Shown here piece after piece: positions 1 through 64,000 of a stretch of DNA of 64,000 nucleotides; the stretch's first letter is position 1, and each line of letters opens with the position of its first letter. Both the position numbers and the translations under genes were made by a program. Source of the stretch: Candidatus Chlorohelix allophototropha (GTDB lineage Bacteria; Chloroflexota; Chloroflexia; Chloroheliales; Chloroheliaceae); NCBI RefSeq assembly GCF_030389965.1, contig NZ_CP128400.1, forward strand, positions 496,001 through 560,000, given 5' to 3'. The notes under the pieces were generated by a model that worked only from the letters and a program-made list of their open reading frames with translations, had not been told where the DNA came from and searched no databases.

Positions 1-911
1 GCGCTACTGCGACTGACCCGCGGATTTACTTCGATTACGTAATACTGGAAGGAGACGGGGTCGAGCGCATATTGGATGTTGCATCCACCCTCTATGCCCA
101 GTTTGCGAATAATTTTGATGCTGGCGGTACGAAGCATCTGATATTCTTTGTCCGAAAGGGTTTGGGAAGGGGCAACCACAATACTATCGCCGGTGTGTAC
201 CCCAAGCGGATCGAGATTTTCCATGTTACAGATGGTGATGCAAGTATCATTCGAGTCGCGCATCACCTCATATTCAACTTCTTTCCAGCCACCCAGATAT
301 TTTTCAACTAGAATCTGATGAATCGGGCTGGCGCTCAAGCCGCTTTTGATAAAGTGATCTAACTCTTCCCATGAACGGGCAATACCGCCGCCCGTGCCGC
401 CAAGCGTATAAGCGGGGCGAATGATGATGGGTAAGCCAATGCTTTTGCCGACTTCCATAGCGAAATCATAATCACTGGCGATGTCGCTTTCGATTACGGG
501 TTCGTTAATATCCAACAAAACCTGTTTGAAAAGCTCTCGGTCTTCAGCTTTTTTGATGGTATCCACGCTAGTGCCGAGCAAGCGCACTTGATATTTATCC
601 AGCACCCCTGCTTCGTGCAATGCCACGCCCATATTCAACCCGGTTTGACCGCCCAATGTAGGCAGTATGCCGTCAGGTCGTTCCTGCTCAATGATTCGGG
701 TGAGGGATTCGACCGTCAACGGCTCGATATAGATTACATCTGCAATGCCATCGTCGGTCATAATGGTAGCCGGATTGCTATTAACCAGCACCGTTTCAAT
801 ACCTTCTTCCCGCAGAGAGCGGCAGGCTTGGGTACCCGCGTAATCAAACTCCGCAGCTTGCCCGATTACGATGGGTCCGCTGCCAATCACCAGCACTTTT
901 TTAACGCTCAT
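1..911 (-). CDS. carB: Carbamoyl-phosphate synthase large subunit, N-terminal part (3' end outside window)
   Basis: CarB makes carbamoyl phosphate from glutamine-derived ammonia, bicarbonate and two ATP, for pyrimidine and arginine synthesis. About 303 codons are visible. The N-terminus reads [20 protein letters not shown], the typical start of the first ATP-grasp half, and the visible C-terminal end has the family signature [15 protein letters not shown]. The ATG at 911-909 follows GGGAG at good spacing. The gene runs off the left edge. No carA lies immediately upstream: the next gene is on the opposite strand, so carB appears to start its own transcript here. Confidence 0.97.
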
Positions 912-977
912 TTTCTCCCGTTCGCCTTAAGACCTAAAGTATTAAACGCGGGGCGGCATTGCCCTGTAAATCAGCCT

Positions 978-1008
978 ATTATAACAAGAATTTGCGATTT
1001 CTTCACAA
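978..1008 (-). promoter_or_regulatory. Possible carB promoter
   Basis: On the minus strand a perfect TATAAT (plus 978-983) lies about 70 nt before the carB start. A TTGTGA-like -35 is about 19 nt further upstream, which is a long spacer. The -10 is convincing and the -35 is weak. Confidence 0.4.
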
Positions 1009-1091
1009 ATTCCAGAACCCGATTTAACCTTACAATAGTGAAATGTTTTGGTCGAAATTTTGTACTAAAGGGGTTACAGTCTACTTAGTCA

Positions 1092-1120
1092 TATTGAGTT
1101 ATTCCTGTATGGCTTATAAT
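1092..1120 (+). promoter_or_regulatory. Possible promoter of the SGNH-like lipoprotein gene
   Basis: A TATAAT at 1115-1120 has a TATTGA-like -35 at 1092-1097 (17-nt spacer), or TTGAGT at 1094 with a shorter spacer. It lies about 58 nt before the ATG at 1178. Confidence 0.4.
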
Positions 1121-1177
1121 TAATGTGACAAACCTAAGGAATTGCTATTATTACATTATCCTTGTGGGAGGTTTCAC

Positions 1178-2131
1178 ATGAAATTATACCGTTATTATCT
1201 TTCTACTGCCTGTATACTTATCGTGTTATTGAGCCTTACTCTTTCCGCATGTGGCGATTCAGCTTCTCCCGTTAGTGCGTCCGAACCCACCACTACTGGA
1301 GATACGACAACAGGCGTTCCCGTTAAGGTCACCATTACTCCTGCTGAAACTGCCTCTGACGATACTATTACGCCTACTCCGCTTCCAAAAGTAGCGGTGG
1401 TTGCATCGGGTGGTTTTGTAATCAATTCCAGCACTATTGATGCCTCTAATTCGCTTATCCCGCAGCAATATCTCGACAATGCTAGAAATCTGAAAATCCT
1501 TTTCAACCATCAGTCGGTGGGTTATAACGTGCTGGAGGGGTTGGACGCACTCGCGCAGAGTAACCCTGACCGCTACAGCCTTACCACTGCCGATGTGGAA
1601 CAAGCGAACTGGTATCTTGAAAATAATGGAGTAGGAGGCTTTACCAGAGGCGAGAATGAGAATCCTGCCTCAAAAGTCGTGGGCTTCAAAGAGTTATTTG
1701 ATAATGAAGGCTATGCAGATCGGGTACAGGTAGCCATGATGAAGTTTTGTTTCGTGGACAATACTTCTGCCGCTTCAAAAATATGGGAAAATTATCGGGA
1801 TGGCATGAACTACCTTGAAACGAAATATCCTAAAGTTAAATTTGTGTGGTGGACTATGCCGCTTATTACCGATGGCAACCAGATTCGAGACCAGTACAAT
1901 AAGTTAGTTCGGGATTATGTTAAAGCCAATAACAAAATCCTGTTTGATATTGCCGATATTGAAAGTCACGAACCTTCGGGCAAGGCTGTCACCAATAATA
2001 ATTATCCGGCATTGTTTAACAATTATTCCTCCGATGGTGGACATCTGAACGAGCAAGGTTCACAAAGGGTGGCGCAAGCGTGGTGGTGGCTGACCGCTCG
2101 TTTAGCCGGATGGAATGGAATTACAAAATAG
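1178..2131 (+). CDS. Secreted lipoprotein with SGNH/GDSL-hydrolase-like domain
   Basis: The protein has 317 residues. The N-terminus is a lipoprotein signal (MKLYRYY, hydrophobic stretch, lipobox LSAC), so it should be anchored outside the membrane through Cys. A Thr/Pro/Ser-rich linker of about 60 residues follows. The globular part has FNHQSVGYN (possible nucleophile Ser block) and, near the C-terminus, DGGHLNEQG (possible Asp/His block), the arrangement of SGNH-type esterases. The substrate is unknown. The ATG at 1178 is chosen over an in-frame upstream start because GGGAGG (1166-1171) sits 6 nt before it and the signal peptide begins there. The fold assignment is inferred from motifs only. 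Confidence 0.75.
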   Translation: MKLYRYYLSTACILIVLLSLTLSACGDSASPVSASEPTTTGDTTTGVPVKVTITPAETASDDTITPTPLPKVAVVASGGFVINSSTIDASNSLIPQQYLDNARNLKILFNHQSVGYNVLEGLDALAQSNPDRYSLTTADVEQANWYLENNGVGGFTRGENENPASKVVGFKELFDNEGYADRVQVAMMKFCFVDNTSAASKIWENYRDGMNYLETKYPKVKFVWWTMPLITDGNQIRDQYNKLVRDYVKANNKILFDIADIESHEPSGKAVTNNNYPALFNNYSSDGGHLNEQGSQRVAQAWWWLTARLAGWNGITK

Positions 2132-2149
2132 GCTATTAATCTTGGAGAA

Positions 2150-2179
2150 TAAAAAGGGGACGCAATCTATAGCGTCCCC
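2150..2179 (-). terminator. Intrinsic terminator of the UspA/TrkA minus-strand unit
   Basis: A perfect 8-bp stem GGGGACGC/GCGTCCCC (2156-2163 and 2172-2179) is followed on the minus strand by a run of five T. It lies just after the last TrkA-type gene. Confidence 0.85.
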
Positions 2180-2195
2180 AAACAAACCGTAATTG

Positions 2196-2864
2196 CTAGT
2201 TCTGTTCGTCCCCTAGCAAACGCAGTCGCACCTGTTTCTCCGTTTGTTTTGGACCTATTACAAGAACCTCATCGTGTCGATTCAAAACCAATTCACCGCG
2301 TGGTACGATCACTTTGCCGTTTCGCACAATAATAAGAATAGAAGTTTCGGCAGGCATACTAAGGGTGCTGATTGCACGATTAATTGCGGGTGAGTCATCT
2401 TCTATAACCACATCTACCAGTTCCAGATTCGAGTCGTGTAGATTCATCATTGAACAGATCGAGTGGAGTGGAATTTGTCGTTCTATCAAATTCAGAATAG
2501 CATCGGTATGGCTGACCGTTGCGTCAATACCAAGCTTGTGGAAGATTTTTTCGTTCTTGGGATTGTTAACGCGCGCAATAGCACGTTTTACCCCGAACTT
2601 GCGCTTAGCCATCTGGCAAATGACCAGATTATCTTCATCGTCTCCGGTAACGGCAATTATTACATCTGCTCTGGCAGAACCGGCATCCATTAGCACCTGC
2701 GCTTCGCATGCATCGCCCTGTACCACTACTCCACCAAGTTGTTCGGTGTACATATCAACCTTGGCTTTAATTTTTTCGATGAGTAGCACTTCGTAACCAT
2801 CGTTAACCAGCGCTTCGGTTAGGTATCGCCCAACCTTACCGCCCCCGGCGATTATAATATACAT
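2196..2864 (-). CDS. trkA: TrkA-type NAD-binding and TrkA-C regulator, two-domain
   Basis: This 222-residue cytoplasmic protein has an N-terminal Rossmann RCK/TrkA-N domain (GGGKVGRYL near residue 7, acidic residue after strand 2 at LIEK) and a C-terminal TrkA-C domain (about residues 140-220). Such proteins bind NAD(H) or nucleotides and gate K+ uptake channels such as TrkH/KtrB. It follows a second, single-domain TrkA-N gene by 14 nt. The pair resembles a split TrkA, but no membrane channel gene is nearby, so the partner must be elsewhere. It is last in a minus-strand unit ending at a strong terminator. Confidence 0.9.
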   Translation of the reverse strand: MYIIIAGGGKVGRYLTEALVNDGYEVLLIEKIKAKVDMYTEQLGGVVVQGDACEAQVLMDAGSARADVIIAVTGDDEDNLVICQMAKRKFGVKRAIARVNNPKNEKIFHKLGIDATVSHTDAILNLIERQIPLHSICSMMNLHDSNLELVDVVIEDDSPAINRAISTLSMPAETSILIIVRNGKVIVPRGELVLNRHDEVLVIGPKQTEKQVRLRLLGDEQN

Positions 2865-2878
2865 TCGAGTTTCCTCAC

Positions 2879-3289
2879 TTACTCTGACTCATCGGGTAAA
2901 ATGTCTTTAATGATCTGGGCTGTTATAAGAGTGGTAGGGCAAATCGTCTCCAGTCCCAGCATATGATAAGTTGTTTCACGCACCGGGTCATAGATGCGAG
3001 CAATGACTCTTGGTACATTGAAAATTTCTTTGGCGACCTGTGAAGCCATAATATTGGTATTATCGCCATTGGTGACAGCGGCAAACACATCGGCTTCCTC
3101 GATACCGGCGCGTCGCAGTACATCCTCGTCGATACCAGTACCGACAACCTCTTTACCCTTGAAATCGGAAGGGAGGCGTTTAAAAGAATCGGCGCTTTTA
3201 TCAACTACTGCTACGTGATGCCCCATATTGTCCAGGGTTGCCGCCATTCGCGCACCAACACGCCCGCAACCTAGTATTACGAAGTTCAT
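2879..3289 (-). CDS. TrkA-N (RCK) domain protein, single domain
   Basis: The protein has 136 residues and consists of a Rossmann fold with the NAD-binding loop GCGRVGARM. The strand-2 Asp (VVDKS) and the TNGDNTN segment are typical of RCK domains. It lacks a TrkA-C domain, unlike its downstream neighbour, and ends in an acidic tail. It probably forms a mixed regulatory ring with the next gene product to control a K+ channel. It is co-transcribed with an upstream UspA-type gene at 15 nt spacing. Confidence 0.88.
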   Translation of the reverse strand: MNFVILGCGRVGARMAATLDNMGHHVAVVDKSADSFKRLPSDFKGKEVVGTGIDEDVLRRAGIEEADVFAAVTNGDNTNIMASQVAKEIFNVPRVIARIYDPVRETTYHMLGLETICPTTLITAQIIKDILPDESE

Positions 3290-3304
3290 ATTTGAACTAC
3301 TCCG

Positions 3305-3757
3305 TTATTGTTGAATTCTATTAAGTGAATCCCGATAGATCCAGACAGGGCATTGGGCATTTTTCAAAACATAGGGCACGGTTTTACCCATATTAAATTC
3401 GCCCAAGCGTGTCCGGAAATTAACCGCCATCATTATTAAATCTGCTTGTCGGTCAGTAGCCTCTTCTACGATTGCGACTCCGGCTGAACGCGCTTGCAAC
3501 ATGCCGGTTTCAATTCGCACCCCGTGTTCATGCGCGATACGCTCAGCATCAGCTAGTACCTTTTCACCGACTATCACTTCTTTGGGCATTTCGGATTCGA
3601 GTGGGAGTTGTTGTTTTACTACAATAACGTGGACGACATACAGCTTTGCTTTGTTGCGTTTTGCTGCCAGTGCTGCTTGCCGCAATACTTCTGTTTCGGA
3701 AACTTTGCCACAAAGCGGTACTAATATTGTGCCATCAATTAGATTAGTTTCGACCAT
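3305..3757 (-). CDS. Universal stress protein (UspA) family
   Basis: This 150-residue single Usp domain begins with a strand-1 ILVPLCG block and has LIMMAVNFRTRLGEFNMGKT before the C-terminal strand PVWIYRD. The usual ATP-loop pattern GxxGxxxxxxGS is degenerate, with no clear G-2x-G-9x-G(S/T), so ATP binding is uncertain. UspA proteins next to TrkA-type genes often regulate ion transport. It is the first gene of a tight trio with the two TrkA proteins. An 85-nt gap separates it from the metallophosphatase, so it may have its own promoter. Confidence 0.85.
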   Translation of the reverse strand: MVETNLIDGTILVPLCGKVSETEVLRQAALAAKRNKAKLYVVHVIVVKQQLPLESEMPKEVIVGEKVLADAERIAHEHGVRIETGMLQARSAGVAIVEEATDRQADLIMMAVNFRTRLGEFNMGKTVPYVLKNAQCPVWIYRDSLNRIQQ

Positions 3758-3841
3758 TTTCTTAAAATACCTTGATAGTATCAGCCTATAGAATCAAAAA
3801 TTCCATCATAGAATTAGTATAGCACTTTTGAGAAGGTGGAG

Positions 3842-4591
3842 TTAGAGACCATAATCTAATCTCATAATCAGGCGTTGAGGTAAACCTTGGTCTTGCATCA
3901 ATTGTTGGGTTCGTTTGATGTCGTAAATCACCCGTTTGAAAACTATAGTTTCCTCAATATCATCGTAAATAGCATAGGAAGCTTTGGAATCGCCATCGCG
4001 TGGTTGTCCCACACTGCCGGGATTGAGAATCAGCCGTCCGAAACCAATGATAATAGTCTGACCGGGGTCAGGTATATGCATTTCCACCTTGGGTAGATTA
4101 GTACCGGGGCGCTTACCTTCGAGCATGCGAAATAGGCGCGGCAAATGTGTATGCCCTACGAAACAGAGCGGGGTATCAAATTCAGGAAAATTTCTTGAAG
4201 CAGCATGGGGGGTGGTGAGGTATTCCCAGACAGGTTCAAGTGGGCTACCATGTGCTAAGGTAACATTTTCATCAAATTTTGCTTTGGTTTTAAGTGACTC
4301 TAGCCACTCCCAATTTCCTTTGGTAAGCTGCTCACGGGTCCAGAGATTTGCTTCAATCGCATCGTGATTAAATTCTTGCAATTCGAGCAAGCCCAACACT
4401 GCCATGTCGTGGTTGCCGAGGATAGTAAATAACTTATATTCACGGAGTCGCTCGATTACTTCGTTGGGCTGTGGTCCGTAACCGACAATGTCGCCCATGC
4501 AAAGCAAGCCATCTACCTTACCAAGGTCTTTTAAAACAGCCTCAAGGGCAGCTAGATTGCTATGTATGTCCGAGATAAGCCCGAAGCGCAT
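3842..4591 (-). CDS. Metallophosphoesterase, YfcE/Calcineurin-like family
   Basis: The 249-residue protein has the metal-binding blocks of the calcineurin-like superfamily in order: DIHSN (residue 8), GDIVGYG (about 33), GNHD (about 60), LAHGS (about 115) and GHTH (about 147). The NPGSVGQPRDGD segment is typical of the YfcE/MJ0936 branch, small phosphodiesterases of uncertain natural substrate. It is cytoplasmic with no signal peptide. It may head the minus-strand unit that continues into uspA and the trkA genes. It is divergent from the MFS gene at 4782. Confidence 0.92.
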   Translation of the reverse strand: MRFGLISDIHSNLAALEAVLKDLGKVDGLLCMGDIVGYGPQPNEVIERLREYKLFTILGNHDMAVLGLLELQEFNHDAIEANLWTREQLTKGNWEWLESLKTKAKFDENVTLAHGSPLEPVWEYLTTPHAASRNFPEFDTPLCFVGHTHLPRLFRMLEGKRPGTNLPKVEMHIPDPGQTIIIGFGRLILNPGSVGQPRDGDSKASYAIYDDIEETIVFKRVIYDIKRTQQLMQDQGLPQRLIMRLDYGL

Positions 4592-4781
4592 ATTATCGCA
4601 AACTTCCTAGATAAGCAGTTACAATGTGGCTGTTACTGGTTTTGTTTCCGGTGCACATGGCACTCTTAACAGAGTGCTGGTATTATTTGCAAATGAATAT
4701 AACATACTTTTACACCATGCTCAATTACATACAGGTTAAAATTAGTATTTAACACTCAAGGTTCACAAATCCAATATTACA

Positions 4782-6038
4782 GTGAGTAAATCTGGAAATA
4801 ATTCTACCCGTTGGCATTACGCTTACATTATTCTCGGCACAGGCATGTTATGCTTGGTTAGCTCGCTAGGCTTTGGGCGTTTCTCTTACGCACTATTGCT
4901 CCCGGCAATGAGGGCGGATTTTAATACCAGCTATACCCAAATGGGTTCGATTGCAACTGCCAATGCGCTGGCATATATGATTTCAGCGCTGGTATGCGGT
5001 ATCTTGACCGGGCGTTTTGGGGCGCGCGTAGTAATAACCTGCGCTCTAATATTATGCGCCATCGGTGTAGTTTGCACAGGCTTGGCTCAAAGTGTAGAGC
5101 AAGCGGCTATCTTTCAATTTTTGTGCGGCTTAGGTACTGGCGGTGCAGTTGGTCCGGTTTATGCTATAACCAATCCTTGGTTTGCGCCCCACAAACGCGG
5201 TCTAGCGACCGGGATTGTGCAAATGGGTTCGGGTCTTGGTTTGTTGGTAGGCGGTTTTCTGGTGCCGCAATTGCAAAATGCCGGAGGCGAATCAGGTTGG
5301 CGTTATGCTTGGTATGCGCTTGGTCTTCTGATATTTGTAGTCAGCTTCTTGGCGGCAATCTTGCTCAGAAATAACCCGGCTGCGCAGGGGTTATCCCCTT
5401 TTGGCAGTAAAAATCAGCCGTCAAAGGTGGCTCATCCTACTCACGCTCGTTCTTCACAACTTGCCAATCTAAAGAGTGTTTATACTTCTATCCGAATCTG
5501 GCATCTCGGTATAATTTTCTCCTGTTTTGGGCTATCTTACGTGGTTTATACTGTGTATTTTGCGGCATATCTGGTCAGCAATGGCTTGAGTAATCAGGAA
5601 GCCGGGTTTATCTGGAGTGCTGGTGGCTTTGTAAGCGTTGGTGGTTCGCTGCTTTGGGGTATTGTAGCAGATCGGAGAGGTTCTCGATTCTCACTAATGG
5701 CGGTGTTATCGATTCAGGCAACCGCATTGCTGATTCTCAGTCTGTTCAACAATACGCTCGGCTATTACTTGGGTGCAATGCTATACGGTTTAGCTTTATG
5801 GGGTATTCCGGTAGTAATATCTTATACCACTGCGTTGGTTGCGGGACCTAAAATGACCGCTCCCGCGCTCGGTATGGTAATTGTCTGTTTTAGTGTTGGG
5901 CAGGTAATCGGACCGTTGCTGGCGGGCTGGCTTAAGGATGTGAGCGGTTCGTTGGTTATACCATTGATAGTAGCTTCTTGTATTGCTTGGGTAGGGGTAT
6001 TGCTTTCCACAATGGTCAAGATACCGCGTTACTCATAA
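4782..6038 (+). CDS. MFS transporter, YbfB/YjiJ-like
   Basis: This 418-residue permease has about 12 hydrophobic segments in two halves with a central hydrophilic loop around residues 200-225. The first helix carries GFGRFSYALLLP and the loop between helices 2 and 3 carries GRFGAR, typical of the major facilitator superfamily. The overall look is that of the YbfB/YjiJ group, but the substrate cannot be told. The start is GTG with only a weak ribosome binding site, so the exact start is uncertain. It converges on the Hcp-domain lipoprotein gene and shares a terminator with it. Confidence 0.88.
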   Translation: MSKSGNNSTRWHYAYIILGTGMLCLVSSLGFGRFSYALLLPAMRADFNTSYTQMGSIATANALAYMISALVCGILTGRFGARVVITCALILCAIGVVCTGLAQSVEQAAIFQFLCGLGTGGAVGPVYAITNPWFAPHKRGLATGIVQMGSGLGLLVGGFLVPQLQNAGGESGWRYAWYALGLLIFVVSFLAAILLRNNPAAQGLSPFGSKNQPSKVAHPTHARSSQLANLKSVYTSIRIWHLGIIFSCFGLSYVVYTVYFAAYLVSNGLSNQEAGFIWSAGGFVSVGGSLLWGIVADRRGSRFSLMAVLSIQATALLILSLFNNTLGYYLGAMLYGLALWGIPVVISYTTALVAGPKMTAPALGMVIVCFSVGQVIGPLLAGWLKDVSGSLVIPLIVASCIAWVGVLLSTMVKIPRYS

Positions 6039-6039
6039 A

Positions 6040-6077
6040 AAGAAGCCTCACCCTGTAAAGTGTGGTGAAGCTTCTTT
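6040..6077. terminator. Bidirectional terminator between convergent genes
   Basis: A 12-bp stem with one mismatch (6041-6052 with 6063-6074 or so) separates convergent genes. The T-run is good on the minus strand (five T) and short on the plus strand. Confidence 0.75.
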
Positions 6078-6093
6078 GCAAACTTACGGCTGA

Positions 6094-6786
6094 CTAATTA
6101 TTTACCGACCAATCATCGGTGGCTATTGTTTTCCCGTCTTTGTTCTCTATTTCTATTTTCTGGAAAGTAACCGAGATTTCTTCCAACTGTAGCCCATTGC
6201 TAGGATCACCGCTTTTAGCTAGGCTATCTTCAGTGTAATTGATATTAGCTATATTCGCATTGGTTAATTTAATGGTAAAGTACACATATTCTTCGCCATT
6301 GGCGTTGGTTTTGGTGAACTCAAACAGTACTGATTTCAAATTTTCATTAGTAGTCATAGCTTGGAAAAACTGTGGGGTAGCTGCACCCCATTCTTTGGTG
6401 AATGAAATCGGTTTGTGCAAGCGCTTTCCGGTAGCTAACCCTGAAGCTGCATCACGGGGAGAAGTGATTCCATAACTAAAACGAATGCCATCTATTTTAT
6501 TGGCATTTTTACTCTGCAATGATTCGCCCTTGAACTTACCTTGCTTGGTGCCTTCCACCGTAACGTAGAAGCGTGTTATGCCGTTGGTGGCGAGCTTACT
6601 GACCAGTGGGTTAAGCTGGCTGCCGTCATCTTGGGTTACGTTGGGGCTAGTAGTGGTTGTGGCGCTGCTGCTAACAGGCGCATTATCGCCGCAAGCCGCC
6701 AGCGTCAGGGAAAGGGTTAAAACCAGCACTGGCAAAATGCTCCAGAATCTCGTTTTGAACTTGTTGCCAGAAAAAATGTGTCCCAT
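6094..6786 (-). CDS. Lipoprotein with Hcp (type VI secretion tube) domain
   Basis: The 230-residue protein begins with a lipoprotein signal (hydrophobic stretch ending LTLAAC) and a Ser/Thr-rich linker to about residue 60. The rest matches the Hcp/DUF796 fold pattern: FYVTVEGTKQGKFKGES, then RFSYGITSPRDAASG, SFTKEWGAATPQ, YFTIKLTNANI and LEEISVTFQKIEI. In Proteobacteria Hcp forms the hexameric rings of the type VI secretion tube and is cytoplasmic until exported. Here it is predicted to be lipid-anchored outside, and no type VI genes are near, so it is more likely an independent surface protein with this beta-barrel fold. The ATG follows AAGGAG by 9 nt. Confidence 0.85.
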   Translation of the reverse strand: MGHIFSGNKFKTRFWSILPVLVLTLSLTLAACGDNAPVSSSATTTTSPNVTQDDGSQLNPLVSKLATNGITRFYVTVEGTKQGKFKGESLQSKNANKIDGIRFSYGITSPRDAASGLATGKRLHKPISFTKEWGAATPQFFQAMTTNENLKSVLFEFTKTNANGEEYVYFTIKLTNANIANINYTEDSLAKSGDPSNGLQLEEISVTFQKIEIENKDGKTIATDDWSVNN

Positions 6787-6995
6787 TTCTGTTAACTCCT
6801 TAATTTTGCTATGAAACCACTTAAATTCTAAATTTATAAACTTCTTGCGTTTTTTTGAATTGAAATTTCGAGATAATTCTAGGACTTATATGCTTGATTC
6901 ATTATGTGCTAACTCACATTCATACTATTATGAACCTCACATTACCGGATTTTAGCGATTTTAAATTTTCAAACTCATGACAAAGGCTATACTCA

Positions 6996-7023
6996 TTGTG
7001 ATTTTTTTCTGGGTGGGTATAAT
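6996..7023 (+). promoter_or_regulatory. Probable uvrB promoter
   Basis: TTGTGA (6996-7001), a 16-nt spacer rich in T, and TATAAT (7018-7023) lie about 115 nt before the uvrB ATG. The rest of the 353-nt divergent intergenic region (6787-7139) shows nothing else recognisable. I saw no convincing LexA/DinR box (GAAC-N4-GTTC). Confidence 0.6.
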
Positions 7024-7139
7024 TAGTTATTGGAGAACTACTAAAAACTACATTGGTGGCACTTTTATAAATTCTCGTAGATAATGTTGTTTACAGGTTT
7101 TTTGCGCCGGTATCAATAGAAAGCGAGAGTGAGGCAGAT

Positions 7140-9179
7140 ATGCCCGATTTTAAAATAGTATCTGATTTCAAGCCAACCGGAGATCAGCCGCAGGCGATTG
7201 AAAAGCTGGTGAACCACCTGAAAAAGGGTGTGAAAGCCCAAACCTTGCTGGGTGTTACCGGTAGCGGCAAAACTTTTACTATGGCAAATGTAATAGAAGC
7301 AGTACAACGTCCCGCTTTGATTCTAGCGCATAATAAAACGCTGGCTGCTCAGTTGTACCAAGAATTTAAAGAGTTCTTTCCTAATAATGCAGTCGAATAT
7401 TTTGTCAGCTATTACGATTACTACCAACCTGAAGCATATATTCCCCGCAATGATACTTATATTGAGAAAAGCGCGGATATTAACGAAGAAATAGATAAAT
7501 TACGTCACGCTGCTACTCGTGCTTTGATGGAACGGCGCGATGTGATTATTGTCGCTTCCGTTTCTTGTATTTACGGCTTAGGTTCGCCCGATGAATATGG
7601 CAAAGTGGTGGTGCAATTACGCAAGGGCGAAACTATCCGGCGAGATCGCGTGTTGCGCCATTTGGTGGATGTGCAGTATAACCGCAACGATATGTCTCTT
7701 ACTCGTGGCACTTTCCGCGTGCGTGGCGATACGCTCGAAATTTACCCTTCCTACGAGGAACTGGCGATCAGAGTTGAGCTTTTTGGTGATGAGGTAGATC
7801 GAATCACCGAAGTAGACCCGCTTACCGGAGAAATCCTTCGCGAACTGGATTCGGTGGATATTTATCCTGCCAAGCACTTTGTAACTTCTGCCGAGAAAGT
7901 AAAGCTTGCGCTTCAAGATATCCGCGATGAACTGGAAGCTCGTGTCAAAGAATTAGAAGAAGAGGACAAGGTGTTGGAAGCGGCACGTCTAAAGCAACGT
8001 ACTTTGTACGATTTGGAAATGCTGGAAGAGGCAGGCTATTGTAGTGGGGTAGAAAATTACTCCCGCCATTTGGCACGCCGCGCACCGGGAGAACAACCCT
8101 GGACACTGCTAGATTACTTTCCAGATGATTACCTTCTGTTTGTGGATGAGTCGCATATTTCGCTGCCACAGGTGCGGGGTATGTACGGAGGCGATCGTTC
8201 GCGCAAATTAACCCTGATTGACTACGGTTTCCGTTTGCCTAGCGCTGCCGATAATCGTCCACTCACTTTCCAAGAGTTTGAAAAGCATACCAATCAGGTA
8301 ATTTTTGTTTCCGCTACGCCCGGTCCTTACGAAACGGAAAATACCGCCGAAGAAAATGTGGTGCAACAAATAATTCGTCCCACCGGCTTGCTCGATCCTG
8401 AAATTAGCGTGCGTCCCACCCGCAACCAGATTGATGATCTGATAGGTGAGATTCAGGCACGGGTGCGGAAACGCCAACGTGTGCTGGTAACGACTCTCAC
8501 TAAGCGCATGGCGGAAGAACTGGCGGATTACCTGATTGAAGCCGGTATCAAGACCCAATATTTGCACAGCGATATTGTAACGCTGGAGCGGGTAGAGATT
8601 CTACGCGATTTACGGCTTGGGATTTTTGATGTAGTGGTGGGCATCAACCTATTGCGGGAAGGTTTGGATTTACCCGAAGTATCATTGGTGGCGATTCTTG
8701 ATGCCGATAAAGAGGGTTTCTTACGTTCCGAAAGCTCTTTAATCCAGACTGTAGGACGCGCTGCGCGCCATAGTGAAGGTCTGGTAATAATGTATGGCGA
8801 TACAGTTACTAATTCTATGAGACGTGCTATCAACGAGACTTATCGCCGTCGCGCCCTTCAGATGGAATATAACGAAAAACACAATATCCAGCCTGCAACT
8901 ATTATTAAAGAGATTAAAGATATTACCGACCGGGTGCGAGCGGTGGCTGAAAGCCGTGCCGATTATACAACAGGGGCAGAAGCCGGAGATGCGTTGCCCG
9001 GCGCATTACCAAAAGACGAAATTATGCGGTTAGTCAAAGACCTTGAAAGCCAGATGAAAACGGCTGCCAAGCAACTTGAATTTGAAAAAGCAGCGTTGCT
9101 CCGCGATCAGATTGTGGAGTTGCGCCGCCTAATTATTGATGAGGATCCGGTTACCCAACCCAAAAGGAACATATTGTAG
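7140..9179 (+). CDS. uvrB: Excinuclease ABC subunit B
   Basis: UvrB is the damage-verifying helicase-like subunit of nucleotide excision repair; it receives DNA from UvrA and recruits UvrC. The 679-residue length is normal. It shows Walker A GVTGSGKT (about residue 37), the beta-hairpin region [12 protein letters not shown] (about 93), helicase motifs including DESH (about 338) and the QTVGRAARH motif VI region. A C-terminal UVR motif (about 625-665) is the UvrC contact. uvrA lies 13 kb downstream on the same strand. It converges with the Uma2 gene, leaving 3 nt between stops. Confidence 0.99.
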
Positions 9180-9182
9180 GGT

Positions 9183-9761
9183 TTATTCTTCAAAAAGCTT
9201 TTTAACTTTGAGAGTAAAACCGGGTATGACATCGTGACCTTCGAGCATGTCTTTCTCGGTGAGAGAAGCCACAGGTTCAAGGCTATTTGGCTGAAAAACC
9301 TCGATTGCCTTGCTAACAGGGTCAACCAGCCATATCAGTCGCACCCCTGCTACCTGATAGCGTCTTATGCGGGCGCAAGCGGCAATCGTGCCCTCTCTGG
9401 TAGAAGTTTCGGTGGTTGATAATACTTCAAGTACAAGGTCAGGAATCACAGTCAACGCGCTTTTGCTAACCCCTTTGGGTAAGCGTTCATTGGTAATATA
9501 TGCTAACCCCGGCAATGCTACATTGTATTCGCTTAGTTTGAAGGCAGAATCCACCCAAGCACGTCCTTGACGACGTTGTTGATCAAACGATGAGATGTAA
9601 AAAGAGAGGTTGCTAACAATCAGCAAATGCTCATCATCGTTTACTTTTTCAACCAGTTTCCCCTCGATCAGTTCGACAGGCTCTTCAAATTCGGGTAATT
9701 GCTCAAATTCAGCGCAGGTATAAGTGCGATTAAGTTCCTTAAATCTTGAAACTAAAGCCAT
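9183..9761 (-). CDS. Uma2 family (DUF820) restriction-endonuclease-fold protein
   Basis: The 192-residue protein has the PD-(D/E)xK-like core of the Uma2/DUF820 family: VELIEGKLVEK near residue 30, PDLVLEVLS (about 107) and IWLVDPVSKAIEV (about 138). The family is abundant in Cyanobacteria and Chloroflexota; its function is unknown and a nuclease role is only inferred from the fold. The ATG has CAGGAG upstream. It is the last gene after tmk (19-nt gap) in the galK-gmk-regulator-tmk set. Confidence 0.88.
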   Translation of the reverse strand: MALVSRFKELNRTYTCAEFEQLPEFEEPVELIEGKLVEKVNDDEHLLIVSNLSFYISSFDQQRRQGRAWVDSAFKLSEYNVALPGLAYITNERLPKGVSKSALTVIPDLVLEVLSTTETSTREGTIAACARIRRYQVAGVRLIWLVDPVSKAIEVFQPNSLEPVASLTEKDMLEGHDVIPGFTLKVKKLFEE

Positions 9762-9780
9762 TAAAACTACTCCTGATTAT

Positions 9781-10470
9781 TTATAGCAAGTGGCGATTTT
9801 GCAACACGGCGATAACGCGCTCGTGTATTTGTTCAGGTGGATACATATTTCCGGTGGCTTGGTCAATTACATCAAGGCGCACCCAATGCGGTTCACTCTC
9901 ACACAATTGTAAGTACATCTGCGCTACTTCGGATAGATAACCGCTATTGCGCTCGTGAATATCGCGCTGATGCGTGGTATAGTTGCGGGCTTCCTTGCGA
10001 TCAACCATACTTTGCGCTACAGCCACTTCCGAGTTAAAAAAGATTACCAAATCCTCGCGTGGGATGGCACTATGGGTTTCATATTCAAGTTGCTTGATCC
10101 ACTCGACAAATTCTGCACGCTTATCAGAGGGCAATTTCACACTGTGATAAGCCATGTTAGCGCTGGCGTAACGATTAATTAGTATTATATAGCCATTGTT
10201 TAGCCAATTCCATAGCTTGGTTGCGGAATCTTTGCGATCTTCTGCATATAGTAGCGAGGAAATATAAGGGCTTACTTCCATTACATCGCCAAAATCACCA
10301 TTAAGGTAGCGTGCTACCAATTTACCGTAGAAGGAATCGTAGTCGGGGAAATCGGCGCTGGCGATTTTTTTGCCTAGTAACGTTAATTTCTCCAGCAACA
10401 GCCTGTGCTGCACCGATTTACCGCTACCGTCTAACCCTTCCAGAACGATAATTTTGCCTTTTGGCTCCAT
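9781..10470 (-). CDS. tmk: Thymidylate kinase, divergent clade
   Basis: TMPK phosphorylates dTMP to dTDP for DNA synthesis. The P-loop is GLDGSGKS at the start. The usual DR(Y/F/H) motif is NRY here (INRYASANMAYH), a variant I recall from a branch of bacterial thymidylate kinases. A LID-like basic stretch (DRKEARNYTTHQRDIHERN) follows. At 229 residues it is slightly longer than classical TMPKs. The ATG at 10470 is preferred to an in-frame TTG at 10491, though neither has a clear ribosome binding site. It sits between the regulator and Uma2 in one operon. Confidence 0.9.
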   Translation of the reverse strand: MEPKGKIIVLEGLDGSGKSVQHRLLLEKLTLLGKKIASADFPDYDSFYGKLVARYLNGDFGDVMEVSPYISSLLYAEDRKDSATKLWNWLNNGYIILINRYASANMAYHSVKLPSDKRAEFVEWIKQLEYETHSAIPREDLVIFFNSEVAVAQSMVDRKEARNYTTHQRDIHERNSGYLSEVAQMYLQLCESEPHWVRLDVIDQATGNMYPPEQIHERVIAVLQNRHLL

Positions 10471-10509
10471 TGAGGAAAAACTTTCTAGCAAGAAAAGAGA
10501 TTTTATCAG

Positions 10510-11463
10510 TTAAATCCGGTAAGCTCCACCGGGTTTTCGGCGTTCGTTAAGCGCGTTATCGGCTTGATGTACTTTCTCTTGCGCTTTATCGAACCGCCGC
10601 ATTGCTAGATTAACATATAGTGCGTCAATCACGCTCAGGTGGGCAATGCGGCTTGCCATTGCCATGTTGCGGAAAGCGGTTTCGCGTGCAGTAGTAATCA
10701 ACTTAATATCTGAGAATTCGGTGATAGGTCCTCGCACATTACTGGTCAGGCAAATGGTGGTAGCGCCATTCTCGCGGGCTTTACGCAAAGCAAACATAGC
10801 TTCTTCTGTGCGTCCGGTGTGGGAAATGGCAAAAGCAACCTCACCTTTTTTCAGTTGAGTGCTAGAAACAGCCTGCATATAGCTATCGGTAACAACCGTT
10901 GCAGGCAAACCGATGCGTATAAAGCGATAATAAGCATCAATTGCGGCAGGGGCAGAACTACCGTTGCCATAAAATTCAATTTTGAGAGCTGAGCTTAAAA
11001 CGTCAACTGCTCTTTCCATCTCTTGACGGTCAAGAGTTTGCAACGAATCTGCAATTGCCTGCAAATCGCTGCGAAACAGCTTACCGGTGATGGTCATTAC
11101 ATCGTCGTTGCGCGAAATATCCTCATGGATTATAGAAACTGCCCCGCTGGATTCGGCTGCCAGCGCCAATTTAAAATCCTTGTATCCGGTGAAAGCCAAC
11201 GCCCTGCAAAATCGAACTACAGTCGCTTCGCTGGCACTAGCCACGCGCGCCAATTCATTAACCGAATAGGTGGTAACTTCGTGTGGATGTCCAATTATAT
11301 ATTCGGCAACTTTACGTTCAGCCGGGAAGAGAGTGTTATTTATAAGGGCAGTTTCAATGCGGGCAATACAACTGGTAAGCTGGATGGTATCTGCTTCACC
11401 GCTAGTATTAATTATTTCACTCATCTCCTTAGGTCTTTTCCTTTGTGAGAAACTAGATTTCAT
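10510..11463 (-). CDS. RpiR/MurR family transcriptional regulator
   Basis: The 317-residue regulator has an N-terminal HTH_6 domain (about residues 30-105, including the SASEATVVRFCRALAFTGYKDF recognition-helix region) and a C-terminal SIS sugar-phosphate-binding domain (about 150-285, GNGSSAPAA and ISHTGRTEEAM). Such regulators respond to phosphosugars. It stands 34-73 nt after gmk in a unit with galK, so a link to galactose or amino-sugar use is plausible but unproven. The ATG at 11463 has no ribosome binding site. An in-frame ATG at 11424 has AAGGAG abutting it and AAAGGA further up. A TATAAT lies at 11484-11489. Confidence 0.9.
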   Translation of the reverse strand: MKSSFSQRKRPKEMSEIINTSGEADTIQLTSCIARIETALINNTLFPAERKVAEYIIGHPHEVTTYSVNELARVASASEATVVRFCRALAFTGYKDFKLALAAESSGAVSIIHEDISRNDDVMTITGKLFRSDLQAIADSLQTLDRQEMERAVDVLSSALKIEFYGNGSSAPAAIDAYYRFIRIGLPATVVTDSYMQAVSSTQLKKGEVAFAISHTGRTEEAMFALRKARENGATTICLTSNVRGPITEFSDIKLITTARETAFRNMAMASRIAHLSVIDALYVNLAMRRFDKAQEKVHQADNALNERRKPGGAYRI

Positions 11464-11496
11464 GAAGCTTGCTGAATGAGGAAATTATACCATAAG

Positions 11497-12108
11497 TTAG
11501 AGCTTTACACGGCGCGGATGGGTTCTTAGTTTTTCGGCAGTGATGATTGCTATAATTTTATCAACCGTTTCGGCTAGGCGGCTTTCGTAGTTTATTACAA
11601 CATAGTCGAAGGTGGGTATGGCTTTCATTTCGACTTGGTAAGTATTCAAACGGCGGTTGAGGCTTTCGGGCGTTTCGGTATTACGATTCCCTAGACGATT
11701 TATCAAGGCTTCAAAGGTAGGGGGCGCAAGGAAAATAAATAAGGCATTTGGCACTTCTCGCTTGATGTGTGCTGCACCCTGTACATCGATACGTAGGATG
11801 GTATCTTCGCCCCGGTTTAGCGAATCGCGTACATCGTGTTTAGGTACACCGTAGCTATTGTTATAGACTACTGCATTTTCAAGCAGTTCACCCGATTTGA
11901 GTAATTGATAGAATTCTTCAGGGGTATAAAACCAGTAATCTTTGCCATGCACTTCATCCGGTCGTTTAGAGCGCGTGGTGGCAGTAACCACGAAATGAAA
12001 GGGTATTTTCCGCTGCTTTAACTCATCAATTACTGCATCTTTGCCTACTCCACTGGGACCACTGATAATTATAAGAAGCGGATTTTCCTGCCCCATGTAC
12101 TCAGACAA
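11497..12108 (-). CDS. gmk: Guanylate kinase
   Basis: Gmk converts GMP to GDP. The P-loop is SGPSGVGKDAV, with TTRSKRPDEVHGKDYWF (GMP-binding block) and RIDVQGAAHIK following. I choose a TTG start at 12108 (LSEYMGQ...) because GGGGAGG lies 5 nt before it. The next ATG at 12096 is 17 nt from that site, and an ATG at 12150 lies deep inside galK. With the TTG start the gene overlaps the galK stop by 8 nt, suggesting translational coupling. The residue after the P-loop Lys is Asp rather than the usual Ser/Thr (GKD instead of GKS/T). Confidence 0.95.
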   Translation of the reverse strand: MSEYMGQENPLLIIISGPSGVGKDAVIDELKQRKIPFHFVVTATTRSKRPDEVHGKDYWFYTPEEFYQLLKSGELLENAVVYNNSYGVPKHDVRDSLNRGEDTILRIDVQGAAHIKREVPNALFIFLAPPTFEALINRLGNRNTETPESLNRRLNTYQVEMKAIPTFDYVVINYESRLAETVDKIIAIITAEKLRTHPRRVKL

Positions 12109-13315
12109 TTTCACCTCCCCTGACTGCTTTGCAAATATGGCTCTGTGCATTTAAACCTGTGCGTTGTCGGTATTCTTGTACGACCTTTTCCTCGAAATCG
12201 GGCAAGCACTTAGTGGCTACGATATTGACGGTACAACCGCCAAAGCCCGCACCGGTCATTCTAGCCCCGATTACTCCGGGGACAGCTTGTGCTAGATCAA
12301 CCAGCAAATCAAGCTCGGCACAACTAACCTCGTAATCATCGCTCAGGCTGGTGTGGGAGGCGTTTAACAACTCTCCAAAGCGCCGGAGATTGGCAGGATT
12401 TGTGAAACCGGCTTGCATACGTTCAATTGCTTCAAGCGTCCGCGCATCTTCGGTGATTACGTGGCGAGCGCGCATTCTCAAAGTTTCGGGTAATGTTTCA
12501 GCCTGATTGTTAAAGTCGGAAAGGCTGATGTCACGTAATTGAGAACGGTTAGGCAAGCCTAGTTGGTTCGAAAGAATTCTAGCGGCTTCCTCGCACTCGG
12601 CGCGCCGTTTGTTGTAGGCGCTTCCGGCAAGGGTTCGTGGCACGGCGCTATCCACTGCCACGATTTTGTAACCAAGTTCCTCTAGCCCAAGCGGGATAGT
12701 GCGAAATTCAAGCGAACGAGTGTCTATGAGTAAAGCCGAGTCCGGTTCGCCCATTGCAGAAATGAACTGATCCATTATGCCGCTTTTAACTCCAATATAC
12801 TCGTTTTCGGCTTTCTGGCACGCCAGCGCCATTTGTACTCGCTCGAAACTGCTACCCCCCAAATGTAAGAAAGCTAATGCGGCGGCAACTTCAAGCGCTG
12901 CCGAACTGCTCAAACCTGCTCCACGCGGGACATCACCCTGAATCAGCAATTGCGCTCCCGGTAGCCCATTTAAATCCAGCAACCCGCTTTGCGCCAATGC
13001 CCACATCACCCCTTGCACATACTTAGCCCACATCGGGGCTTTACCGACAATGGGTTCCAGATTTGCAGGCTCAAATGTGGCACTATCGTTGTATTCGAGC
13101 GATACCAGTTCAAAGTGCCGGGCATCGGTAATTGGCGCAATTGCTATCAAAACACTGCGATCAATTGCTACTGGAAGTACGAACCCACCGTTATAGTCGG
13201 TATGTTCACCTATCAAGTTGACACGACCGGGAGCGCGCGCTACAAATGCAGGAGCTACCCCAAACGCTTTCTTGAATTCAATTTTTACTTGTTCTATTCT
13301 AATTGATTCTTCCAT
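12101..13315 (-). CDS. galK: Galactokinase
   Basis: GalK phosphorylates galactose at C1 in the Leloir pathway. The 404-residue protein has the GHMP-kinase signature: PGRVNLIGEHTDYNGG (about residue 27), GAGLSSSAALEVA (about 126) and the C-terminal GARMTGAGFGGCTVNIV. The ATG at 13315 (MEESIRIEQ) is preferred to a start at 13351, which adds 12 residues the family lacks. It is first in the operon galK-gmk-regulator-tmk-Uma2. No galT/galE is visible here. Confidence 0.97.
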   Translation of the reverse strand: MEESIRIEQVKIEFKKAFGVAPAFVARAPGRVNLIGEHTDYNGGFVLPVAIDRSVLIAIAPITDARHFELVSLEYNDSATFEPANLEPIVGKAPMWAKYVQGVMWALAQSGLLDLNGLPGAQLLIQGDVPRGAGLSSSAALEVAAALAFLHLGGSSFERVQMALACQKAENEYIGVKSGIMDQFISAMGEPDSALLIDTRSLEFRTIPLGLEELGYKIVAVDSAVPRTLAGSAYNKRRAECEEAARILSNQLGLPNRSQLRDISLSDFNNQAETLPETLRMRARHVITEDARTLEAIERMQAGFTNPANLRRFGELLNASHTSLSDDYEVSCAELDLLVDLAQAVPGVIGARMTGAGFGGCTVNIVATKCLPDFEEKVVQEYRQRTGLNAQSHICKAVRGGEIV

Positions 13316-13470
13316 AATCCTTATTATAGCGAGTCTGGATAAAATCTGCATTACCTCTGCTAATATAGCCTGAACCGGAAAATTATTATTAGTGCAAGCT
13401 CAGTATGTTTGCAATTTAGGAGTCTATAGGGTAAACTTATTGTGTATAAGGTTAAGAGTTGGACTTGCTG

Positions 13471-13499
13471 TTGACCTTGAAACTATATGATGGTAATAC
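13471..13499 (+). promoter_or_regulatory. Promoter of the ferritin-like membrane-anchored protein gene
   Basis: TTGACC (13471-13476), 17-nt spacer, TAATAC (13494-13499), then a leader of about 60 nt to the ATG at 13565. Confidence 0.65.
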
Positions 13500-13564
13500 C
13501 GGGAAGCTATAAATACTTGGCTGTACGGTTTTATGTGGCATACAGTCGAAGGGAGAATAGAGAA

Positions 13565-14164
13565 ATGGCAAACGGAAATCTTAAAAAAACCTTGCGTAAA
13601 GTCGTAGAAGGTGAGCATTTAGCAGCTAACGCTTTAGCAGTAGCTGCTAGTAAAGCAAAAGAACTGGATTTACAGCAACTCTTTACTGAACTTAGCACTA
13701 AACATGAAACGAATGCAGTTAACGCCGGAACAAAGTTAAAAGAGTTGGGCGGAAAATATCCCACTCCCGGTTTGCGGGACACCCTTAAAAAGGGGTGGGA
13801 ATCGGTAGCTACATCTCGAACAGCTTTAGATGCTATTAAATTGCTCCAGAAAAAAGAACGCGAAGCCCTTGTCGATTATAAGGGAATCCTGAAAAATACT
13901 AAGGATGAGGGATTGGTGAACATGATGGCACGCCATCTCGCCGATACCGTAGATAATGTGACCAAACTGGATCAAAAGGTTACCGAATTACAGAAAAAGA
14001 AAAAAGGCGGTAAATTTTTGGGTTTGCCGCGTTTGGTGTGGCTGGCAGCTTTGGGCACAGGAGCCGCAGTTTTCGTAATTCGGCGTCGCTCTAGTGCTCC
14101 AGAAAATCCCAGCACTCCCACTAATTCGACCGGTACGCCCGCCGGCGATAGCAATAAATCATAA
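13565..14164 (+). CDS. Ferritin-like (DUF2383-like) helical protein with C-terminal membrane anchor
   Basis: The 199-residue protein is almost entirely helical to about residue 145, with a LGGKYPTPGLRDTLKKGWES segment reminiscent of DUF2383 ferritin-like proteins. A lysine-rich stretch, one membrane helix (about 155-172, LVWLAALGTGAAVFVI), RRR and a Ser/Pro/Thr-rich tail follow. The four-helix part would face the cytoplasm. No clear di-iron ExxH pairs are visible, so metal binding is doubtful. The ATG at 13565 has AAGGGAG upstream; an upstream in-frame ATG at 13487 lies within the promoter. Confidence 0.7.
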   Translation: MANGNLKKTLRKVVEGEHLAANALAVAASKAKELDLQQLFTELSTKHETNAVNAGTKLKELGGKYPTPGLRDTLKKGWESVATSRTALDAIKLLQKKEREALVDYKGILKNTKDEGLVNMMARHLADTVDNVTKLDQKVTELQKKKKGGKFLGLPRLVWLAALGTGAAVFVIRRRSSAPENPSTPTNSTGTPAGDSNKS

Positions 14165-14287
14165 GGTGGGGTTCGAAGGCATGTTGCTTTACACCTGTTT
14201 TGGCGTAAATGAGATGCCGGAATAGTTAGATACGGGGCGAGCGACTCGTTGTGCGTTCGCCCTTTTCGTTACCAAGGAGTAGATACT

Positions 14288-14632
14288 ATCGAATCGAATG
14301 AATTGGCTCGGTTGATTGTTGAAATAGCCGAGGACAAAAAAGCCAGCAACATCATTTTGTTGGACATCCGAAATGTTTCAATACTTGCCGATTACTTTGT
14401 AATTTGCAGCGGTAATAGCGAAAGACAAGTTAAGGCAATCGCGCGTGATATTGAAGAACGCCTAAAAGAACAAGAAGTGATGGTGGCACACCGGGAAGGC
14501 ATGGATCCAGGTCGGTGGGTTTTGCTGGATTATAGCGATGTAATTGTTCACGTATTCACCCCTACCGAGCGAGATTACTATCGGTTGGAGAAACTCTGGT
14601 CAGGCGCACAAACTGTGCTTGTGGTACAATAA
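14288..14632 (+). CDS. rsfS: Ribosomal silencing factor RsfS, probable ATC start
   Basis: RsfS (Iojap) binds L14 of the 50S subunit and blocks subunit joining in stationary phase or starvation. The core is clear: ILLDIRNVSILADYFVICSGNSERQ, then GRWVLLDYSDVIVHVFTPTERDYYRLEKLW. Homologues normally begin about where an ATC codon (14288-14290) lies here, and AAGGAG (14274-14279) is exactly 8 nt before it. The only standard start further up is a TTG at 14249 with a poor site. If ATC is not used, the gene begins at 14249 with 13 more residues. The next gene follows at 34 nt. Confidence 0.93.
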   Translation: MESNELARLIVEIAEDKKASNIILLDIRNVSILADYFVICSGNSERQVKAIARDIEERLKEQEVMVAHREGMDPGRWVLLDYSDVIVHVFTPTERDYYRLEKLWSGAQTVLVVQ

Positions 14633-14666
14633 GCGGGTAATAGGGAATAACGACTTAGGGAGCAAT

Positions 14667-14870
14667 ATGAGTAAAGAAGCTAATGCCACAAAAGTAATCA
14701 GTAATCCCGAAAATAGTAAGGAACTTCTCACGGGGGTTTTAATAGGTGGAGCATTAGGGGTAGCAGTCGGCGCGCTTGCTACTATATTGGCGCGGCTGTT
14801 TATTGGTCTAATCCGTAAGGTTTTGCATCTCGACGATCAGAAGTTTGACCCTCGCTGGTTATTGCAATAA
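14667..14870 (+). CDS. Small membrane protein with glycine-zipper-like helix
   Basis: A 67-residue protein with one membrane segment (about residues 21-48, GVLIGGALGVAVGALATI with regular Gly/Ala spacing) resembles YtxH-like or glycine-zipper proteins. AGGGAG lies before the ATG, so this start is preferred to the longer frame. It is probably co-transcribed with rsfS. It converges with and overlaps by 12 nt the coiled-coil gene on the other strand. Function unknown. Confidence 0.65.
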   Translation: MSKEANATKVISNPENSKELLTGVLIGGALGVAVGALATILARLFIGLIRKVLHLDDQKFDPRWLLQ

Positions 14871-15164
14871 TTCGGAAGGTTTAAGTTGCTGCACATGCTC
14901 ACAAAGCTTGTTGGTGTGGGTTGCCACTTGTTCGTTGTTTCCTTGTGAAAGAACTGTTACAAACATGCTTAGTTCTTCCTGTATTTTTGTAGCAATGATC
15001 TCGGTTTTGTGAGCTAGCCTTCGGAAACGGATGCGCTCTTTTTCTAGTTCGATGAGGTACTCTGCGTTTAGTTGCTGGCTATGAGCTAGCTCAGCGTAGA
15101 GTTTTTTTATTTCCTGATTTAAAACCGTATTTTGAACTTCAAGTATTTTATGTTTCTTTTGCAA
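14859..15164 (-). CDS. Small coiled-coil protein, unknown function
   Basis: The 101-residue charged protein is predicted to be nearly all helix, with heptad-like Leu/Ile spacing between residues 5 and 70. It has no membrane segment and no recognised domain. It starts with TTG preceded by AGAGAG. Its 3' end overlaps the convergent small membrane protein gene by 12 nt. The composition looks like a real protein, but I recognise no family. Confidence 0.5.
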   Translation of the reverse strand: MQKKHKILEVQNTVLNQEIKKLYAELAHSQQLNAEYLIELEKERIRFRRLAHKTEIIATKIQEELSMFVTVLSQGNNEQVATHTNKLCEHVQQLKPSELLQ

Positions 15165-15299
15165 GGGTAATCTCTCTATAAATTCCTTGAGTTTGTATAA
15201 TATTACACAAATACTACAGGCTGATTATACAGACCTTGATAAGGATAAAGCAATGCTGTTGCAAGAGCATCAAGTAAAAGGCTGGTGAAAATTCGATAA

Positions 15300-16160
15300 A
15301 TGAAACACGCTTTAACTATAAAAGGTAAAACTTTTGTTTGGGGCGAACGCGCTTATGTGATGGGCATTCTCAATCTCACTTCCGATTCTTTTTCCGGCGA
15401 TGGGTTGGGCGTAGATTTTGAAAAAATTGTCACACAGGCAAGAACCTTTGCTGAACACGGTGCGGATTTACTTGATATAGGAGGTGAAAGTACCAATCCA
15501 TATCATTCCAGCCCGGTTACGGCAGAAGAAGAATTGAGAAGAGTTATTCCTGCTATTCGAGCCATTGTAGCTGTGACCGATTTGCCTATTTCTATTGACA
15601 CCTATAAACCAGAAGTTGCCAGCGCCGCGCTTGAGGCAGGCGCAGATATAATTAATGATATTCATGGGTTGGAAGATACGCAAATGCAGGAATTGGCGGC
15701 AATAACAGGCGCTCCGGTGATTGCAATGCATATGCGCGGAACGCCTGCTACAATGCAGCAAATGACCGATTACAACGGTGATGTGGTAGGCGCGCTGTTT
15801 GCTTATTTTAAGCGAAGGATATCCGAGCTTGAAGTTGCCGGCATAGCTCTTGATAAATTAATAATTGATCCCGGTTTTGGTTTTGCCAAAACCATAGTAC
15901 AAAACTATGAATTGCTGAATAACCTTCCTATTTTCAAGACACTGGGTTTACCGTTGCTGGTAGGGGTTTCGCGTAAAGGGTTTATCGGGCGAGGTATGGT
16001 AGAACCGGGGCAAGAACCTCCTCCACCCCAAGACCGAATTCTAGGAACGGCGGCGGCAGTGGCGCTTGCCATTGCAAACGGTGCCGATATTGTCAGGGTT
16101 CACGATGTAGCCGAAATGATGGGAGTAGTGCGTCTCGCAAATGCTATAACCCGTAGTTAG
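15300..16160 (+). CDS. folP: Dihydropteroate synthase
   Basis: DHPS joins p-aminobenzoate to the pterin in folate synthesis and is the sulfonamide target. The 286-residue TIM barrel shows MGILNLTSDSFSGDG (pterin/pyrophosphate loop), DLLDIGGEST (about residue 60), DTYKPEVA, DIHGLED, PVIAMHMRG, DPGFGFAK and GVSRKGFIG in order. The usual NVTPDSF is NLTSDSF here. No other folate genes are next to it. Confidence 0.97.
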   Translation: MKHALTIKGKTFVWGERAYVMGILNLTSDSFSGDGLGVDFEKIVTQARTFAEHGADLLDIGGESTNPYHSSPVTAEEELRRVIPAIRAIVAVTDLPISIDTYKPEVASAALEAGADIINDIHGLEDTQMQELAAITGAPVIAMHMRGTPATMQQMTDYNGDVVGALFAYFKRRISELEVAGIALDKLIIDPGFGFAKTIVQNYELLNNLPIFKTLGLPLLVGVSRKGFIGRGMVEPGQEPPPPQDRILGTAAAVALAIANGADIVRVHDVAEMMGVVRLANAITRS

Positions 16161-16237
16161 CGGTAATGAAACAAAACCCGAAAAGCTTGTGTCTTAGTTT
16201 TTAGCGATATAAATTGAGATAACTTGAGGGAAAAATT

Positions 16238-16720
16238 ATGAGCGAAGATAATAAAACTGAAGTCTCGGAAGTAAATCAAACTTGGCCCAACCCACAACCT
16301 AACCCGCGTTATTCACCACCTACCGGTTATGTTCCGGCTAACTCGGCGCCTGAGTGGAAAAGCGCCACCTCGTATCAGGCAGATAATTATAATCCAAATC
16401 CTTATAATGCTAATCCGGTACCACCTTACCAGAAAACACCGGTCGACCTTTATCGGCTTGCCGAGAAAAGAGTCAAGGAAAAGATGCGCTTTTACAAGCA
16501 TCTGACCAGCTACCTGACGGTAAATGCTTTATTGTGGGCGATCGCGTTTATCGGTTGGCTGAGCAACGGTTCACACAACCTCTGGACTCTGATTTGGCCG
16601 ATTTGGGTTACCGTTTTCTGGGGAATCGGGTTAGTGTCGGACTATATAAAAATATTCGGTTTGGGCGAATCTACTCAGCAGCGGATGATTGATGAAGAGC
16701 TACGCCGTTTGAGGCGGTAA
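16238..16720 (+). CDS. 2TM domain protein
   Basis: The 160-residue protein has a disordered Pro/Asn/Tyr-rich N-terminal half (to about residue 65) and a C-terminal 2TM domain (PF13239-like). This begins AEKRVKEKMRFYKHLTSYL, with two membrane helices (about 88-105 and 115-135) and the amphipathic end RMIDEELRRLRR. Family members are often fused to histidine kinases or stand alone; function is unknown. GAGGGA precedes the ATG. Confidence 0.75.
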   Translation: MSEDNKTEVSEVNQTWPNPQPNPRYSPPTGYVPANSAPEWKSATSYQADNYNPNPYNANPVPPYQKTPVDLYRLAEKRVKEKMRFYKHLTSYLTVNALLWAIAFIGWLSNGSHNLWTLIWPIWVTVFWGIGLVSDYIKIFGLGESTQQRMIDEELRRLRR

Positions 16721-16864
16721 GGCTTAAAGTCTAATAAAAAGTTAAATGACAAATCTTTGCCAACCTTGAAAAATTATGCTATGCTTTTATTTATAGCATG
16801 AGTAGTATAACTTCGAGATTATCAAACTGCTCAATATTCTAGGCTAAGGGTTTGTCATAATAGT

Positions 16865-17113
16865 ATGGCTGCAAAATATGAATATGGGGTGTTAAATTAC
16901 TACCCAACACCACAAGCCTGGATAATTAATTTCACTGCTACCGATTCGGCTCAAAATATCGAGCGGAAAGCATCTTCTAGCGCCGAAGGTATCCGAGTCG
17001 ATGTTTTCCAGGTTTTGAAAACGCTTGGTGAGGTCGGTTGGATTGTGTTTCAGGTGGATGGTTACATAGAGCGCGAGTATCCGGTTTATCATTTGAGGAG
17101 AGTAAGCAATTGA
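16865..17113 (+). CDS. Conserved-looking small protein, DUF4177-like shape, unknown function
   Basis: This 82-residue soluble protein has strand-rich ends and a central helix (VFQVLKTLGEVGW). The pattern LxxLGxxGWxVxxVDG and a closing YPVYHLRR strand resembles DUF4177-type small proteins, where an alpha/beta fold is closed by LNxLGxxGWELV, but the match is loose. Its stop codon TGA overlaps the TTG start of the next gene (TTGA), so the two are translationally coupled. Confidence 0.55.
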   Translation: MAAKYEYGVLNYYPTPQAWIINFTATDSAQNIERKASSSAEGIRVDVFQVLKTLGEVGWIVFQVDGYIEREYPVYHLRRVSN

Positions 17114-17937
17114 AGTTCACTTTGAACCTTAAGAAGTTAGGAGTTGGGTTCAAGATCGGTAAACAAAAAAACGCTCTTAATTATCCCTATACTCATAATT
17201 TCCAGGTACAAGACACTCTCCTTGAAAATCCACTACTGCCTACTTCAAATCCGTTGGTTAAGGGTTTAACTGAGAGTAAAGCTTCTCAATCTTGGTTGGA
17301 AGAAAAACAATCCAGAGATGTTAAAGCCTTAGTTGTTCCCTTAGAGCAAACACTTAACCACTACGAAATTATTCTCCAACGCTATGACTCGATGGTTGGA
17401 AAACTTTTGCTGGATATGGCGGGGGCTTCCCGGTGGAATCGGCTTATTTCTAAGCCACGCCTCATTCAGAAAAAAGGCAAGTCTATAAACGGTTGGGGTT
17501 GGGTTATTTATCGAGTACACTCTTCTGGGGAAGCAATCTTACCGGAGAATCCTACTCCCAATAACTACACCCTCTTTAACTTTTGGCAGATCACTTTTGA
17601 TTGTGCCTTAAAACCCGATTTTTCTAACGATTACAATCTCTGGAACTTGCATGCAATTGATAGTCTGTCCGAATTTGAGCGTTTGGCTCCCAGTGAAATA
17701 GAAAACTGGCTTAAAGAACAACTCTATCGGATGTATAAAACAGGGTGTTTATGGGTTGCACTTCCTGACTTGCTCGATAGCAAAGGACGCAGCCGAAAAC
17801 CCGATATTAATGATGCCTTGTACACATATAATATGCTTAGCTTTGGACGCAACTACGATCCTTACCAAACTGAACAACACTTCTACGATCGTCCCCCCTA
17901 CTCTAACCAATTTATTCCGGGTTACTTTAAACGCTAA
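17110..17937 (+). CDS. Hypothetical protein coupled to the 82-residue protein
   Basis: The 275-residue soluble protein is aromatic-rich in its second half. The start is TTG at 17110, inside the TTGA overlap with the previous stop, with GAGGAG (17095-17100) 9 nt upstream. It has a Lys-rich N-terminus, a helical middle (about residues 75-125, QTLNHYEIILQRYDSM) and a Trp/Tyr-rich region. I recognise no domain, signal peptide or membrane helix. Coupling suggests it works with the product of 16865-17113. Confidence 0.6.
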   Translation: MKFTLNLKKLGVGFKIGKQKNALNYPYTHNFQVQDTLLENPLLPTSNPLVKGLTESKASQSWLEEKQSRDVKALVVPLEQTLNHYEIILQRYDSMVGKLLLDMAGASRWNRLISKPRLIQKKGKSINGWGWVIYRVHSSGEAILPENPTPNNYTLFNFWQITFDCALKPDFSNDYNLWNLHAIDSLSEFERLAPSEIENWLKEQLYRMYKTGCLWVALPDLLDSKGRSRKPDINDALYTYNMLSFGRNYDPYQTEQHFYDRPPYSNQFIPGYFKR

Positions 17938-17985
17938 ATATAATTCTTGATTAATTTGTTAAGAAGAATTATTGCGGTTTAAGTC

Positions 17986-18013
17986 TTGCAAAAGCAGATA
18001 TATATACTATAAT
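17986..18013 (+). promoter_or_regulatory. Promoter of the Gly-Gly small protein operon
   Basis: TTGCAA (17986-17991), 16-nt spacer, TATAAT (18008-18013), then a leader of about 80 nt before the ATG at 18101. Confidence 0.7.
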
Positions 18014-18100
18014 GTGACTTAACCAGCATTCCTCACTCCCTACGAGGCGATTCTGGTACACCACCCACGCATGTTCGGATGTAGTAAATGGAGGAAACAC

Positions 18101-18349
18101 ATGGCAAAAATGCGGATTCTCTCACACCTCGGCGATACTGTCGTTGTTTATGATGTCGAGAAAGCCACTGAGGGTGATCCTGATTCAATAAAAGCTGTTA
18201 AAGAAGCGGAAAGAATTTTCAAGGAAGCTCGCGCTCGTGGTGCGACCGCTTTCCGAGTTGATGCTCCTGATAAGGCTGCCGAACGAATTGATAAATTCGA
18301 TAAGACTGCCGAGCAAATTATCGTTGTGCCGCGAGTCGCCGGGGGCTAA
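18101..18349 (+). CDS. Small conserved-looking protein ending in Gly-Gly, unknown function
   Basis: The 82-residue protein starts with a strand (RILSHLGDTVVVYD), has a helix (IKAVKEAERIFKEARARG), a second strand (ATAFRVD), then FDKTAEQIIVVPR and ends VAGG directly at the stop. The pattern of a HxGDT start, GxxAFxVD, FDxxAExIIxxP and terminal GG is one I have an impression of from small actinobacterial and chloroflexotal proteins of unknown role. GGAGGAA sits ideally before the ATG; the longer frame from 18071 has no such site. The next gene begins 3 nt after its stop. A ubiquitin-like or conjugated role is only a hypothesis. Confidence 0.75.
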   Translation: MAKMRILSHLGDTVVVYDVEKATEGDPDSIKAVKEAERIFKEARARGATAFRVDAPDKAAERIDKFDKTAEQIIVVPRVAGG

Positions 18350-18351
18350 TA

Positions 18352-18813
18352 ATGGATTTATTGAGTAGCTTTATTGCGTTTGGAGTATTTGCGCTACTCG
18401 CTATCTCAATATATATGGTCTTTTACGGGCGGCTTGGGCTTCGATACCCGCTTGGAAATCGTCATGCGGCTTTTGCCCGCTACTACGTTAACAAGCAGGA
18501 AGCGGAGCAACGTGCAGAGCAACTCTTGAAGATCCTACTCCCTTCCGAGCAATATAATCACCTTGTTCGTAAAGGCTATCTGGAAGTCCAGAGCGGGATG
18601 TATCCTTATCGTACTTATCGTATTCCTCGTCATCGCGGGAGTGTGGAAGTATATGAAATGGGTCGTCTTGTAATGAGCCTTTGCGTACAACCTACTGAAG
18701 TTATACCGGATGCTGATGTGGTGGTTATGCACAAGTTGATGATTGAAGGGAACGAGCGCGAATATCTACGCCGCGCTAATTATTTTGATCGCCAGACTGA
18801 CCCATTCTGGTAA
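18352..18813 (+). CDS. Membrane-anchored partner of the Gly-Gly protein, unknown function
   Basis: The 153-residue protein has one N-terminal membrane helix (about residues 5-25) and then a soluble domain. Notable blocks are AEQLLKILLPSEQYNHLVRKGYLEVQ, YRTYRIPRHRGSVEVYE, LCVQPTEVIPDADVVVMHK and IEGNEREYLRRANYF. They look strongly constrained and I associate them with an uncharacterised family found beside Gly-Gly small proteins, but this is from memory. It is the second gene of a two-gene operon, ending at a strong terminator. The soluble part would face the cytoplasm if the N-terminus is outside. Confidence 0.72.
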   Translation: MDLLSSFIAFGVFALLAISIYMVFYGRLGLRYPLGNRHAAFARYYVNKQEAEQRAEQLLKILLPSEQYNHLVRKGYLEVQSGMYPYRTYRIPRHRGSVEVYEMGRLVMSLCVQPTEVIPDADVVVMHKLMIEGNEREYLRRANYFDRQTDPFW

Positions 18814-18831
18814 AAAAAATAGTGCTGGTTG

Positions 18832-18862
18832 GCTCTCGGAAAACATTCCGAGAGCTTTTTTT
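18832..18862 (+). terminator. Strong intrinsic terminator
   Basis: A perfect 10-bp stem (18832-18841 with 18846-18855), a 4-nt loop and seven T end the two-gene operon. Confidence 0.95.
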
Positions 18863-18863
18863 A

Positions 18864-19155
18864 TTACAAATAATTAATCTCAGAAACTATAATTAAATTG
18901 ATTATTTGCCACATTAATTCTAGAACTTGATTCGCATACATGTTCATAAATACATGACCTCAAACCGATTATATCTTAATTACAATGCCGATTATTAAGA
19001 TATCAAAATTAAATCTTATTAATTGTGCAACCATTCTATTGCATGTACGTTATTTATTACGTATAATCAATACACTTCGTGACAATATCATTGTCACATT
19101 TTGGGATAGTGATTTTCGCCAAAAATACCTAAATGATTGAGAAAGGTGGGCAGTT
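18864..19155. other. AT-rich intergenic region with several inverted repeats
   Basis: The stretch is visibly more AT-rich than its surroundings. It holds GTGACAAT-ATC-ATTGTCAC (19079-19097), ATATCTTAAT/ATTAAGATAT (18971-18980 with 18994-19003) and TACGT/ACGTA around 19026-19043. The first has the form of an operator for a dimeric repressor and lies 59 nt before the 71-residue gene. I see no coding sequence here. Confidence 0.6.
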
Positions 19156-19371
19156 ATGGCACGTGGACGTACCAATAACATTAATGATTACATTGATGAC
19201 TATGAAGCCGCTTCACGGGACTATGCTGAAATGGGTCCTTTATGGGCCGAGATGTACTTCCCGGACGACTTTGAAACTTTGAAAGTAATTATGGGTGGCA
19301 GGGATAATAATGCTGAAGCCGCATTTTCTCAATCTCAGGATTCAGGTAAGGTAGCAGGCATTAAAAACTAG
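19156..19371 (+). CDS. Small acidic protein, unknown function
   Basis: The 71-residue protein is acidic and Asp/Tyr-rich in the middle (INDYIDDYEAASRDYAEMGPLW) with a polar tail. It has no membrane segment or recognised domain. GGTGGG precedes the ATG and a terminator follows, so it looks like a monocistronic gene. The palindrome upstream suggests tight regulation. Confidence 0.6.
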   Translation: MARGRTNNINDYIDDYEAASRDYAEMGPLWAEMYFPDDFETLKVIMGGRDNNAEAAFSQSQDSGKVAGIKN

Positions 19372-19402
19372 GGACTTTTAGGGACTCATTTAAATATTAT
19401 TG

Positions 19403-19437
19403 ACCCCTGCTTTGTTATGGCAGGGGTTTTACTTTTT
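19403..19437 (+). terminator. Intrinsic terminator
   Basis: Stem ACCCCTGC/GCAGGGGT (19403-19410 and 19420-19427) is followed by T-rich sequence, between convergent genes. Confidence 0.85.
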
Positions 19438-20738
19438 TATAAGTATCGAGTTTTGGGAATAAATATAAATACGGCTAGGGTGATTGCCCCGAATATTAAC
19501 ACGCCAACAGCTATTGTCATTGGTGCGCCTATGAATTCGGCAGCTGTACCCCCTAACAAACTTCCGATTGGTAGCAGTCCCATTGAGGCTAGTTGCCAAA
19601 CGCTGATTATCCTGCCTCGCATATTGTCTGGTACGTTGGTTTGAACTATAGTATTAACCGAGGATTGTACCGTTACCATTGCGCCACCTGCAATAGCTAG
19701 GAAAGGTAATGAAGCAAGTATAATCGGCATAAATGAAAAAATTACCAGCGAGAGAACCATTATAAATGTGCCAATTTGTACGAAGCGCGCTCGTTTCTCA
19801 AGCTCGCTCAAGCGCGCTATTATCAACCCACCGATAACTGCCCCAACTCCTACCGCTCCCATTAAAAGCCCATAGGAATCTGCGCCTGATCTGTACACGT
19901 CTTTGGCAAAAACCGAAAGTAAGCTTAAATAGGGGAAAACAAAAATTGAGAAGGCGGCTGATGACGCTATCAAGCCCAACATAGGCTTGTTACTCCACAG
20001 GAAGGAAAAGGTCTCTCGAATTTCAGAGGTGACAGTATGTTTCTGTGTGGTTGTAGTAATCGCCGGAATTTGTACCATAAACAAGGCGAGTAATACTGCT
20101 CCAAAACTCAGAGCATTTATAAAGAAACAGGCTGCTACCCCGAAGATTACTACTATCACCCCTGCAATTGCCGGTCCGATCACTCGGCTCAGGTTGAACT
20201 GGATTGAGTTCATGGCGATTGCATTCATCAGGTTTTCTTTCCCCACCAAATCGAGCATTATAGTCTGGTATGCCGGTGCGTTGAAGGCAGACACCATTCC
20301 CACAAAGCTGACAATTATTACTATCAACCAGATATTAATCAGGTTGGTAAAAGTCAAAATTGCCATTACCAGTATAGAAATAAGCATAAGACTTTGGGTT
20401 ACCAGCAAAACGTTTCGCCGTGAGTTTCGATCCGCGATTACTCCCCCGTAAAGTCCGAACAATAGCATAGGCAAATTACCGATAAAGTTGACCAGACCGA
20501 GAATGAAAGGGGATTGGGAAAGCGAAAGTACCAGCCAATTCTGGGCAATGGTTTGCATCCAGTTGCCGATGTTGCTGACAAATGCGCCGTTCCAGAACAG
20601 CCGGAAATTGCGGTTTTGCATAGCCACGAACATTTTGCTGGGTTTGCGCTTTTTGGTTGCTGGAATAGTTGGGAATGCAGGTGAAGCAGTTAAAGTTTCC
20701 CCGCCGGATTCAAAGTCCGTGCTTGGTTGATCTGCCAT
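19437..20738 (-). CDS. MFS transporter, MFS_3 (EntS/DUF894-like)
   Basis: This is a 433-residue permease with 10-12 hydrophobic segments. After a variable, polar N-terminus of about 40 residues comes NRNFRLFWNGAFVSNIGNWMQ, a start typical of MFS_3/EntS-like exporters, then GGVIADRNSRR between helices 2 and 3. The family includes siderophore and macrolide exporters; the substrate here is unknown. The ATG at 20738 has AGGAGGAG 13 nt upstream. A longer frame starts with TTG within that site and is unlikely. Confidence 0.9.
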   Translation of the reverse strand: MADQPSTDFESGGETLTASPAFPTIPATKKRKPSKMFVAMQNRNFRLFWNGAFVSNIGNWMQTIAQNWLVLSLSQSPFILGLVNFIGNLPMLLFGLYGGVIADRNSRRNVLLVTQSLMLISILVMAILTFTNLINIWLIVIIVSFVGMVSAFNAPAYQTIMLDLVGKENLMNAIAMNSIQFNLSRVIGPAIAGVIVVIFGVAACFFINALSFGAVLLALFMVQIPAITTTTQKHTVTSEIRETFSFLWSNKPMLGLIASSAAFSIFVFPYLSLLSVFAKDVYRSGADSYGLLMGAVGVGAVIGGLIIARLSELEKRARFVQIGTFIMVLSLVIFSFMPIILASLPFLAIAGGAMVTVQSSVNTIVQTNVPDNMRGRIISVWQLASMGLLPIGSLLGGTAAEFIGAPMTIAVGVLIFGAITLAVFIFIPKTRYL

Positions 20739-20828
20739 TCGGTAATTGATTCTCCTCCTGTAGATCAATTATACATCTGCGTGCAATGAGTGTCACCGGA
20801 CGCGCCTCTGGTCGGGATTCTGATTGCC

Positions 20829-21695
20829 TTACACTCGCGGGTTTTTGGTTTGGATAACGGTTAGCTTGTCCCCTGTTCGGATAGTTCCCCGATTCTCATG
20901 TATGAGATTCTGCCCAAAAAGTACCCCACCGTTTTGAGCACGTCGGAAAGTGGCAAGGGTTCGGAGCGGTTCTTTACTAACGGCGGCATTACTTTGGTCG
21001 GTACAGGTTATCGGGCAGCGGGCGCAGGGTTTGACCGCACTAAAGGTAATTTCTCCAAGCTGAAATCGTTTTATTTGGTCTTCCATATAGGGAATACCGC
21101 TGCCTTTTAGCACAATATTGGGACGGAAGCGATTCATGGGCAAAGGAGTTTCCAGCCGCCCGTTCAAATCTTCAAGCGACTCTTCCGAGAGCAACAAAAA
21201 AGGGAATCCATCGGCAAAACCCACTTCATCGCTATCACTCACAGCGTACAAAGAATTAACGCCACGCACAAAGTCGGGTGCCATTTTGACCAGACGACAA
21301 TCGACTCGTAAAAATTCGCCAAGCCATTGTGCGACAACCTCGCCTTGATCTATACACTCACAACGGCTTTTCCAGACCGTAGCTTTTACCTTTCCCCCTT
21401 CGTTTACCAGCGGCACTTGCAGAGATGGCATACCGGGCGCAACGAGAAACAGCGTTTCGTTGCGGATTTCCGGTTTTATGAATGCCATGCGGGGTAATTC
21501 GCGCTGAGTAAGGAAGAGCATATCATCTGAAGATACCACCATTAATTCACGGTCGTGTTCAAAACCTTTTGCGCCTATAGTTCCCTCATCTACCCTGATT
21601 CCGGCACATGATTTTATAGGGTAATAATACAATGCCGCAACGGTGGCTCTTTCCAGTTGCGCCTTTTTATCCTCTTTTTTTGTAACGCTGCTCAT
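20829..21695 (-). CDS. MOSC domain protein, mARC/YcbX-like
   Basis: The 288-residue protein has a MOSC N-terminal beta-barrel domain (YYYPIKSCAG, GFEHDRELMVV) and a MOSC domain ending with PCARCPITCTDQ, which holds the conserved Cys that binds the molybdenum cofactor in mARC/YcbX proteins. These reduce N-hydroxylated compounds with a ferredoxin-type partner. No 2Fe-2S domain is fused. Codon use looks like its neighbours. It is divergent from the HAD gene. Confidence 0.92.
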   Translation of the reverse strand: MSSVTKKEDKKAQLERATVAALYYYPIKSCAGIRVDEGTIGAKGFEHDRELMVVSSDDMLFLTQRELPRMAFIKPEIRNETLFLVAPGMPSLQVPLVNEGGKVKATVWKSRCECIDQGEVVAQWLGEFLRVDCRLVKMAPDFVRGVNSLYAVSDSDEVGFADGFPFLLLSEESLEDLNGRLETPLPMNRFRPNIVLKGSGIPYMEDQIKRFQLGEITFSAVKPCARCPITCTDQSNAAVSKEPLRTLATFRRAQNGGVLFGQNLIHENRGTIRTGDKLTVIQTKNPRV

Positions 21696-21817
21696 TATTT
21701 TCAGCTTTCTATAATTTTGAAGGTAGCTTTATTTTCGGGTTTTGCAAATAATACCATTGCAATCTGTTAAAATCTATCTGAAAATTGCGGCATTAAACAG
21801 AAAGAGGCTATAAATTA

Positions 21818-22477
21818 ATGAAAGCGGCAGTATTTAGCGACGTAGAAGGTACACTGGTATCCGGTAGCCTACCCGCTACCTTTCTTGAGATGGGCAAAAG
21901 CCTGCATCATTTTTCAAAACTCAAGCGTTTTCAGATTGACGCGATTGGTTTATTCTCGCGGTTGTTGCCGAGCAAATTCCAACGGTATTCCCAATTAATC
22001 AGCCTGTTAATTGCCATCAAGGGCGAGACCCCCGGACAGGTACAAGAACTGATAGAGCAAGTAAATCCAGAATTGATAAAGCGGTTGAAAATGGAGGTAG
22101 TCGGGCGAATTGAGGCGCATCGTAAAGAAGGTTTGCCGCTAATTTTGGTGAGTGCGGCGATGCATCAAGCGGTGGTACATTTGGGAAAAGAGATGGACGG
22201 GAGAGGCGAGGGAACGCATATTCGTATAAAAGGAGGTCGCTATATTACTAAAGTGGAAGGCGGCATCTGTCAGGGGGAAGGCAAAGCAGCCCGCGCCCGC
22301 GAAATCATAAATGAAATGGGGCTTGACCCGGCTTTGTGCTACGCTTTCGGCGATACCGGAAGCGATATTCCTTTCCTCGCATTATTCGGACATCCTTGCG
22401 CGGTTGACCCTGATGCGAAACTTGCGGCGGAAGCCATAAGCAGAGGCTGGGAAATTATCCACACCCGAAACGGTTAG
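21818..22477 (+). CDS. HAD-IB-type phosphatase
   Basis: The 219-residue HAD-superfamily protein has motif I SDVEGTL, motif II LVSA, motif III Lys around GKAARAREI and motif IV GDTGSDIPFL. Motif I has Glu in place of the second Asp (DVEGT rather than DxDGT), which may alter acid catalysis, although this variant occurs in some SerB-like proteins. The helical cap at residues 20-90 has a hydrophobic stretch. The substrate is unknown. It lies 89 nt before uvrA. Confidence 0.82.
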   Translation: MKAAVFSDVEGTLVSGSLPATFLEMGKSLHHFSKLKRFQIDAIGLFSRLLPSKFQRYSQLISLLIAIKGETPGQVQELIEQVNPELIKRLKMEVVGRIEAHRKEGLPLILVSAAMHQAVVHLGKEMDGRGEGTHIRIKGGRYITKVEGGICQGEGKAARAREIINEMGLDPALCYAFGDTGSDIPFLALFGHPCAVDPDAKLAAEAISRGWEIIHTRNG

Positions 22478-22566
22478 CCTTGACGCATGCAAAAACCGAA
22501 CATTTAGTCTATAATCTATATGTAAGGATAAATTAAAAGGCATTCAAGAGGTTAATCAGGAGCGTT

Positions 22567-25458
22567 ATGGAACCCGAAAATATTGTAATTAAGGGCGCAG
22601 AGCAGCATAACCTGAAGAAAATAGATGTAAAAATACCCCGTAACAAACTGGTAGTTCTAACCGGAGTGAGCGGAAGCGGCAAGTCTTCGCTGGCGTTTGA
22701 TACTATATATGCGGAGGGACAACGCCGCTATGTAGAAAGTCTTTCCTCCTATGCCCGGCAATTTCTGGGACAGATGGAAAAGCCCAAAGTTGATTTCATT
22801 GGTGGGCTTAGCCCTGCGATTGCGATAGAGCAAAAAACTGTCAGCAAAAACCCCCGTTCTACCGTAGGCACAGTCACCGAAGTGCTGGATTACCTGCGGG
22901 TGCTGTATGCCCGAATAGGCACTGCGCATTGCCCGGACTGTGGTCGGGTGGTGCAAGCGCAAACGGCACAGCAAATTGCCGATCAATTGGCAAACCTTCC
23001 CTCCGGTACGCGCCTACAACTTCTTGCGCCAATCGTGCGTGAACGCAAAGGCACACATGCCGAACTGCTAGAACAGGCGCGTAAGGATGGTTTTGTACGC
23101 GCCCGTATTGATGGCAAAATTTTGGATTTGAGCGGCGAAATCAAGCTGGCAAAGACCAAAAAACATAATATCGAGTTGGTGATTGATCGCCTCAAAGTGC
23201 CGGACGAAGAAGGGGAAGTGCGGCAGGATTTTGAAAAGCGGTTGGCAGACTCGGTTTCTACTACGCTGCAAGCTGGAGATGGATTGCTGGTAGCCGATTT
23301 GGGCGAGGGTAAGGACTTGATTTTAAGCGAGCAAAACGCCTGCCCGAATTGCTCTACCAGTTTCCCGGAGTTATCACCACAGCTTTTCAGCTTCAATTCA
23401 CCGCTTGGGATGTGCCCCGATTGTCATGGGCTTGGCACAAAAATGTCGGTTGATCCAAACTTGATTGTTTCGCGCCCCGACCTTTCATTAATGGATGGGG
23501 CATCGCGTTGGTATGGTGAACTGCGAAAGAAAAAAGAAGGCTGGACTTTCAAGCAACTCAAGACTCTGGCAGAATATTATGAAGTTGACCTAGAAACACC
23601 TTGGAAAGATTTGCCTGAAAAGTTCCGCCATATAGTTTTGTACGGTTCGGGCGATGACAAGATTAAATTCAGCTATGAGAATCGCACCGCCGATAGCACT
23701 TGGACTGGCGAGAGTCTGCGTGTTACCAAAGGCATTGTGTATCACGCCGAACGTCTTTTCCGACAAACTTCCTCCGAATATACTCAGCGTTTCTACGCCA
23801 GCTTTATGAGTGAACAGCCCTGTGACGGTTGTGGCGGGGCGCGTTTACGGGCAGAAGCACGTGGGGTAAAAGTTGGCGGTATATCGCTGACCGAAATCGG
23901 CTCAATGACTATTGCTAACGCGCTCGAATGGGTTAAAGGGCTGTATCGGCAACTTGACCCAGAACAGTTTCAGATAGCGGGCGAAGTTCTGAAAGAGATT
24001 CGAGAACGCCTCCAGTTTATGCTGAACGTGGGGTTGTATTACCTGACTCTAGATCGCCCTGCGCCTTCCCTGTCGGGTGGTGAAGGGCAACGTATTCGCC
24101 TTGCCAGCCAACTTGGTTGTGGCTTGGTAGGGGTGTTGTACATTCTGGATGAGCCGAGTATTGGTTTGCACCCTCGCGATAACCGCGCCCTGCTGGATAC
24201 CTTGCTGCAATTGCGCGATATGGGAAATACGGTGCTGGTGGTTGAGCATGATGAAGATACGATGATGAGCGCGGATTGGTTAATTGATATGGGACCACGC
24301 GCCGGGGTGTTGGGCGGAGAAGTAGTGTCGGCGGGTTTGCCTCGACAAGTAGCGGATGATCCGCTCTCTCTAACCGGGCGATATTTGAGGGGCGATTTGG
24401 TGGTGAGTGCCTCGAACGAGTCGCGGCGAACTCCCAACGGGAAATATCTTTCGCTGGTGAATGCGCGTCTCCACAACCTTAAAAATGTGACCGCCCGTTT
24501 TCCACTCGGCTTGTTTACCTGTGTTACTGGCGTAAGCGGTAGCGGCAAAAGCAGCCTGATTTCGCAAACGCTCTATCCTGCTTTGGCGCATACCCTACAC
24601 CGCGCCGAACAACGAATCGGGTTACATGATCGCCTTGAAGGGCTAGAACATCTCGACAAGGTAATTAACATCACGCAAGAACCGATAGGGCGCACCCCAC
24701 GCTCGAATCCTGCCACCTACGTAGGTTTGTTTGATGATATAAGGAAAACTTTTGCCGCCTCACCAGAAGCACGTACCCATGGCTATGGTGCAGACCGTTT
24801 CAGCTTTAATGTGAAGGGTGGGCGTTGCGAGGCTTGCAAAGGGCATGGGCTAAAACGGATTGAGATGCACTTTCTGGCAGATATGTGGGTGACTTGCCGG
24901 GAATGTAAAGGGATGCGTTATAATCGCGAAACTCTCTCGGTGCGCTTCAAGGGTAAGAATATTGCACAGGTTTTGGATATGGATGTACAGGAAGCCCTCG
25001 AATTTTTCGCCAATATCCCCTCCATTGCGCGCGTTCTGCAAACTTTGCACGATGTTGGGTTGGATTACGTTAAACTCGGTCAGAGCGCGACCACTCTAAG
25101 TGGTGGCGAGGCGCAGCGTGTAAAGTTGGCTTCGGAGCTTTGCCGGGTATCCACCGGGCGTACCGTCTATATTCTGGATGAGCCCACTACCGGGTTGCAT
25201 TTTGCTGATATTCAACGCTTGCTGGATGTGTTGCATCGTTTGGTAGATGCGGGGAATACAGTCATCGTGATAGAACATAACCTCGATGTAATAAAGACCG
25301 CTGACTGGCTAATTGATCTAGGACCAGAAGGTGGCGAGGGCGGCGGTGAAATTCTGGCGGAAGGCACACCAGAGCAGGTGACGTTGGTTGAGCGTAGTTA
25401 TACCGGCAAATTCCTGAGACAGAATTTTGAGAAGAATTTAACTCCAAACTTGCCCTAG
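22567..25458 (+). CDS. uvrA: Excinuclease ABC subunit A
   Basis: UvrA is the damage-sensing ABC ATPase dimer of nucleotide excision repair. The 963-residue protein has two ABC modules: Walker [11 protein letters not shown] at about residues 32 and 657, and ABC signatures [14 protein letters not shown] and [14 protein letters not shown]. Zinc-binding CPDC...CPNC and CEACKGHG...CREC clusters are present. It is full length, with SD AGGAG before the ATG. It works with UvrB encoded at 7140. Confidence 0.99.
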
Positions 25459-25515
25459 CTTTACCAGCCTGTTATAGTAACTCTGTCTAAATTATCTCCA
25501 GACGAGGTGAGAACA

Positions 25516-26646
25516 ATGGGCATACTTCAAGATTTATTTGAGCTATTGCGGGATAATAGCAGTTTACAGGTAGAAGAAGAAGCTGGACGCGATGTAATAA
25601 TTGCTCTGGCAGGTAACAGCGGTGAAGTGCGTGATAGACTACAACGCGCTTTAAGTTCGCGCCTTGAAAGCCTCTGGACAACTAGCCCTTTCAGAGTGGT
25701 TGAGACTAACGAGAATCCGGGACTGGATAAGGAAAACAGTGAAGGTGGTCTGCTACTGTATGTGCTTTACGCGGGCGATCGTATCCCGGAAGCCAAGAAG
25801 TTGTGGCTGGAAGGCGTAGTAGCGAATACCTCGGTGGCGGGGTTGGTCGTAGTAATCCCGCCTGTGAGAGATGATTCATTTGACCGTAATAGAAAAAGCC
25901 GTTTTAATCTGTTGCGCCTGATCGGTAATAACGGTGAGAATAGCGCCGAAAAAGGTTCTGAAAATGAACCAGCGGACTGGGAAAGCGAGTTGGAACGCTT
26001 TACACAGAACAATGACCGACTCGGAATGGTCAAACTGACCTCACTGGAATTCGAGGATTTGCAAAAGCAACTGTTGCCCGCTATTGTGCAACGCCTGCCC
26101 GACCGCTTGCTGGCGTTGGCAAAGCGCGCGCCTCTATTCCGTAATTCTGTCGCAGATTACTTTATAAGCCGCGCCGCCCGTGAAAATGCAGAACTGGTAT
26201 TACTCTCGAATGCCACTTCATTTATACCGATTCTTTCCGACCTTTTTGGCGGCGGGGCGGATTTTGTACTGTTAAGTAAAAACCAATTTGAATTGAGCAA
26301 TCGGCTTGCCGCTCTTTACGGTCAAAATCGCTCAAGTCGTTTTGAAATCTGGCTTGAAGTGTCTCCGATTATAGCCAGCGCGCTGGTATGGCGCAGTATT
26401 TCGCAGGTGTTGACCGCTAAATTACCGCGTTTACTACACATTTTGCCCAAAGCCGGTATCGCCTATACTGCTACTTATGCGGTAGGTCAGGCGGCGCGCT
26501 ATTATTATGCGGGTGGGCGCACTGCCCCTGCTCAGTTATCTATGCTTTTAAGCGCTGCCTTTGCGCGTTTTCGAGAACGCTTCCAACCGAACGGCGACTC
26601 TAAGCACGATGGCAGCGAACCTCCCCGGCAGCTCAGAAGGCTATAA
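25516..26646 (+). CDS. DUF697-like protein
   Basis: The 376-residue protein has a soluble N-terminal part (residues 1-230) with a degenerate GTPase-like start (DVIIALAGNSGEVRDRL). The C-terminal part has glycine-rich hydrophobic helices (SFIPILSDLFGGGADFVLLSK, then KLPRLLHILPKAGIAYTATYAVGQ) typical of DUF697/YcjF-like membrane-associated domains. The P-loop is not intact, so GTP hydrolysis is unlikely. GAGGTGA precedes the ATG at 25516. The DUF309 gene follows after 8 nt. Confidence 0.75.
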   Translation: MGILQDLFELLRDNSSLQVEEEAGRDVIIALAGNSGEVRDRLQRALSSRLESLWTTSPFRVVETNENPGLDKENSEGGLLLYVLYAGDRIPEAKKLWLEGVVANTSVAGLVVVIPPVRDDSFDRNRKSRFNLLRLIGNNGENSAEKGSENEPADWESELERFTQNNDRLGMVKLTSLEFEDLQKQLLPAIVQRLPDRLLALAKRAPLFRNSVADYFISRAARENAELVLLSNATSFIPILSDLFGGGADFVLLSKNQFELSNRLAALYGQNRSSRFEIWLEVSPIIASALVWRSISQVLTAKLPRLLHILPKAGIAYTATYAVGQAARYYYAGGRTAPAQLSMLLSAAFARFRERFQPNGDSKHDGSEPPRQLRRL

Positions 26647-26654
26647 GCCGGGTT

Positions 26655-27044
26655 ATGGAGCGCGAGTTACCTCCGCCAGATTTCTTCAAAGGTGTCGCTG
26701 AGTTCAATGCTCGTGAGTTTTTTGAATGTCACGAAACCCTTGAGAAAATCTGGCTGGAAGAACCCGGCGAAATCCGGAAGCTGTATCAGGGTATCTTGCA
26801 AATCGGGGTGGGTTTTTATCACTGCCTCACTCGTCAAAATTATCGGGGCGCAGTTACGCTTCTGCAAAACGGGATTGATAAATGTCGCCCTTTTGCGCCA
26901 CAACAATTCGGGCTAAATCTGGAAGCGCTAATAAAAGAAACGGAACTTGCTTTAAGTAGGATTAAAGAGCTGGGTACGGAGCATATTGCTAACTTTGACT
27001 CGTCGCTGATACCGACTCTAAACGAAATCTCTCAAATTGGGTAA
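26655..27044 (+). CDS. DUF309 family protein
   Basis: This 129-residue, all-helical cytoplasmic protein carries the DUF309 signature: FNAREFFECHETLEKIWLEE, then KLYQGILQIGVGFYH and NYRGAVTLLQNGI. The conserved His/Glu pair suggests a metal or substrate site. Function is unknown. It is probably co-transcribed with the DUF697 gene. Confidence 0.9.
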   Translation: MERELPPPDFFKGVAEFNAREFFECHETLEKIWLEEPGEIRKLYQGILQIGVGFYHCLTRQNYRGAVTLLQNGIDKCRPFAPQQFGLNLEALIKETELALSRIKELGTEHIANFDSSLIPTLNEISQIG

Positions 27045-27083
27045 AGTAATATACAAATCTAACATAATACTCGCCTAATCCGC

Positions 27084-27112
27084 TTGACGTACTGGCTAGC
27101 TTTAGTTATAAT
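27084..27112 (+). promoter_or_regulatory. Strong rho promoter
   Basis: TTGACG (27084-27089), 17-nt spacer, perfect TATAAT (27107-27112). Transcription would start about 27119, leaving a leader of about 465 nt before the rho GTG start. Confidence 0.8.
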
Positions 27113-27118
27113 GCGAAA

Positions 27119-27584
27119 AGGTTGCGGGTGTTTCTCGTAATTTTGCCTCGGCTCATTCAATTATTCCTTCTGTTCACGGTTTCACAAATTCCAGAAAAAA
27201 GCCAATGTTGATTAAGAGCCAGCCCCAGAGAAACCCAACAAAAACTTGCAGCATAGCACATTTTCATTCCTGATTTACAATGCCCGGCGAAATATTGAAA
27301 ATAAATTTCCCTCTTACCAGGTTAGTAGCCTGATAAAAGTGTATAAGCTCATTTTAGATGTCTTCTGCGCCGCTAACAGCCTGCTTAATCATAGCGAAAG
27401 CTAAAAATAATGGTTAATCCCACTGTTCACTCAATTGCCCGGTTAACCTCAATGCTGAAGGTTAACCTGCTTCTCAGAGTGGGTCAATATAGATTATGTT
27501 AGATGTGATATGCATGAGTTGAAATTAGCGTGTGTATGAGCCAGCCGCTAATTATGTTATTTGATAATTCAGGAGTTTAATTTA
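27119..27584 (+). promoter_or_regulatory. Long rho mRNA leader
   Basis: No gene is evident between the promoter and rho. The leader contains C-rich, G-poor stretches near 27209-27245 that could serve as Rho loading sites, a nested foldback around 27419-27484 (CCCACT with AGTGGG enclosing two GGTTAACC copies), and a 22-codon open frame at 27206 with no ribosome binding site. In E. coli, rho represses itself by early termination in a long leader; the same is inferred here. Confidence 0.5.
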
Positions 27585-28835
27585 GTGAACCTCGCAGAGT
27601 TAGAAACCAAAACAGTTGAAGACCTTCGTGATATGGCGCGTGAGCTTGGTATGAGCGGGTTCAGCACCATGAAGAAGCAAGACCTGATAATGAAACTTAT
27701 TCAGGCGCAAGCTGAACAACAAGGCAACATCTTCGCTGCCGGTATCCTTGAAACAATGGAAGATGGCTTTGGCTTTTTGCGCCAGGATCGTTACCTACCC
27801 GGTCCTGATGATATTTATGTAAGCCAATCCCAGATTCGGCGTTTCGGGTTGCGCACTGGCGACCGTGTATCCGGTCAGGTACGTCCGCCAAAGGATAATG
27901 AGAAATATTTCAGCCTTTTGCGCGTAGAAGTAGTCAACGGCATGGACCCTGAAGTGGCGCGCCGCCGTCCGAATTTTGACAGCTTGACCCCGATATTTCC
28001 ACGACAGCTTATTGATCTTGAAACTGCGCCAAATATACTTTCCACCCGTCTTTTGAATCTGGTAGCGCCTATCGGTCGGGGGCAGCGCGGTATGATTGTA
28101 TCGCCGCCCAAAGCTGGTAAAACGATGCTGCTAAAATCAATAGCCAACGGCATTACCGCTAACTACTCTGACATACACCTGATGGTATTACTCATCGGTG
28201 AGCGTCCAGAAGAAGTTACCGATATGAAGCGGAGTGTAAACGGCGAGGTTATCAGCAGTACCTTTGACGAAGAAATTGATAACCACACTAAAGTGGCGGA
28301 AATGGCTTTGGAACGTGCCAAGCGTTTGGTGGAAGGCGGCAGGGATGTAGTTATCCTGCTGGATAGTATCACCCGCCTTGCCCGTGCCTATAACGTAGCA
28401 ATGCCTCCCAGTGGTCGTACCCTTACCGGCGGTATTGACCCGGTAGCGCTATATCCACCGAAGCGGTTTTTCGGCGCAGCCCGTAATATCGAGGAAGGCG
28501 GCAGTTTGACCATTATCGCTACTTGTCTGGTAGATACCGGCTCTCGTATGGACGATGTAATTTACGAAGAGTTCAAGGGAACCGGCAATATGGAATTGCA
28601 CCTTGACCGCAAACTGGCGGAACGTCGTATCTATCCGTCTATCGACATCCAACGCAGCAGTACCCGTCGCGAAGAATTGTTGCTCGACGAGCAATCGCTC
28701 AAGCAAGTCTGGACAATGCGCCGAATGGTTTCGGCTCTGGGTGGTACTGAAGGTATCGAACTGCTATTGCAACGTATGGCTAAAACTCACAATAACCCTG
28801 AGTTCCTCACAACTCTAACCAAGGATGTACTTTAG
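27585..28835 (+). CDS. rho: Transcription termination factor Rho
   Basis: Rho is the hexameric RNA helicase that ends untranslated transcripts. The 416-residue protein has Rho_N ([21 protein letters not shown]), the RNA-binding cold-shock domain ([25 protein letters not shown]) and the RecA-like ATPase with Walker [10 protein letters not shown] and Walker [18 protein letters not shown]. The C-terminal R-loop TLTGG region is intact. The GTG start at 27585 has AGGAG 9 nt upstream; the longer frame from 27561 starts before that site. Length is normal and no insertion domain is seen. Confidence 0.98.
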
Positions 28836-29388
28836 AGCTGTGACTACGCGAATTTTCACAACCACACTTCCCGGGTTGCTCAAGATACAACGTCCAGAGC
28901 AGCCTGCGGAAGATGCAAAAAATCCCTTTGTGGAAATTGCAGACCTTGCCGAGCTTAGCCGTATTAGCGGTAAAACTTTCCAGACTCTCCAGATAAACCA
29001 TTCACATTCTATGCAGAATGTTTTGCGTGGGTTGCACGCCGAGCATTGGGATAAAATTACTTGGATAGCCCGTGGGCAAGTAATGAGCGTGATTGTGGAT
29101 ATTCGCCCGGACTCGCCCACTTTTGGTAAATACGAGATTTTTGAACTGAGTGATGAAAATCGCCTTGCACTTTATATCCCGGAAGGGTTTGCTAATTCCG
29201 CCTACGCCATCACCGAAATAGATTATATGTATATGGTTTCCAAACTTTATGATGGCAGTGATACCTTTGCAGTAGCGTGGGACGACCCCGATCTCGCTAT
29301 TCCTTGGCCCACTACAAACCCGATAATCAGCGAACGCGATAAGCAGAACCCCCGGTTGCGAGAACTTTTTCCGGATAAATTCCAATAA
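28825..29388 (+). CDS. rfbC: dTDP-4-dehydrorhamnose 3,5-epimerase-like cupin
   Basis: The 187-residue protein matches RmlC: HSHSMQNVLRGLHAE (normally HSxSxxxVLRGLH), then QVMSVIVDIRPDSPTFGKY, LYIPEGFANSAYAI and WDDPDLAIPWP near the end. RmlC epimerises the sugar in dTDP-rhamnose synthesis. The usual catalytic stretch GFAHGF is GFANSAY here, so His is absent at that place and activity is uncertain. No other rml genes are adjacent. The frame's ATG overlaps the rho stop by 11 nt; a GTG at 28840 is an alternative start. Confidence 0.82.
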   Translation: MYFRAVTTRIFTTTLPGLLKIQRPEQPAEDAKNPFVEIADLAELSRISGKTFQTLQINHSHSMQNVLRGLHAEHWDKITWIARGQVMSVIVDIRPDSPTFGKYEIFELSDENRLALYIPEGFANSAYAITEIDYMYMVSKLYDGSDTFAVAWDDPDLAIPWPTTNPIISERDKQNPRLRELFPDKFQ

Positions 29389-29401
29389 AGGAGGAGCGTC
29401 T

Positions 29402-30067
29402 TTGCAAGAACACGCTGAAAAGATTCTAAAGCCACTTCTCAGAGGGTGGTTTCATGCTTTTGCCGCGATTGCTTGGATTGGGGTAATTATTTTTCTATGC
29501 TGGGAATCTTCCGAAGATTTGCCACGCATGTTCAGTGTGTTGGTTTTTGGGGTCAGCACCTTTATACTATATGCCGTTAGCGCGATTTACCATATTTTTG
29601 ATTGGCGCGGTATTTGGCATAAGATTTGGCGCACTTTTGATCACGCCAATATTTTTGTACTCATAGCCGGAACCTATACTCCTATCTGCTTTAACGTGCT
29701 TTCCGATTGGGTTCGCATCATCACCTTGAGCGCAATTTGGCTGATGGCGCTGGCAGGCATAGTCATTTCAATTCTGGGAAATCGCATTTCAAGAGGAGTA
29801 CGAACCGGATTCTATCTGAGTATGGGCTGGGTTTCGTTGCTAACTTTTCCCGCGCTAATCTCGGTATTGCCTTGGTATGCGGTAGGCTTCTTAGTGCTTG
29901 GTGGCGCGTTGTATACAGTTGGTGTGCTGGTTTATGCGCTACGCCGTCCTAATCCATTTCCTAACTATTTTGGTTTCCACGAAATCTTTCATATATTTGT
30001 GATTGCGGGTGGAACGGCATTTACCTTGTGCATTTATTTCTGGGTATTGCCCTACCCGCGCATTTGA
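29402..30067 (+). CDS. Hemolysin III / PAQR family membrane protein
   Basis: The 221-residue integral membrane protein has seven hydrophobic segments. It carries the family's metal-site pattern: SAIYHIFDW near helix 2, RTFDHANIFVLIAGTYTP in helix 3 and GFHEIFHIFVIAGG near the C-terminus (Ser, Asp, His residues). YqfA/hemolysin III homologues are membrane hydrolase-like proteins; the lytic role is not established for most. The TTG start has GGAGGAG (29390-29396) at ideal spacing. It follows the epimerase by 13 nt. Confidence 0.92.
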   Translation: MQEHAEKILKPLLRGWFHAFAAIAWIGVIIFLCWESSEDLPRMFSVLVFGVSTFILYAVSAIYHIFDWRGIWHKIWRTFDHANIFVLIAGTYTPICFNVLSDWVRIITLSAIWLMALAGIVISILGNRISRGVRTGFYLSMGWVSLLTFPALISVLPWYAVGFLVLGGALYTVGVLVYALRRPNPFPNYFGFHEIFHIFVIAGGTAFTLCIYFWVLPYPRI

Positions 30068-30148
30068 GTTTGCTTTTATTCGGGGCATTATCTAGAATAA
30101 TAGGGATTAAATGTAGTTGTCTTTTCTCCAATGTGGTGACATATCCCT

Positions 30149-31168
30149 ATGAATAGACCCGGTGACTCAAAAGTTCGCGAAGCAGTAGCCAGCCTTTTCA
30201 GCCTTCAGAATGAAGGGTCGGGCGTAGCGGGTGTTAATAGCAATCTCAAAAGTCGCACCCTTCTCCATCAATGGCCGCTCTCGCGAGTTGAACGTCTTAA
30301 GTTTCGAAGCTCAGAGTTGCCTAATTTGATTTTCAAAACCATTTTACCTCCCCTCCACACCGAATTATTAACTTATCAGTATTTATTTGCCCAGCGTAAT
30401 CGCTGGACTCCTTTGCTTTACGGTACCTTTGAAGTGGGTAACGAAGTCTGGCTTTTTCTGGAAGATTTAGGTGACCGCACTTTGAATAAGGAGAACTCCG
30501 TTGAAAATCTTTATCGGGCTATTTCCACTCTTGCTGGTTTGCATACCTCTTTTGAGTCACAGGTAAAAACGGGCGAATTGCCTTCTAATTTAGACTTGCC
30601 CTTTTATGATGCGGATAAATATCGCCAGAGCGCAGTGGATGCGCTCAGAACCACCGAATTGCTGGTAAAACAAGGCAAATATCGGGCAGTGACTTCTCGC
30701 CATCTTGCCAAGCTTGAAATAGTGGTGGATAGATATTCCAGAATTGTTAGCACTTTGGTACAATTGCCGCAAACACTGGTACATGGCGAATTTGATGCCG
30801 ATAATATAATATTTAGCGCGGAGGATGGTCGCGTTGTAATATTGGATTGGTCAACTGCCTGTTTTGGCGCTGGTTTGCTTGATCTCGTAGATATTACCAA
30901 TTTTGCGGTTACTACCTTTGGCAATGAGATGATGCCGAGGGTAACACAGGCTTACCGGGAGGCTTACCGCGCAATTAGTGGCACTCCCTTTCCGGTGGAA
31001 GATTTCGAAGAAGCGTTGGTGAGCGCGCAGATTGAAAAGAAAATGAGCATGATTCGTTGGTTTAACCAATGCGGTTTGCATTATATTCCTTCCGGTCTGG
31101 TTGCTTATAATTATTCAGTTTCAAGCTTGATTGATGAAGTTTTTGACCTATCTACGATATTAAGATAG
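30149..31168 (+). CDS. Aminoglycoside phosphotransferase-fold kinase
   Basis: This 339-residue APH/choline-kinase-like protein has the catalytic loop LVHGEFDADNII (usual HGDxxxxN, here HGE), the metal-binding VILDWSTACFG, and an N-lobe with VWLFLEDLGD (about residue 105). The substrate is unknown; resistance should not be assumed. The Asp-to-Glu change in HGD is unusual, but the remaining Asp/Asn residues of the loop are kept. It may be co-transcribed with the PAQR gene. Confidence 0.82.
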   Translation: MNRPGDSKVREAVASLFSLQNEGSGVAGVNSNLKSRTLLHQWPLSRVERLKFRSSELPNLIFKTILPPLHTELLTYQYLFAQRNRWTPLLYGTFEVGNEVWLFLEDLGDRTLNKENSVENLYRAISTLAGLHTSFESQVKTGELPSNLDLPFYDADKYRQSAVDALRTTELLVKQGKYRAVTSRHLAKLEIVVDRYSRIVSTLVQLPQTLVHGEFDADNIIFSAEDGRVVILDWSTACFGAGLLDLVDITNFAVTTFGNEMMPRVTQAYREAYRAISGTPFPVEDFEEALVSAQIEKKMSMIRWFNQCGLHYIPSGLVAYNYSVSSLIDEVFDLSTILR

Positions 31169-31277
31169 AAGCTTTAGTTATTTAATCACGTAACAATTCG
31201 GGCAGATAGAAAATAGACCTATGTAACTAACGGAATCCGAGCGGGGTTCTCAGGGGTGCAACCACTGTGCGGGGTGG

Positions 31278-32720
31278 CAAGGGGTGTCCCCATAGGTTAC
31301 AAGTTAAGGGTTCTAAAGGATTGTCAAGCAAAAAAGAAGCAAAATAGCTTATAATTTGAGGTATGAGTACCCAAAATAATAATAAAAAGAATACCAAAAC
31401 GAGCCATTCACGTCAGACCAGAGCAATAATGTTGGAGCGCTCAAAACGACCCGTCCCCGCCCCAACCGAGCAGGAAATAGAGCAACTGCTCAATCAGTTG
31501 ATCGAACCAGCAATTCTAAATCTGACGCAGCATTATCAAAGCTTAGGCTTACGTTGCCGTACCCTCACCCTACCAGTAATGGTTTGTTTCCTGATTAGTC
31601 TAATCTGGCGACAATTGGGTTCGGTCAGTGCCGCGGTTAGAGAACTTAATCAGTACGGACAACTGTGGCAACCAGCCCTTAAAGTAAGCCAGCAAGCCGT
31701 GAGTGAACGTTTGCGAGAGTTGCCCGCTAGTCTATTTGAAAGTATTTTAAGGGAGGTCTTGTCAGAAGTACAAAAACGTAGCCAAGCTCGCCAACGTCCC
31801 CTCCCGAAAGAGTTGCAAAAGGGACTGGCTGAGTTCAAACAGATAGTGGCAGTGGACGCTTCCAGTTTGGATGCCTTGATAAAGAAAGTGGGTTTGTTAC
31901 GGGAAACTGAGCAGACGGTATTAGGTGGGCGAATGTTAGCAATGTTAGACTTGCGTAGTCAATTACCTACCCAAGTATGGTATGAGGAGGATAGTTACTG
32001 CCACGAACAGAACTGGTGGGAACAAATTTGTGAAAGCCTGCCCAGTGGAGCTTTACTGCTGTTCGATTTAGGCTTCGTGAATTATGGGCGATACGCTCAG
32101 TTAAGCTCAGAAGGCAAATACTTTATCAGTCGGGTCAAGAGCAGAATGGTGCATCAAGTTCTCCAGAAGTTAAGCTGGAGAGAGGGGCAGCGTGAATGGC
32201 TAATACAAGTGAAAGATGCGGCTAGGCAACCGTTAATATTAAGGCAAGTGGAAATAGAATATGCGGGTAAATGGTACAGTTATGTCACCAATGTGCTGGA
32301 GCTAGAGCGGTTAAGTGGCACTCAAATCGCCGAACTATATCGGCAACGCTGGCGGATAGAGGATGCCTTCAAAACGGTAAAACGGTTGCTGGGCTTAGCT
32401 TATTTTTATGGCAGTAGCCAAAACGCCATATTATTACAGTTATGGACAACCTGGTTAATGTACAGTGTCTTGATTGATTTGAGTGATGAGGTGGCGGAGG
32501 AATTGGAACTGCCTTTGAGCCGAATTTCGGTAGAAATGGTATATCTGGGGCTGGGTCATATAAGCCGTGTGAGGGCTAGAGGGCTAGAAGTTAGTGTGGT
32601 TCAGTATTTGGCCACTAATGCCAAACTTTTAGGGATTGTCAAACGTCCAAGACCCAGACCTAAACCTGATTTGACTTTCCCTTTAATTTCTTAACTTGTA
32701 ACTGATGGGAACACCCCTTG
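31278..32720 (+). mobile_element. IS4-type insertion sequence with 31-bp terminal inverted repeats
   Basis: Terminal repeats 31278-31308 and 32690-32720 match at 28 of 31 positions in inverted orientation and enclose one transposase. The transposase stop lies inside the right repeat. I see no clear target duplication directly at the ends. A similar 18-nt sequence (16 identical) lies further out on both sides (31175-31192 and 32763-32780). Confidence 0.88.
31363..32694 (+). CDS. IS4 family transposase
   Basis: The 443-residue DDE transposase (DDE_Tnp_1 type) has the first Asp in VAVDASSLDAL, the second in LLLFDLGFVNYG, and the Y-x2-R-W-x-I-E signature in LYRQRWRIEDAFKTVKRLLGL with the catalytic Glu. 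It is intact from start to stop, so the element may still be active. The ATG at 31363 follows a long polar N-terminus typical of these enzymes. Confidence 0.95.
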   Translation: MSTQNNNKKNTKTSHSRQTRAIMLERSKRPVPAPTEQEIEQLLNQLIEPAILNLTQHYQSLGLRCRTLTLPVMVCFLISLIWRQLGSVSAAVRELNQYGQLWQPALKVSQQAVSERLRELPASLFESILREVLSEVQKRSQARQRPLPKELQKGLAEFKQIVAVDASSLDALIKKVGLLRETEQTVLGGRMLAMLDLRSQLPTQVWYEEDSYCHEQNWWEQICESLPSGALLLFDLGFVNYGRYAQLSSEGKYFISRVKSRMVHQVLQKLSWREGQREWLIQVKDAARQPLILRQVEIEYAGKWYSYVTNVLELERLSGTQIAELYRQRWRIEDAFKTVKRLLGLAYFYGSSQNAILLQLWTTWLMYSVLIDLSDEVAEELELPLSRISVEMVYLGLGHISRVRARGLEVSVVQYLATNAKLLGIVKRPRPRPKPDLTFPLIS

Positions 32721-32796
32721 AACTCCTCTCTTCTATTCCCCCTTGAGGGGGTAGGGGGTGAATAGTTACTTAATCACATAGATTTTGAAATAGCTT

Positions 32797-33168
32797 ATGG
32801 AAAACACCGAAGATTTTGCTGAAAAAACCGTTTCTTCTTTTGAACTTGTGCGAGTATATTCATTGCCAGAATTACCCCCCGGTAGCCGTAAAGTAGTGCA
32901 TATTGATACTGGCAATGTATTGCTTTTAAATATCGATGGCGAAATATTTGCGATTTCTAGCCTCTGCCCGCACGCTGGAGGTCATCTAAAATACGGCTAT
33001 CTTGAAGGTTATACCATCGAATGCCCGCTGCATTACTGGCCGTTCGATGTGCGCGACGGTACTCTCGTAGGGATGAATCAAGCTAGTCTTTTTGAATACC
33101 AACTTGATATCTATCCGGTGCAACTACAAGGTGATCAGATTTATTTAAAGCTCGCACGCCCCTCTTAA
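32797..33168 (+). CDS. Rieske [2Fe-2S] ferredoxin
   Basis: This 123-residue soluble Rieske protein has the cluster ligands CPHAGGHL and CPLHYWPFD (Cys-x-His and Cys-x2-His), as in dioxygenase-type ferredoxins and the NirD group. It has no membrane anchor, so it is not a respiratory Rieske subunit. The oxygenase or reductase it serves is not nearby. Confidence 0.93.
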   Translation: MENTEDFAEKTVSSFELVRVYSLPELPPGSRKVVHIDTGNVLLLNIDGEIFAISSLCPHAGGHLKYGYLEGYTIECPLHYWPFDVRDGTLVGMNQASLFEYQLDIYPVQLQGDQIYLKLARPS

Positions 33169-33298
33169 AATGTTCGTCCGGTTTCGCTTTGTTCTTTCAT
33201 GAACCAGCCCCTTACTTTGCGCCACACCTTCCCCCAATTTGTGCTAAAATTACGCCCGTGAATAACAAAAAAGAAGGAAGCGGGCAAATGGGGCTGCA

Positions 33299-34219
33299 AT
33301 GATCAGCGGCATCCTGAATATCTACAAAGAGATCGGCATGACCAGCCATGATGTGGTGGCGGGGGTGCGTCGAATATTACACGAAAAAAGGGTAGGGCAT
33401 GCCGGTACTCTTGACCCCGCCGCCGAGGGTGTTTTGCCGGTTTGTGTGGGGCATGCTACTCGTGTGGTGGAATACCTCAGCGATTCCCGCAAAATCTATT
33501 GCGCCGATTTGGTTCTGGGAATTGAAACCGATACCTACGATCGCGAAGGTATAATTCAGGCTATCGGCGAAGTGCGCAATTATAGCCGTGATGAGCTTGA
33601 GCAAGCGGTGGCAAAGTATCGGGGCGCTATTATGCAGGTTCCACCATTGTATTCGGCTATCAAGGTGGCAGGACAGCCGTTATACAAGGCGGCAAGGGCA
33701 GGTAAAGGCGCGGATATTGAACTCGTCCCTCGCCCGGTGGAAATTTATGAATCCAGAATCACCTTGTGGGAATCTCCTTGGCTGCGCTTGTGGGTAGAAT
33801 GTGGGAAGGGCACCTATATACGCTCACTGGTGTATGATATAGGAAAAGAATTGGGTTGCGGCGCTTATATGCAACATCTGGTAAGAGTCCAGAGTGGTGG
33901 TTTTCATATTAAGGATGCTATTACCCTGTCCGAACTGGCAGCGCGAGTTAAAGAGGATACCCTAGAAGAAGTACTTATGCATGCCGACCGCGCTATAGGC
34001 ACTTTCCCGGCAATTATAGTTGACCCACGCACCGCAGAAAAAATCCGACAGGGACGAAATTTGCCACTAGAAGAAGATTTGCCACTTTCCCAGTGGAAGG
34101 TAAATTTAAATGTCAGCACCGATCTACCCTACCGACGAGTTTATACTGATGAGGGTGATTTGCTGGCGTTATTGGAACGCGAAGGGCAGGAATGGCATCC
34201 TGCCAAAGTCTTTATTTAA
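33299..34219 (+). CDS. truB: tRNA pseudouridine(55) synthase
   Basis: TruB makes pseudouridine 55 in the T loop of tRNAs. The 306-residue protein has GILNIYKEIGMTSHDVV, then the catalytic GHAGTLDPAAEGVLPVC (Asp nucleophile), and GTYIRSLVYDIGKELGCGAY. The start codon overlaps the stop of a four-codon mini-frame (ATGA) that has GAAGGA before it, so reinitiation is possible. ribF follows closely, a common bacterial pairing. Confidence 0.97.
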   Translation: MISGILNIYKEIGMTSHDVVAGVRRILHEKRVGHAGTLDPAAEGVLPVCVGHATRVVEYLSDSRKIYCADLVLGIETDTYDREGIIQAIGEVRNYSRDELEQAVAKYRGAIMQVPPLYSAIKVAGQPLYKAARAGKGADIELVPRPVEIYESRITLWESPWLRLWVECGKGTYIRSLVYDIGKELGCGAYMQHLVRVQSGGFHIKDAITLSELAARVKEDTLEEVLMHADRAIGTFPAIIVDPRTAEKIRQGRNLPLEEDLPLSQWKVNLNVSTDLPYRRVYTDEGDLLALLEREGQEWHPAKVFI

Positions 34220-34250
34220 TTAATCCGGTTTAGGTTTGGAGGTTTTAGGT

Positions 34251-35198
34251 TTGGAGTTACTGCACGACCTGTACCAGTTAAAGCAGCGCGATGAAAAATT
34301 AATCATAACAATCGGCGCATTTGACGGTGTACATGTAGCACATCGCGCGCTAATCGCAGGTGCGGTAATGCGGGCGCGTGAACAAGGCGTGAAGTCCGCA
34401 GTTATTAGCTTCAATCCGCATCCTGATACTGTAGTGCGCCCTAACTATCCCATGATTTATCTCACTACGCTGGAAGATAAAGCCGAGCTTATCGCTGAAA
34501 TCGGTGCCGATTATCTGATAATCCAGCCCTTTACTACAGACTTTATGCAACTTACCCCTGAACAGTTCGTGGAGTGGCTTATCACACCCGCCAATGTAAC
34601 CGAAATTCATGTGGGAGAAGATTTTGTTTTTGGGCACAAAGCTTCGGGAAATATTATAAAATTGCGCGAAATGGGTAAACAACGCGGTTTCCATGTGCAC
34701 AGCCTTGCCCCGCTTGAAGTTGGCAATGAGATAGTAAGCAGCACTAGTATTCGTAAGCTTTTAATAGCAGGTTATGTAGATCATGCTTCCCGTTTGCTTG
34801 ACCGTTTTCACAGTGTGCAAGGCATAGTTTTACATGGGGCGCAGCGTGGGCGAGTTATCGGTTTTCCAACTGCTAATATCGAAATCCCTTCAAATTTCGC
34901 CATTCCGGGCAATGGCGTTTATGCCACTATTACTACTATCCTGGAAGGGAATCGGCGACACGAATATTCTAGTGTTACAAATATTGGAGTGCGCCCCACC
35001 TTTGATAACGGCTCTCGCAGTATCGAAACCCATCTGTTGGACTTTTCAGACGACCTTTATGACAAGCATCTGAAAGTGCAATTTGTCGCTAAATTACGAG
35101 ATGAGCGCAAGTTTTCGGGAATCGAGGAAATCCGCGCCCAACTCCAATTGGATGTAATGAAGGGGCGCGAGGTGCTGGCAGCACACGGGCACGGCTGA
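34251..35198 (+). CDS. ribF: Bifunctional riboflavin kinase / FAD synthetase
   Basis: RibF makes FMN and then FAD. The N-terminal FAD-synthetase domain shows ITIGAFDGVHVAHRALI (nucleotidyltransferase HxGH-like block) and GEDFVFGHKASG. The SSTSIRKLL motif follows, and the C-terminal kinase domain has GRVIGFPTANIEI and GVRPTFDNGSRSIETHLLDF. The TTG at 34251 is chosen because GGAGG (34238-34242) lies 8 nt upstream; another TTG at 34236 overlaps that site. It is 315 residues long and lies downstream of truB. Confidence 0.96.
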   Translation: MELLHDLYQLKQRDEKLIITIGAFDGVHVAHRALIAGAVMRAREQGVKSAVISFNPHPDTVVRPNYPMIYLTTLEDKAELIAEIGADYLIIQPFTTDFMQLTPEQFVEWLITPANVTEIHVGEDFVFGHKASGNIIKLREMGKQRGFHVHSLAPLEVGNEIVSSTSIRKLLIAGYVDHASRLLDRFHSVQGIVLHGAQRGRVIGFPTANIEIPSNFAIPGNGVYATITTILEGNRRHEYSSVTNIGVRPTFDNGSRSIETHLLDFSDDLYDKHLKVQFVAKLRDERKFSGIEEIRAQLQLDVMKGREVLAAHGHG

Positions 35199-35343
35199 TT
35201 CCTCAATAATATTCAGTTGGAAGAATTATTTGACAACCGTTCGAGTAAAAAGTATAACGAACTTGCAGTAAGCCCAGTAATAATGCGCTTATAACCGAAG
35301 GTTTATTTGAAGCGCATGCAGTAATGTACCAGGAGTAAGTTTT

Positions 35344-36867
35344 ATGTTGTACGAAGTTGTACGTGAAGAAACCGATTCGGCAAAACGCCCTACTTATCAG
35401 GTTTTGAATCCGGCAAACCGTGAGGTAATCGCCGAAGTTGAGATTGATAGCCCGGATGATGTGGCGCTGGCGGTAAAACGCGCCCGTGTTGCTCAGAAAG
35501 AATGGGCAGCGCTGAGTTTCAAAGAACGCGCAAATCGTTTATATGCCGCACGGAAGCTTTTGTTGGAAAACAAAGCACAAATGATAGAAACTGTCGTGCT
35601 GGAAACCGGCAAACCTGCCCCCGAAGTTTTGATGGAACTGCTCTATGTCAGCGATATTATAGGCTATTACGGGCGCAGGGCTGAAAAGTTTTTGGCAGAT
35701 CGCAAAGTATCATTTCACCTACTGAAGAATAAGGGCGGCACTATAGTGTATAACCCTTATGGAGTAGTGGGAAATATCTCTCCTTGGAACTTCCCGCTGT
35801 TACTTTCCTTCGGTGATACGGTACCCGCGCTGCTGGCAGGGAACGCAGTAGTGATAAAACCGAGCGAGTTTTCGCCACTTTGCGCTCACTTGATGATGGA
35901 TTTCTGTCATAAAGCCGGAGTTCCTCGCGATGTATTACAAATCGTCAATGGGATAGCAGAAACCGCAGGCGCGTTAATCGATGAAGCCGATCTAATTTCG
36001 TTTACCGGCAGCGTACCTACTGGCAAAAAGGTAATGGAACGCGCTGCCCGTACTCTTAAACCGGTATTGCTGGAATTGGGTGGAAAAGACCCCATGATAG
36101 TGCTAAGTGATGCTAATCTCGAACGTGCAGTACATGGCGCAGTTTACGGGGCTTTGTTTAATTCCGGGCAAGTGTGCATCTCGGTAGAGCGGGTTTATGT
36201 GGAAGCGTCTATCTACGACAGTTTTGTGCAAAAAGTAGTAGAACAGGTACAAAAATTACGGGTAGGAGTGGAAACATGCAGCGGGGATAGCGTAGATATG
36301 GGTCCTCTGATGTCTGAACGCCAGTTATCTATCGTAGATAGGCAGGTGGAAGATGCCCGTGCCAAAGGCGCAAAGATACTAATCGGCGGACGACGACGTG
36401 AAGATTTAGGCGGCTATTTCTACGAGCCTACGGTTATTACCGATGTCACCGACGATATGCTTTTGATGCAAGAAGAAACCTTTGGTCCTGTATTGCCCAT
36501 CATCAAGGTTGAAAACGCGGAAGAGGCTTTGCGCCTTTCCAATGCTAGCAAGTACGGACTAAGCAGCAGCGTTTGGACTTCTAACAAAGTTCGGGGTATG
36601 GCGTTGGCTCGTCAGATTGAAGCTGGTTCAACCTGTATAAATGATGTGGCAATAAACTATGTGATCCCCGAATTACCGATGGGTGCTATCAAGCAAAGCG
36701 GTTTTGGCTATCGGCATGGTGCGGAGGATGGTATCCGAATGTTTTGCCGGGCGCAAGGTATTTTGTCGGACAGAGTGGGGATGAAGCGCGAATTATACTG
36801 GTTTCCCTACAACCGCCGCAGTGAGAAGTTAGTAGGCAAAGTATTAGATTTCTTATTCAAGCGATAA
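35344..36867 (+). CDS. Aldehyde dehydrogenase family protein
   Basis: The 507-residue NAD(P)-dependent enzyme has the N-terminal NAD fold with PWNFPLLL, GNAVVIKPSEFSP and SFTGSVPTGKKV. The catalytic Glu is in LELGGKDP and the catalytic Cys in NSGQVCISVERVYVE, with EETFGPVLPI near the C-terminus. It is closest in feel to succinate-semialdehyde or medium-chain aldehyde dehydrogenases, but the substrate cannot be fixed. A C-terminal amphipathic extension (residues 475-507) is basic. AGGAG precedes the ATG. Confidence 0.94.
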   Translation: MLYEVVREETDSAKRPTYQVLNPANREVIAEVEIDSPDDVALAVKRARVAQKEWAALSFKERANRLYAARKLLLENKAQMIETVVLETGKPAPEVLMELLYVSDIIGYYGRRAEKFLADRKVSFHLLKNKGGTIVYNPYGVVGNISPWNFPLLLSFGDTVPALLAGNAVVIKPSEFSPLCAHLMMDFCHKAGVPRDVLQIVNGIAETAGALIDEADLISFTGSVPTGKKVMERAARTLKPVLLELGGKDPMIVLSDANLERAVHGAVYGALFNSGQVCISVERVYVEASIYDSFVQKVVEQVQKLRVGVETCSGDSVDMGPLMSERQLSIVDRQVEDARAKGAKILIGGRRREDLGGYFYEPTVITDVTDDMLLMQEETFGPVLPIIKVENAEEALRLSNASKYGLSSSVWTSNKVRGMALARQIEAGSTCINDVAINYVIPELPMGAIKQSGFGYRHGAEDGIRMFCRAQGILSDRVGMKRELYWFPYNRRSEKLVGKVLDFLFKR

Positions 36868-36875
36868 TCAAACAA

Positions 36876-36899
36876 GGGCAGGCGATTCTAAACCTGCCC
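36876..36899 (+). terminator. Hairpin after the aldehyde dehydrogenase gene, weak terminator
   Basis: A 7-bp stem GGGCAGG/CCTGCCC lies between the genes but has no strong T-run after it. It may only reduce read-through. Confidence 0.45.
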
Positions 36900-36923
36900 G
36901 CATACCTTTAACAATTGGAACTG

Positions 36924-37589
36924 ATGACGACTACCGATAAAAACATGAGGGTGGGGGGATTCCGGGAAATCAAATTACCACCGGGTGATCTCGCAAAACC
37001 TTTCTTTTCGTTTGACCTTGACGGAGTAATAGGTACTCCATTACTTGGGTTGGATTGGACTTTGAGCCGCAAACTGACCGATGATGAAATCGGCGAGGTG
37101 CGACGGGTTGATAGGGCAGTTTCAGGCTTGCCCGGCAGAGTTTCGCTAAAATTCAAAGATTTATCCCAACAGTTGCGGTATTTTGGGCGCAGACCAATGC
37201 CGGGAGCACATGCGGGAATTGCCGAAGTGTATAAACATCGTAACCTGATAATTATTACCGGGCGTAGCTATCTGGCACGCAAAATCGTGCAAGCGTGGCT
37301 TAAACGTTATCAACTAGATAAGTATATTTTGGATGTTTTTGCCAATTATACTGACCAATCCACCCGTAAGTACAAACTTCATCTGCTACGCCAGTTTGAA
37401 ATCAACGAGCATGCCGATGATGACGGTGGCATTGTGTATTATCTGGCAAAATGCGGAATCTCCCACGTCTATCTGCGGGATTGGCGGCGCAATGCCGGAT
37501 TGCCTTATCCCTCCAATGTGGTACGCTTCACCCACATTGCCGAGATTGCCCGTGATATTGAGAGTCGCGCTCGGCAGCAAGCCTTATGA
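36924..37589 (+). CDS. HAD-fold protein, substrate unknown
   Basis: The 221-residue HAD-like protein has motif I FSFDLDGVIG, motif II IIITGRS (about residue 110), Lys in RKYKLHLL and motif IV ADDDGGIVYYL. It resembles small HAD proteins of the 5'-nucleotidase or phosphatase type. Its stop overlaps the start of the RlmI-like gene by 4 nt (ATGA), so the two are translationally coupled. The ATG at 36924 is chosen; a TTG at 36915 is possible. Confidence 0.78.
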   Translation: MTTTDKNMRVGGFREIKLPPGDLAKPFFSFDLDGVIGTPLLGLDWTLSRKLTDDEIGEVRRVDRAVSGLPGRVSLKFKDLSQQLRYFGRRPMPGAHAGIAEVYKHRNLIIITGRSYLARKIVQAWLKRYQLDKYILDVFANYTDQSTRKYKLHLLRQFEINEHADDDGGIVYYLAKCGISHVYLRDWRRNAGLPYPSNVVRFTHIAEIARDIESRARQQAL

Positions 37590-38770
37590 GCAGACTATTT
37601 GAGGTAACGCTACCCGCTAGCCTGCGTCCAAAACTAGCACAAGGGCATCCGTGGGTCTATCGTGAAGCTATTACTCAGGATGTGAAATTACCAAGTGGGG
37701 CATGGGTTAAGGTACGCTGCGGCAATTTCTCCGCCTTTGGTTTGTGGGATAATTCCAGTGCCATTGCAATTCGCATCTTTTCTCAGCACCAAGTACCGGA
37801 TGCAGAGTGGCTACAGGCGCGTGTACAGGAAGCGTGGGAGAACCGCGCCCCTATTCGCGAACGTCAACAAACCACCGCTTATCGCTGGTTATTCGGTGAG
37901 GGCGACGGCTTGCCGGGTATTACGGTTGACCTCTACGGGCAATTTGCCGTAATACAGACCTACGCTGAAAGCCTCGAAACCCTCAAGCCTATGCTAATCG
38001 AAGCCCTATGCAAGACTACCAAGCTCAAGGGAGTACTGGAAAGGTGGCGCGGTGAAGGCGACGAAGAAAGCCCGGTCAAATCTCGGTTGGTGTGGGGTAA
38101 TATGCCGCCCCGTAACTTGGTAATTACCGAGCATGGGCTGCGTTTCCGTGCCAATCTTTTTGAAGGGCAAAAAACCGGGCTGTTTCTTGACCACCGCGAA
38201 AACCGCCGCCTTATGCAGGATTGGTGTTCCGGTAAGAAAGTGCTAAATCTGTTTAGCTATACCGGAGCGTTTTCGGTATATGCGGCGCGTGGCGGGGCTG
38301 CTAAAGTGGTCAGTTGCGATATTGCGGCGGCGGCTACCGCTGATGCTCGCCAAAACTTTGAGCTAAACGGCTTTGATGCATGGGAGCATGACTTTCTTTC
38401 TGAAGATTGCTTTGAACTACTAACCCGTTTTGTGGCAGAAGGTCAGAAGTTTGATATTGTGATTCTCGACCCGCCTAGTTTTGCTCACAACCGCAAGAAT
38501 GTATATGCTGCCTTGCGCGGTTACGAGAAGTTGAACCGTCTTGCGCTGCAATGTGTCGCACCCGGTGGCTTGCTGGCTACCGCCAGTTGCACCGCTTATG
38601 TCAGCCCTGATATGTTCCGTGATATGCTGGCGCAAGCTGCGATGAGTGCCGGAAAACGTTTGTTATTGCAACATGATGCCGGGCAGCCTCTGGATCACCC
38701 CGTTCCCGTCCATTTTATGGAAGGACGCTATCTTAAGTTCGTTCTTGCCCGTGTGCTAGACATCCCCTAA
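37586..38770 (+). CDS. RlmI/RlmK-like class I SAM-dependent rRNA methyltransferase
   Basis: The 394-residue protein has an N-terminal PUA-like domain (HPWVYREAITQD), an EEHEC-like beta region and a Rossmann methyltransferase domain: LNLFSYTGAFSVYAARGGA (SAM site) and ILDPPSFAHN (catalytic DPP). This layout is that of 23S rRNA (cytosine-C5) methyltransferase RlmI. The exact target base is not provable here. It is coupled to the HAD gene. Confidence 0.92.
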   Translation: MSRLFEVTLPASLRPKLAQGHPWVYREAITQDVKLPSGAWVKVRCGNFSAFGLWDNSSAIAIRIFSQHQVPDAEWLQARVQEAWENRAPIRERQQTTAYRWLFGEGDGLPGITVDLYGQFAVIQTYAESLETLKPMLIEALCKTTKLKGVLERWRGEGDEESPVKSRLVWGNMPPRNLVITEHGLRFRANLFEGQKTGLFLDHRENRRLMQDWCSGKKVLNLFSYTGAFSVYAARGGAAKVVSCDIAAAATADARQNFELNGFDAWEHDFLSEDCFELLTRFVAEGQKFDIVILDPPSFAHNRKNVYAALRGYEKLNRLALQCVAPGGLLATASCTAYVSPDMFRDMLAQAAMSAGKRLLLQHDAGQPLDHPVPVHFMEGRYLKFVLARVLDIP

Positions 38771-38779
38771 AATTGTGGA

Positions 38780-38808
38780 TTGACAACCACTGCTCGTTGG
38801 GCTACATT
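38780..38808 (+). promoter_or_regulatory. Promoter of the glycolate/malyl-CoA operon
   Basis: TTGACA (38780-38785), 17-nt spacer, TACATT (38803-38808). It lies about 135 nt before the first gene, and an inverted repeat overlaps its -10. Confidence 0.55.
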
Positions 38809-38832
38809 TCACATTGTAAAATATAGCCCAAC
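38796..38832. promoter_or_regulatory. 9-bp inverted repeat over the operon promoter (operator or terminator)
   Basis: GTTGGGCTA (38796-38804) and TAGCCCAAC (38824-38832) are perfect complements 19 nt apart. They span the proposed -10 and start site. The right arm is followed by ATTATTTC, so a weak terminator for the methyltransferase gene is the alternative reading. Confidence 0.55.
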
Positions 38833-38942
38833 ATTATTTCAAATAATGAAAAACATGACGGCACGATTTGAAACGCAGGGTTATGAGGTGTAATATAGCG
38901 CTATTCCTGTTGCATGCTTAAAAATTTATCAGGAGGAAGCTT

Positions 38943-39884
38943 GTGAGCGTAAGCACCCACACTCGTATAGATACTCGCCTTGAACGCTCTATTTTGATAG
39001 TTCCGGCTGCCAATTTCAGAATAATCGAAAAAGCCGTTGCCAGTTCTGCCGATGCTGTTTGTATCGACTTGGAAGATTCGGTTGCGCCCAGCGAAAAGGA
39101 AGCCAGCCGCGCCAATGTGGTCAAAGCCTTGCGTGAACTGGATTGGGGCAAAAAGCTGCGCCTGTACCGCATCAATGGGCTAGACACATATTTTGCCTAC
39201 CGTGATTTAATCGAAGTGATAGAAGCAGCAGGCGATAAGCTCGATTTGGTGATGGTTCCAAAAGTGAATCGCCCAGAAGATGTGTATGTGGTGGAAACGT
39301 TGCTTTCCCAGATTGAAGCCTACAAAGGATTTGGCAACCGAATCGGGATTGAGGCGCAGATTGAAACTGCTTTAGGTTTGGTAAATGTAAAAGAGATTGC
39401 CAAATCCTCCGAGCGTCTCGAAACGCTGATTTACGGTCCGGGCGATTATGCTGCTTCGGTGCAGATGCCGATGGATAACATCGGGGAACTGGACGAGAAC
39501 GACAAGCTGTACCCCGGTCATCGTTGGCACTATGTGATGCATGCCATCGTCTCGGCGGCGCGTGCCTACGACCTACGCTGTATGGACGGACCCTTCGCCG
39601 GAATTAAAGATCCGGAAGGTTATTTGCACTCTTGTCGGGTTGCCCGCGCGATGGGGTTTGACGGTAAGTGGTGTATCCACCCTAGCCAGATTGAAGCGAC
39701 CAATAAAGTGTTTTCACCACCGGAAAAAGATATTCAATGGGCGCAGACGGTAGTGAGCGAATATGAGAAAGCGCTGGCAGAGGGGCGCGGCGCAATCACG
39801 GTGAGCGGCAAAATGGTGGATGCTGCTTCGTTGCGGATGGCACGCAACATCGTGGAAAAGGCTAGAATCGCGGGGCTGGTTTAG
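38943..39884 (+). CDS. CitE-like / malyl-CoA lyase family aldolase
   Basis: This 313-residue HpcH/HpaI-CitE family enzyme has RSILIVPAAN, VCIDLEDSV (metal-binding Glu/Asp), GIEAQIETALGL, LIYGPGDYAAS, and DGPFAGIKDPEGY followed by GKWCIHPSQIE. The GDYAAS and YPGHRWHY blocks resemble L-malyl-CoA/beta-methylmalyl-CoA lyases, which cleave malyl-CoA to acetyl-CoA and glyoxylate. The operon with glycolate oxidase supports a glyoxylate-linked role. The GTG start has AGGAGG 6 nt upstream. First gene of a five-gene operon. Confidence 0.9.
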   Translation: MSVSTHTRIDTRLERSILIVPAANFRIIEKAVASSADAVCIDLEDSVAPSEKEASRANVVKALRELDWGKKLRLYRINGLDTYFAYRDLIEVIEAAGDKLDLVMVPKVNRPEDVYVVETLLSQIEAYKGFGNRIGIEAQIETALGLVNVKEIAKSSERLETLIYGPGDYAASVQMPMDNIGELDENDKLYPGHRWHYVMHAIVSAARAYDLRCMDGPFAGIKDPEGYLHSCRVARAMGFDGKWCIHPSQIEATNKVFSPPEKDIQWAQTVVSEYEKALAEGRGAITVSGKMVDAASLRMARNIVEKARIAGLV

Positions 39885-39907
39885 ACAGAGAGCGCAAAAG
39901 AGGATTT

Positions 39908-41395
39908 ATGGCAATTGTTGAGGATACAAAGCTAATTGACCGGGAAAAACTGGCACGCGACCTCATGCAAATCGTGGGGGAGAGCGGCGTGCTGTGGAAA
40001 ACCTACGACCTGAAGCTATACGAATATGACGGCTCTATTGACCGCCATATGCCGGAAGTGGTGGTTTTCCCGCGCAACACTCACCAAGTAGCCGAAATCG
40101 TTAAATATTGCAACCGCGAGAAACTTTACTACACGGCGCGAGGAGCAGGTACGGGCTTGAGCGGGGGCAGTATCCCCTTGCGAGGGGGTGTACTGATAAC
40201 CTTTACCCGCATGAACCGCATCGTTGAAGTGGATGTAGAGAACTTGCGGGCAGTGGTAGAACCGGGCGTGGTGAACCTGCATCTTTCTCAGGCGGTAGCC
40301 GCCCAGAATCTTTACTATGTGCCTGACCCCAGTAGCCAAAAAGCCTGTACCATCGGCGGAAATGTGGGCGAGAATAGCGGCGGACCTCATACCCTGCTTT
40401 ACGGTGTAACCACCAACCACACTCTAGCTTTGGAAGTTGTAACCCCTGACGGAGAAATTAGACGTTTCGGCGGCGCGGGTGCGCCCGATGCGCCCGGTTA
40501 CGACCTGTGCGGGCTTTTTGTGGGCAGCGAAGGGACAATCGGGTTAGTCACGCAGATAACGGTGCGGCTCACTCCGCTCCCTCCGGGAGTTAAAACCTTT
40601 CTGGCGGTTTATGACGATATTGTGAAATGCTCGGACGCAGTTTCAGAAATTATCAAGGCAGGTGTGATTCCCGCCGCACTGGAGATGATGGACAATTTGG
40701 CGATACGGGCGGTGGAAGCCTCTGTCCAAGCGGGTTACCCTGTTGAGGCAGCGGCAGTGTTACTGGTGGAAGTGGAAGGCTTTTCCGAAGCGTTAGAGCA
40801 ACAATCCCAAGCTATCGAGGAAATTTGCCTTAGCAAAGGAGCGCTCTCCTTTAAGGTAGCGAAAGATAATGCCGAGCGTGAAAAGCTGTGGAAGGGGCGC
40901 AAGGGTGCATTTGGCGCGATTGGGCGCATGTCGCCCGATTATTACGTTTGCGATGGGGTAGTGCCACGCAGTGTATTGCCGCAAGTATTATCACGCATTT
41001 CCGAGATTTCCAAAGAATTTGGACTACCCATTGCCAATGTGTTCCACGCCGGAGATGGCAATTTGCACCCCCTGATAATGTTCGATGCTAATAAAAAGGG
41101 CGATACCGAAAAAGCGGTTGCTGCCGGAACGGAAATTATGCGAACCTGCGCCGAATTTGGTGGCGCGTTGTCTGGAGAGCATGGCATCGGTGCGGAAAAG
41201 CGCGACATGATGTGCTTTGTCTTTAACGAAGAAGATTTAGGAGTGATGCGGCGGGTGCGTGATGCTTATGATACGCGGGGGTTATCCAATCCCGGCAAGG
41301 TTTTCCCAACTCCCGGTCGTTGCGGCGAAACCCGCATCCCAAAACAAGGTACAGCGCAAAAAACTTACGAACGCGATGGTATGCAAGCCTGGTAG
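39908..41395 (+). CDS. glcD: Glycolate oxidase FAD subunit GlcD
   Basis: This 495-residue FAD-linked (D)-2-hydroxyacid dehydrogenase has the FAD_binding_4 domain with RGAGTGLSGGSIP, GGNVGENSGGPH and GSEGTIGLVT. The FAD-oxidase C-terminal domain carries NVFHAGDGNLHPLI and GALSGEHGIG. It oxidises glycolate or D-lactate to the 2-oxo acid and passes electrons to GlcE/GlcF and the quinone pool. It begins 23 nt after the lyase gene. Confidence 0.96.
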   Translation: MAIVEDTKLIDREKLARDLMQIVGESGVLWKTYDLKLYEYDGSIDRHMPEVVVFPRNTHQVAEIVKYCNREKLYYTARGAGTGLSGGSIPLRGGVLITFTRMNRIVEVDVENLRAVVEPGVVNLHLSQAVAAQNLYYVPDPSSQKACTIGGNVGENSGGPHTLLYGVTTNHTLALEVVTPDGEIRRFGGAGAPDAPGYDLCGLFVGSEGTIGLVTQITVRLTPLPPGVKTFLAVYDDIVKCSDAVSEIIKAGVIPAALEMMDNLAIRAVEASVQAGYPVEAAAVLLVEVEGFSEALEQQSQAIEEICLSKGALSFKVAKDNAEREKLWKGRKGAFGAIGRMSPDYYVCDGVVPRSVLPQVLSRISEISKEFGLPIANVFHAGDGNLHPLIMFDANKKGDTEKAVAAGTEIMRTCAEFGGALSGEHGIGAEKRDMMCFVFNEEDLGVMRRVRDAYDTRGLSNPGKVFPTPGRCGETRIPKQGTAQKTYERDGMQAW

Positions 41396-41404
41396 GAGGA
41401 ATAG

Positions 41405-42619
41405 ATGCAAGATTTGGAACTGAAAACTATCACGCCCACCTCCGCCGAAGAGGCTTCTGCTATACTGAGGGCAGCTTGGGAAAAGAACCTCGCGATTAAT
41501 ATTCAGGGTGGCGGAACACGACAATATATCGGTAATCTTTCTACCGTCAAGCCCACTATTACCCTTTCCACTTTAAAACTGAACAAGTTGATAGCTTATG
41601 AACCGAGTGACCTGACCATTACTCTTCAAGCCGGGGCGCGTTGGTCTGAGGTTAAAAAAATTCTGACAGAGCGGGGACAATGGATACCGCTGGATATTAC
41701 CGAACTCCCCGACTCAACGGTGGGTGGGGTAGTGGCAACCAATGTGAGCGGACCCAAGCGTTTGCTCTATGGTACGCTGCGTGACTTGGTAATTGGCTGT
41801 GAATTTGTGTTGGCGGATGGCTCGCTTGGGCATAACGGTGGGCGGGTGGTAAAAAATGTAACCGGCTACGATTTGCACAAGTTGCTAATCGGTTCGCTCG
41901 GTACTTTGGGCTTGCTGACCGAAGTTACCTTTAAAGTATTGCCCTTGCCTCAAGCCAGTCGCTGGTTTATTGCCCATTTTAGCAGCTATGAAAAGGCGCT
42001 GGAGACCGCTCGTAAACTGGCGCGTAGCAATAACAGCCCTTCTGCTCTTGAGCTAATCGCGGAAAGCTCAAGCAAAGTAGCCTTATACGGTGCAGCGGAC
42101 GGCGTAGAAGTGGCAGTAATCAGCCAGATAGAAAATATGGTGGCGCTATGCAAAGCGAACGGCGCTGCCGAAGTGAATCTTGTGACTGAATCGGCAGAAG
42201 CCCATGCTACTTGGGAAAAGTTGCGAAATTTATCTCAGGGTTACACAGTAAACTTGCGTTTCAGCGTCTTACCGTTAGATATACCTTTAGCTTGGAAACT
42301 AGCTTCAAAGATTGCCGGTCAATTGGAAATGAGCGCGGAGTTACAGGCACGCGCCGGAACGGGCTTGGTATATCTCTACGGTGATTTGGAAGAGGAACAG
42401 TTCAAAGATGCCGCCGAATTAATAGAGCAGGCGCGTTCGCAAATACAAGCCAGAGGTGGCAGCCTCGTTTTAGAAAAAGCGCCGGATGGCTTGAAAAAAC
42501 TTGTCGAGGTGTGGGGTAATCCCGGCGGTACTAACAGTCTCACAAGTATGCAGGTGCTCAAAAACAGCCTTGACAGTAAAGGGTTGCTAAATCCCGGTAA
42601 GTTCTTGAAGGGGCTTTAA
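41405..42619 (+). CDS. glcE: Glycolate oxidase FAD-binding subunit GlcE
   Basis: The 404-residue FAD-binding protein is related to GlcD but shorter: GGGTRQYIG, then LPDSTVGGVVATNVSGPKRL, NVTGYDLHKLLIGSLGTLG, and a C-terminal NPGKFL. GlcE is needed for the glycolate oxidase complex. Spacing to GlcD is 9 nt. Confidence 0.95.
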   Translation: MQDLELKTITPTSAEEASAILRAAWEKNLAINIQGGGTRQYIGNLSTVKPTITLSTLKLNKLIAYEPSDLTITLQAGARWSEVKKILTERGQWIPLDITELPDSTVGGVVATNVSGPKRLLYGTLRDLVIGCEFVLADGSLGHNGGRVVKNVTGYDLHKLLIGSLGTLGLLTEVTFKVLPLPQASRWFIAHFSSYEKALETARKLARSNNSPSALELIAESSSKVALYGAADGVEVAVISQIENMVALCKANGAAEVNLVTESAEAHATWEKLRNLSQGYTVNLRFSVLPLDIPLAWKLASKIAGQLEMSAELQARAGTGLVYLYGDLEEEQFKDAAELIEQARSQIQARGGSLVLEKAPDGLKKLVEVWGNPGGTNSLTSMQVLKNSLDSKGLLNPGKFLKGL

Positions 42620-42650
42620 GCTAAATTATTGCATAAATTATAGAGGCAAT

Positions 42651-43985
42651 ATGAAAACTGTCAATAAAAATGCCATAGCGGGGGAAAGCCTCTCGCCATA
42701 TAAAGGCAGCCCGATTCTGGACATTATCACCGAAAAACAGCTAAGAACCTGCGTGCATTGCGGGTTGTGCCTTAGCTTTTGCCCCACTTACAAAGCCACC
42801 GGGTTAGAAATGGATTCACCACGTGGACGTATCTACCAGATACGCGGCTTGGCTTCGGGCGAAATCTCCGCAGATGACCCTGATTTACGCAAACATCTTG
42901 ACCTTTGCCTCGGCTGTCGCGCCTGTGAAACTGCTTGTCCTTCGGGCGTGCCTTATGGTTCGTTGCTAGAAGCGGCACGCGCTCAATTAGAGCCAAATTC
43001 TAAAACTGAACGCGCTATACGAAAGGTAACTCTTGGATTTCTGTTCATGCGTCCTTGGGCGATGCATTCTGCCGGATTCGGTTTGCGCCTTTACCAGAAG
43101 GGCGGCGTACAGAAAGCGGTACACGCTACTAAACTTCTCAATGTATTACCGGGCAAACTGGATGAAAAGGAAAAGATGCTGCCGGATGCGCAGGGCGGAA
43201 TCCGAAAGCAGAAATTTGACGAGATAATCCCGGCAAAAGGCGCAACAAAAGCGCGAGTGGCTTTCCTGACGGGCTGTATCCAAGATGAGCTTTTCCGTGG
43301 TACAAACGCCGATACTATCAACGTTTTGACCCGTAACGGCTGCCAAGTGCTGATGCCCAAAAATCAGGCTTGTTGTGGTGCGCTCCATTCTCATACGGGC
43401 GATATTGAGCATGCTCGTGAGTTGGCACGCCGGAATATTATGGCTTTCGAGCAGACAGGCGCAGACTTCTATATCGTCAATGCCAGCGGTTGTGGTTCTG
43501 CCATGAAGGATTATGCTCATTTGCTGCACAGTGATGCTGCTTACGCTGAACGCGCCAAAAAATTTGTGGCTAAAGTGCGCGACCTTTCCGAAATACTGGT
43601 GGAAGTAGGTTTTGTGCCACCTAAAGGTCGGTTAAAAGCCCGCGTTACCTACCAAGATGCCTGCCACATGCGACACGGGCAGAAAATTTTCGAGCAACCA
43701 CGCAAACTTATCAAGCAGATTCCGGGCGTGGAATTTGTGGAAATGAAAGAAAGTGATTGGTGTTGCGGAAGCGCCGGTATTTACAATGTGGTTCAGCCGG
43801 AAATGGCGAACGAAGTGCTTGGCTGGAAAACCGCCAATATTCGCCAAACTAACGCCGATATCGTAGTGGCAAGTAATCCCGGTTGCGCTATTCAAATCAG
43901 CTATGGCTTGCGCGAGGACGGTCAAAAAGCCGAAGTATTACACCTTGCTGAACTGTTAGAACGCGCTTATAAAGCCGGAGAATAA
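42651..43985 (+). CDS. glcF: Glycolate oxidase iron-sulfur subunit GlcF
   Basis: The 444-residue protein has two 4Fe-4S motifs, CVHCGLCLSFCPTY and CLGCRACETACPSG. Two CCG domains follow (CCGALHSHTG and CCGSAGIYN), each with the conserved Cys pairs of heterodisulfide-reductase-like proteins. It transfers electrons from the flavin subunits to quinone at the membrane. The third gene of the complex, in the usual order D-E-F. Confidence 0.96.
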   Translation: MKTVNKNAIAGESLSPYKGSPILDIITEKQLRTCVHCGLCLSFCPTYKATGLEMDSPRGRIYQIRGLASGEISADDPDLRKHLDLCLGCRACETACPSGVPYGSLLEAARAQLEPNSKTERAIRKVTLGFLFMRPWAMHSAGFGLRLYQKGGVQKAVHATKLLNVLPGKLDEKEKMLPDAQGGIRKQKFDEIIPAKGATKARVAFLTGCIQDELFRGTNADTINVLTRNGCQVLMPKNQACCGALHSHTGDIEHARELARRNIMAFEQTGADFYIVNASGCGSAMKDYAHLLHSDAAYAERAKKFVAKVRDLSEILVEVGFVPPKGRLKARVTYQDACHMRHGQKIFEQPRKLIKQIPGVEFVEMKESDWCCGSAGIYNVVQPEMANEVLGWKTANIRQTNADIVVASNPGCAIQISYGLREDGQKAEVLHLAELLERAYKAGE

Positions 43986-44005
43986 ATTTAAAAGGGGAGA
44001 GAAGA

Positions 44006-44902
44006 ATGTCAGATATAAAAAGAGTGGGTTTTATTGGATTGGGCGCGATGGGTCGCCCGATGGCAGAGCAATTAGTGAGCAAGGGCTTTGAAACTTACGT
44101 GGTAGCGCATCGCAACCGTAAACCATTAGAAGAGTTGCTTGCTCTGGGGGCGAAAGAAGCGGAGAATGCGTCTGATTTAGCGGGTAAGGTCGAAGTTATC
44201 GTGACAATGGTTCCAGACGCGCCTGAAGTAGAGGAAGCTTGCTTTGGCGCTAATGGGATTATCGAAGGGGCGCAACCCGGCTTGCTGGTAATTGATATGA
44301 GTACAATTTCCCCGGTTGCCAGTCAGAAAATCGCAGCACGCTTGAAAGAAAAGGGCATTGATTTTATAGATGCTCCGGTTAGCGGCGGGCCTTTCCGCGC
44401 TGCCACCGGTACATTGGCGATTATGGCGGGTGCAGACGAGGCTATTTTTGAGCGTGGTAAGGTTGTACTCAGCGCTATGGGTTCTCCGGTGCGGGTTGGT
44501 CCACAGGGTATGGGCGAAACCGTAAAACTGGTAAACCAAATTATCATTTCCCTGAATACACTGGCAATTGCGGAAGGCTTTGCCTTTGGGGTAAAGGCGG
44601 GCGCAGACCCTCATATGTTGCGCGAGGTATTGTTGAACGCTACCAGCGCCTCTTACCTGATGGACAAATGGATTCCCAACAATTTGCTCAAGGGCGATTT
44701 TTCCACGGGCTTTGCCACCGAACTGCTGTATAAGGATTTGAATGCGGCACTTGGCGCTGGTAAAGAAATGGGCGTACCGATGATGGGTACGGCGTTTGTG
44801 CAACAACTCTTTGGTATCCTGAAGGCTACGGGGCATAACCGTGATGACTACACCGTATTAGCAACGCTCTACACCGATGTTACCGGGAAACCGATTGCGT
44901 AA
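44006..44902 (+). CDS. NAD(P)-dependent beta-hydroxyacid dehydrogenase, tartronate-semialdehyde / 3-hydroxyisobutyrate type
   Basis: The 298-residue protein has a Rossmann start VGFIGLGAMGRPMA, DMSTISP, the substrate block DAPVSGGPFRAATGTLAIM and the catalytic Lys in GMGETVKLVNQI. Family members reduce tartronate semialdehyde to glycerate (GarR/GlxR) or act on 3-hydroxyisobutyrate. Next to glycolate oxidase, tartronate-semialdehyde reduction is the natural guess, but no glyoxylate carboligase gene is in the window. Last gene of the operon, 20 nt after glcF. Confidence 0.92.
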   Translation: MSDIKRVGFIGLGAMGRPMAEQLVSKGFETYVVAHRNRKPLEELLALGAKEAENASDLAGKVEVIVTMVPDAPEVEEACFGANGIIEGAQPGLLVIDMSTISPVASQKIAARLKEKGIDFIDAPVSGGPFRAATGTLAIMAGADEAIFERGKVVLSAMGSPVRVGPQGMGETVKLVNQIIISLNTLAIAEGFAFGVKAGADPHMLREVLLNATSASYLMDKWIPNNLLKGDFSTGFATELLYKDLNAALGAGKEMGVPMMGTAFVQQLFGILKATGHNRDDYTVLATLYTDVTGKPIA

Positions 44903-44919
44903 AGCTATGGTGTTATTTC

Positions 44920-44956
44920 TCCCTCTTTCCGGGCTGGGAAGAGGGAATCTTATTTT
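44920..44956 (+). terminator. Terminator of the glycolate operon
   Basis: An 8-10-bp stem CCCTCTT.../...AAGAGGG (44921-44945) is followed by AATCTTATTTT, a moderate T-run. Confidence 0.7.
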
Positions 44957-45078
44957 AAACAGAACATTCATACTATATTTATAATATTTCTCTGTTATAA
45001 TTACATGTAAAGTGTTATTTATGACAAGTATTATTCGGAGTAATTGGTCTCATTTGTAGAATATAAGGAGACAAGTAG

Positions 45079-45186
45079 ATGGGTCGTGTCATACTTTATG
45101 GACTTATTATAATAGCTATTCTTATAATTATCGGTATGTTTGTCGCCTTTATCGTGAATAATACTGCCCAAACCGTTATCAAATAA
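45079..45186 (+). CDS. 35-residue single-pass membrane peptide
   Basis: An open frame of 35 codons has AAGGAG (45065-45070) exactly 8 nt before its ATG. The peptide is one strongly hydrophobic helix (LIIIAILIIIGMFVAFIV) with a short polar tail. It ends 26 nt before the DUF4230 gene and probably shares its mRNA. It may be a small membrane regulator or partner. No family is recognised. Confidence 0.65.
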   Translation: MGRVILYGLIIIAILIIIGMFVAFIVNNTAQTVIK

Positions 45187-45212
45187 ACGATGCGATATAG
45201 GAGTAAGTTCTA

Positions 45213-45878
45213 ATGGGAAAAAGCTCAGGCGGATTTTTTGCCAAGCTGATAGGTGTGTTGGTTATCGCTACAGTGGGGATTGTTGGCTACCTGTATGTTA
45301 CTTCGGGTTCCAATCCATTTACTAGCAAAAGCGTGGTGAATACTCCCGCGCCGATTTTGATTGGAAATATTACCCGCGAGTACAAGCTGATTACGGCTCA
45401 GGTAACCGGCTCTACTACGGTAGAGGGTGAAACTAAAAATCTAATACCGTTTTCCACCGAAAAATGGAATTATCAGATGGTTATGACTGTTACAGCCGGA
45501 ATTGATATGACCAAAATGAAAGATACAGATATAAAAACCGATATGGAGAATCTGACGGCATCAATAACCTTACCTGCTCCAGAAATTTTAACAAAAGAAA
45601 GAAACGGTTGGGTTGTAAGTAAAGATTCACAGCTATTTAGCGGTACTAGCACCGACAAGAATATTGTAGATAAGATGCAGGCTACGGGTGAGCAGAAAAT
45701 ACTAGATGGCATTTTGCAAGATGGGAAGTTATTTCGAGAGGCGCGTCTGAACGCCGAAATTCAGTTGCGGAATTTTATTCTCCAATTGGGTTATCGACAG
45801 GTCAAGTTTGATTATGCTGATCAGCCAACTATCACGCCGACTACACCAACCTCTAGCTTGACTGCCCCACCTCGATAA
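45213..45878 (+). CDS. DUF4230 family membrane-anchored protein
   Basis: The 221-residue protein has one N-terminal membrane helix (about residues 9-30) and an extracytoplasmic DUF4230 domain. This has ITREYKLITAQVTGST near the start, WVVSKDSQLF in the middle, and ILDGILQDGKLFREARLNAEIQLRNFILQLGY near the end. A Thr/Pro-rich tail follows. Function unknown. It lies in tandem with the 35-residue peptide and ends at a strong terminator. Confidence 0.85.
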   Translation: MGKSSGGFFAKLIGVLVIATVGIVGYLYVTSGSNPFTSKSVVNTPAPILIGNITREYKLITAQVTGSTTVEGETKNLIPFSTEKWNYQMVMTVTAGIDMTKMKDTDIKTDMENLTASITLPAPEILTKERNGWVVSKDSQLFSGTSTDKNIVDKMQATGEQKILDGILQDGKLFREARLNAEIQLRNFILQLGYRQVKFDYADQPTITPTTPTSSLTAPPR

Positions 45879-45886
45879 CATGAATC

Positions 45887-45925
45887 AACCCCCTTCCCGG
45901 TTTGGAGAAGGGGGTTTTGATTTCT
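45887..45925 (+). terminator. Intrinsic terminator after the DUF4230 gene
   Basis: A perfect 10-bp stem AACCCCCTTC/GAAGGGGGTT (45887-45896 and 45907-45916) precedes TTGATTTCT between convergent genes. Confidence 0.88.
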
Positions 45926-45943
45926 AGGGGTGGTCAAGGGTTG

Positions 45944-46306
45944 TTAGAAATTCTCGTTCAAACGTTGGGTGGCTCGGCGAACTTCGAGGCGAGCGCGCCC
46001 TAGATTTCCTCCAGTGGTAAGCACAAATACCAACAGGTGATCGGCATCTACGCTGGAAATGAGATAACTTAAGTTATCAGCGCTGAGTATAATTTCACGT
46101 GCTTTTCCAGCTTTTAGGACACCAAGGGTGCGGTTGATGTTGCTAACCAACCCGGCAATTTCAACCTCAACCTCTACACTATCGATTCCTTCTACGCCTT
46201 CTGCCAGTATCGTATCAACACCTATCCCATCCAGTCCTACCAGACTGGCAGCAATGATGCCATCTACGTTCTGAATTGCCTCTGCTAGAATTTCCTGGAA
46301 CGTCAT
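45944..46306 (-). CDS. Roadblock/LC7 domain protein
   Basis: The 120-residue protein has the roadblock fold: a starting helix (FQEILAEAIQNVDGI), the strand AASLVGLDGIGV, then VSNINRTLGVLKAGKAREIIL and LLVFVLTTGGNLGRARLEVRRA. Bacterial roadblock proteins often pair with MglA-type small GTPases, but none is nearby. It follows the LysM/YkuD gene by 27 nt with GGGGGT before the ATG. Confidence 0.9.
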   Translation of the reverse strand: MTFQEILAEAIQNVDGIIAASLVGLDGIGVDTILAEGVEGIDSVEVEVEIAGLVSNINRTLGVLKAGKAREIILSADNLSYLISSVDADHLLVFVLTTGGNLGRARLEVRRATQRLNENF

Positions 46307-46333
46307 TTGATCAAGACCCCCTTTTATGTAGAA

Positions 46334-47470
46334 TTAGTAATGAATATTAACCTGAGTACCCATTGGCGCCCAATTGTAAATCCACTGTGATGCCGGAGTA
46401 GGTAGGTTAACACATCCATGGCTCATCGGATGACCGAAATTGTTGTGCCAATAAGTGCCATGAATAGCATATGCTTGGTAGAAATACATCACGTAAGGTA
46501 CATTCGGCAGGTAGTAATAACTTGCTCCGCTACCGCCGGTCATCAATTGTGACTGATATTTTACATACACTTGGAAAGTACCAACCGGGGTGGCAAGTCC
46601 GGTCACTCCGGTACTTACCAGCGAACTGAAAACTGCCTTGTCGCCTTCATAGGCAACCAACCTCTGTTGGCTAATATTTACGTCAATCCATTTACCATCT
46701 GAAAGCGGGTTAACGCTGTTTGCCGCTTGTGGTGTTTCAGGTGTTTTGGTAGGTGCTGGGGCACCACCTTGCCCGCCCTGTGCGCTGGGTATAATTAGTT
46801 CTTGTCCAACGTTAATGACATTGGGGTCTGCGAGGTTATTTGCCTGTACAATGTCCGATACATTAACGTGGTAATAAGCGGCGATTGACGAGAGCGTTTC
46901 CCCTGCTACTACCTTATGTTTAACACTGCCTGTAGAGGCTTTTGTGTTGGCAAGGGCTTCGGTAGTTGCAACCATAGTGGTAAGAACGGTAGTAGGCACA
47001 GGAGTAGCAGGCGCTGTGGTAGGCTGTGGTTTGGGGGCAGCAGCTTGTCCCGGTATGCGGATTGTTTGCCCGATATACAGGTAGCTCATCACAGACAGGT
47101 TATTGGCGCTGGCTAGTTGGGAAATGCTGACACCGAATCTAGCAGCCACAGAAGTGAGGCTATCACCCGCTTGTACGATATAAGCTTCATCGCCCGTAGT
47201 TTGTGAAGTGTTAGAAGCTGTGTTAGTAGTCTGCCCTTGCGTGGGGATTTTTAATACTTGCCCGGCGTAAATGTTATTTACATTGACGATGGCGTTTGCC
47301 TGTGCGATTTCGCTAACGGTTACATTGAAACGGACTGCAATATCGCTCAGTGTATCACCGCGTTGCACCCGGTAGGTTGAATCCGCTGCCTGTGCTGGCG
47401 CTGCCACAGACATCAGAAAACAGGCAGATATAAGCACCATAATTAATAACACTGAGATTCGGTGGCGCAT
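46334..47470 (-). CDS. Secreted LysM-L,D-transpeptidase (YkuD)
   Basis: This 378-residue protein has a signal peptide (cleavage after PAQA, near residue 28). Three LysM repeats follow (YRVQRGDTLSDIAVRF, YIVQAGDSLTSVAARFG and HKVVAGETLSSIAAYY) separated by Thr/Pro linkers, and then a YkuD domain with HGTYWHNNFG and the catalytic SHGCVN. It should make 3-3 cross-links in peptidoglycan outside the cell. The ATG at 47470 (MRHRISVL) is chosen because the signal peptide begins there and GAAGGAG precedes it. Confidence 0.95.
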   Translation of the reverse strand: MRHRISVLLIMVLISACFLMSVAAPAQAADSTYRVQRGDTLSDIAVRFNVTVSEIAQANAIVNVNNIYAGQVLKIPTQGQTTNTASNTSQTTGDEAYIVQAGDSLTSVAARFGVSISQLASANNLSVMSYLYIGQTIRIPGQAAAPKPQPTTAPATPVPTTVLTTMVATTEALANTKASTGSVKHKVVAGETLSSIAAYYHVNVSDIVQANNLADPNVINVGQELIIPSAQGGQGGAPAPTKTPETPQAANSVNPLSDGKWIDVNISQQRLVAYEGDKAVFSSLVSTGVTGLATPVGTFQVYVKYQSQLMTGGSGASYYYLPNVPYVMYFYQAYAIHGTYWHNNFGHPMSHGCVNLPTPASQWIYNWAPMGTQVNIHY

Positions 47471-47813
47471 GTGCCTTACACTCCTTCGGTCTTCAAAATG
47501 CGTGTCTTTCCCCACACTGTATTTAGATATTTAGCATTCTCTTTTAACATTTCGGCGAGCCTATTTTTCATGGCTTTCCGAGCAAACCTGGAGTTGCGCG
47601 CTATAGTTTTACATAATTCTATATGTAAATTATAGCACCATTTTTTAACTTGACAATAACCTGTGTTGACTCTTTATTTAAGAACGTGCCAAGGTAATCA
47701 AAGGTTTCGCTTAGCTTGGCTTATATAATAGTTTTGAACAAAGAAAAGCTTAGACTACAGCAAAGTACTCAAAAGCTAATAGACTGATGGTAACGGGAGA
47801 ACCGAGGTCTCGA

Positions 47814-47977
47814 CTTACGGCTTCATAACTGGATAGCAGTGGAGAAGACCGACTTGCAAAGACTGTTCCCCGACCATTAGCGCTAGTAGCGGCAATTAGG
47901 CTTGTTACAGCGCAGTTATGCGACTGGCTATCCGCGATAAGCTTACGCACGCGCTGAATGGTTGGGTGTCCCGTAAG
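47814..47977 (+). ncRNA. Candidate IS110 bridge RNA
   Basis: The non-coding left end folds with long-range pairs. CTTACGG (47814-47820) pairs with CCGTAAG (47971-47977), and inside it GGATAGCAGT (47831-47840) pairs with ACTGGCTATCC (47923-47933) with one bulged G. The position (left end, just before the transposase) and size (about 165 nt) agree with known IS110-group bridge RNAs, which carry target- and donor-binding loops. The exact loops were not resolved. Confidence 0.55.
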
Positions 47978-48028
47978 TTCAATAGTGCATTGTGTAGCAG
48001 CCCTTTTAGCTGGACTAAGGTGCAAAAA

Positions 48029-49306
48029 ATGATTACTCCTCCATGTGAAACCCCAAAGCAAGCCTCAATAGGTCGGCTGTTTGCCGTGGGTATTGATGTA
48101 GGTTGTGAGAAGTGTAGTATAAGTGTACTTCGCCCTGACAAAACAGTAGTCATCAAGCCTCTCGAATTTACTAATGACGCGCAAGGTTATGCTTTTGTGC
48201 TGACTAAGCTCGAAAGTTTAGGGGTAATACCAGCTCAAATCACCATCGGCTTGGAAGCGACTGGACGTTACTGGGAAAACTTGTATCACTATCTAGCCAG
48301 ATTGGGTTATAATTTAATTCTTTTACATCCGGTCCAAACCCATCAGTTCGCACAACGTCGTGGTTTACGGGCTAAAACTGATGCCTTGGATGCTGGAACG
48401 ATTGCCAGGGTAGTCCTAAGCGATGAGGCTCGACCAGCTTATGTGCCAGGTGATTTGGTGGCGACCTATCGCGAATTAGTTCGGCTTCATTCCAACCTAG
48501 CCGATGAAATTGGTCGCTATCGAAATGAAATTCACGCCTTACTTTTTGTTATATTTCCAGAATATACTCAGGTCTTTGCTGACCCCTGCCGCCCCACTGC
48601 CCTGTCCTTATATCCTAGCCGTCAAGCAATTGCAGAAGTTCCTATAGGAATTCTAAGTGCTAAACTCATTGAATTAAGTAACGGTCATTATGGTTTGAAA
48701 ACCGCTGAACGGCTACTTACATTGAGTAAAAAATCTGCCAGTAGTGGGCTTGCCAGTAATGCCCGTGCCCAGGGCTTAGTGATTTTGTGCGACCAATTGC
48801 TACATACCCAGGCTAACCTTGAGATTTTAGAAAGTGAAATTGCTCAACTACTGCAAAAAGATGAAGCAGCCAAGAAGTTGGCTGAAATCCCCGAATTTGG
48901 ACCAAAAACCATCGCAGGGTTACGGGCAGAGCTAGGCGAAGTTGGACGTTTTACCAATTGTAATCAGGTGGTGGCCTACGCTGGGCTAGATTTAACCGTG
49001 AAGGAAAGCGGAAAATGGAAAGGCAAGGTGAAACTTTCCAAGCGTGGCAGTGGTCGGTTGCGGCGCCTGTTATACATGGTGGCATTAGTCAGTTTGCGTC
49101 TTAAAGTATCTGCCTTTGGGGACTATTACCGCGAATTAAGGAAGCGTGGCATGAATGGGCGCAGTGCATTGATGGCGGTTATGCGTAAGATGTTAATCAC
49201 AGCTTACTCTTTGTTAAAGAACGACAGCACCTTCGACCCGAAAAAAGTCTGGATCGGTGCTAAGTTTGTGGCCAAAGAGTTACCATTGGTTGCTCAGGTG
49301 GCTTGA
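48029..49306 (+). CDS. IS110 family transposase
   Basis: The 425-residue recombinase has a RuvC-like DEDD domain: VGIDVGCEKCSISVL (Asp), IGLEATGRYW (Glu) and KTDALDAGTIARV (two Asp). The C-terminal Tnp domain carries LSKRGSGRLRRLLYMVAL with the catalytic Ser. Such enzymes insert DNA guided by the element's bridge RNA. The ATG at 48029 follows AAGG; an upstream in-frame ATG at 47918 lies inside the RNA region and is rejected. Intact. Confidence 0.95.
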   Translation: MITPPCETPKQASIGRLFAVGIDVGCEKCSISVLRPDKTVVIKPLEFTNDAQGYAFVLTKLESLGVIPAQITIGLEATGRYWENLYHYLARLGYNLILLHPVQTHQFAQRRGLRAKTDALDAGTIARVVLSDEARPAYVPGDLVATYRELVRLHSNLADEIGRYRNEIHALLFVIFPEYTQVFADPCRPTALSLYPSRQAIAEVPIGILSAKLIELSNGHYGLKTAERLLTLSKKSASSGLASNARAQGLVILCDQLLHTQANLEILESEIAQLLQKDEAAKKLAEIPEFGPKTIAGLRAELGEVGRFTNCNQVVAYAGLDLTVKESGKWKGKVKLSKRGSGRLRRLLYMVALVSLRLKVSAFGDYYRELRKRGMNGRSALMAVMRKMLITAYSLLKNDSTFDPKKVWIGAKFVAKELPLVAQVA

Positions 49307-49310
49307 CAAA

Positions 49311-49523
49311 CTACGATGGCTTCTTCGCACAATATTATAAATCGAGATCAGAGCGGATTGCTCAAGAAGAGCGCAAATATATCCCCTAGGATGTAAAAAG
49401 GATTTGTGGGAACTATTTTATATCCCGGATGCCCTACGCAAATTTATGCAAAAGCAAGTTGATTTCATAGCACTATCGCATATACAAAGTGTATCTACAC
49501 ATTTCTTGCAAAGATACTATTAA
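49311..49523 (+). pseudogene. Possible frameshifted gene remnant beside the IS110 element
   Basis: Two frames read like protein on the plus strand: YDGFFAQYYKSRSERIA up to a stop near 49390, and after a shift DLWELFYIPDALRKFMQKQ to the stop at 49521-49523. They could be halves of one decayed gene cut by the IS110 insertion. No family is recognised. The evidence is only the amino-acid composition. Confidence 0.3.
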
Positions 49524-49567
49524 GAATAGTGCTACTGTTAATTTCAGAAAATAGTAGAGCAATATGC

Positions 49568-50314
49568 CTATATGTTTAGCAAACTTACCCGGCGTAACCC
49601 GCGCATTTTTCGGAAGGATACGCCAGCTTCAATCGATTTGAGTAGAGTGGGCATATCGGAAACCTGCACGCCTGACAGCAAATTTACTCCAAACTTGAAA
49701 AGTATTGGCGTGAGGGGAGTAGAGGGACCGAGCATAATAACTTTAGTTCCGGGTTGTACAAGCTCAAGAATACTCTCAAGGGTGTGATTAATCAAAGTGC
49801 TGCTGGTAATTGCCAGCAAATCGGCGTAGGGTATCACTTTGGGAGCATCTGAAGCAGGCAAATCTCCTTCGCGCGGGTCTAGTTCCAACACCCAAAGCTT
49901 GTTCGCTATCGGTACAAGCTCTTTCACAAATGGAAAATGCCCTACAATTGCAACCTTACGCCCAATAGAATGTTCAACCAACCAATCGCCGGCATCAATG
50001 TCGGTAAGCGTCGTTGGGTCTGGAGAAAGCATACTATTCAGTGTCGCCAGTCCTAATGCTGCCTGAACAGGCGCAACCTCCCTAACTTTCTCTGCCAATA
50101 TGCGTGCATCGCTAATAGGCAACTGGTTCAAGCCGTAATGAAATTGCGTTTGCGCGTTAAATTCCTCTGGTCCGGGGGTAGCAGCAATGCCAGCACGAGT
50201 TAACCCCTCCGGGTTAATAATCTCAACCAGTGTCCAGTTAACCCCGATATTGATCTGTTTTATTTTCCAGCCGTTGGGCAGCGTTTCAATTATAGAGTCA
50301 AGTATTATAGGCAT
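49568..50314 (-). CDS. DUF364/DUF4213 protein, putative metal-chelation
   Basis: The 248-residue protein has an N-terminal DUF4213-like domain (IINPEGLTRAGIAATPG) and a C-terminal Rossmann-like DUF364 domain: KVAIVGHFPFV, LWVLELDPREGDLPASDAP, ITSSTLINHTLESIL and IMLGPSTPLTP. Family members are thought to bind heavy metals or a metallocofactor; the role is not proven. It may be co-transcribed with the CoxG-like gene, which ends 82 nt upstream. Confidence 0.9.
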   Translation of the reverse strand: MPIILDSIIETLPNGWKIKQINIGVNWTLVEIINPEGLTRAGIAATPGPEEFNAQTQFHYGLNQLPISDARILAEKVREVAPVQAALGLATLNSMLSPDPTTLTDIDAGDWLVEHSIGRKVAIVGHFPFVKELVPIANKLWVLELDPREGDLPASDAPKVIPYADLLAITSSTLINHTLESILELVQPGTKVIMLGPSTPLTPILFKFGVNLLSGVQVSDMPTLLKSIEAGVSFRKMRGLRRVSLLNI

Positions 50315-50396
50315 AGCTTAAGAGCCTGCAACCTGTATGAAATCAGCCAAAGCTTTATCAAAAGCCATTTTGCATCTGGCAGCGCAAAATCAGAAT

Positions 50397-51068
50397 CTAG
50401 CTATCGCTATTTTGGGTGCTTTTCTTTTTTGATGATTGTCTTGAGCGCAATATAATGAATAGTAGCAACAATGAAATTGCAGCACCAACATATAGAGGAC
50501 GACGGTTGGGGGGAACAATATCTGAAATCACACCTTTAGCCACTCCCATTGCAAATTCAGTTTGGTTAGGAGCTTCTATTTTTGGTGGTGGGAGGCTTTC
50601 TTTCTCGGCTTTAGCTTTAACGACTGCTTCTATATATTGATTAACACCATCGAGGCTTTGCTTGGTAAGAGCTTTTGCGGCGCTTTCAACGAGGCGTTGT
50701 CCTACACTGGCAATACGACCGCCCACATGGGCATCACCCTCATAGGTCATCAGCGTTGTATTCACGCCTTGCTGTTCCAGCTTAACATGTCCGGTTCCTT
50801 TTACAAAGCCAGGTGCGCCGTTACCATTGATAGTCATAGTATAGCTCTCAGGCGCATTAAGGTCGGAAAGCAATACCTTGCCTTTAAATTTTCCTTTTAC
50901 AGGTCCAACGTTAATTTCCAAAGCGGCTTCGTATTCATTATCACCCACAAGGGTTAATTGTTCGCAACCCGGAATAATTTTGGAAAGAACTTCGGGGTCT
51001 TGTAGCATGTGAAAGACCATTTCGCGAGGTGCTTCAAATGTATAATTACCATCAATTTTCACAGTCAA
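50397..51068 (-). CDS. CoxG-like SRPBCC protein with C-terminal membrane anchor
   Basis: The 223-residue protein has an SRPBCC/CoxG domain (residues 1-150: APREMVFHMLQDPEVLSKIIPGCEQL, GPVKGKFKGKVLLSDL, GRIASVGQRLVESAAKAL). A linker, one membrane helix (about 193-210) and a Lys/Ser tail follow. CoxG tethers or helps mature CO dehydrogenase at the membrane in carboxydotrophs. No coxSML genes are here, so a general lipid-binding or tethering role is as likely. Confidence 0.9.
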   Translation of the reverse strand: MTVKIDGNYTFEAPREMVFHMLQDPEVLSKIIPGCEQLTLVGDNEYEAALEINVGPVKGKFKGKVLLSDLNAPESYTMTINGNGAPGFVKGTGHVKLEQQGVNTTLMTYEGDAHVGGRIASVGQRLVESAAKALTKQSLDGVNQYIEAVVKAKAEKESLPPPKIEAPNQTEFAMGVAKGVISDIVPPNRRPLYVGAAISLLLLFIILRSRQSSKKKSTQNSDS

Positions 51069-51383
51069 TCCTCGATTAAAACTTATTATTTTTACTACTA
51101 GTCATCTCAAGTGTAGCTGCCTAAATTGTTGAGAGGAAAAATAACCTAACAACAAAGCTGAAATTAAAACCCCTTATTGTTAATGCTGCTGAGGAAATTC
51201 ACTTATAAATGTATAAACAGGATAAAAGACTGGGATTCCTCCCCTGACATTTCCTTTGTTATAAATAACCGAACAAGTGGATTTGGGCAACTCTCAATTT
51301 TTTGATAGTAGCACAACTAAAGAGGATTGACAATTAAAATAGCGAATTCAAAAGCGATAAAATGGAGTAATTACTCAGTTAAG

Positions 51384-51454
51384 GCAAGCAGGGATGAGAG
51401 ACTTTCCCAAGAAGGTCTGGTGCGAAGTATAAAAGGCACTGATTCCCTGCTTGC
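51384..51454. other. Three-way-junction foldback, candidate structured RNA
   Basis: A perfect 11-bp outer stem (51384-51394 with 51444-51454) encloses two hairpins. One is an 8-bp stem with one G-U pair (51399-51406 with 51411-51418, loop CCAA); the other is 51419-51423 with 51436-51440. It lies in the 694-nt non-coding gap between CoxG-like and RIO kinase genes. I recognise no known riboswitch, and the strand is unknown. Confidence 0.5.
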
Positions 51455-51502
51455 GTATCGAGGAAATGTAACTGTCTAGTATACTGAATTGGGAATAACG
51501 TT

Positions 51503-51592
51503 ATAGATGTTCAGAAAAGGTTTTTGGAAAATACGGCAATACTTAAGCACAAAACCTGCCAGAAGATTCCAAAACCAAATCTGAACATCTAT
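51503..51592. repeat. 90-bp foldback sequence, possible MITE or RNA hairpin
   Basis: A 13-bp perfect outer stem (51503-51515 with 51580-51592) continues inward as GGTTTT/AAAACC and GGAA/TTCC with one bulge and a 3-nt internal loop. About 37 nt form the loop, which can pair again (GGCA/TGCC). Nothing else is recognised in 51593-51762. Confidence 0.55.
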
Positions 51593-51762
51593 TTCTTGTA
51601 ACTCTACAGTAGAGTTTGAAATATACCCAAACAAGCGAATCCTTGCCTAGTAGGGTGCTCGCCAATTTTTCGCCTTAACCCAATCAGGATAGCAAACCGC
51701 CGCTTTTGCTTGTTTTGTTATTCTGTGAATCACCCTGATTCAAAACGAAGCAATATTGACGA

Positions 51763-52572
51763 TCAGAACTGCGAATTTTGGAAGCGCAACCAGAAATTCC
51801 CGCTAAGTTTCGCCGGGTCGGCAATAACGCCAAAACGCTTGAAATAGCGGCATAGGTTTGTAATATCGCGCTCCAACAGCCATTCAGAATTCTTGTTAAA
51901 GCGTGCATCCACCGCTTGCGGAAAATCAATAATCCTGATTTGCTCTTGCCAGTAAAGCACATTGAAGGGAGACAAATCGCTATGGACGATATTCAGGCTT
52001 AGAAATAACTCAATGTTGTGCATCAAACGCTCGAAAACAATCTTAGCTTCCGCGTTCTCCAATTCGACATTGTTAAGAATCGGGGCTGCCAGATCGCCTT
52101 CGCCCAGAAACTCCATCAATATAGAATTGCCACGTTGGGCATAGGGTTTTGGTACGTCCGCACCAGCCCTATACATCATGTGCAAATAGATATATTCTTG
52201 ATTACTCCACAACCCGCTGGACATCACTTTGCCCCACTCGCTCTTTTTTCGCATGGCGCGAACATCATGTTGATTTAGCACAACCCGCCCCTCTCGGTAG
52301 GTAGCGTCGTTCTTGAAGTTGCGATTCTCACGCGGGATATAAACCTTTAGAGCCAGATAATCCGAATCCATTTGTGGGGTGGCTTCGCAGCAATAAACTT
52401 TCGCTTCCTTGCCGCTTTTAACCAAACGCAACATCTGCGTGATCATTTTTTCTTTCACATAAGGCTCGAATGGATTAGATTCGGGTTCTTCTCGACCCTT
52501 TTTCCGGTTAAATTGTTCAAACTGGTCTAGTAGCTCTGATTCTTCGCTCTTGTAATTAAATTTATTCTTCAA
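51763..52572 (-). CDS. RIO-type serine kinase
   Basis: This 269-residue RIO1-like kinase has the P-loop SGKEAKVYCC, the catalytic Lys in YLALKVYIP, ILMEFLGEGDLAAP (hinge), the catalytic loop IVHSDLSPFNVL (HxDLxxxN) and the metal-binding IRIIDFPQAVD. RIO kinases act in ribosome maturation in Archaea and Eukarya; the bacterial role is poorly known. The TTG start at 52572 is chosen because GAGG lies 8 nt upstream; the longer frame to 52635 enters the leader. It is preceded by a leader peptide and terminator. Confidence 0.92.
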   Translation of the reverse strand: MKNKFNYKSEESELLDQFEQFNRKKGREEPESNPFEPYVKEKMITQMLRLVKSGKEAKVYCCEATPQMDSDYLALKVYIPRENRNFKNDATYREGRVVLNQHDVRAMRKKSEWGKVMSSGLWSNQEYIYLHMMYRAGADVPKPYAQRGNSILMEFLGEGDLAAPILNNVELENAEAKIVFERLMHNIELFLSLNIVHSDLSPFNVLYWQEQIRIIDFPQAVDARFNKNSEWLLERDITNLCRYFKRFGVIADPAKLSGNFWLRFQNSQF

Positions 52573-52694
52573 GATAGTCACCTCAGTAGAATTAAAATTT
52601 TTAGTAGGCTTGGTAATACACCGCCGCACCTGCAAAAGGTCTTTTAATCGAGTTGCTATTCTGAAACAACAGAGCTTTCAACGAATAGATTTAA

Positions 52695-52728
52695 CCAAAA
52701 AACCGGCAGGCTAATAGTTCGCGCCTGC
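52695..52728 (-). terminator. Attenuator-like terminator before the RIO kinase gene
   Basis: On the minus strand, stem GCAGGC/GCCTGC (52723-52728 with 52706-52711, extended by flanking C/G pairs) is followed by six T. It lies between the 19-codon leader frame and the RIO kinase start, so it would cut off the kinase mRNA unless prevented. Confidence 0.75.
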
Positions 52729-52793
52729 GGTCTTCAATCCATTTATGAGGAAAAACCGAATGGGGATTTCTCAGGATAGAAAATTATCAACCT

Positions 52794-52853
52794 TCAAGAG
52801 CGCGAGAGTATGCTTTTTAGGCGGTGTAAGGTACTAACAAGGACTTTCTTCAT
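52794..52853 (-). CDS. 19-residue leader peptide
   Basis: A 19-codon frame begins with ATG 8 nt after a perfect AGGAGG (52862-52867) and encodes MKKVLVSTLHRLKSILSRS. It sits between a near-consensus promoter and an intrinsic terminator, upstream of the RIO kinase gene. This is the arrangement of a translated leader that controls attenuation. It could instead be an independent small basic peptide. Confidence 0.65.
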   Translation of the reverse strand: MKKVLVSTLHRLKSILSRS

Positions 52854-52904
52854 ACTGCTTTCCTCCTAATAGGGTATAACTCAATACTTTGATTAGCTGT
52901 TTGT

Positions 52905-52933
52905 ATTATACGCACAGATTGTAAAAACGTCAA
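52905..52933 (-). promoter_or_regulatory. Near-consensus promoter of the leader/RIO kinase unit
   Basis: On the minus strand TTGACG (52928-52933) and TATAAT (52905-52910) are 17 nt apart. Similar TATTGACGT-like motifs recur upstream at 52968-52976 and 52984-52992. Confidence 0.85.
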
Positions 52934-53006
52934 TAGGTCTTTTGAGTAGCTAAAAATAATAAATCAAACGTTAATATTTAGTAACGTCATATTGTTAATA
53001 GGATTC

Positions 53007-54504
53007 TTGACGTTTAGATAAACGGGGCTATAGGAAATAGAAACCCGTATCGGAACTTACAAAAGAATGACAGTTTGTAGCCAGTTACCAGCAAATTTAA
53101 CAGCGAATATTCGTCAAATTAGAGGTAGAAAACCCCTTTTTGACCACCTTATAGCGGGTAGCCGGTCTTACTTTGGTGCCAACCGCTCGACCCTTCCCAT
53201 TTCCTCGCACTTTGCTGGCTTTGGCCGGACTGCCCAACTGCACAATTATTCCGGACAAGCCTCGTCGAATTTGCTGAGGGCTTGGCTGTCGTTGACTATT
53301 TTCCCAAGGTCGCAACACTTCCAAGCCCAAGCCTTGAGCGATTTGCAATTCGTCGTGTACCAAACTGACTATCGCCGTCCACAACTCAAACTGGCTCGGA
53401 TAGCGCAAGCGTGGTTTTTCCCACAACAAATCTTGTTTGTCAAAACGATAGCCGTGTTCTATCGAGTAACGCCTCTTGTAATACGACCAGACTTGCGTCA
53501 GGTCAAGCTCAGTTTGACCCGACCACACATACCAACTTTCCAGAGGGTCATGGGTTTTACCACTGGCTGCCTCACGCTGTATTCGGATTATGCTCAGTGC
53601 CAGTTCAGGTGCTTCCCTCAAATGCAGCTCAGTCCATGCGCTTACTACCAGTTTGTGTCCATTTTCGTCCGTCCCAACCCACACTCGCTGCGGCAAACCG
53701 TGCGTATTGGGATCATTACATTGGAAACGAGCACCGTGTTTAGCGGGAGCGCCGCGACCTCGTTTCTGCTCATCTCTCACCACTTTTCGATAGAATACTC
53801 GGTTAGACTTGAGCCGCAGCAGCAAGTCATAGTCCTTACTGCTATTTTGAATAAATGCTTTGGTGGGGTAGTACCGGTCTCCCAGATTGAGCGGTCTTTC
53901 AGCAAAATATGGGCGCAATTCGCTCAGTTGCTGGCTGGCTACCTCTGCTGGTGTTTGACTGGTTTTGATCCTGCGGTTGGAGACAATGTATGTATGGCTA
54001 CTGGTTTGAGCCGGCACCACCACCACGGTCGAGAATTGCCAACCCACGGTCACGGGCTTATCACAATTGGGCAGATTGTGTTTGTAAAGCCAGCCACGAT
54101 CTGCAGATGTAGTGCTAAAGGGTCGCTCGATATTGGTAGCATCCACTGCCAGTACCAATCTTTCACCATCGAAGGGATGAGGGGCGTAGCGCACCATGGT
54201 TTGCTCGAAGCGAGTTTGGTTAACTTGACCCATTTGCAAAGCCTCATACAAACTGGGCCATTTTCGCTCAAAATTGGGCGAAAGGGTCAGTTCCAGTACC
54301 GATTGAGCCTGGCTTTCTGTCATAAGGGCATCCGCCAGATTAAACAATGCGTCACTGGCGTATTCAAAGCAGTCATAGATTTCGTGCCGAAATTCTTTAA
54401 GTGTGTTAAGGTTCATACGAGTAGTGTCCTTTCTCAATTAGAACATTACTCGTCTGGGCAAGTTGTGCCAACACTGCTTGCCCTTTGGTTTATCTAAACG
54501 TCAA
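53007..54504 (-). mobile_element. IS701/IS4-like insertion sequence with 17-bp inverted ends
   Basis: Perfect inverted repeats TTGACGTTTAGATAAAC lie at 53007-53023 and, reversed, at 54488-54504. They enclose one intact transposase on the minus strand. The flanking bases ATAGG on both sides are a partial, not clean, target repeat. Confidence 0.88.
53097..54416 (-). CDS. DDE transposase, IS701/IS4-like
   Basis: This 439-residue DDE_5-type transposase has VLAVDATNIERP (first Asp), LGDRYYPTKAFI (second Asp) and YYKRRYSIEHGYRFDKQDL (catalytic Glu in the YxxRxxIE-like block). It is intact. The ATG at 54416 (MNLNTLKEF) is chosen, with AAAGGA upstream; a TTG at 54437 would add seven residues over that site. 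A long open frame on the opposite strand (53067-54497) is a shadow of this gene. Confidence 0.94.
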   Translation of the reverse strand: MNLNTLKEFRHEIYDCFEYASDALFNLADALMTESQAQSVLELTLSPNFERKWPSLYEALQMGQVNQTRFEQTMVRYAPHPFDGERLVLAVDATNIERPFSTTSADRGWLYKHNLPNCDKPVTVGWQFSTVVVVPAQTSSHTYIVSNRRIKTSQTPAEVASQQLSELRPYFAERPLNLGDRYYPTKAFIQNSSKDYDLLLRLKSNRVFYRKVVRDEQKRGRGAPAKHGARFQCNDPNTHGLPQRVWVGTDENGHKLVVSAWTELHLREAPELALSIIRIQREAASGKTHDPLESWYVWSGQTELDLTQVWSYYKRRYSIEHGYRFDKQDLLWEKPRLRYPSQFELWTAIVSLVHDELQIAQGLGLEVLRPWENSQRQPSPQQIRRGLSGIIVQLGSPAKASKVRGNGKGRAVGTKVRPATRYKVVKKGFSTSNLTNIRC

Positions 54505-54861
54505 ATAGGTAGATTAATATTTAATTAATAAAACTCAAATGGTATAATTAAATAACAACTCCGCTAGATTTAAAAGATTAAACGAACAACTAAATATTGG
54601 TGAAGCCGAGGTTTTGCCTGTTGCACACTATTTAGAAATAATCGAATATACATTGAGTGCTACTTGTATAAATAACTGCTCAAAATGCTATCATTGGTCA
54701 CAATCTTGAAGTTATTAAGCCTACACACCCCCGAAGACAATATAGACATTGTTTCTAGCTGACTTGACTTTACTTTTTGCTAAAGGCATAATAAGCCGTA
54801 CTAAAAACGGCGTATTTTAACGAACATTATCGAAAAATTCACATGTGGCAGAATAGCTAGA

Positions 54862-56229
54862 ATGACAAAACCACTCGTTGCCATTGTTGGTCGTCCCAAT
54901 GTGGGCAAATCTACTTTTTTTAACCGCGTAATTGGCGAGAAATTGGCAATTGTTGAGGATTTACCCGGTACTACCCGTGACCGACTCTACGGTGACGGTG
55001 AGTGGAATGGGCGTTATTTCACTTTGATTGATACTGGCGGTCTCGAATTTGAATCCGAGGATGAGCAAAAGAAGGAAAGTGAAAACAAAGGGGTAGACTC
55101 TATTCGAGAAATAGCACGTCAGACCCGCGCTCAAGCAACTGTGGCAATTGAAGAAGCCGATGTTATTGTTTTTATGGTAGATGCAAAAACCGGTTTAACC
55201 TCAACTGACCGGGACATTGCCGATATCCTTAGAAGAACTAAAAAGCCGGTGCTTCTCGCTGCTAACCGCGCCGATAGCGAAGAGCGTCGCCAAAATTCAG
55301 TCGAATTTTATGAACTTGGACTGGGCGACCCCATTCCGATTAGTAGCTATCATGGCACTAATACCGGAGATTTGCTGGATGCGATTACCGAAAACCTACC
55401 TCCAATACCTGAAACTATCGAACAAGCTCAAATTAGAATTGCGATAATCGGTCGCCCGAATGTTGGAAAAAGCCGCTTGCTCAATTCTTTGCTAGGGCAA
55501 GAGCGGGTTATAGTTTCGGACGTGCCGGGTACAACTCGCGATGCCATTGATACTGAGATTATAGTTGGCGACAAAACAGTAACCTTGATTGATACCGCCG
55601 GTATCCGTCGTCCGGGTCGCATAGACATCGGTGTAGAGAAATGGAGTGTGATGCGAACTCTTCGCGCCATTAACCGCTCTAACGTGGTGCTGTTGGTGGT
55701 CGATGCTAGTGAAGGAATTACCGCTCAGGATGCCCATATCGCCGGTTATGCCCTTGAGGAAAGTAAGGGTATCGTGCTGGTAGTGAACAAGTGGGATAAA
55801 GTTGAGAAGGATAACACTACCATGAACCAGTATGTCACTAAGATACGTGAACAACTGGATTTCATGTCGTATGTCCCGATGATTTTTATCAGCGCAAAAT
55901 TTGGGCAACGTGTCAACAAAGTTCTGGATGCTGCCCTTACAGTGGCAGAAGAACGCCATAAACGTATCCCTACCGCTACCCTGAATAAGGTGATGCGAGA
56001 TGCAATAGCGGCGCATAGTCCTGCTACTAAGCCGGGAAAATGGCTGAAGTTGCTATATGTAACACAAGTGGAAGTCGATCCACCAACATTTGTGTTTTCG
56101 GTGAATGACGCAAAACAGGTGCATTTTTCATACCAACGCTATCTTGAAAACAAGATTCGCGAAGCCTTTGGTTTTGAAGGTACTCCTCTTAAAATGATAT
56201 TCCGTGGTCGCGACGAATCAGATGATTAA
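54862..56229 (+). CDS. der: Ribosome biogenesis GTPase Der
   Basis: Der (EngA) is the two-GTPase protein required for 50S assembly. The 455-residue protein has two G domains with IVGRPNVGKSTFFN (about residue 8) and IIGRPNVGKSRLLN (about 195), each with DTGG or DTAG switch blocks and NRAD / NKWD specificity motifs. The KH-like C-terminal domain follows. Length is normal. It is first of der-plsY-carbonic anhydrase-like in a row. The 357-nt region upstream (54505-54861) holds a small GCCGT/ACGGC hairpin near 54793 and nothing else I can name. Confidence 0.98.
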   Translation: MTKPLVAIVGRPNVGKSTFFNRVIGEKLAIVEDLPGTTRDRLYGDGEWNGRYFTLIDTGGLEFESEDEQKKESENKGVDSIREIARQTRAQATVAIEEADVIVFMVDAKTGLTSTDRDIADILRRTKKPVLLAANRADSEERRQNSVEFYELGLGDPIPISSYHGTNTGDLLDAITENLPPIPETIEQAQIRIAIIGRPNVGKSRLLNSLLGQERVIVSDVPGTTRDAIDTEIIVGDKTVTLIDTAGIRRPGRIDIGVEKWSVMRTLRAINRSNVVLLVVDASEGITAQDAHIAGYALEESKGIVLVVNKWDKVEKDNTTMNQYVTKIREQLDFMSYVPMIFISAKFGQRVNKVLDAALTVAEERHKRIPTATLNKVMRDAIAAHSPATKPGKWLKLLYVTQVEVDPPTFVFSVNDAKQVHFSYQRYLENKIREAFGFEGTPLKMIFRGRDESDD

Positions 56230-56248
56230 CGCCGCAGGTTAGAGCATT

Positions 56249-56917
56249 ATGGATTGGCTGCTCTTTTTGCTCTTTTTGCTGGTGGGATACCTGCTTGGTT
56301 CTATTCCCACTGGCTTAATATTAGGCAGATGGCTGAAGAATATTGATGTGCGTCAGTTTGGCAGTGGCAAAACCGGCGCAACCAATACCTTGCGAACGCT
56401 TGGTTGGAAAATCTCACTGTCTGTTTTCCTCATCGATGCCCTCAAAGGTGGAATTGCTGTGTGGCTACCAGTGTTGTATTTCACCGATGCCCCCGACAAC
56501 TGGCTGCCATGGGTTCGCATGTTGGCGGCTTTTGCATGCATGTTAGGACATGACTTCCCGATATGGATCGGGTTCAAGGGTGGGCGTGGTGTGGCTGTAG
56601 GTGTAGGTGAGTTGCTGGTAGTCTCTCCGTTTATCTGGATATTGACATTCTTTGTCACCTTTCCTACAATCGTTATTACCCGTTATGTATCTTTAGGTTC
56701 GATTGTAGGCTCAGTTTTCACCGTTGTATTTACAGTAGTAGCAATATTTGCGATCAATTTGGATCCACGTTATTTAGGTTTTTCCATTGTTTCAGCCTTG
56801 CTGGTTATAGTAATGCACCGTGATAATATTACCAGATTGCTCAACGGCACCGAACGTAAGCTTGGAGATAAAGCCTCGAAAGTAAAACCATCTTCTGAAC
56901 AGAATCCAACCCATTAA
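56249..56917 (+). CDS. plsY: Glycerol-3-phosphate acyltransferase PlsY
   Basis: PlsY transfers an acyl group from acyl phosphate to glycerol-3-phosphate, the first step of phospholipid synthesis. The 222-residue membrane protein has about five hydrophobic helices and the three loop motifs: GSIPTGLILGR (motif 1), GSGKTGATNTLRTLG (usual GSGNxGATN, Asn to Lys here), and GFKGGRGVAVGVG. It follows der by 19 nt. Confidence 0.96.
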   Translation: MDWLLFLLFLLVGYLLGSIPTGLILGRWLKNIDVRQFGSGKTGATNTLRTLGWKISLSVFLIDALKGGIAVWLPVLYFTDAPDNWLPWVRMLAAFACMLGHDFPIWIGFKGGRGVAVGVGELLVVSPFIWILTFFVTFPTIVITRYVSLGSIVGSVFTVVFTVVAIFAINLDPRYLGFSIVSALLVIVMHRDNITRLLNGTERKLGDKASKVKPSSEQNPTH

Positions 56918-56932
56918 TAAAGAGGTCTGAGT

Positions 56933-57463
56933 ATGTGGTTAATCGAGTACAATGGCAATCGCCCACAAATAGGCGAAAATGTTTTTATTGCCCCAAACGC
57001 TACTTTAATCGGAGATGTAGTAATTGAAAACGGGGCGAGTATCTGGTTTGGGGTAGTGTTACGTGCTGATAATAACCGCATTATCATCGGAGAGAATGCG
57101 AATATTCAGGATAACACGGTGGTACATACCAACGATGACGACCCTCCCACAACCATTGGCGCTTGTGTAACTATTGGGCATAGCGCGGTGCTGGAAGGCT
57201 GTATTATTGAGAAAAATGCGGTTATTGGCATGAATGCTACCGTGCTAAGTAAAGCTGTGGTGGGTGAAGGCGCGATGGTAGCCGCAAATTCGGTCGTGAC
57301 AATTGGTTCAAAAATACCGGCATGGAATCTGGCTGCCGGAATTCCGGCACAGGTTAAGAAAGAGTTGAGTGGGCAAAGCCGAAAACAAGTGGAAGAAAAT
57401 TGGAAAGAATATACACATTTAAGAGATACATATTTAGCCAAAGGTATTGATAAAATTTTCTAA
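56933..57463 (+). CDS. Gamma-carbonic-anhydrase-like left-handed beta-helix protein, altered metal site
   Basis: The 176-residue hexapeptide-repeat protein of the YrdA/CaiE/gamma-CA family has NATLIGDVVIENGASIWFG, NIQDNTVVHTN, TIGHSAVLEGC and AANSVVT. Two of the three zinc His are present (VVHT and IGHS). The third, normally LHGC, is LEGC, so Glu replaces His. This makes true carbonic anhydrase activity uncertain. It follows plsY by 15 nt. Confidence 0.93.
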   Translation: MWLIEYNGNRPQIGENVFIAPNATLIGDVVIENGASIWFGVVLRADNNRIIIGENANIQDNTVVHTNDDDPPTTIGACVTIGHSAVLEGCIIEKNAVIGMNATVLSKAVVGEGAMVAANSVVTIGSKIPAWNLAAGIPAQVKKELSGQSRKQVEENWKEYTHLRDTYLAKGIDKIF

Positions 57464-57642
57464 TCATTAATTCTTTATATTTTGAAATATACCTTGATTA
57501 ATTCACACTTATAGTATAATTAAATAGCAGTATTAGTCTCTCTTAGTTTGTATTCTTCTCAGACCAAATTTGTTTGTAGTTTGCGCCAGTGTTGCTGCAA
57601 GTAAGTTACGCTACGGGTCATGTAACACAGGAGTAAGGGACT

Positions 57643-58146
57643 ATGGGTCTTTCAAATCACGAAATTTATATTGAGCGACTTATACGTGAGGCTCAAGAAC
57701 AAGGCAAGTTTGTTAATTTAGCCGGGCAAGGAATGCCGCAGCGCATTGAGGATCAAAATCCTTATTTAGCTGATGAATGGCGAATGGCGTTTAAAGTTCT
57801 TGAAAATGGAGGTTATAGCCCACCTTGGATTGAAATGGACAAGGAACTCGAGAACGATTTGGAAAGAACTTATCGTGATCGATTAGAACATCTGAGGTGG
57901 CTAAGGCGACGGCTTGCTGATATAAAATCTGGTCCTATCCAATATTTTGCGAGAGATATGCGACGGTTACATTCCTCACACCAGCATTTTCTACGCGCGC
58001 ATGCCGAGAAAATTAGAGAATTGAATTCAAAGATTGAGCGATTTAACTCGATCTGCCCGGTAGTAAGTTTGCAGAAAAAGATTATGATTGTGGATGAACT
58101 TATCAGGCAATTTGACCTTGCTTGTCCTGCTATTCCCCTTCTTTAA
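57643..58146 (+). CDS. DUF1992 (DnaJ-homologue C28-like) protein
   Basis: The 167-residue soluble helical protein has the DUF1992 core ERLIREAQEQGKFVNLAGQG followed by DEWRMAFKVLENGGYSPPWIEM. In the family this is called DnaJ homologue subfamily C member 28, conserved domain, but there is no J domain here. Function unknown. It is monocistronic, with a terminator after it. Confidence 0.88.
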   Translation: MGLSNHEIYIERLIREAQEQGKFVNLAGQGMPQRIEDQNPYLADEWRMAFKVLENGGYSPPWIEMDKELENDLERTYRDRLEHLRWLRRRLADIKSGPIQYFARDMRRLHSSHQHFLRAHAEKIRELNSKIERFNSICPVVSLQKKIMIVDELIRQFDLACPAIPLL

Positions 58147-58160
58147 ATAAAATGATGTTT

Positions 58161-58183
58161 ACCCCATTATGGGGTTTTTTTAT
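58161..58183 (+). terminator. Intrinsic terminator after the DUF1992 gene
   Basis: Stem ACCCC/GGGGT (58161-58165 and 58171-58175) with a 5-nt loop and seven T. Confidence 0.85.
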
Positions 58184-58365
58184 TGTCTTTTATCACTACT
58201 TTTGTACTGATACACTTTTTCTCGTTTCTGGTAAGTGACCTCCCGCCTTCGCGTAAAATGCCTATTGGCAAGGCAACGGTATTCGATTAATAATTAAGAA
58301 GGATCGGGACCTGCGTAAAATTTGGTGGTAAAAGATCAAAAGGCAGACAGCGGTGGTCAAACTGG

Positions 58366-58701
58366 CTAAGCCATTTCCGCCCCTAAAACTATGAGCTTCA
58401 ACAAATCAAAGCTTGCTTTCCCATAAAGTTTGCGTTTGATCATTTTCAGCTTATTTACTTTTCCTTCCACCACTCCTTGGCTCCATATTTCGCTTAGCCC
58501 TGCCCTTACCGCCGCTTCATCCCGTTTGATCCCACCCCCGAAACTTTGTAATTCTGTTATGCCACTTTCTTCAGCCTGTACTAACCATTCAGCTAATTTT
58601 TCAGCCTTTCGCTCCTGTATCATTTTACCGAATGCCTGGATCAAACCATATGCTTGCGCTAAAGTAGCATCTGCTTCTATAACTGTTTTTAGATGGCTCA
58701 A
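58366..58701 (-). pseudogene. ISL3 family transposase, C-terminal fragment
   Basis: The 111 residues match the C-terminal end of ISL3 transposases: LAEWLVQAEESGITELQSFGGG, then the conserved IWSQGVVEGKVNKLKMIKRKLYGKASFDLLKL with the catalytic Glu. The N-terminal part is missing. The reading continues upstream to about 58715 (LKEPALSHL), where it meets the IS3 fragment of the opposite strand. Not functional. Confidence 0.88.
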
Positions 58702-58704
58702 GGC

Positions 58705-58974
58705 TGGCTCTTTTAAGCGAGAAGCGTGCGGTTAATGGAAACCAGCGGTAAAACAGCGGTACAAATCGCTAGAGAATTAGGGGTATCGGACAGTGTACTT
58801 TACCATTGGCGTAAAATATTGGCTGAAAAAGGGGCGCAAGCTTTTCCTAGTAAAGGTCACCAAACTGAGGCTGAAGAAGAACTCCGTCGGCTGCGAATGG
58901 AGAATGAACGACTGCGGATGGAAAGGGATATCTTAAAAAAAGCCATAGCCATCTTCACGCAGAACCAAAAGTGA
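58705..58974 (+). pseudogene. IS3-type orfA, 5'-truncated and frameshifted
   Basis: The frame from 58726 gives LMETSGKTAVQIARELGVS, an HTH of IS3/IS911 OrfA, and a leucine-zipper-like end RMENERLRMERDILKKA. Upstream, a second frame gives FKREA, which normally continues into VRLMETSGK. One base appears to be missing at GCG-TGCGG (about 58725). The start is lost at the junction with the ISL3 piece. Confidence 0.8.
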
Positions 58975-59072
58975 AGTTTCAGTTCATTTATGAGCACAAG
59001 CAGGAATTTCCGGTGAGGTTAATGTGCAAGGTGAGAAAGTGTAAAATAGTGTGTGTAAAAGGAAAAAGCTGA
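58971..59072 (+). pseudogene. IS3-type orfB, first 21 codons only
   Basis: After orfA, overlapping its stop, GTG begins KFQFIYEHKQEFPVRLMCKV, the usual beginning of an IS3 OrfB integrase. It is cut at about 59034-59038 where the IS256 end begins, and reads into the IS256 sequence to a stop at 59072. Confidence 0.75.
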
Positions 59073-59383
59073 TGGTAAGATAGCCGAAAATAAAAACAGC
59101 TATTAAGGAGAAAACCAGTGGCGGCTAACAACAAACCAGCTAATCCAGCAAAACCGATCAACTTGCCATCAGTAGAAGTGGTTCAGCAAGAACTGGACAA
59201 GGCTAGCTCCATCGAAGATTTCTTCGGTCGGGAGGGGATTTTCGCCAAACTGTTCGCTCGCACCCTGGAGCAAATGCTGGAGGCGGAACTGACCGACCAT
59301 CTGGGTTATGAGAAATATGAGGCTAAAGGTCGTAATAGTGGTAATAGCCGAAACGGCAAAGTTACTCGCCAGTTAAACGGGTA
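59039..59383 (+). mobile_element. IS256 family element, 5' fragment
   Basis: The sequence from GTGTAAAAT (59039) is nearly identical, in reverse, to 60714 and downward. It holds the IS256 left end and the first about 90 codons of the transposase, then stops at 59383 where the second copy's other end begins. It is inserted in the IS3 orfB remnant. Confidence 0.85.
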
Positions 59384-59402
59384 TGTCAATAGTGCTGTGT
59401 AA
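59118..59402 (+). pseudogene. IS256 transposase, N-terminal fragment
   Basis: The GTG start follows AAGGAG. The frame gives the IS256 (Transposase_mut) N-terminus with ASSIEDFFGREGIFAKLF and ELTDHLGYEKYEAKG, then departs after KVTRQLN into the end of the second copy. About 90 of some 400 residues remain. Unlike the right copy, its first 20 codons are intact. Confidence 0.85.
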
Positions 59403-60714
59403 ATGGAATTGACTGCGAATTCAAATAGTTACTCTTTGCTTAAAACAGATCGAAAGCTGGTTCAAAATACACGCCCAATTAGGTATCGGCATGGTCCAAT
59501 CGCTGGTAATATCACAATTTGCCAGGTAAAATAACTTCCGGACAGACTCCGCGGAGGGAAAAGCCCCCTTGGTTTTGATCACTTTACCCAATTGGCGATG
59601 GTAGCCCTCGACGGAATTCGTGGTGTAGATCAGCCGCCGGATATCAGGTGGATAGGTGGACAGCTCCGCCCAATTGTTCTCCCAGCTCTTTACCGCAATG
59701 GCATACTTCCCACCTCATTTATCGGTCAGATTTAGCAGGTTGAGTTCGGCTTCTTCCCGAGTAGCCGCCTTGTAAACCGTTTTCAAGTCAGCCATAAAGG
59801 CTTTCTGATCCTTCCAGACCACATAGAGCAGGCTGGTGCGGATTTGATGAATAATGCAGCGCTGAACCTGGGCGTAGGGAAAGACCGCCTGGATCGCCTC
59901 ACTGAAACCGCTTAGCCCGTCCACGCAAGCGATAAAAATATCCTCGACCCCACGCCCTTTCAGAGCACTGATCACTCCCAGCCAGAATTTAGCTCCTTCC
60001 CCAATGACCCAGAATATCGCGCCGCCCTTCCAGATCGACCCCCAACACATTGTAAACTGCCATATTCTCGACTTTGCCTTCCCGGCGCATTTTCACAAAG
60101 ATGGCGTCCAGATAGATGATCGGGTAAATAGCTGCCAGTGGCCGGTTCTGCCAGGCTTCTACCATCGGCCAAATCATGGCGCTGATGGTAGCGGGCGAGA
60201 TTTCCACCCCATACAGATCCTGTAAAGTCTCCTGCAAGTCTCGGGTAGAGAGCCCTTTGCCATACAGACCCAGGATCTTTTCTTCCAGTTCGTTGGTGTT
60301 ATGACCGTACTTTTTGAGTAGGGTGGGTTCGAACTCGCCATTGCGATCCCTTGGCACCTGGATGGTGGTGCTACCGGCTGAGGAATTTAGCTGGCGAGTA
60401 ACTTTGCCGTTTCGGCTATTACCACTATTACGACCTTTAGCCTCATATTTCTCATAACCCAGATGGTCGGTCAGTTCCGCCTCGAGCATTTGCTCCAGGG
60501 TGCGAGCGAACAGTTTGGCGAAGATCCCTTCCCGACCAAAGAAATCTTCGATGGAGCTAGCCTTGTCCAGTTCTTGCTGGACCACTTCTACTGATGGCAA
60601 ATTGCTGGATTTGCTGGTTTGTTGTTAGCCGCCACTGGTTTTCTCCTTAATAGCTGTTTTTATTTTCGGCTATCTTACCATCAGCTTTTTCCTTTTACAC
60701 ACACTATTTTACAC
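59384..60714 (-). mobile_element. IS256 family element, full-length but decayed copy, inverted
   Basis: The 5' end is at 60714 (GTGTAAAAT reading leftwards) and the 3' end near 59384, where a sequence resembling the inverted terminal repeat occurs (CAATAGTGCTGTGTAAATGG, compare AAATAGTGTGTGTAAAAGG). It lies head to head in inverted orientation with the truncated copy. Confidence 0.85.
59421..60635 (-). pseudogene. IS256 transposase, three disabling mutations
   Basis: From the GTG at 60635 the frame should run to 59421. Compared with the left copy it has a 10-nt deletion near 60600 (frameshift), a second shift near 60010 (LGHW / VIGEGAKFW), and a stop where Trp is expected (TDK-stop-GGKYAIAVKSW) near 59713. 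The catalytic blocks are still readable: YLDAIFVKM (Asp), FIACVDGLSGF (Asp) and NSVEGYHRQL (Glu). It cannot be active without recoding. Confidence 0.88.
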
Positions 60715-61090
60715 TCTCAAAAGCCAGTCCGGTGAAATCCCTTTCTTTTATACTTCCGGCAATTTTGGGTGAAACTTGTTTTCGCTCAAAGTTGTCGAGC
60801 GACAGACCGCTGCCTGGAGCTATCTTTAATTACAACCAGGTTTTTCTTCAAGCTCTAGCAGTTTGTCGGAGTAATTAAAATGTAGATACCTTATCGAAAG
60901 TGTTGTGAAACCAGCGACTCAAGTTGTTGTAGATACGACGCTTCCAATAACAAATAGAATATATGTTCTATTTACGTGCCCCTTTTTTATAGTATGCGCA
61001 AACTGCACAAATTATAGTGTTTATGGCTGCGTAAAGATGACTATCTATATTGTTACCTTGATTGCTAGTCCGCATTAGAATCTGTTTTAA
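60715..61090. other. Degenerate sequence between IS remnants
   Basis: No intact gene. It contains a short IS5-like remnant (60875-60946) and a small palindrome AGAATATATGTTCT near 60957. Other parts are unidentified. Confidence 0.5.
60875..60946 (-). pseudogene. IS5-like transposase internal fragment
   Basis: On the minus strand 23 codons read WKRRIYNNLSRWFHNTFDKV and then a stop. This is the conserved segment just after the N-terminal domain of IS5-type transposases. The matching N-terminal part lies on the plus strand at 61180-61300. Confidence 0.6.
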
Positions 61091-61360
61091 ATGGAGAAGC
61101 AAACAAAAAACAAAGCACTGCAGTTGAAAAAAAAGAGCAAATGGATAAACTTTGGCTATGACAGCACTAACAAAAAAGCCTACACAAGCAATTTGACCGA
61201 AACTGCGTGGCAAATCATATTGCCGCATTTACCACCACTCTGCCCAATCCGACGCAAACCGAAATGGGCGCGGCGCGATCTAATCGATGGAATGTTGTAT
61301 TTATATAGAGTAACCACAACTTTATTTATCAAATTATTCCGCCTGCACCCTGTAATTTAA
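61091..61360 (+). pseudogene. IS5-like transposase, N-terminal fragment
   Basis: The frame encodes 89 residues. From about residue 30 it matches the IS5 N-terminal domain: LTETAWQIILPHLPP, then KPKWARRDLIDGMLYLYR. After this the frame leaves the family and stops. The first 30 Lys-rich residues may not belong to the original protein. Confidence 0.7.
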
Positions 61361-61368
61361 ATGATGAA

Positions 61369-63075
61369 TTAGGCGCGGTTTAATACTGATAAGTTTTGCT
61401 CACAGGATTGCTTGAGGATGCTTACGGGAAGGTCTTCGATCATATCTTCCGAAGCATATTTTCGCAAGGCTGACAGCGCATGGCGATACTCACGAATGGC
61501 GGCGGCGGTTTGTCCGGCATTGCGATAGATATCTCCAAGATACATATGTGCCGGAACAGACTCAATATCTATATAAATTACTTGCTGGAATTCAAAAATA
61601 CTTTCCGCTAGATTTCCCTTGCGGTACATAATCAGCCCTAAAATCAGGTGAGCCTCTTCACAGAGTGGGTCTGCTGAAATAGCACGTCGGCATAATTCTT
61701 CTGCTTCCGTATAATTTGAAATTTTAGCCTTTAATCGCGCTAGCGCTATCAATGACTCTAAGTTTCCATTTGAATAATATACCGCTTTTTCCAAATAACG
61801 ACCCGCTTCTGTAAACTCATGCTTTGCCATCCTCGTCAAACCATCTTTCAGAAGCGCCTGCCAGTTACTATCCGCACCAAAGCTAAGAGGGGGAGGTGTT
61901 GCTGCTATAGGTTGTCCGGTTTGCAAAGGAGCAGTATCGACTCTTGGTGGGGGTTTGGTAGATTGCGCAGCGCTAGTTTTTGCAATATCCGGTGGCAACG
62001 GTGCAGTAATACGCGAACTATACTTTAGAGTTTGAGCCTGATCTTCTAGGGCGGTTGGTTTACGGTAATAGAAAGTGTCAAAATTATTGATCAGTTTGAA
62101 TTTATCAGAAATTTGCCAGAGTGTTTCGCTATAACCTATGAAAAGATAACTAGCCTCGTTCATAGCTCGATAAATATTATCGATAACCCGACGAGTAATT
62201 TCCTGTGAAAAATAAATAGTTACATTTTCGCATATCACTAAATCAAAATTAGAAAACAGATCGACCGGATAATTATCTGAGGCAAGGTTGAAATAGTAAA
62301 ATGTCACTGCCGCTTTAATCTCTGGTTTTATGAGATATGTGGCGCGACTCTTGCCACGCGCATGCGGGGCGCGACCATACCCTGAAAATTGCTCCAATTC
62401 CAAAGGAGCAGTCGCAACACGTTCATGGGTAGGCGCAAAAAAATACTTATCAACCAGCGTGCGCTCTATCTGACTAATATCATCATTGCGATAACGACCT
62501 TCTGCTGCAATGTTCAGGGCTTTTTCACTAATATCGGAAGCAATTATTTGAACTTCCCAATTCTCTTTTGTACCTTTTCGGTTCTGAATCTCGGTAATAG
62601 CTTCGGTAACAAGCATTGCTATCGAATACGGCTCTTGCCCGGTCGAGCAACCAGAACTCCATATCCTCAGTTTTTTCTCGCTTGCCCGGCTTTCAATAAG
62701 TTCAGGCAAAACTTTCTCACGTATTGCCCTAAAATGTTCTTTATTCCTGAAAAATTTCGTCTCGTTTACCGTAAGTAACTCAACCAAACAATGCGATTCC
62801 CGAGTAGCTGAGTTAAGCGCTTGTTTAGATTCACCGAATGTTCGAATCTCGCTGTCAATAGGAAAGGAGTAACTCGCCTCGGCTGCGGCAATAAGCTCAA
62901 TATAAGCAGCAATGTTCTTAGGCTTGATTTCCTTGAACCTCTCTTTTACGGCGCTCTTTAGAGTGGGGAATTTGGAGGTATCAAAATACAATCCAAACTT
63001 GCTTTGAAGTATTGAGGAAAGCAGGTTAAAATCATCTAGGTTAAATTCATCGCCGCTAGCGCTAGAATCGGTCAT
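61369..63075 (-). CDS. cheR: CheR-type protein-glutamate methyltransferase with C-terminal TPR repeats
   Basis: The 568-residue protein has a CheR N-terminal helical domain (residues 10-110) and a SAM methyltransferase domain: LRIWSSGCSTGQEPYS (SAM loop), ASDISEKAL and FDLVICENVTIYFS. A Pro-rich linker (about 345-395) and TPR repeats (about 405-545) follow. It methylates receptor glutamates; the TPRs suggest interaction with another signalling protein, as in Myxococcus-like alternative Che systems. A 25-residue loop (about 233-258) between SAM-domain strands is longer than usual. It overlaps cheB by 4 nt. Confidence 0.94.
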   Translation of the reverse strand: MTDSSASGDEFNLDDFNLLSSILQSKFGLYFDTSKFPTLKSAVKERFKEIKPKNIAAYIELIAAAEASYSFPIDSEIRTFGESKQALNSATRESHCLVELLTVNETKFFRNKEHFRAIREKVLPELIESRASEKKLRIWSSGCSTGQEPYSIAMLVTEAITEIQNRKGTKENWEVQIIASDISEKALNIAAEGRYRNDDISQIERTLVDKYFFAPTHERVATAPLELEQFSGYGRAPHARGKSRATYLIKPEIKAAVTFYYFNLASDNYPVDLFSNFDLVICENVTIYFSQEITRRVIDNIYRAMNEASYLFIGYSETLWQISDKFKLINNFDTFYYRKPTALEDQAQTLKYSSRITAPLPPDIAKTSAAQSTKPPPRVDTAPLQTGQPIAATPPPLSFGADSNWQALLKDGLTRMAKHEFTEAGRYLEKAVYYSNGNLESLIALARLKAKISNYTEAEELCRRAISADPLCEEAHLILGLIMYRKGNLAESIFEFQQVIYIDIESVPAHMYLGDIYRNAGQTAAAIREYRHALSALRKYASEDMIEDLPVSILKQSCEQNLSVLNRA

Positions 63076-64000
63076 AGTATTGTTCTCCGTAATAACTGCT
63101 TACTGAGAACATTTAACCGTGGCGCAATAGACTCAAGCGGCAAAACCTCGCTTACTGCACCCGCTTCAAAAGCAGCTTTCGGCATCCCGTAGATCAGGGA
63201 AGTTACCGCATCCTGCGCTAGGGTACAGGCTCCCGCAGCGTGCATAGCGGAAAGACCTTTTGCACCATCATCACCCATTCCGGTTAATACTACGCCAATC
63301 GCGCGGTTGCCATAGTTTTCTGCAACCGATTGCATTAGTATATCGGCATTTGGACACAATATTACCTTGCCAACCGCAATAAGGGAGACTCGCCTATCTT
63401 GTGTAACCTTAATATTATAGCGGTCAGGGGAAAACAAAACCACACCCGGTTCTAGTAATTCGCCATCCTTTGCTACTCGCACTTCAAGCGGAACCTCACG
63501 ATTAAGCCATTCCACTAGACCACGAGTAAATCCTTCTGAAATATGTTGAACCACAATAAATGGAATAGGTAAATCAGAAGGAAGGTCTGTCAATATTTTC
63601 AACAGGGCGCTAGGTCCGCCGGTACTACAAGCGATGGCGATAAGCTGATATTGATAATCTTCATAAACAAGCGCTTTATTAGAATGAAAGTCAAGTTGAA
63701 TCGGTTCAGTGTTAGTTGTCACATAGGCAGGTGTGGTTTCTGCAAGTTTAGATTCAGATTGCATCGGAGAAGACTTGATATAGGTTTTTATTCCTGCCAA
63801 TAACCGAGCTTTTGCAATCAGCTCTTTTTTCTGGCGCGTCCACATATCCCAACCACTCATCACGGGCTTTTCAATGACATCCAGCGCGCCAGCCGCCATC
63901 ATGCGCAAAGATAATTGCACATCTTCCTTAAGATTGGTAGAGGTAACCACCAGAATAGGGGTTGGATTAGTCGCCATAATCCGCTCGACCGTCTGAAAAC
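63072..64000 (-). CDS. cheB: Protein-glutamate methylesterase CheB (5' end outside window)
   Basis: The gene runs off the right edge; the receiver domain's end is visible (FQTVERIMATNPTPILVVTS), so the Met at 63977 is internal. The catalytic domain has IAIACSTGGPSALL (Ser), VVQHISEGFTRGL (His) and LTGMGDDGAKGL (Asp), the CheB triad. It removes methyl groups from receptors when phosphorylated. It is translationally coupled to cheR (ATGA overlap). Confidence 0.95.
   Translation of the reverse strand, partial: FQTVERIMATNPTPILVVTSTNLKEDVQLSLRMMAAGALDVIEKPVMSGWDMWTRQKKELIAKARLLAGIKTYIKSSPMQSESKLAETTPAYVTTNTEPIQLDFHSNKALVYEDYQYQLIAIACSTGGPSALLKILTDLPSDLPIPFIVVQHISEGFTRGLVEWLNREVPLEVRVAKDGELLEPGVVLFSPDRYNIKVTQDRRVSLIAVGKVILCPNADILMQSVAENYGNRAIGVVLTGMGDDGAKGLSAMHAAGACTLAQDAVTSLIYGMPKAAFEAGAVSEVLPLESIAPRLNVLSKQLLRRTIL

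Follow-up and report, generated by a model that had tools for sequence, protein, structure and literature searches.

Locus architecture

The window, a 64,000-nucleotide stretch of Candidatus Chlorohelix allophototropha DNA (contig NZ_CP128400.1, positions 496,001 to 560,000), carries on its minus strand a RIO-type kinase gene preceded by a leader (Table 1). The predicted product matches the Pfam RIO1 family (PF01163, 1.1e-37), and the motifs SGKEAKVY, HSDLSPFNVL and IDFPQAVD are all found in it. Its closest solved structures are those of archaeal Rio1 (1e-24), with the catalytic motifs aligned. The protein shows the RIO domain expected of a RIO1-type kinase, including its P-loop, catalytic and metal-binding motifs. 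It is not a member of the PA4780 family of RIO1-like kinases (NF041645), for which it scored 174.8 bits, below the curated cut-off of 350 bits. Archaeal and eukaryotic RIO relatives act in ribosome maturation; what RIO kinases do in bacteria is obscure and poorly understood.

Table 1. Features of the RIO kinase gene and its leader, in window coordinates.
Feature	Position	Strand	Details
Sigma-70-type promoter TTGACG-17-TATAAT	52905..52933	-	-35 TTGACG 52933-52928, 17-nt spacer, -10 TATAAT 52910-52905; 11/12 matches
Segment 1, uORF Shine-Dalgarno (SD) region	52855..52874	-	AGGAGG 52867-52862, 8 nt ahead of the uORF ATG; can pair with segment 2 (anti-antiterminator)
Leader ORF (uORF) MKKVLVSTLHRLKSILSRS	52794..52853	-	ATG at 52853; 19 codons and stop; short ORF with SD of at least 6 nt at 65/116 RIO loci
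Segment 2, uORF 3' end CTCGCGCTCTTGAAGG	52791..52806	-	Partner: segment 1 or segment 3
Intermediate hairpin	52737..52777	-	RNAfold; position-equivalent hairpins in Anaerolineae; analogy to vmlR SL-2
Segment 3, terminator 5' arm and part of loop, ACCGCAGGCGCGAA	52718..52731	-	Core CCGCAGGCGCG common to Anaerolineae RIO leaders
Intrinsic terminator hairpin and six-T run (segments 3:4)	52697..52732	-	Hairpin 52732-52701, GACCGCAGGC-11 nt-GCCTGCCGGTT; six T at 52702-52697; sequence, folding
RIO-type kinase gene, 269 aa	51763..52572	-	TTG start at 52572, stop at 51763; SD GAGGTGA 52584-52578

The promoter is the best promoter match of the region, and transcription is expected to start near position 52898. 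The terminator hairpin lies 61 nt past the uORF, with a folding energy of about -15 kcal/mol. Together, promoter, translatable uORF and intrinsic terminator make the leader a candidate ribosome-mediated transcription attenuator. All of these parts, AGGAGG and the kinase gene included, lie where a preliminary description of this DNA had placed them. In a scan of 464 kb on both strands, comprising the window and another 400 kb (two stretches of the same genome and 18 stretches of other Chloroflexota), no other site combined a promoter of at least 10/12 matches with an SD-preceded uORF and a terminator. The leader element is present in a single copy in its own genome (6.09 Mb, five replicons). 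No known Rfam family reached its gathering score in the window or in 20 relatives, and the folding energy of the single leader sequence was uninformative (z about -1.1).

A DDE_5 transposase gene (53097-54437) adjoins the RIO promoter directly upstream. A short-read contig from the same strain (L002) breaks near position 53052, which would fit a repeated insertion sequence having its edge there. Another ORF that resembles a transposase (IS110-like by eye) lies on the plus strand at 47918-49306.

Conservation across RIO loci

We gathered RIO relatives in Chloroflexota by protein search and inspected their upstream DNA for uORFs, defined as ATG-initiated frames of 10 to 35 codons with an SD match of at least 6, within 400 nt of the gene. 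Such strong-SD uORFs precede 65 of 116 Chloroflexota RIO loci, compared with 7 of 298 control genes (Fisher p 1.7e-35), and the controls drop to 3 of 176 if the ORF must sit in a true gap. Some of the loci missed by this definition have a near-consensus SD (L007-L010, L012). A terminator was found between uORF and RIO gene in 82 of 116 leaders, against 21 of 116 reverse-complement controls. These relatives are not independent of one another, and the family-level tests given below lessen this non-independence without abolishing it. None of the Pseudomonadota RIO loci that we inspected (L145-L150) has such a uORF. Outside Chloroflexota, strong-SD short ORFs precede RIO at single loci in Deinococcus radiophilus (L151, upstream of 1339) and Nonomuraea gerenzanensis (L152, upstream of 1288).

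The uORF peptides are unrelated between families, and the window and its sibling genus also have different ones. The preliminary description had expected the leader frame to be conserved in relatives with the same gene; the frame is indeed kept, the amino acid sequence is not. It had also proposed that ribosomes stall in a basic, Leu/Ser-rich peptide, an idea that finds no support, since the peptide varies even inside the family, where L011-L014 have other peptides. The leader peptide is probably not the signal. The same variability bears on amino-acid attenuation of the trp or his type, in which the leader would sense one aminoacyl-tRNA. The order of parts is identical in such attenuators, but the 19 codons contain no codon runs that could serve as regulatory codons, and the RIO kinase, like the RsgA and exporter genes described below, is non-biosynthetic, making this explanation very unlikely.

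In the sibling genus, TTGACA-17-TATTAT or TATAGT stands where the window has its promoter; promoter and uORF are kept there, with no terminator. In two of its loci, L011 and L014, 4 nt separate the uORF stop from the RIO start, and the final codons of the uORF double as the RIO SD. The sibling leader may be a translational variant that uses coupling. The uORFs of L011, L013 and L014, all lacking the terminator, read MAVFSS...KHLRS, and in L013 the frame reads on. A shared peptide signal ending in LRS was considered and rejected, as those codons are the RIO SD in L011 and L014.

The arrangement in L011 and L014 is what would be expected of a constitutive leader, in which reinitiation or coupling from the uORF would boost RIO translation and the terminator would do no more than keep basal expression low, with no sensing. 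For leader genes, an effect of this sort has already been proposed (PMC4833913). In the window and most families, however, a stretch of 80-450 nt that includes a terminator separates uORF and RIO gene, too far for reinitiation, and the pairing of the uORF with both SD and terminator arm is conserved. We consider a constitutive leader unlikely.

Base pairing in the leader

Anaerolineae uORFs have a near-invariant GCGCCTCC at their end, complementary to the SD of the uORF as well as to CCGCAGGCGCG in the terminator arm. This terminator core is common to the window and Anaerolineae, though the window belongs to another class. The Anaerolineae C-terminal motif GCGCCTC is invariant at the nucleotide level, which is explained by pairing. 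We rejected the encoded C-terminal motif FSAPPxGE as an arrest peptide because GCG CCT C is near-invariant as nucleotides and its codons pair with the SD and the terminator.

Both pairings were compared with those of codon-shuffled uORFs. Pairing of the SD with the uORF end was stronger than in the shuffles (mean z -1.3), with negative values in 22 of 25 families. Pairing of the uORF end with the terminator arm gave a mean z of -1.5 (p<0.05 in 33 of 76) and was stronger between cognate partners (-17.6 kcal/mol) than between non-cognate ones (-13.8 kcal/mol). Since the pairing had first been seen in Anaerolineae, we repeated the tests without families f19 and f51. For SD pairing, 18 of 23 families still exceeded their shuffles (p 0.0003), as did 10 of 13 for terminator-arm pairing (p 0.02). 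Covariation supports the SD helix and the terminator, while support for the antiterminator is weaker because its columns vary little. For the window leader taken alone, neither pairing differed significantly from codon shuffles (segments 1:2, z -0.9; segments 2:3, z -0.4, p 0.30). An antiterminator overlapping both the terminator 5' arm and the uORF is found for the leader class; in the window it is a prediction that is not individually significant.

In three second RIO genes of family f30 (L094, L102, L107), the uORF end CCCGGAGGTAA repeats the uORF's own SD, and the anti-SD CCCTCC lies between the SD and this repeat.

The preliminary description had named a stem at 52746-52773 as a possible antiterminator. 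This stem exists, inside the larger intermediate hairpin, but it does not overlap the terminator hairpin, so the two are not mutually exclusive and the proposed role does not hold. More likely, the antiterminator forms when segment 2 pairs with segment 3 in the 5' arm and loop of the terminator. The stem is better read as part of an intermediate hairpin at the apex of this predicted antiterminator, in the manner of vmlR SL-2. Anaerolineae leaders have hairpins of varying sequence at the equivalent position, 3' of the uORF stop.

We folded the window transcript as it would stand before the 3' arm of the terminator is made. About 11 pairs formed between uORF and terminator arm with no ribosome or with a ribosome at codons 1-5, and 3-4 pairs with a ribosome at codon 7 onwards. 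This fits the logic of antitermination by an early stall, whereas equilibrium folding of the complete window leader with a ribosome footprint does not show it: wherever the ribosome is placed, the completed terminator prevails and no switch appears. Switching in the window would therefore have to be kinetic. Among the leaders run, L153, L176, L090 and L037 were the only ones in which equilibrium folding dipped clearly at codons 1-3. As the ribosome-free window fold keeps its 2:3 pairs, the role of the 1:2 pairing appears weak in the window.

Leaders upstream of other genes

A covariance model, R1, was trained on 37 leaders, all from Anaerolineae. Across the 6.09 Mb of the window's own genome, it ranked the window leader first and at full length (17.6 bits, E 0.89), ahead of a partial match at 14.7 bits. 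The score is weak and the rank informative; antisense matches inside true leaders reach similar R1 scores, and the rank is therefore best taken as support rather than proof. Model R2 also placed the window site first, matching its 3' part alone. Beyond weak matches, neither model found further leader copies in this genome; its ABC exporter pairs are without the leader, and a query for RsgA gave no match.

Within Anaerolineae genomes, R1 and R2 find the leader before genes other than RIO, which were assigned by Pfam for a part and otherwise by close sequence likeness to Pfam-scanned genes. These include DrrA-type ABC exporter operons (L214-L217, L219), heterodimeric ABC exporters (L221, L223, L225, L230, L231, L247, L251 and others), GNAT acetyltransferases (L224, L226-L228, L232, L246, L264) and RsgA, a ribosome-assembly (30S) factor (L220, L229, L262, L263). 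The leader architecture before exporters, GNATs and RsgA was seen across L214-L217, L219-L221, L223-L232 and L246-L264. The uORFs of exporters and GNATs often end in P(P/S)RSAPVDR, which again corresponds to an anti-SD (GTGCGCCT) and not to a peptide signal.

Association with exporter, GNAT and RsgA leaders suggests that the RIO kinase belongs to a ribosome-stress response. These targets also bear on a different sensor, in which an SD sequestered in a hairpin would report competent 30S binding and lingering initiation complexes would lead to RIO synthesis. In most families the SD can be sequestered by the anti-SD in the uORF; RIO and RsgA are small-subunit factors by homology; and yeast Rio1 inspects the 3' end of 18S rRNA (PMC11045238). 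Such a sensor of initiation or 30S availability is indistinguishable by sequence from early elongation stalling, but drug exporters and GNATs with the leader fit inhibitors better, and we regard it as improbable.

Proposed mechanism

We propose that the leader is, with good probability, a ribosome-mediated transcription attenuator of the vmlR/bmrB type that turns RIO on upon early ribosome stalling in the uORF. That a translation-controlled attenuator precedes the RIO kinase had been put forward in the preliminary description, and the comparative evidence from uORFs, terminators, pairing and covariance models backs it. The strong promoter would drive synthesis of a leader RNA on which the 19-codon uORF is initiated efficiently. 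As long as no ribosome occupies the uORF, segment 2 could pair with the SD in segment 1, leaving the terminator (3:4) free to form. When the uORF is translated to its end, ribosomes would cover segment 2 and the terminator would again form. RIO would be off in both states. A ribosome held at the start or first codons, by a translation inhibitor or other ribosome stress, would cover segment 1 and leave segment 2 free. Segment 2 would then pair with segment 3 once this is transcribed, pre-empting the terminator so that the kinase mRNA could be finished.

The proposal builds on what can be read from the DNA: a promoter, uORF and terminator that are conserved across the phylum, and pairing with covariation in relatives. 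From these we infer that the leader switches in vivo, with early ribosome stalling as the signal, and that the RIO kinase would help cells with ribosome damage or faulty 30S subunits. A broader reading is plausible though not quite probable: an undescribed leader family of Chloroflexota, possibly also of Deinococcota and Actinomycetota, may govern a translation-stress regulon that is distributed and has no master regulator. Competition in these leaders would be among three elements, the SD of the uORF, the end of the uORF and a terminator arm that mimics an SD, and the RIO kinase would be a core member of the regulon acting on damaged or drug-bound small ribosomal subunits. If true, the shared translation-sensing leader would place bacterial RIO kinase in the ribosome-stress response, which would match its archaeal and eukaryotic relatives. 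It would also extend ribosome-mediated attenuation to Chloroflexota, for which we found no published example in the open-access literature.

Comparison with known systems

The translation attenuators of ermC and cat-86 share with this leader a leader peptide ORF and alternative pairing. Their target is the main gene's SD, whereas here a terminator would be controlled.

The logic of ribosome-mediated attenuation has been proven by experiment in Bacillus subtilis for vmlR (PMC9226507) and bmrB (PMC4191407). In topology the present leader is most like vmlR, in logic like bmrB. The vmlR leader is alike in its uORF-containing anti-antiterminator, its intermediate hairpin at the apex and its intrinsic terminator; there too ribosome position decides and uORF variants are tolerated (PMC9226507). 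It differs in having a tripeptide uORF with a single-stranded SD, where the leaders described here have 16-33 codons and an SD paired by the uORF 3' end, and in its target, an ABCF resistance factor instead of a RIO kinase (PMC9226507). The bmrB leader of bmrCD is likewise a ribosome-mediated attenuator, and it controls a heterodimeric multidrug ABC exporter (PMC4191407), comparable to the Anaerolineae leaders before paired exporters. It has 53 codons, comes from a Firmicute, has no demonstrated sequence relation to the present leaders and is not known for a kinase.

WblC/WhiB7 is also subject to uORF attenuation, induced by drugs that target translation (PMC7157823). The WblC regulon of Streptomyces includes ABC proteins, GNATs and a paralogue of RsgA (PMC7157823), classes that recur here. 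In that system one attenuated regulator switches on the regulon in trans (PMC7157823), whereas here each target seems to own a leader in cis.
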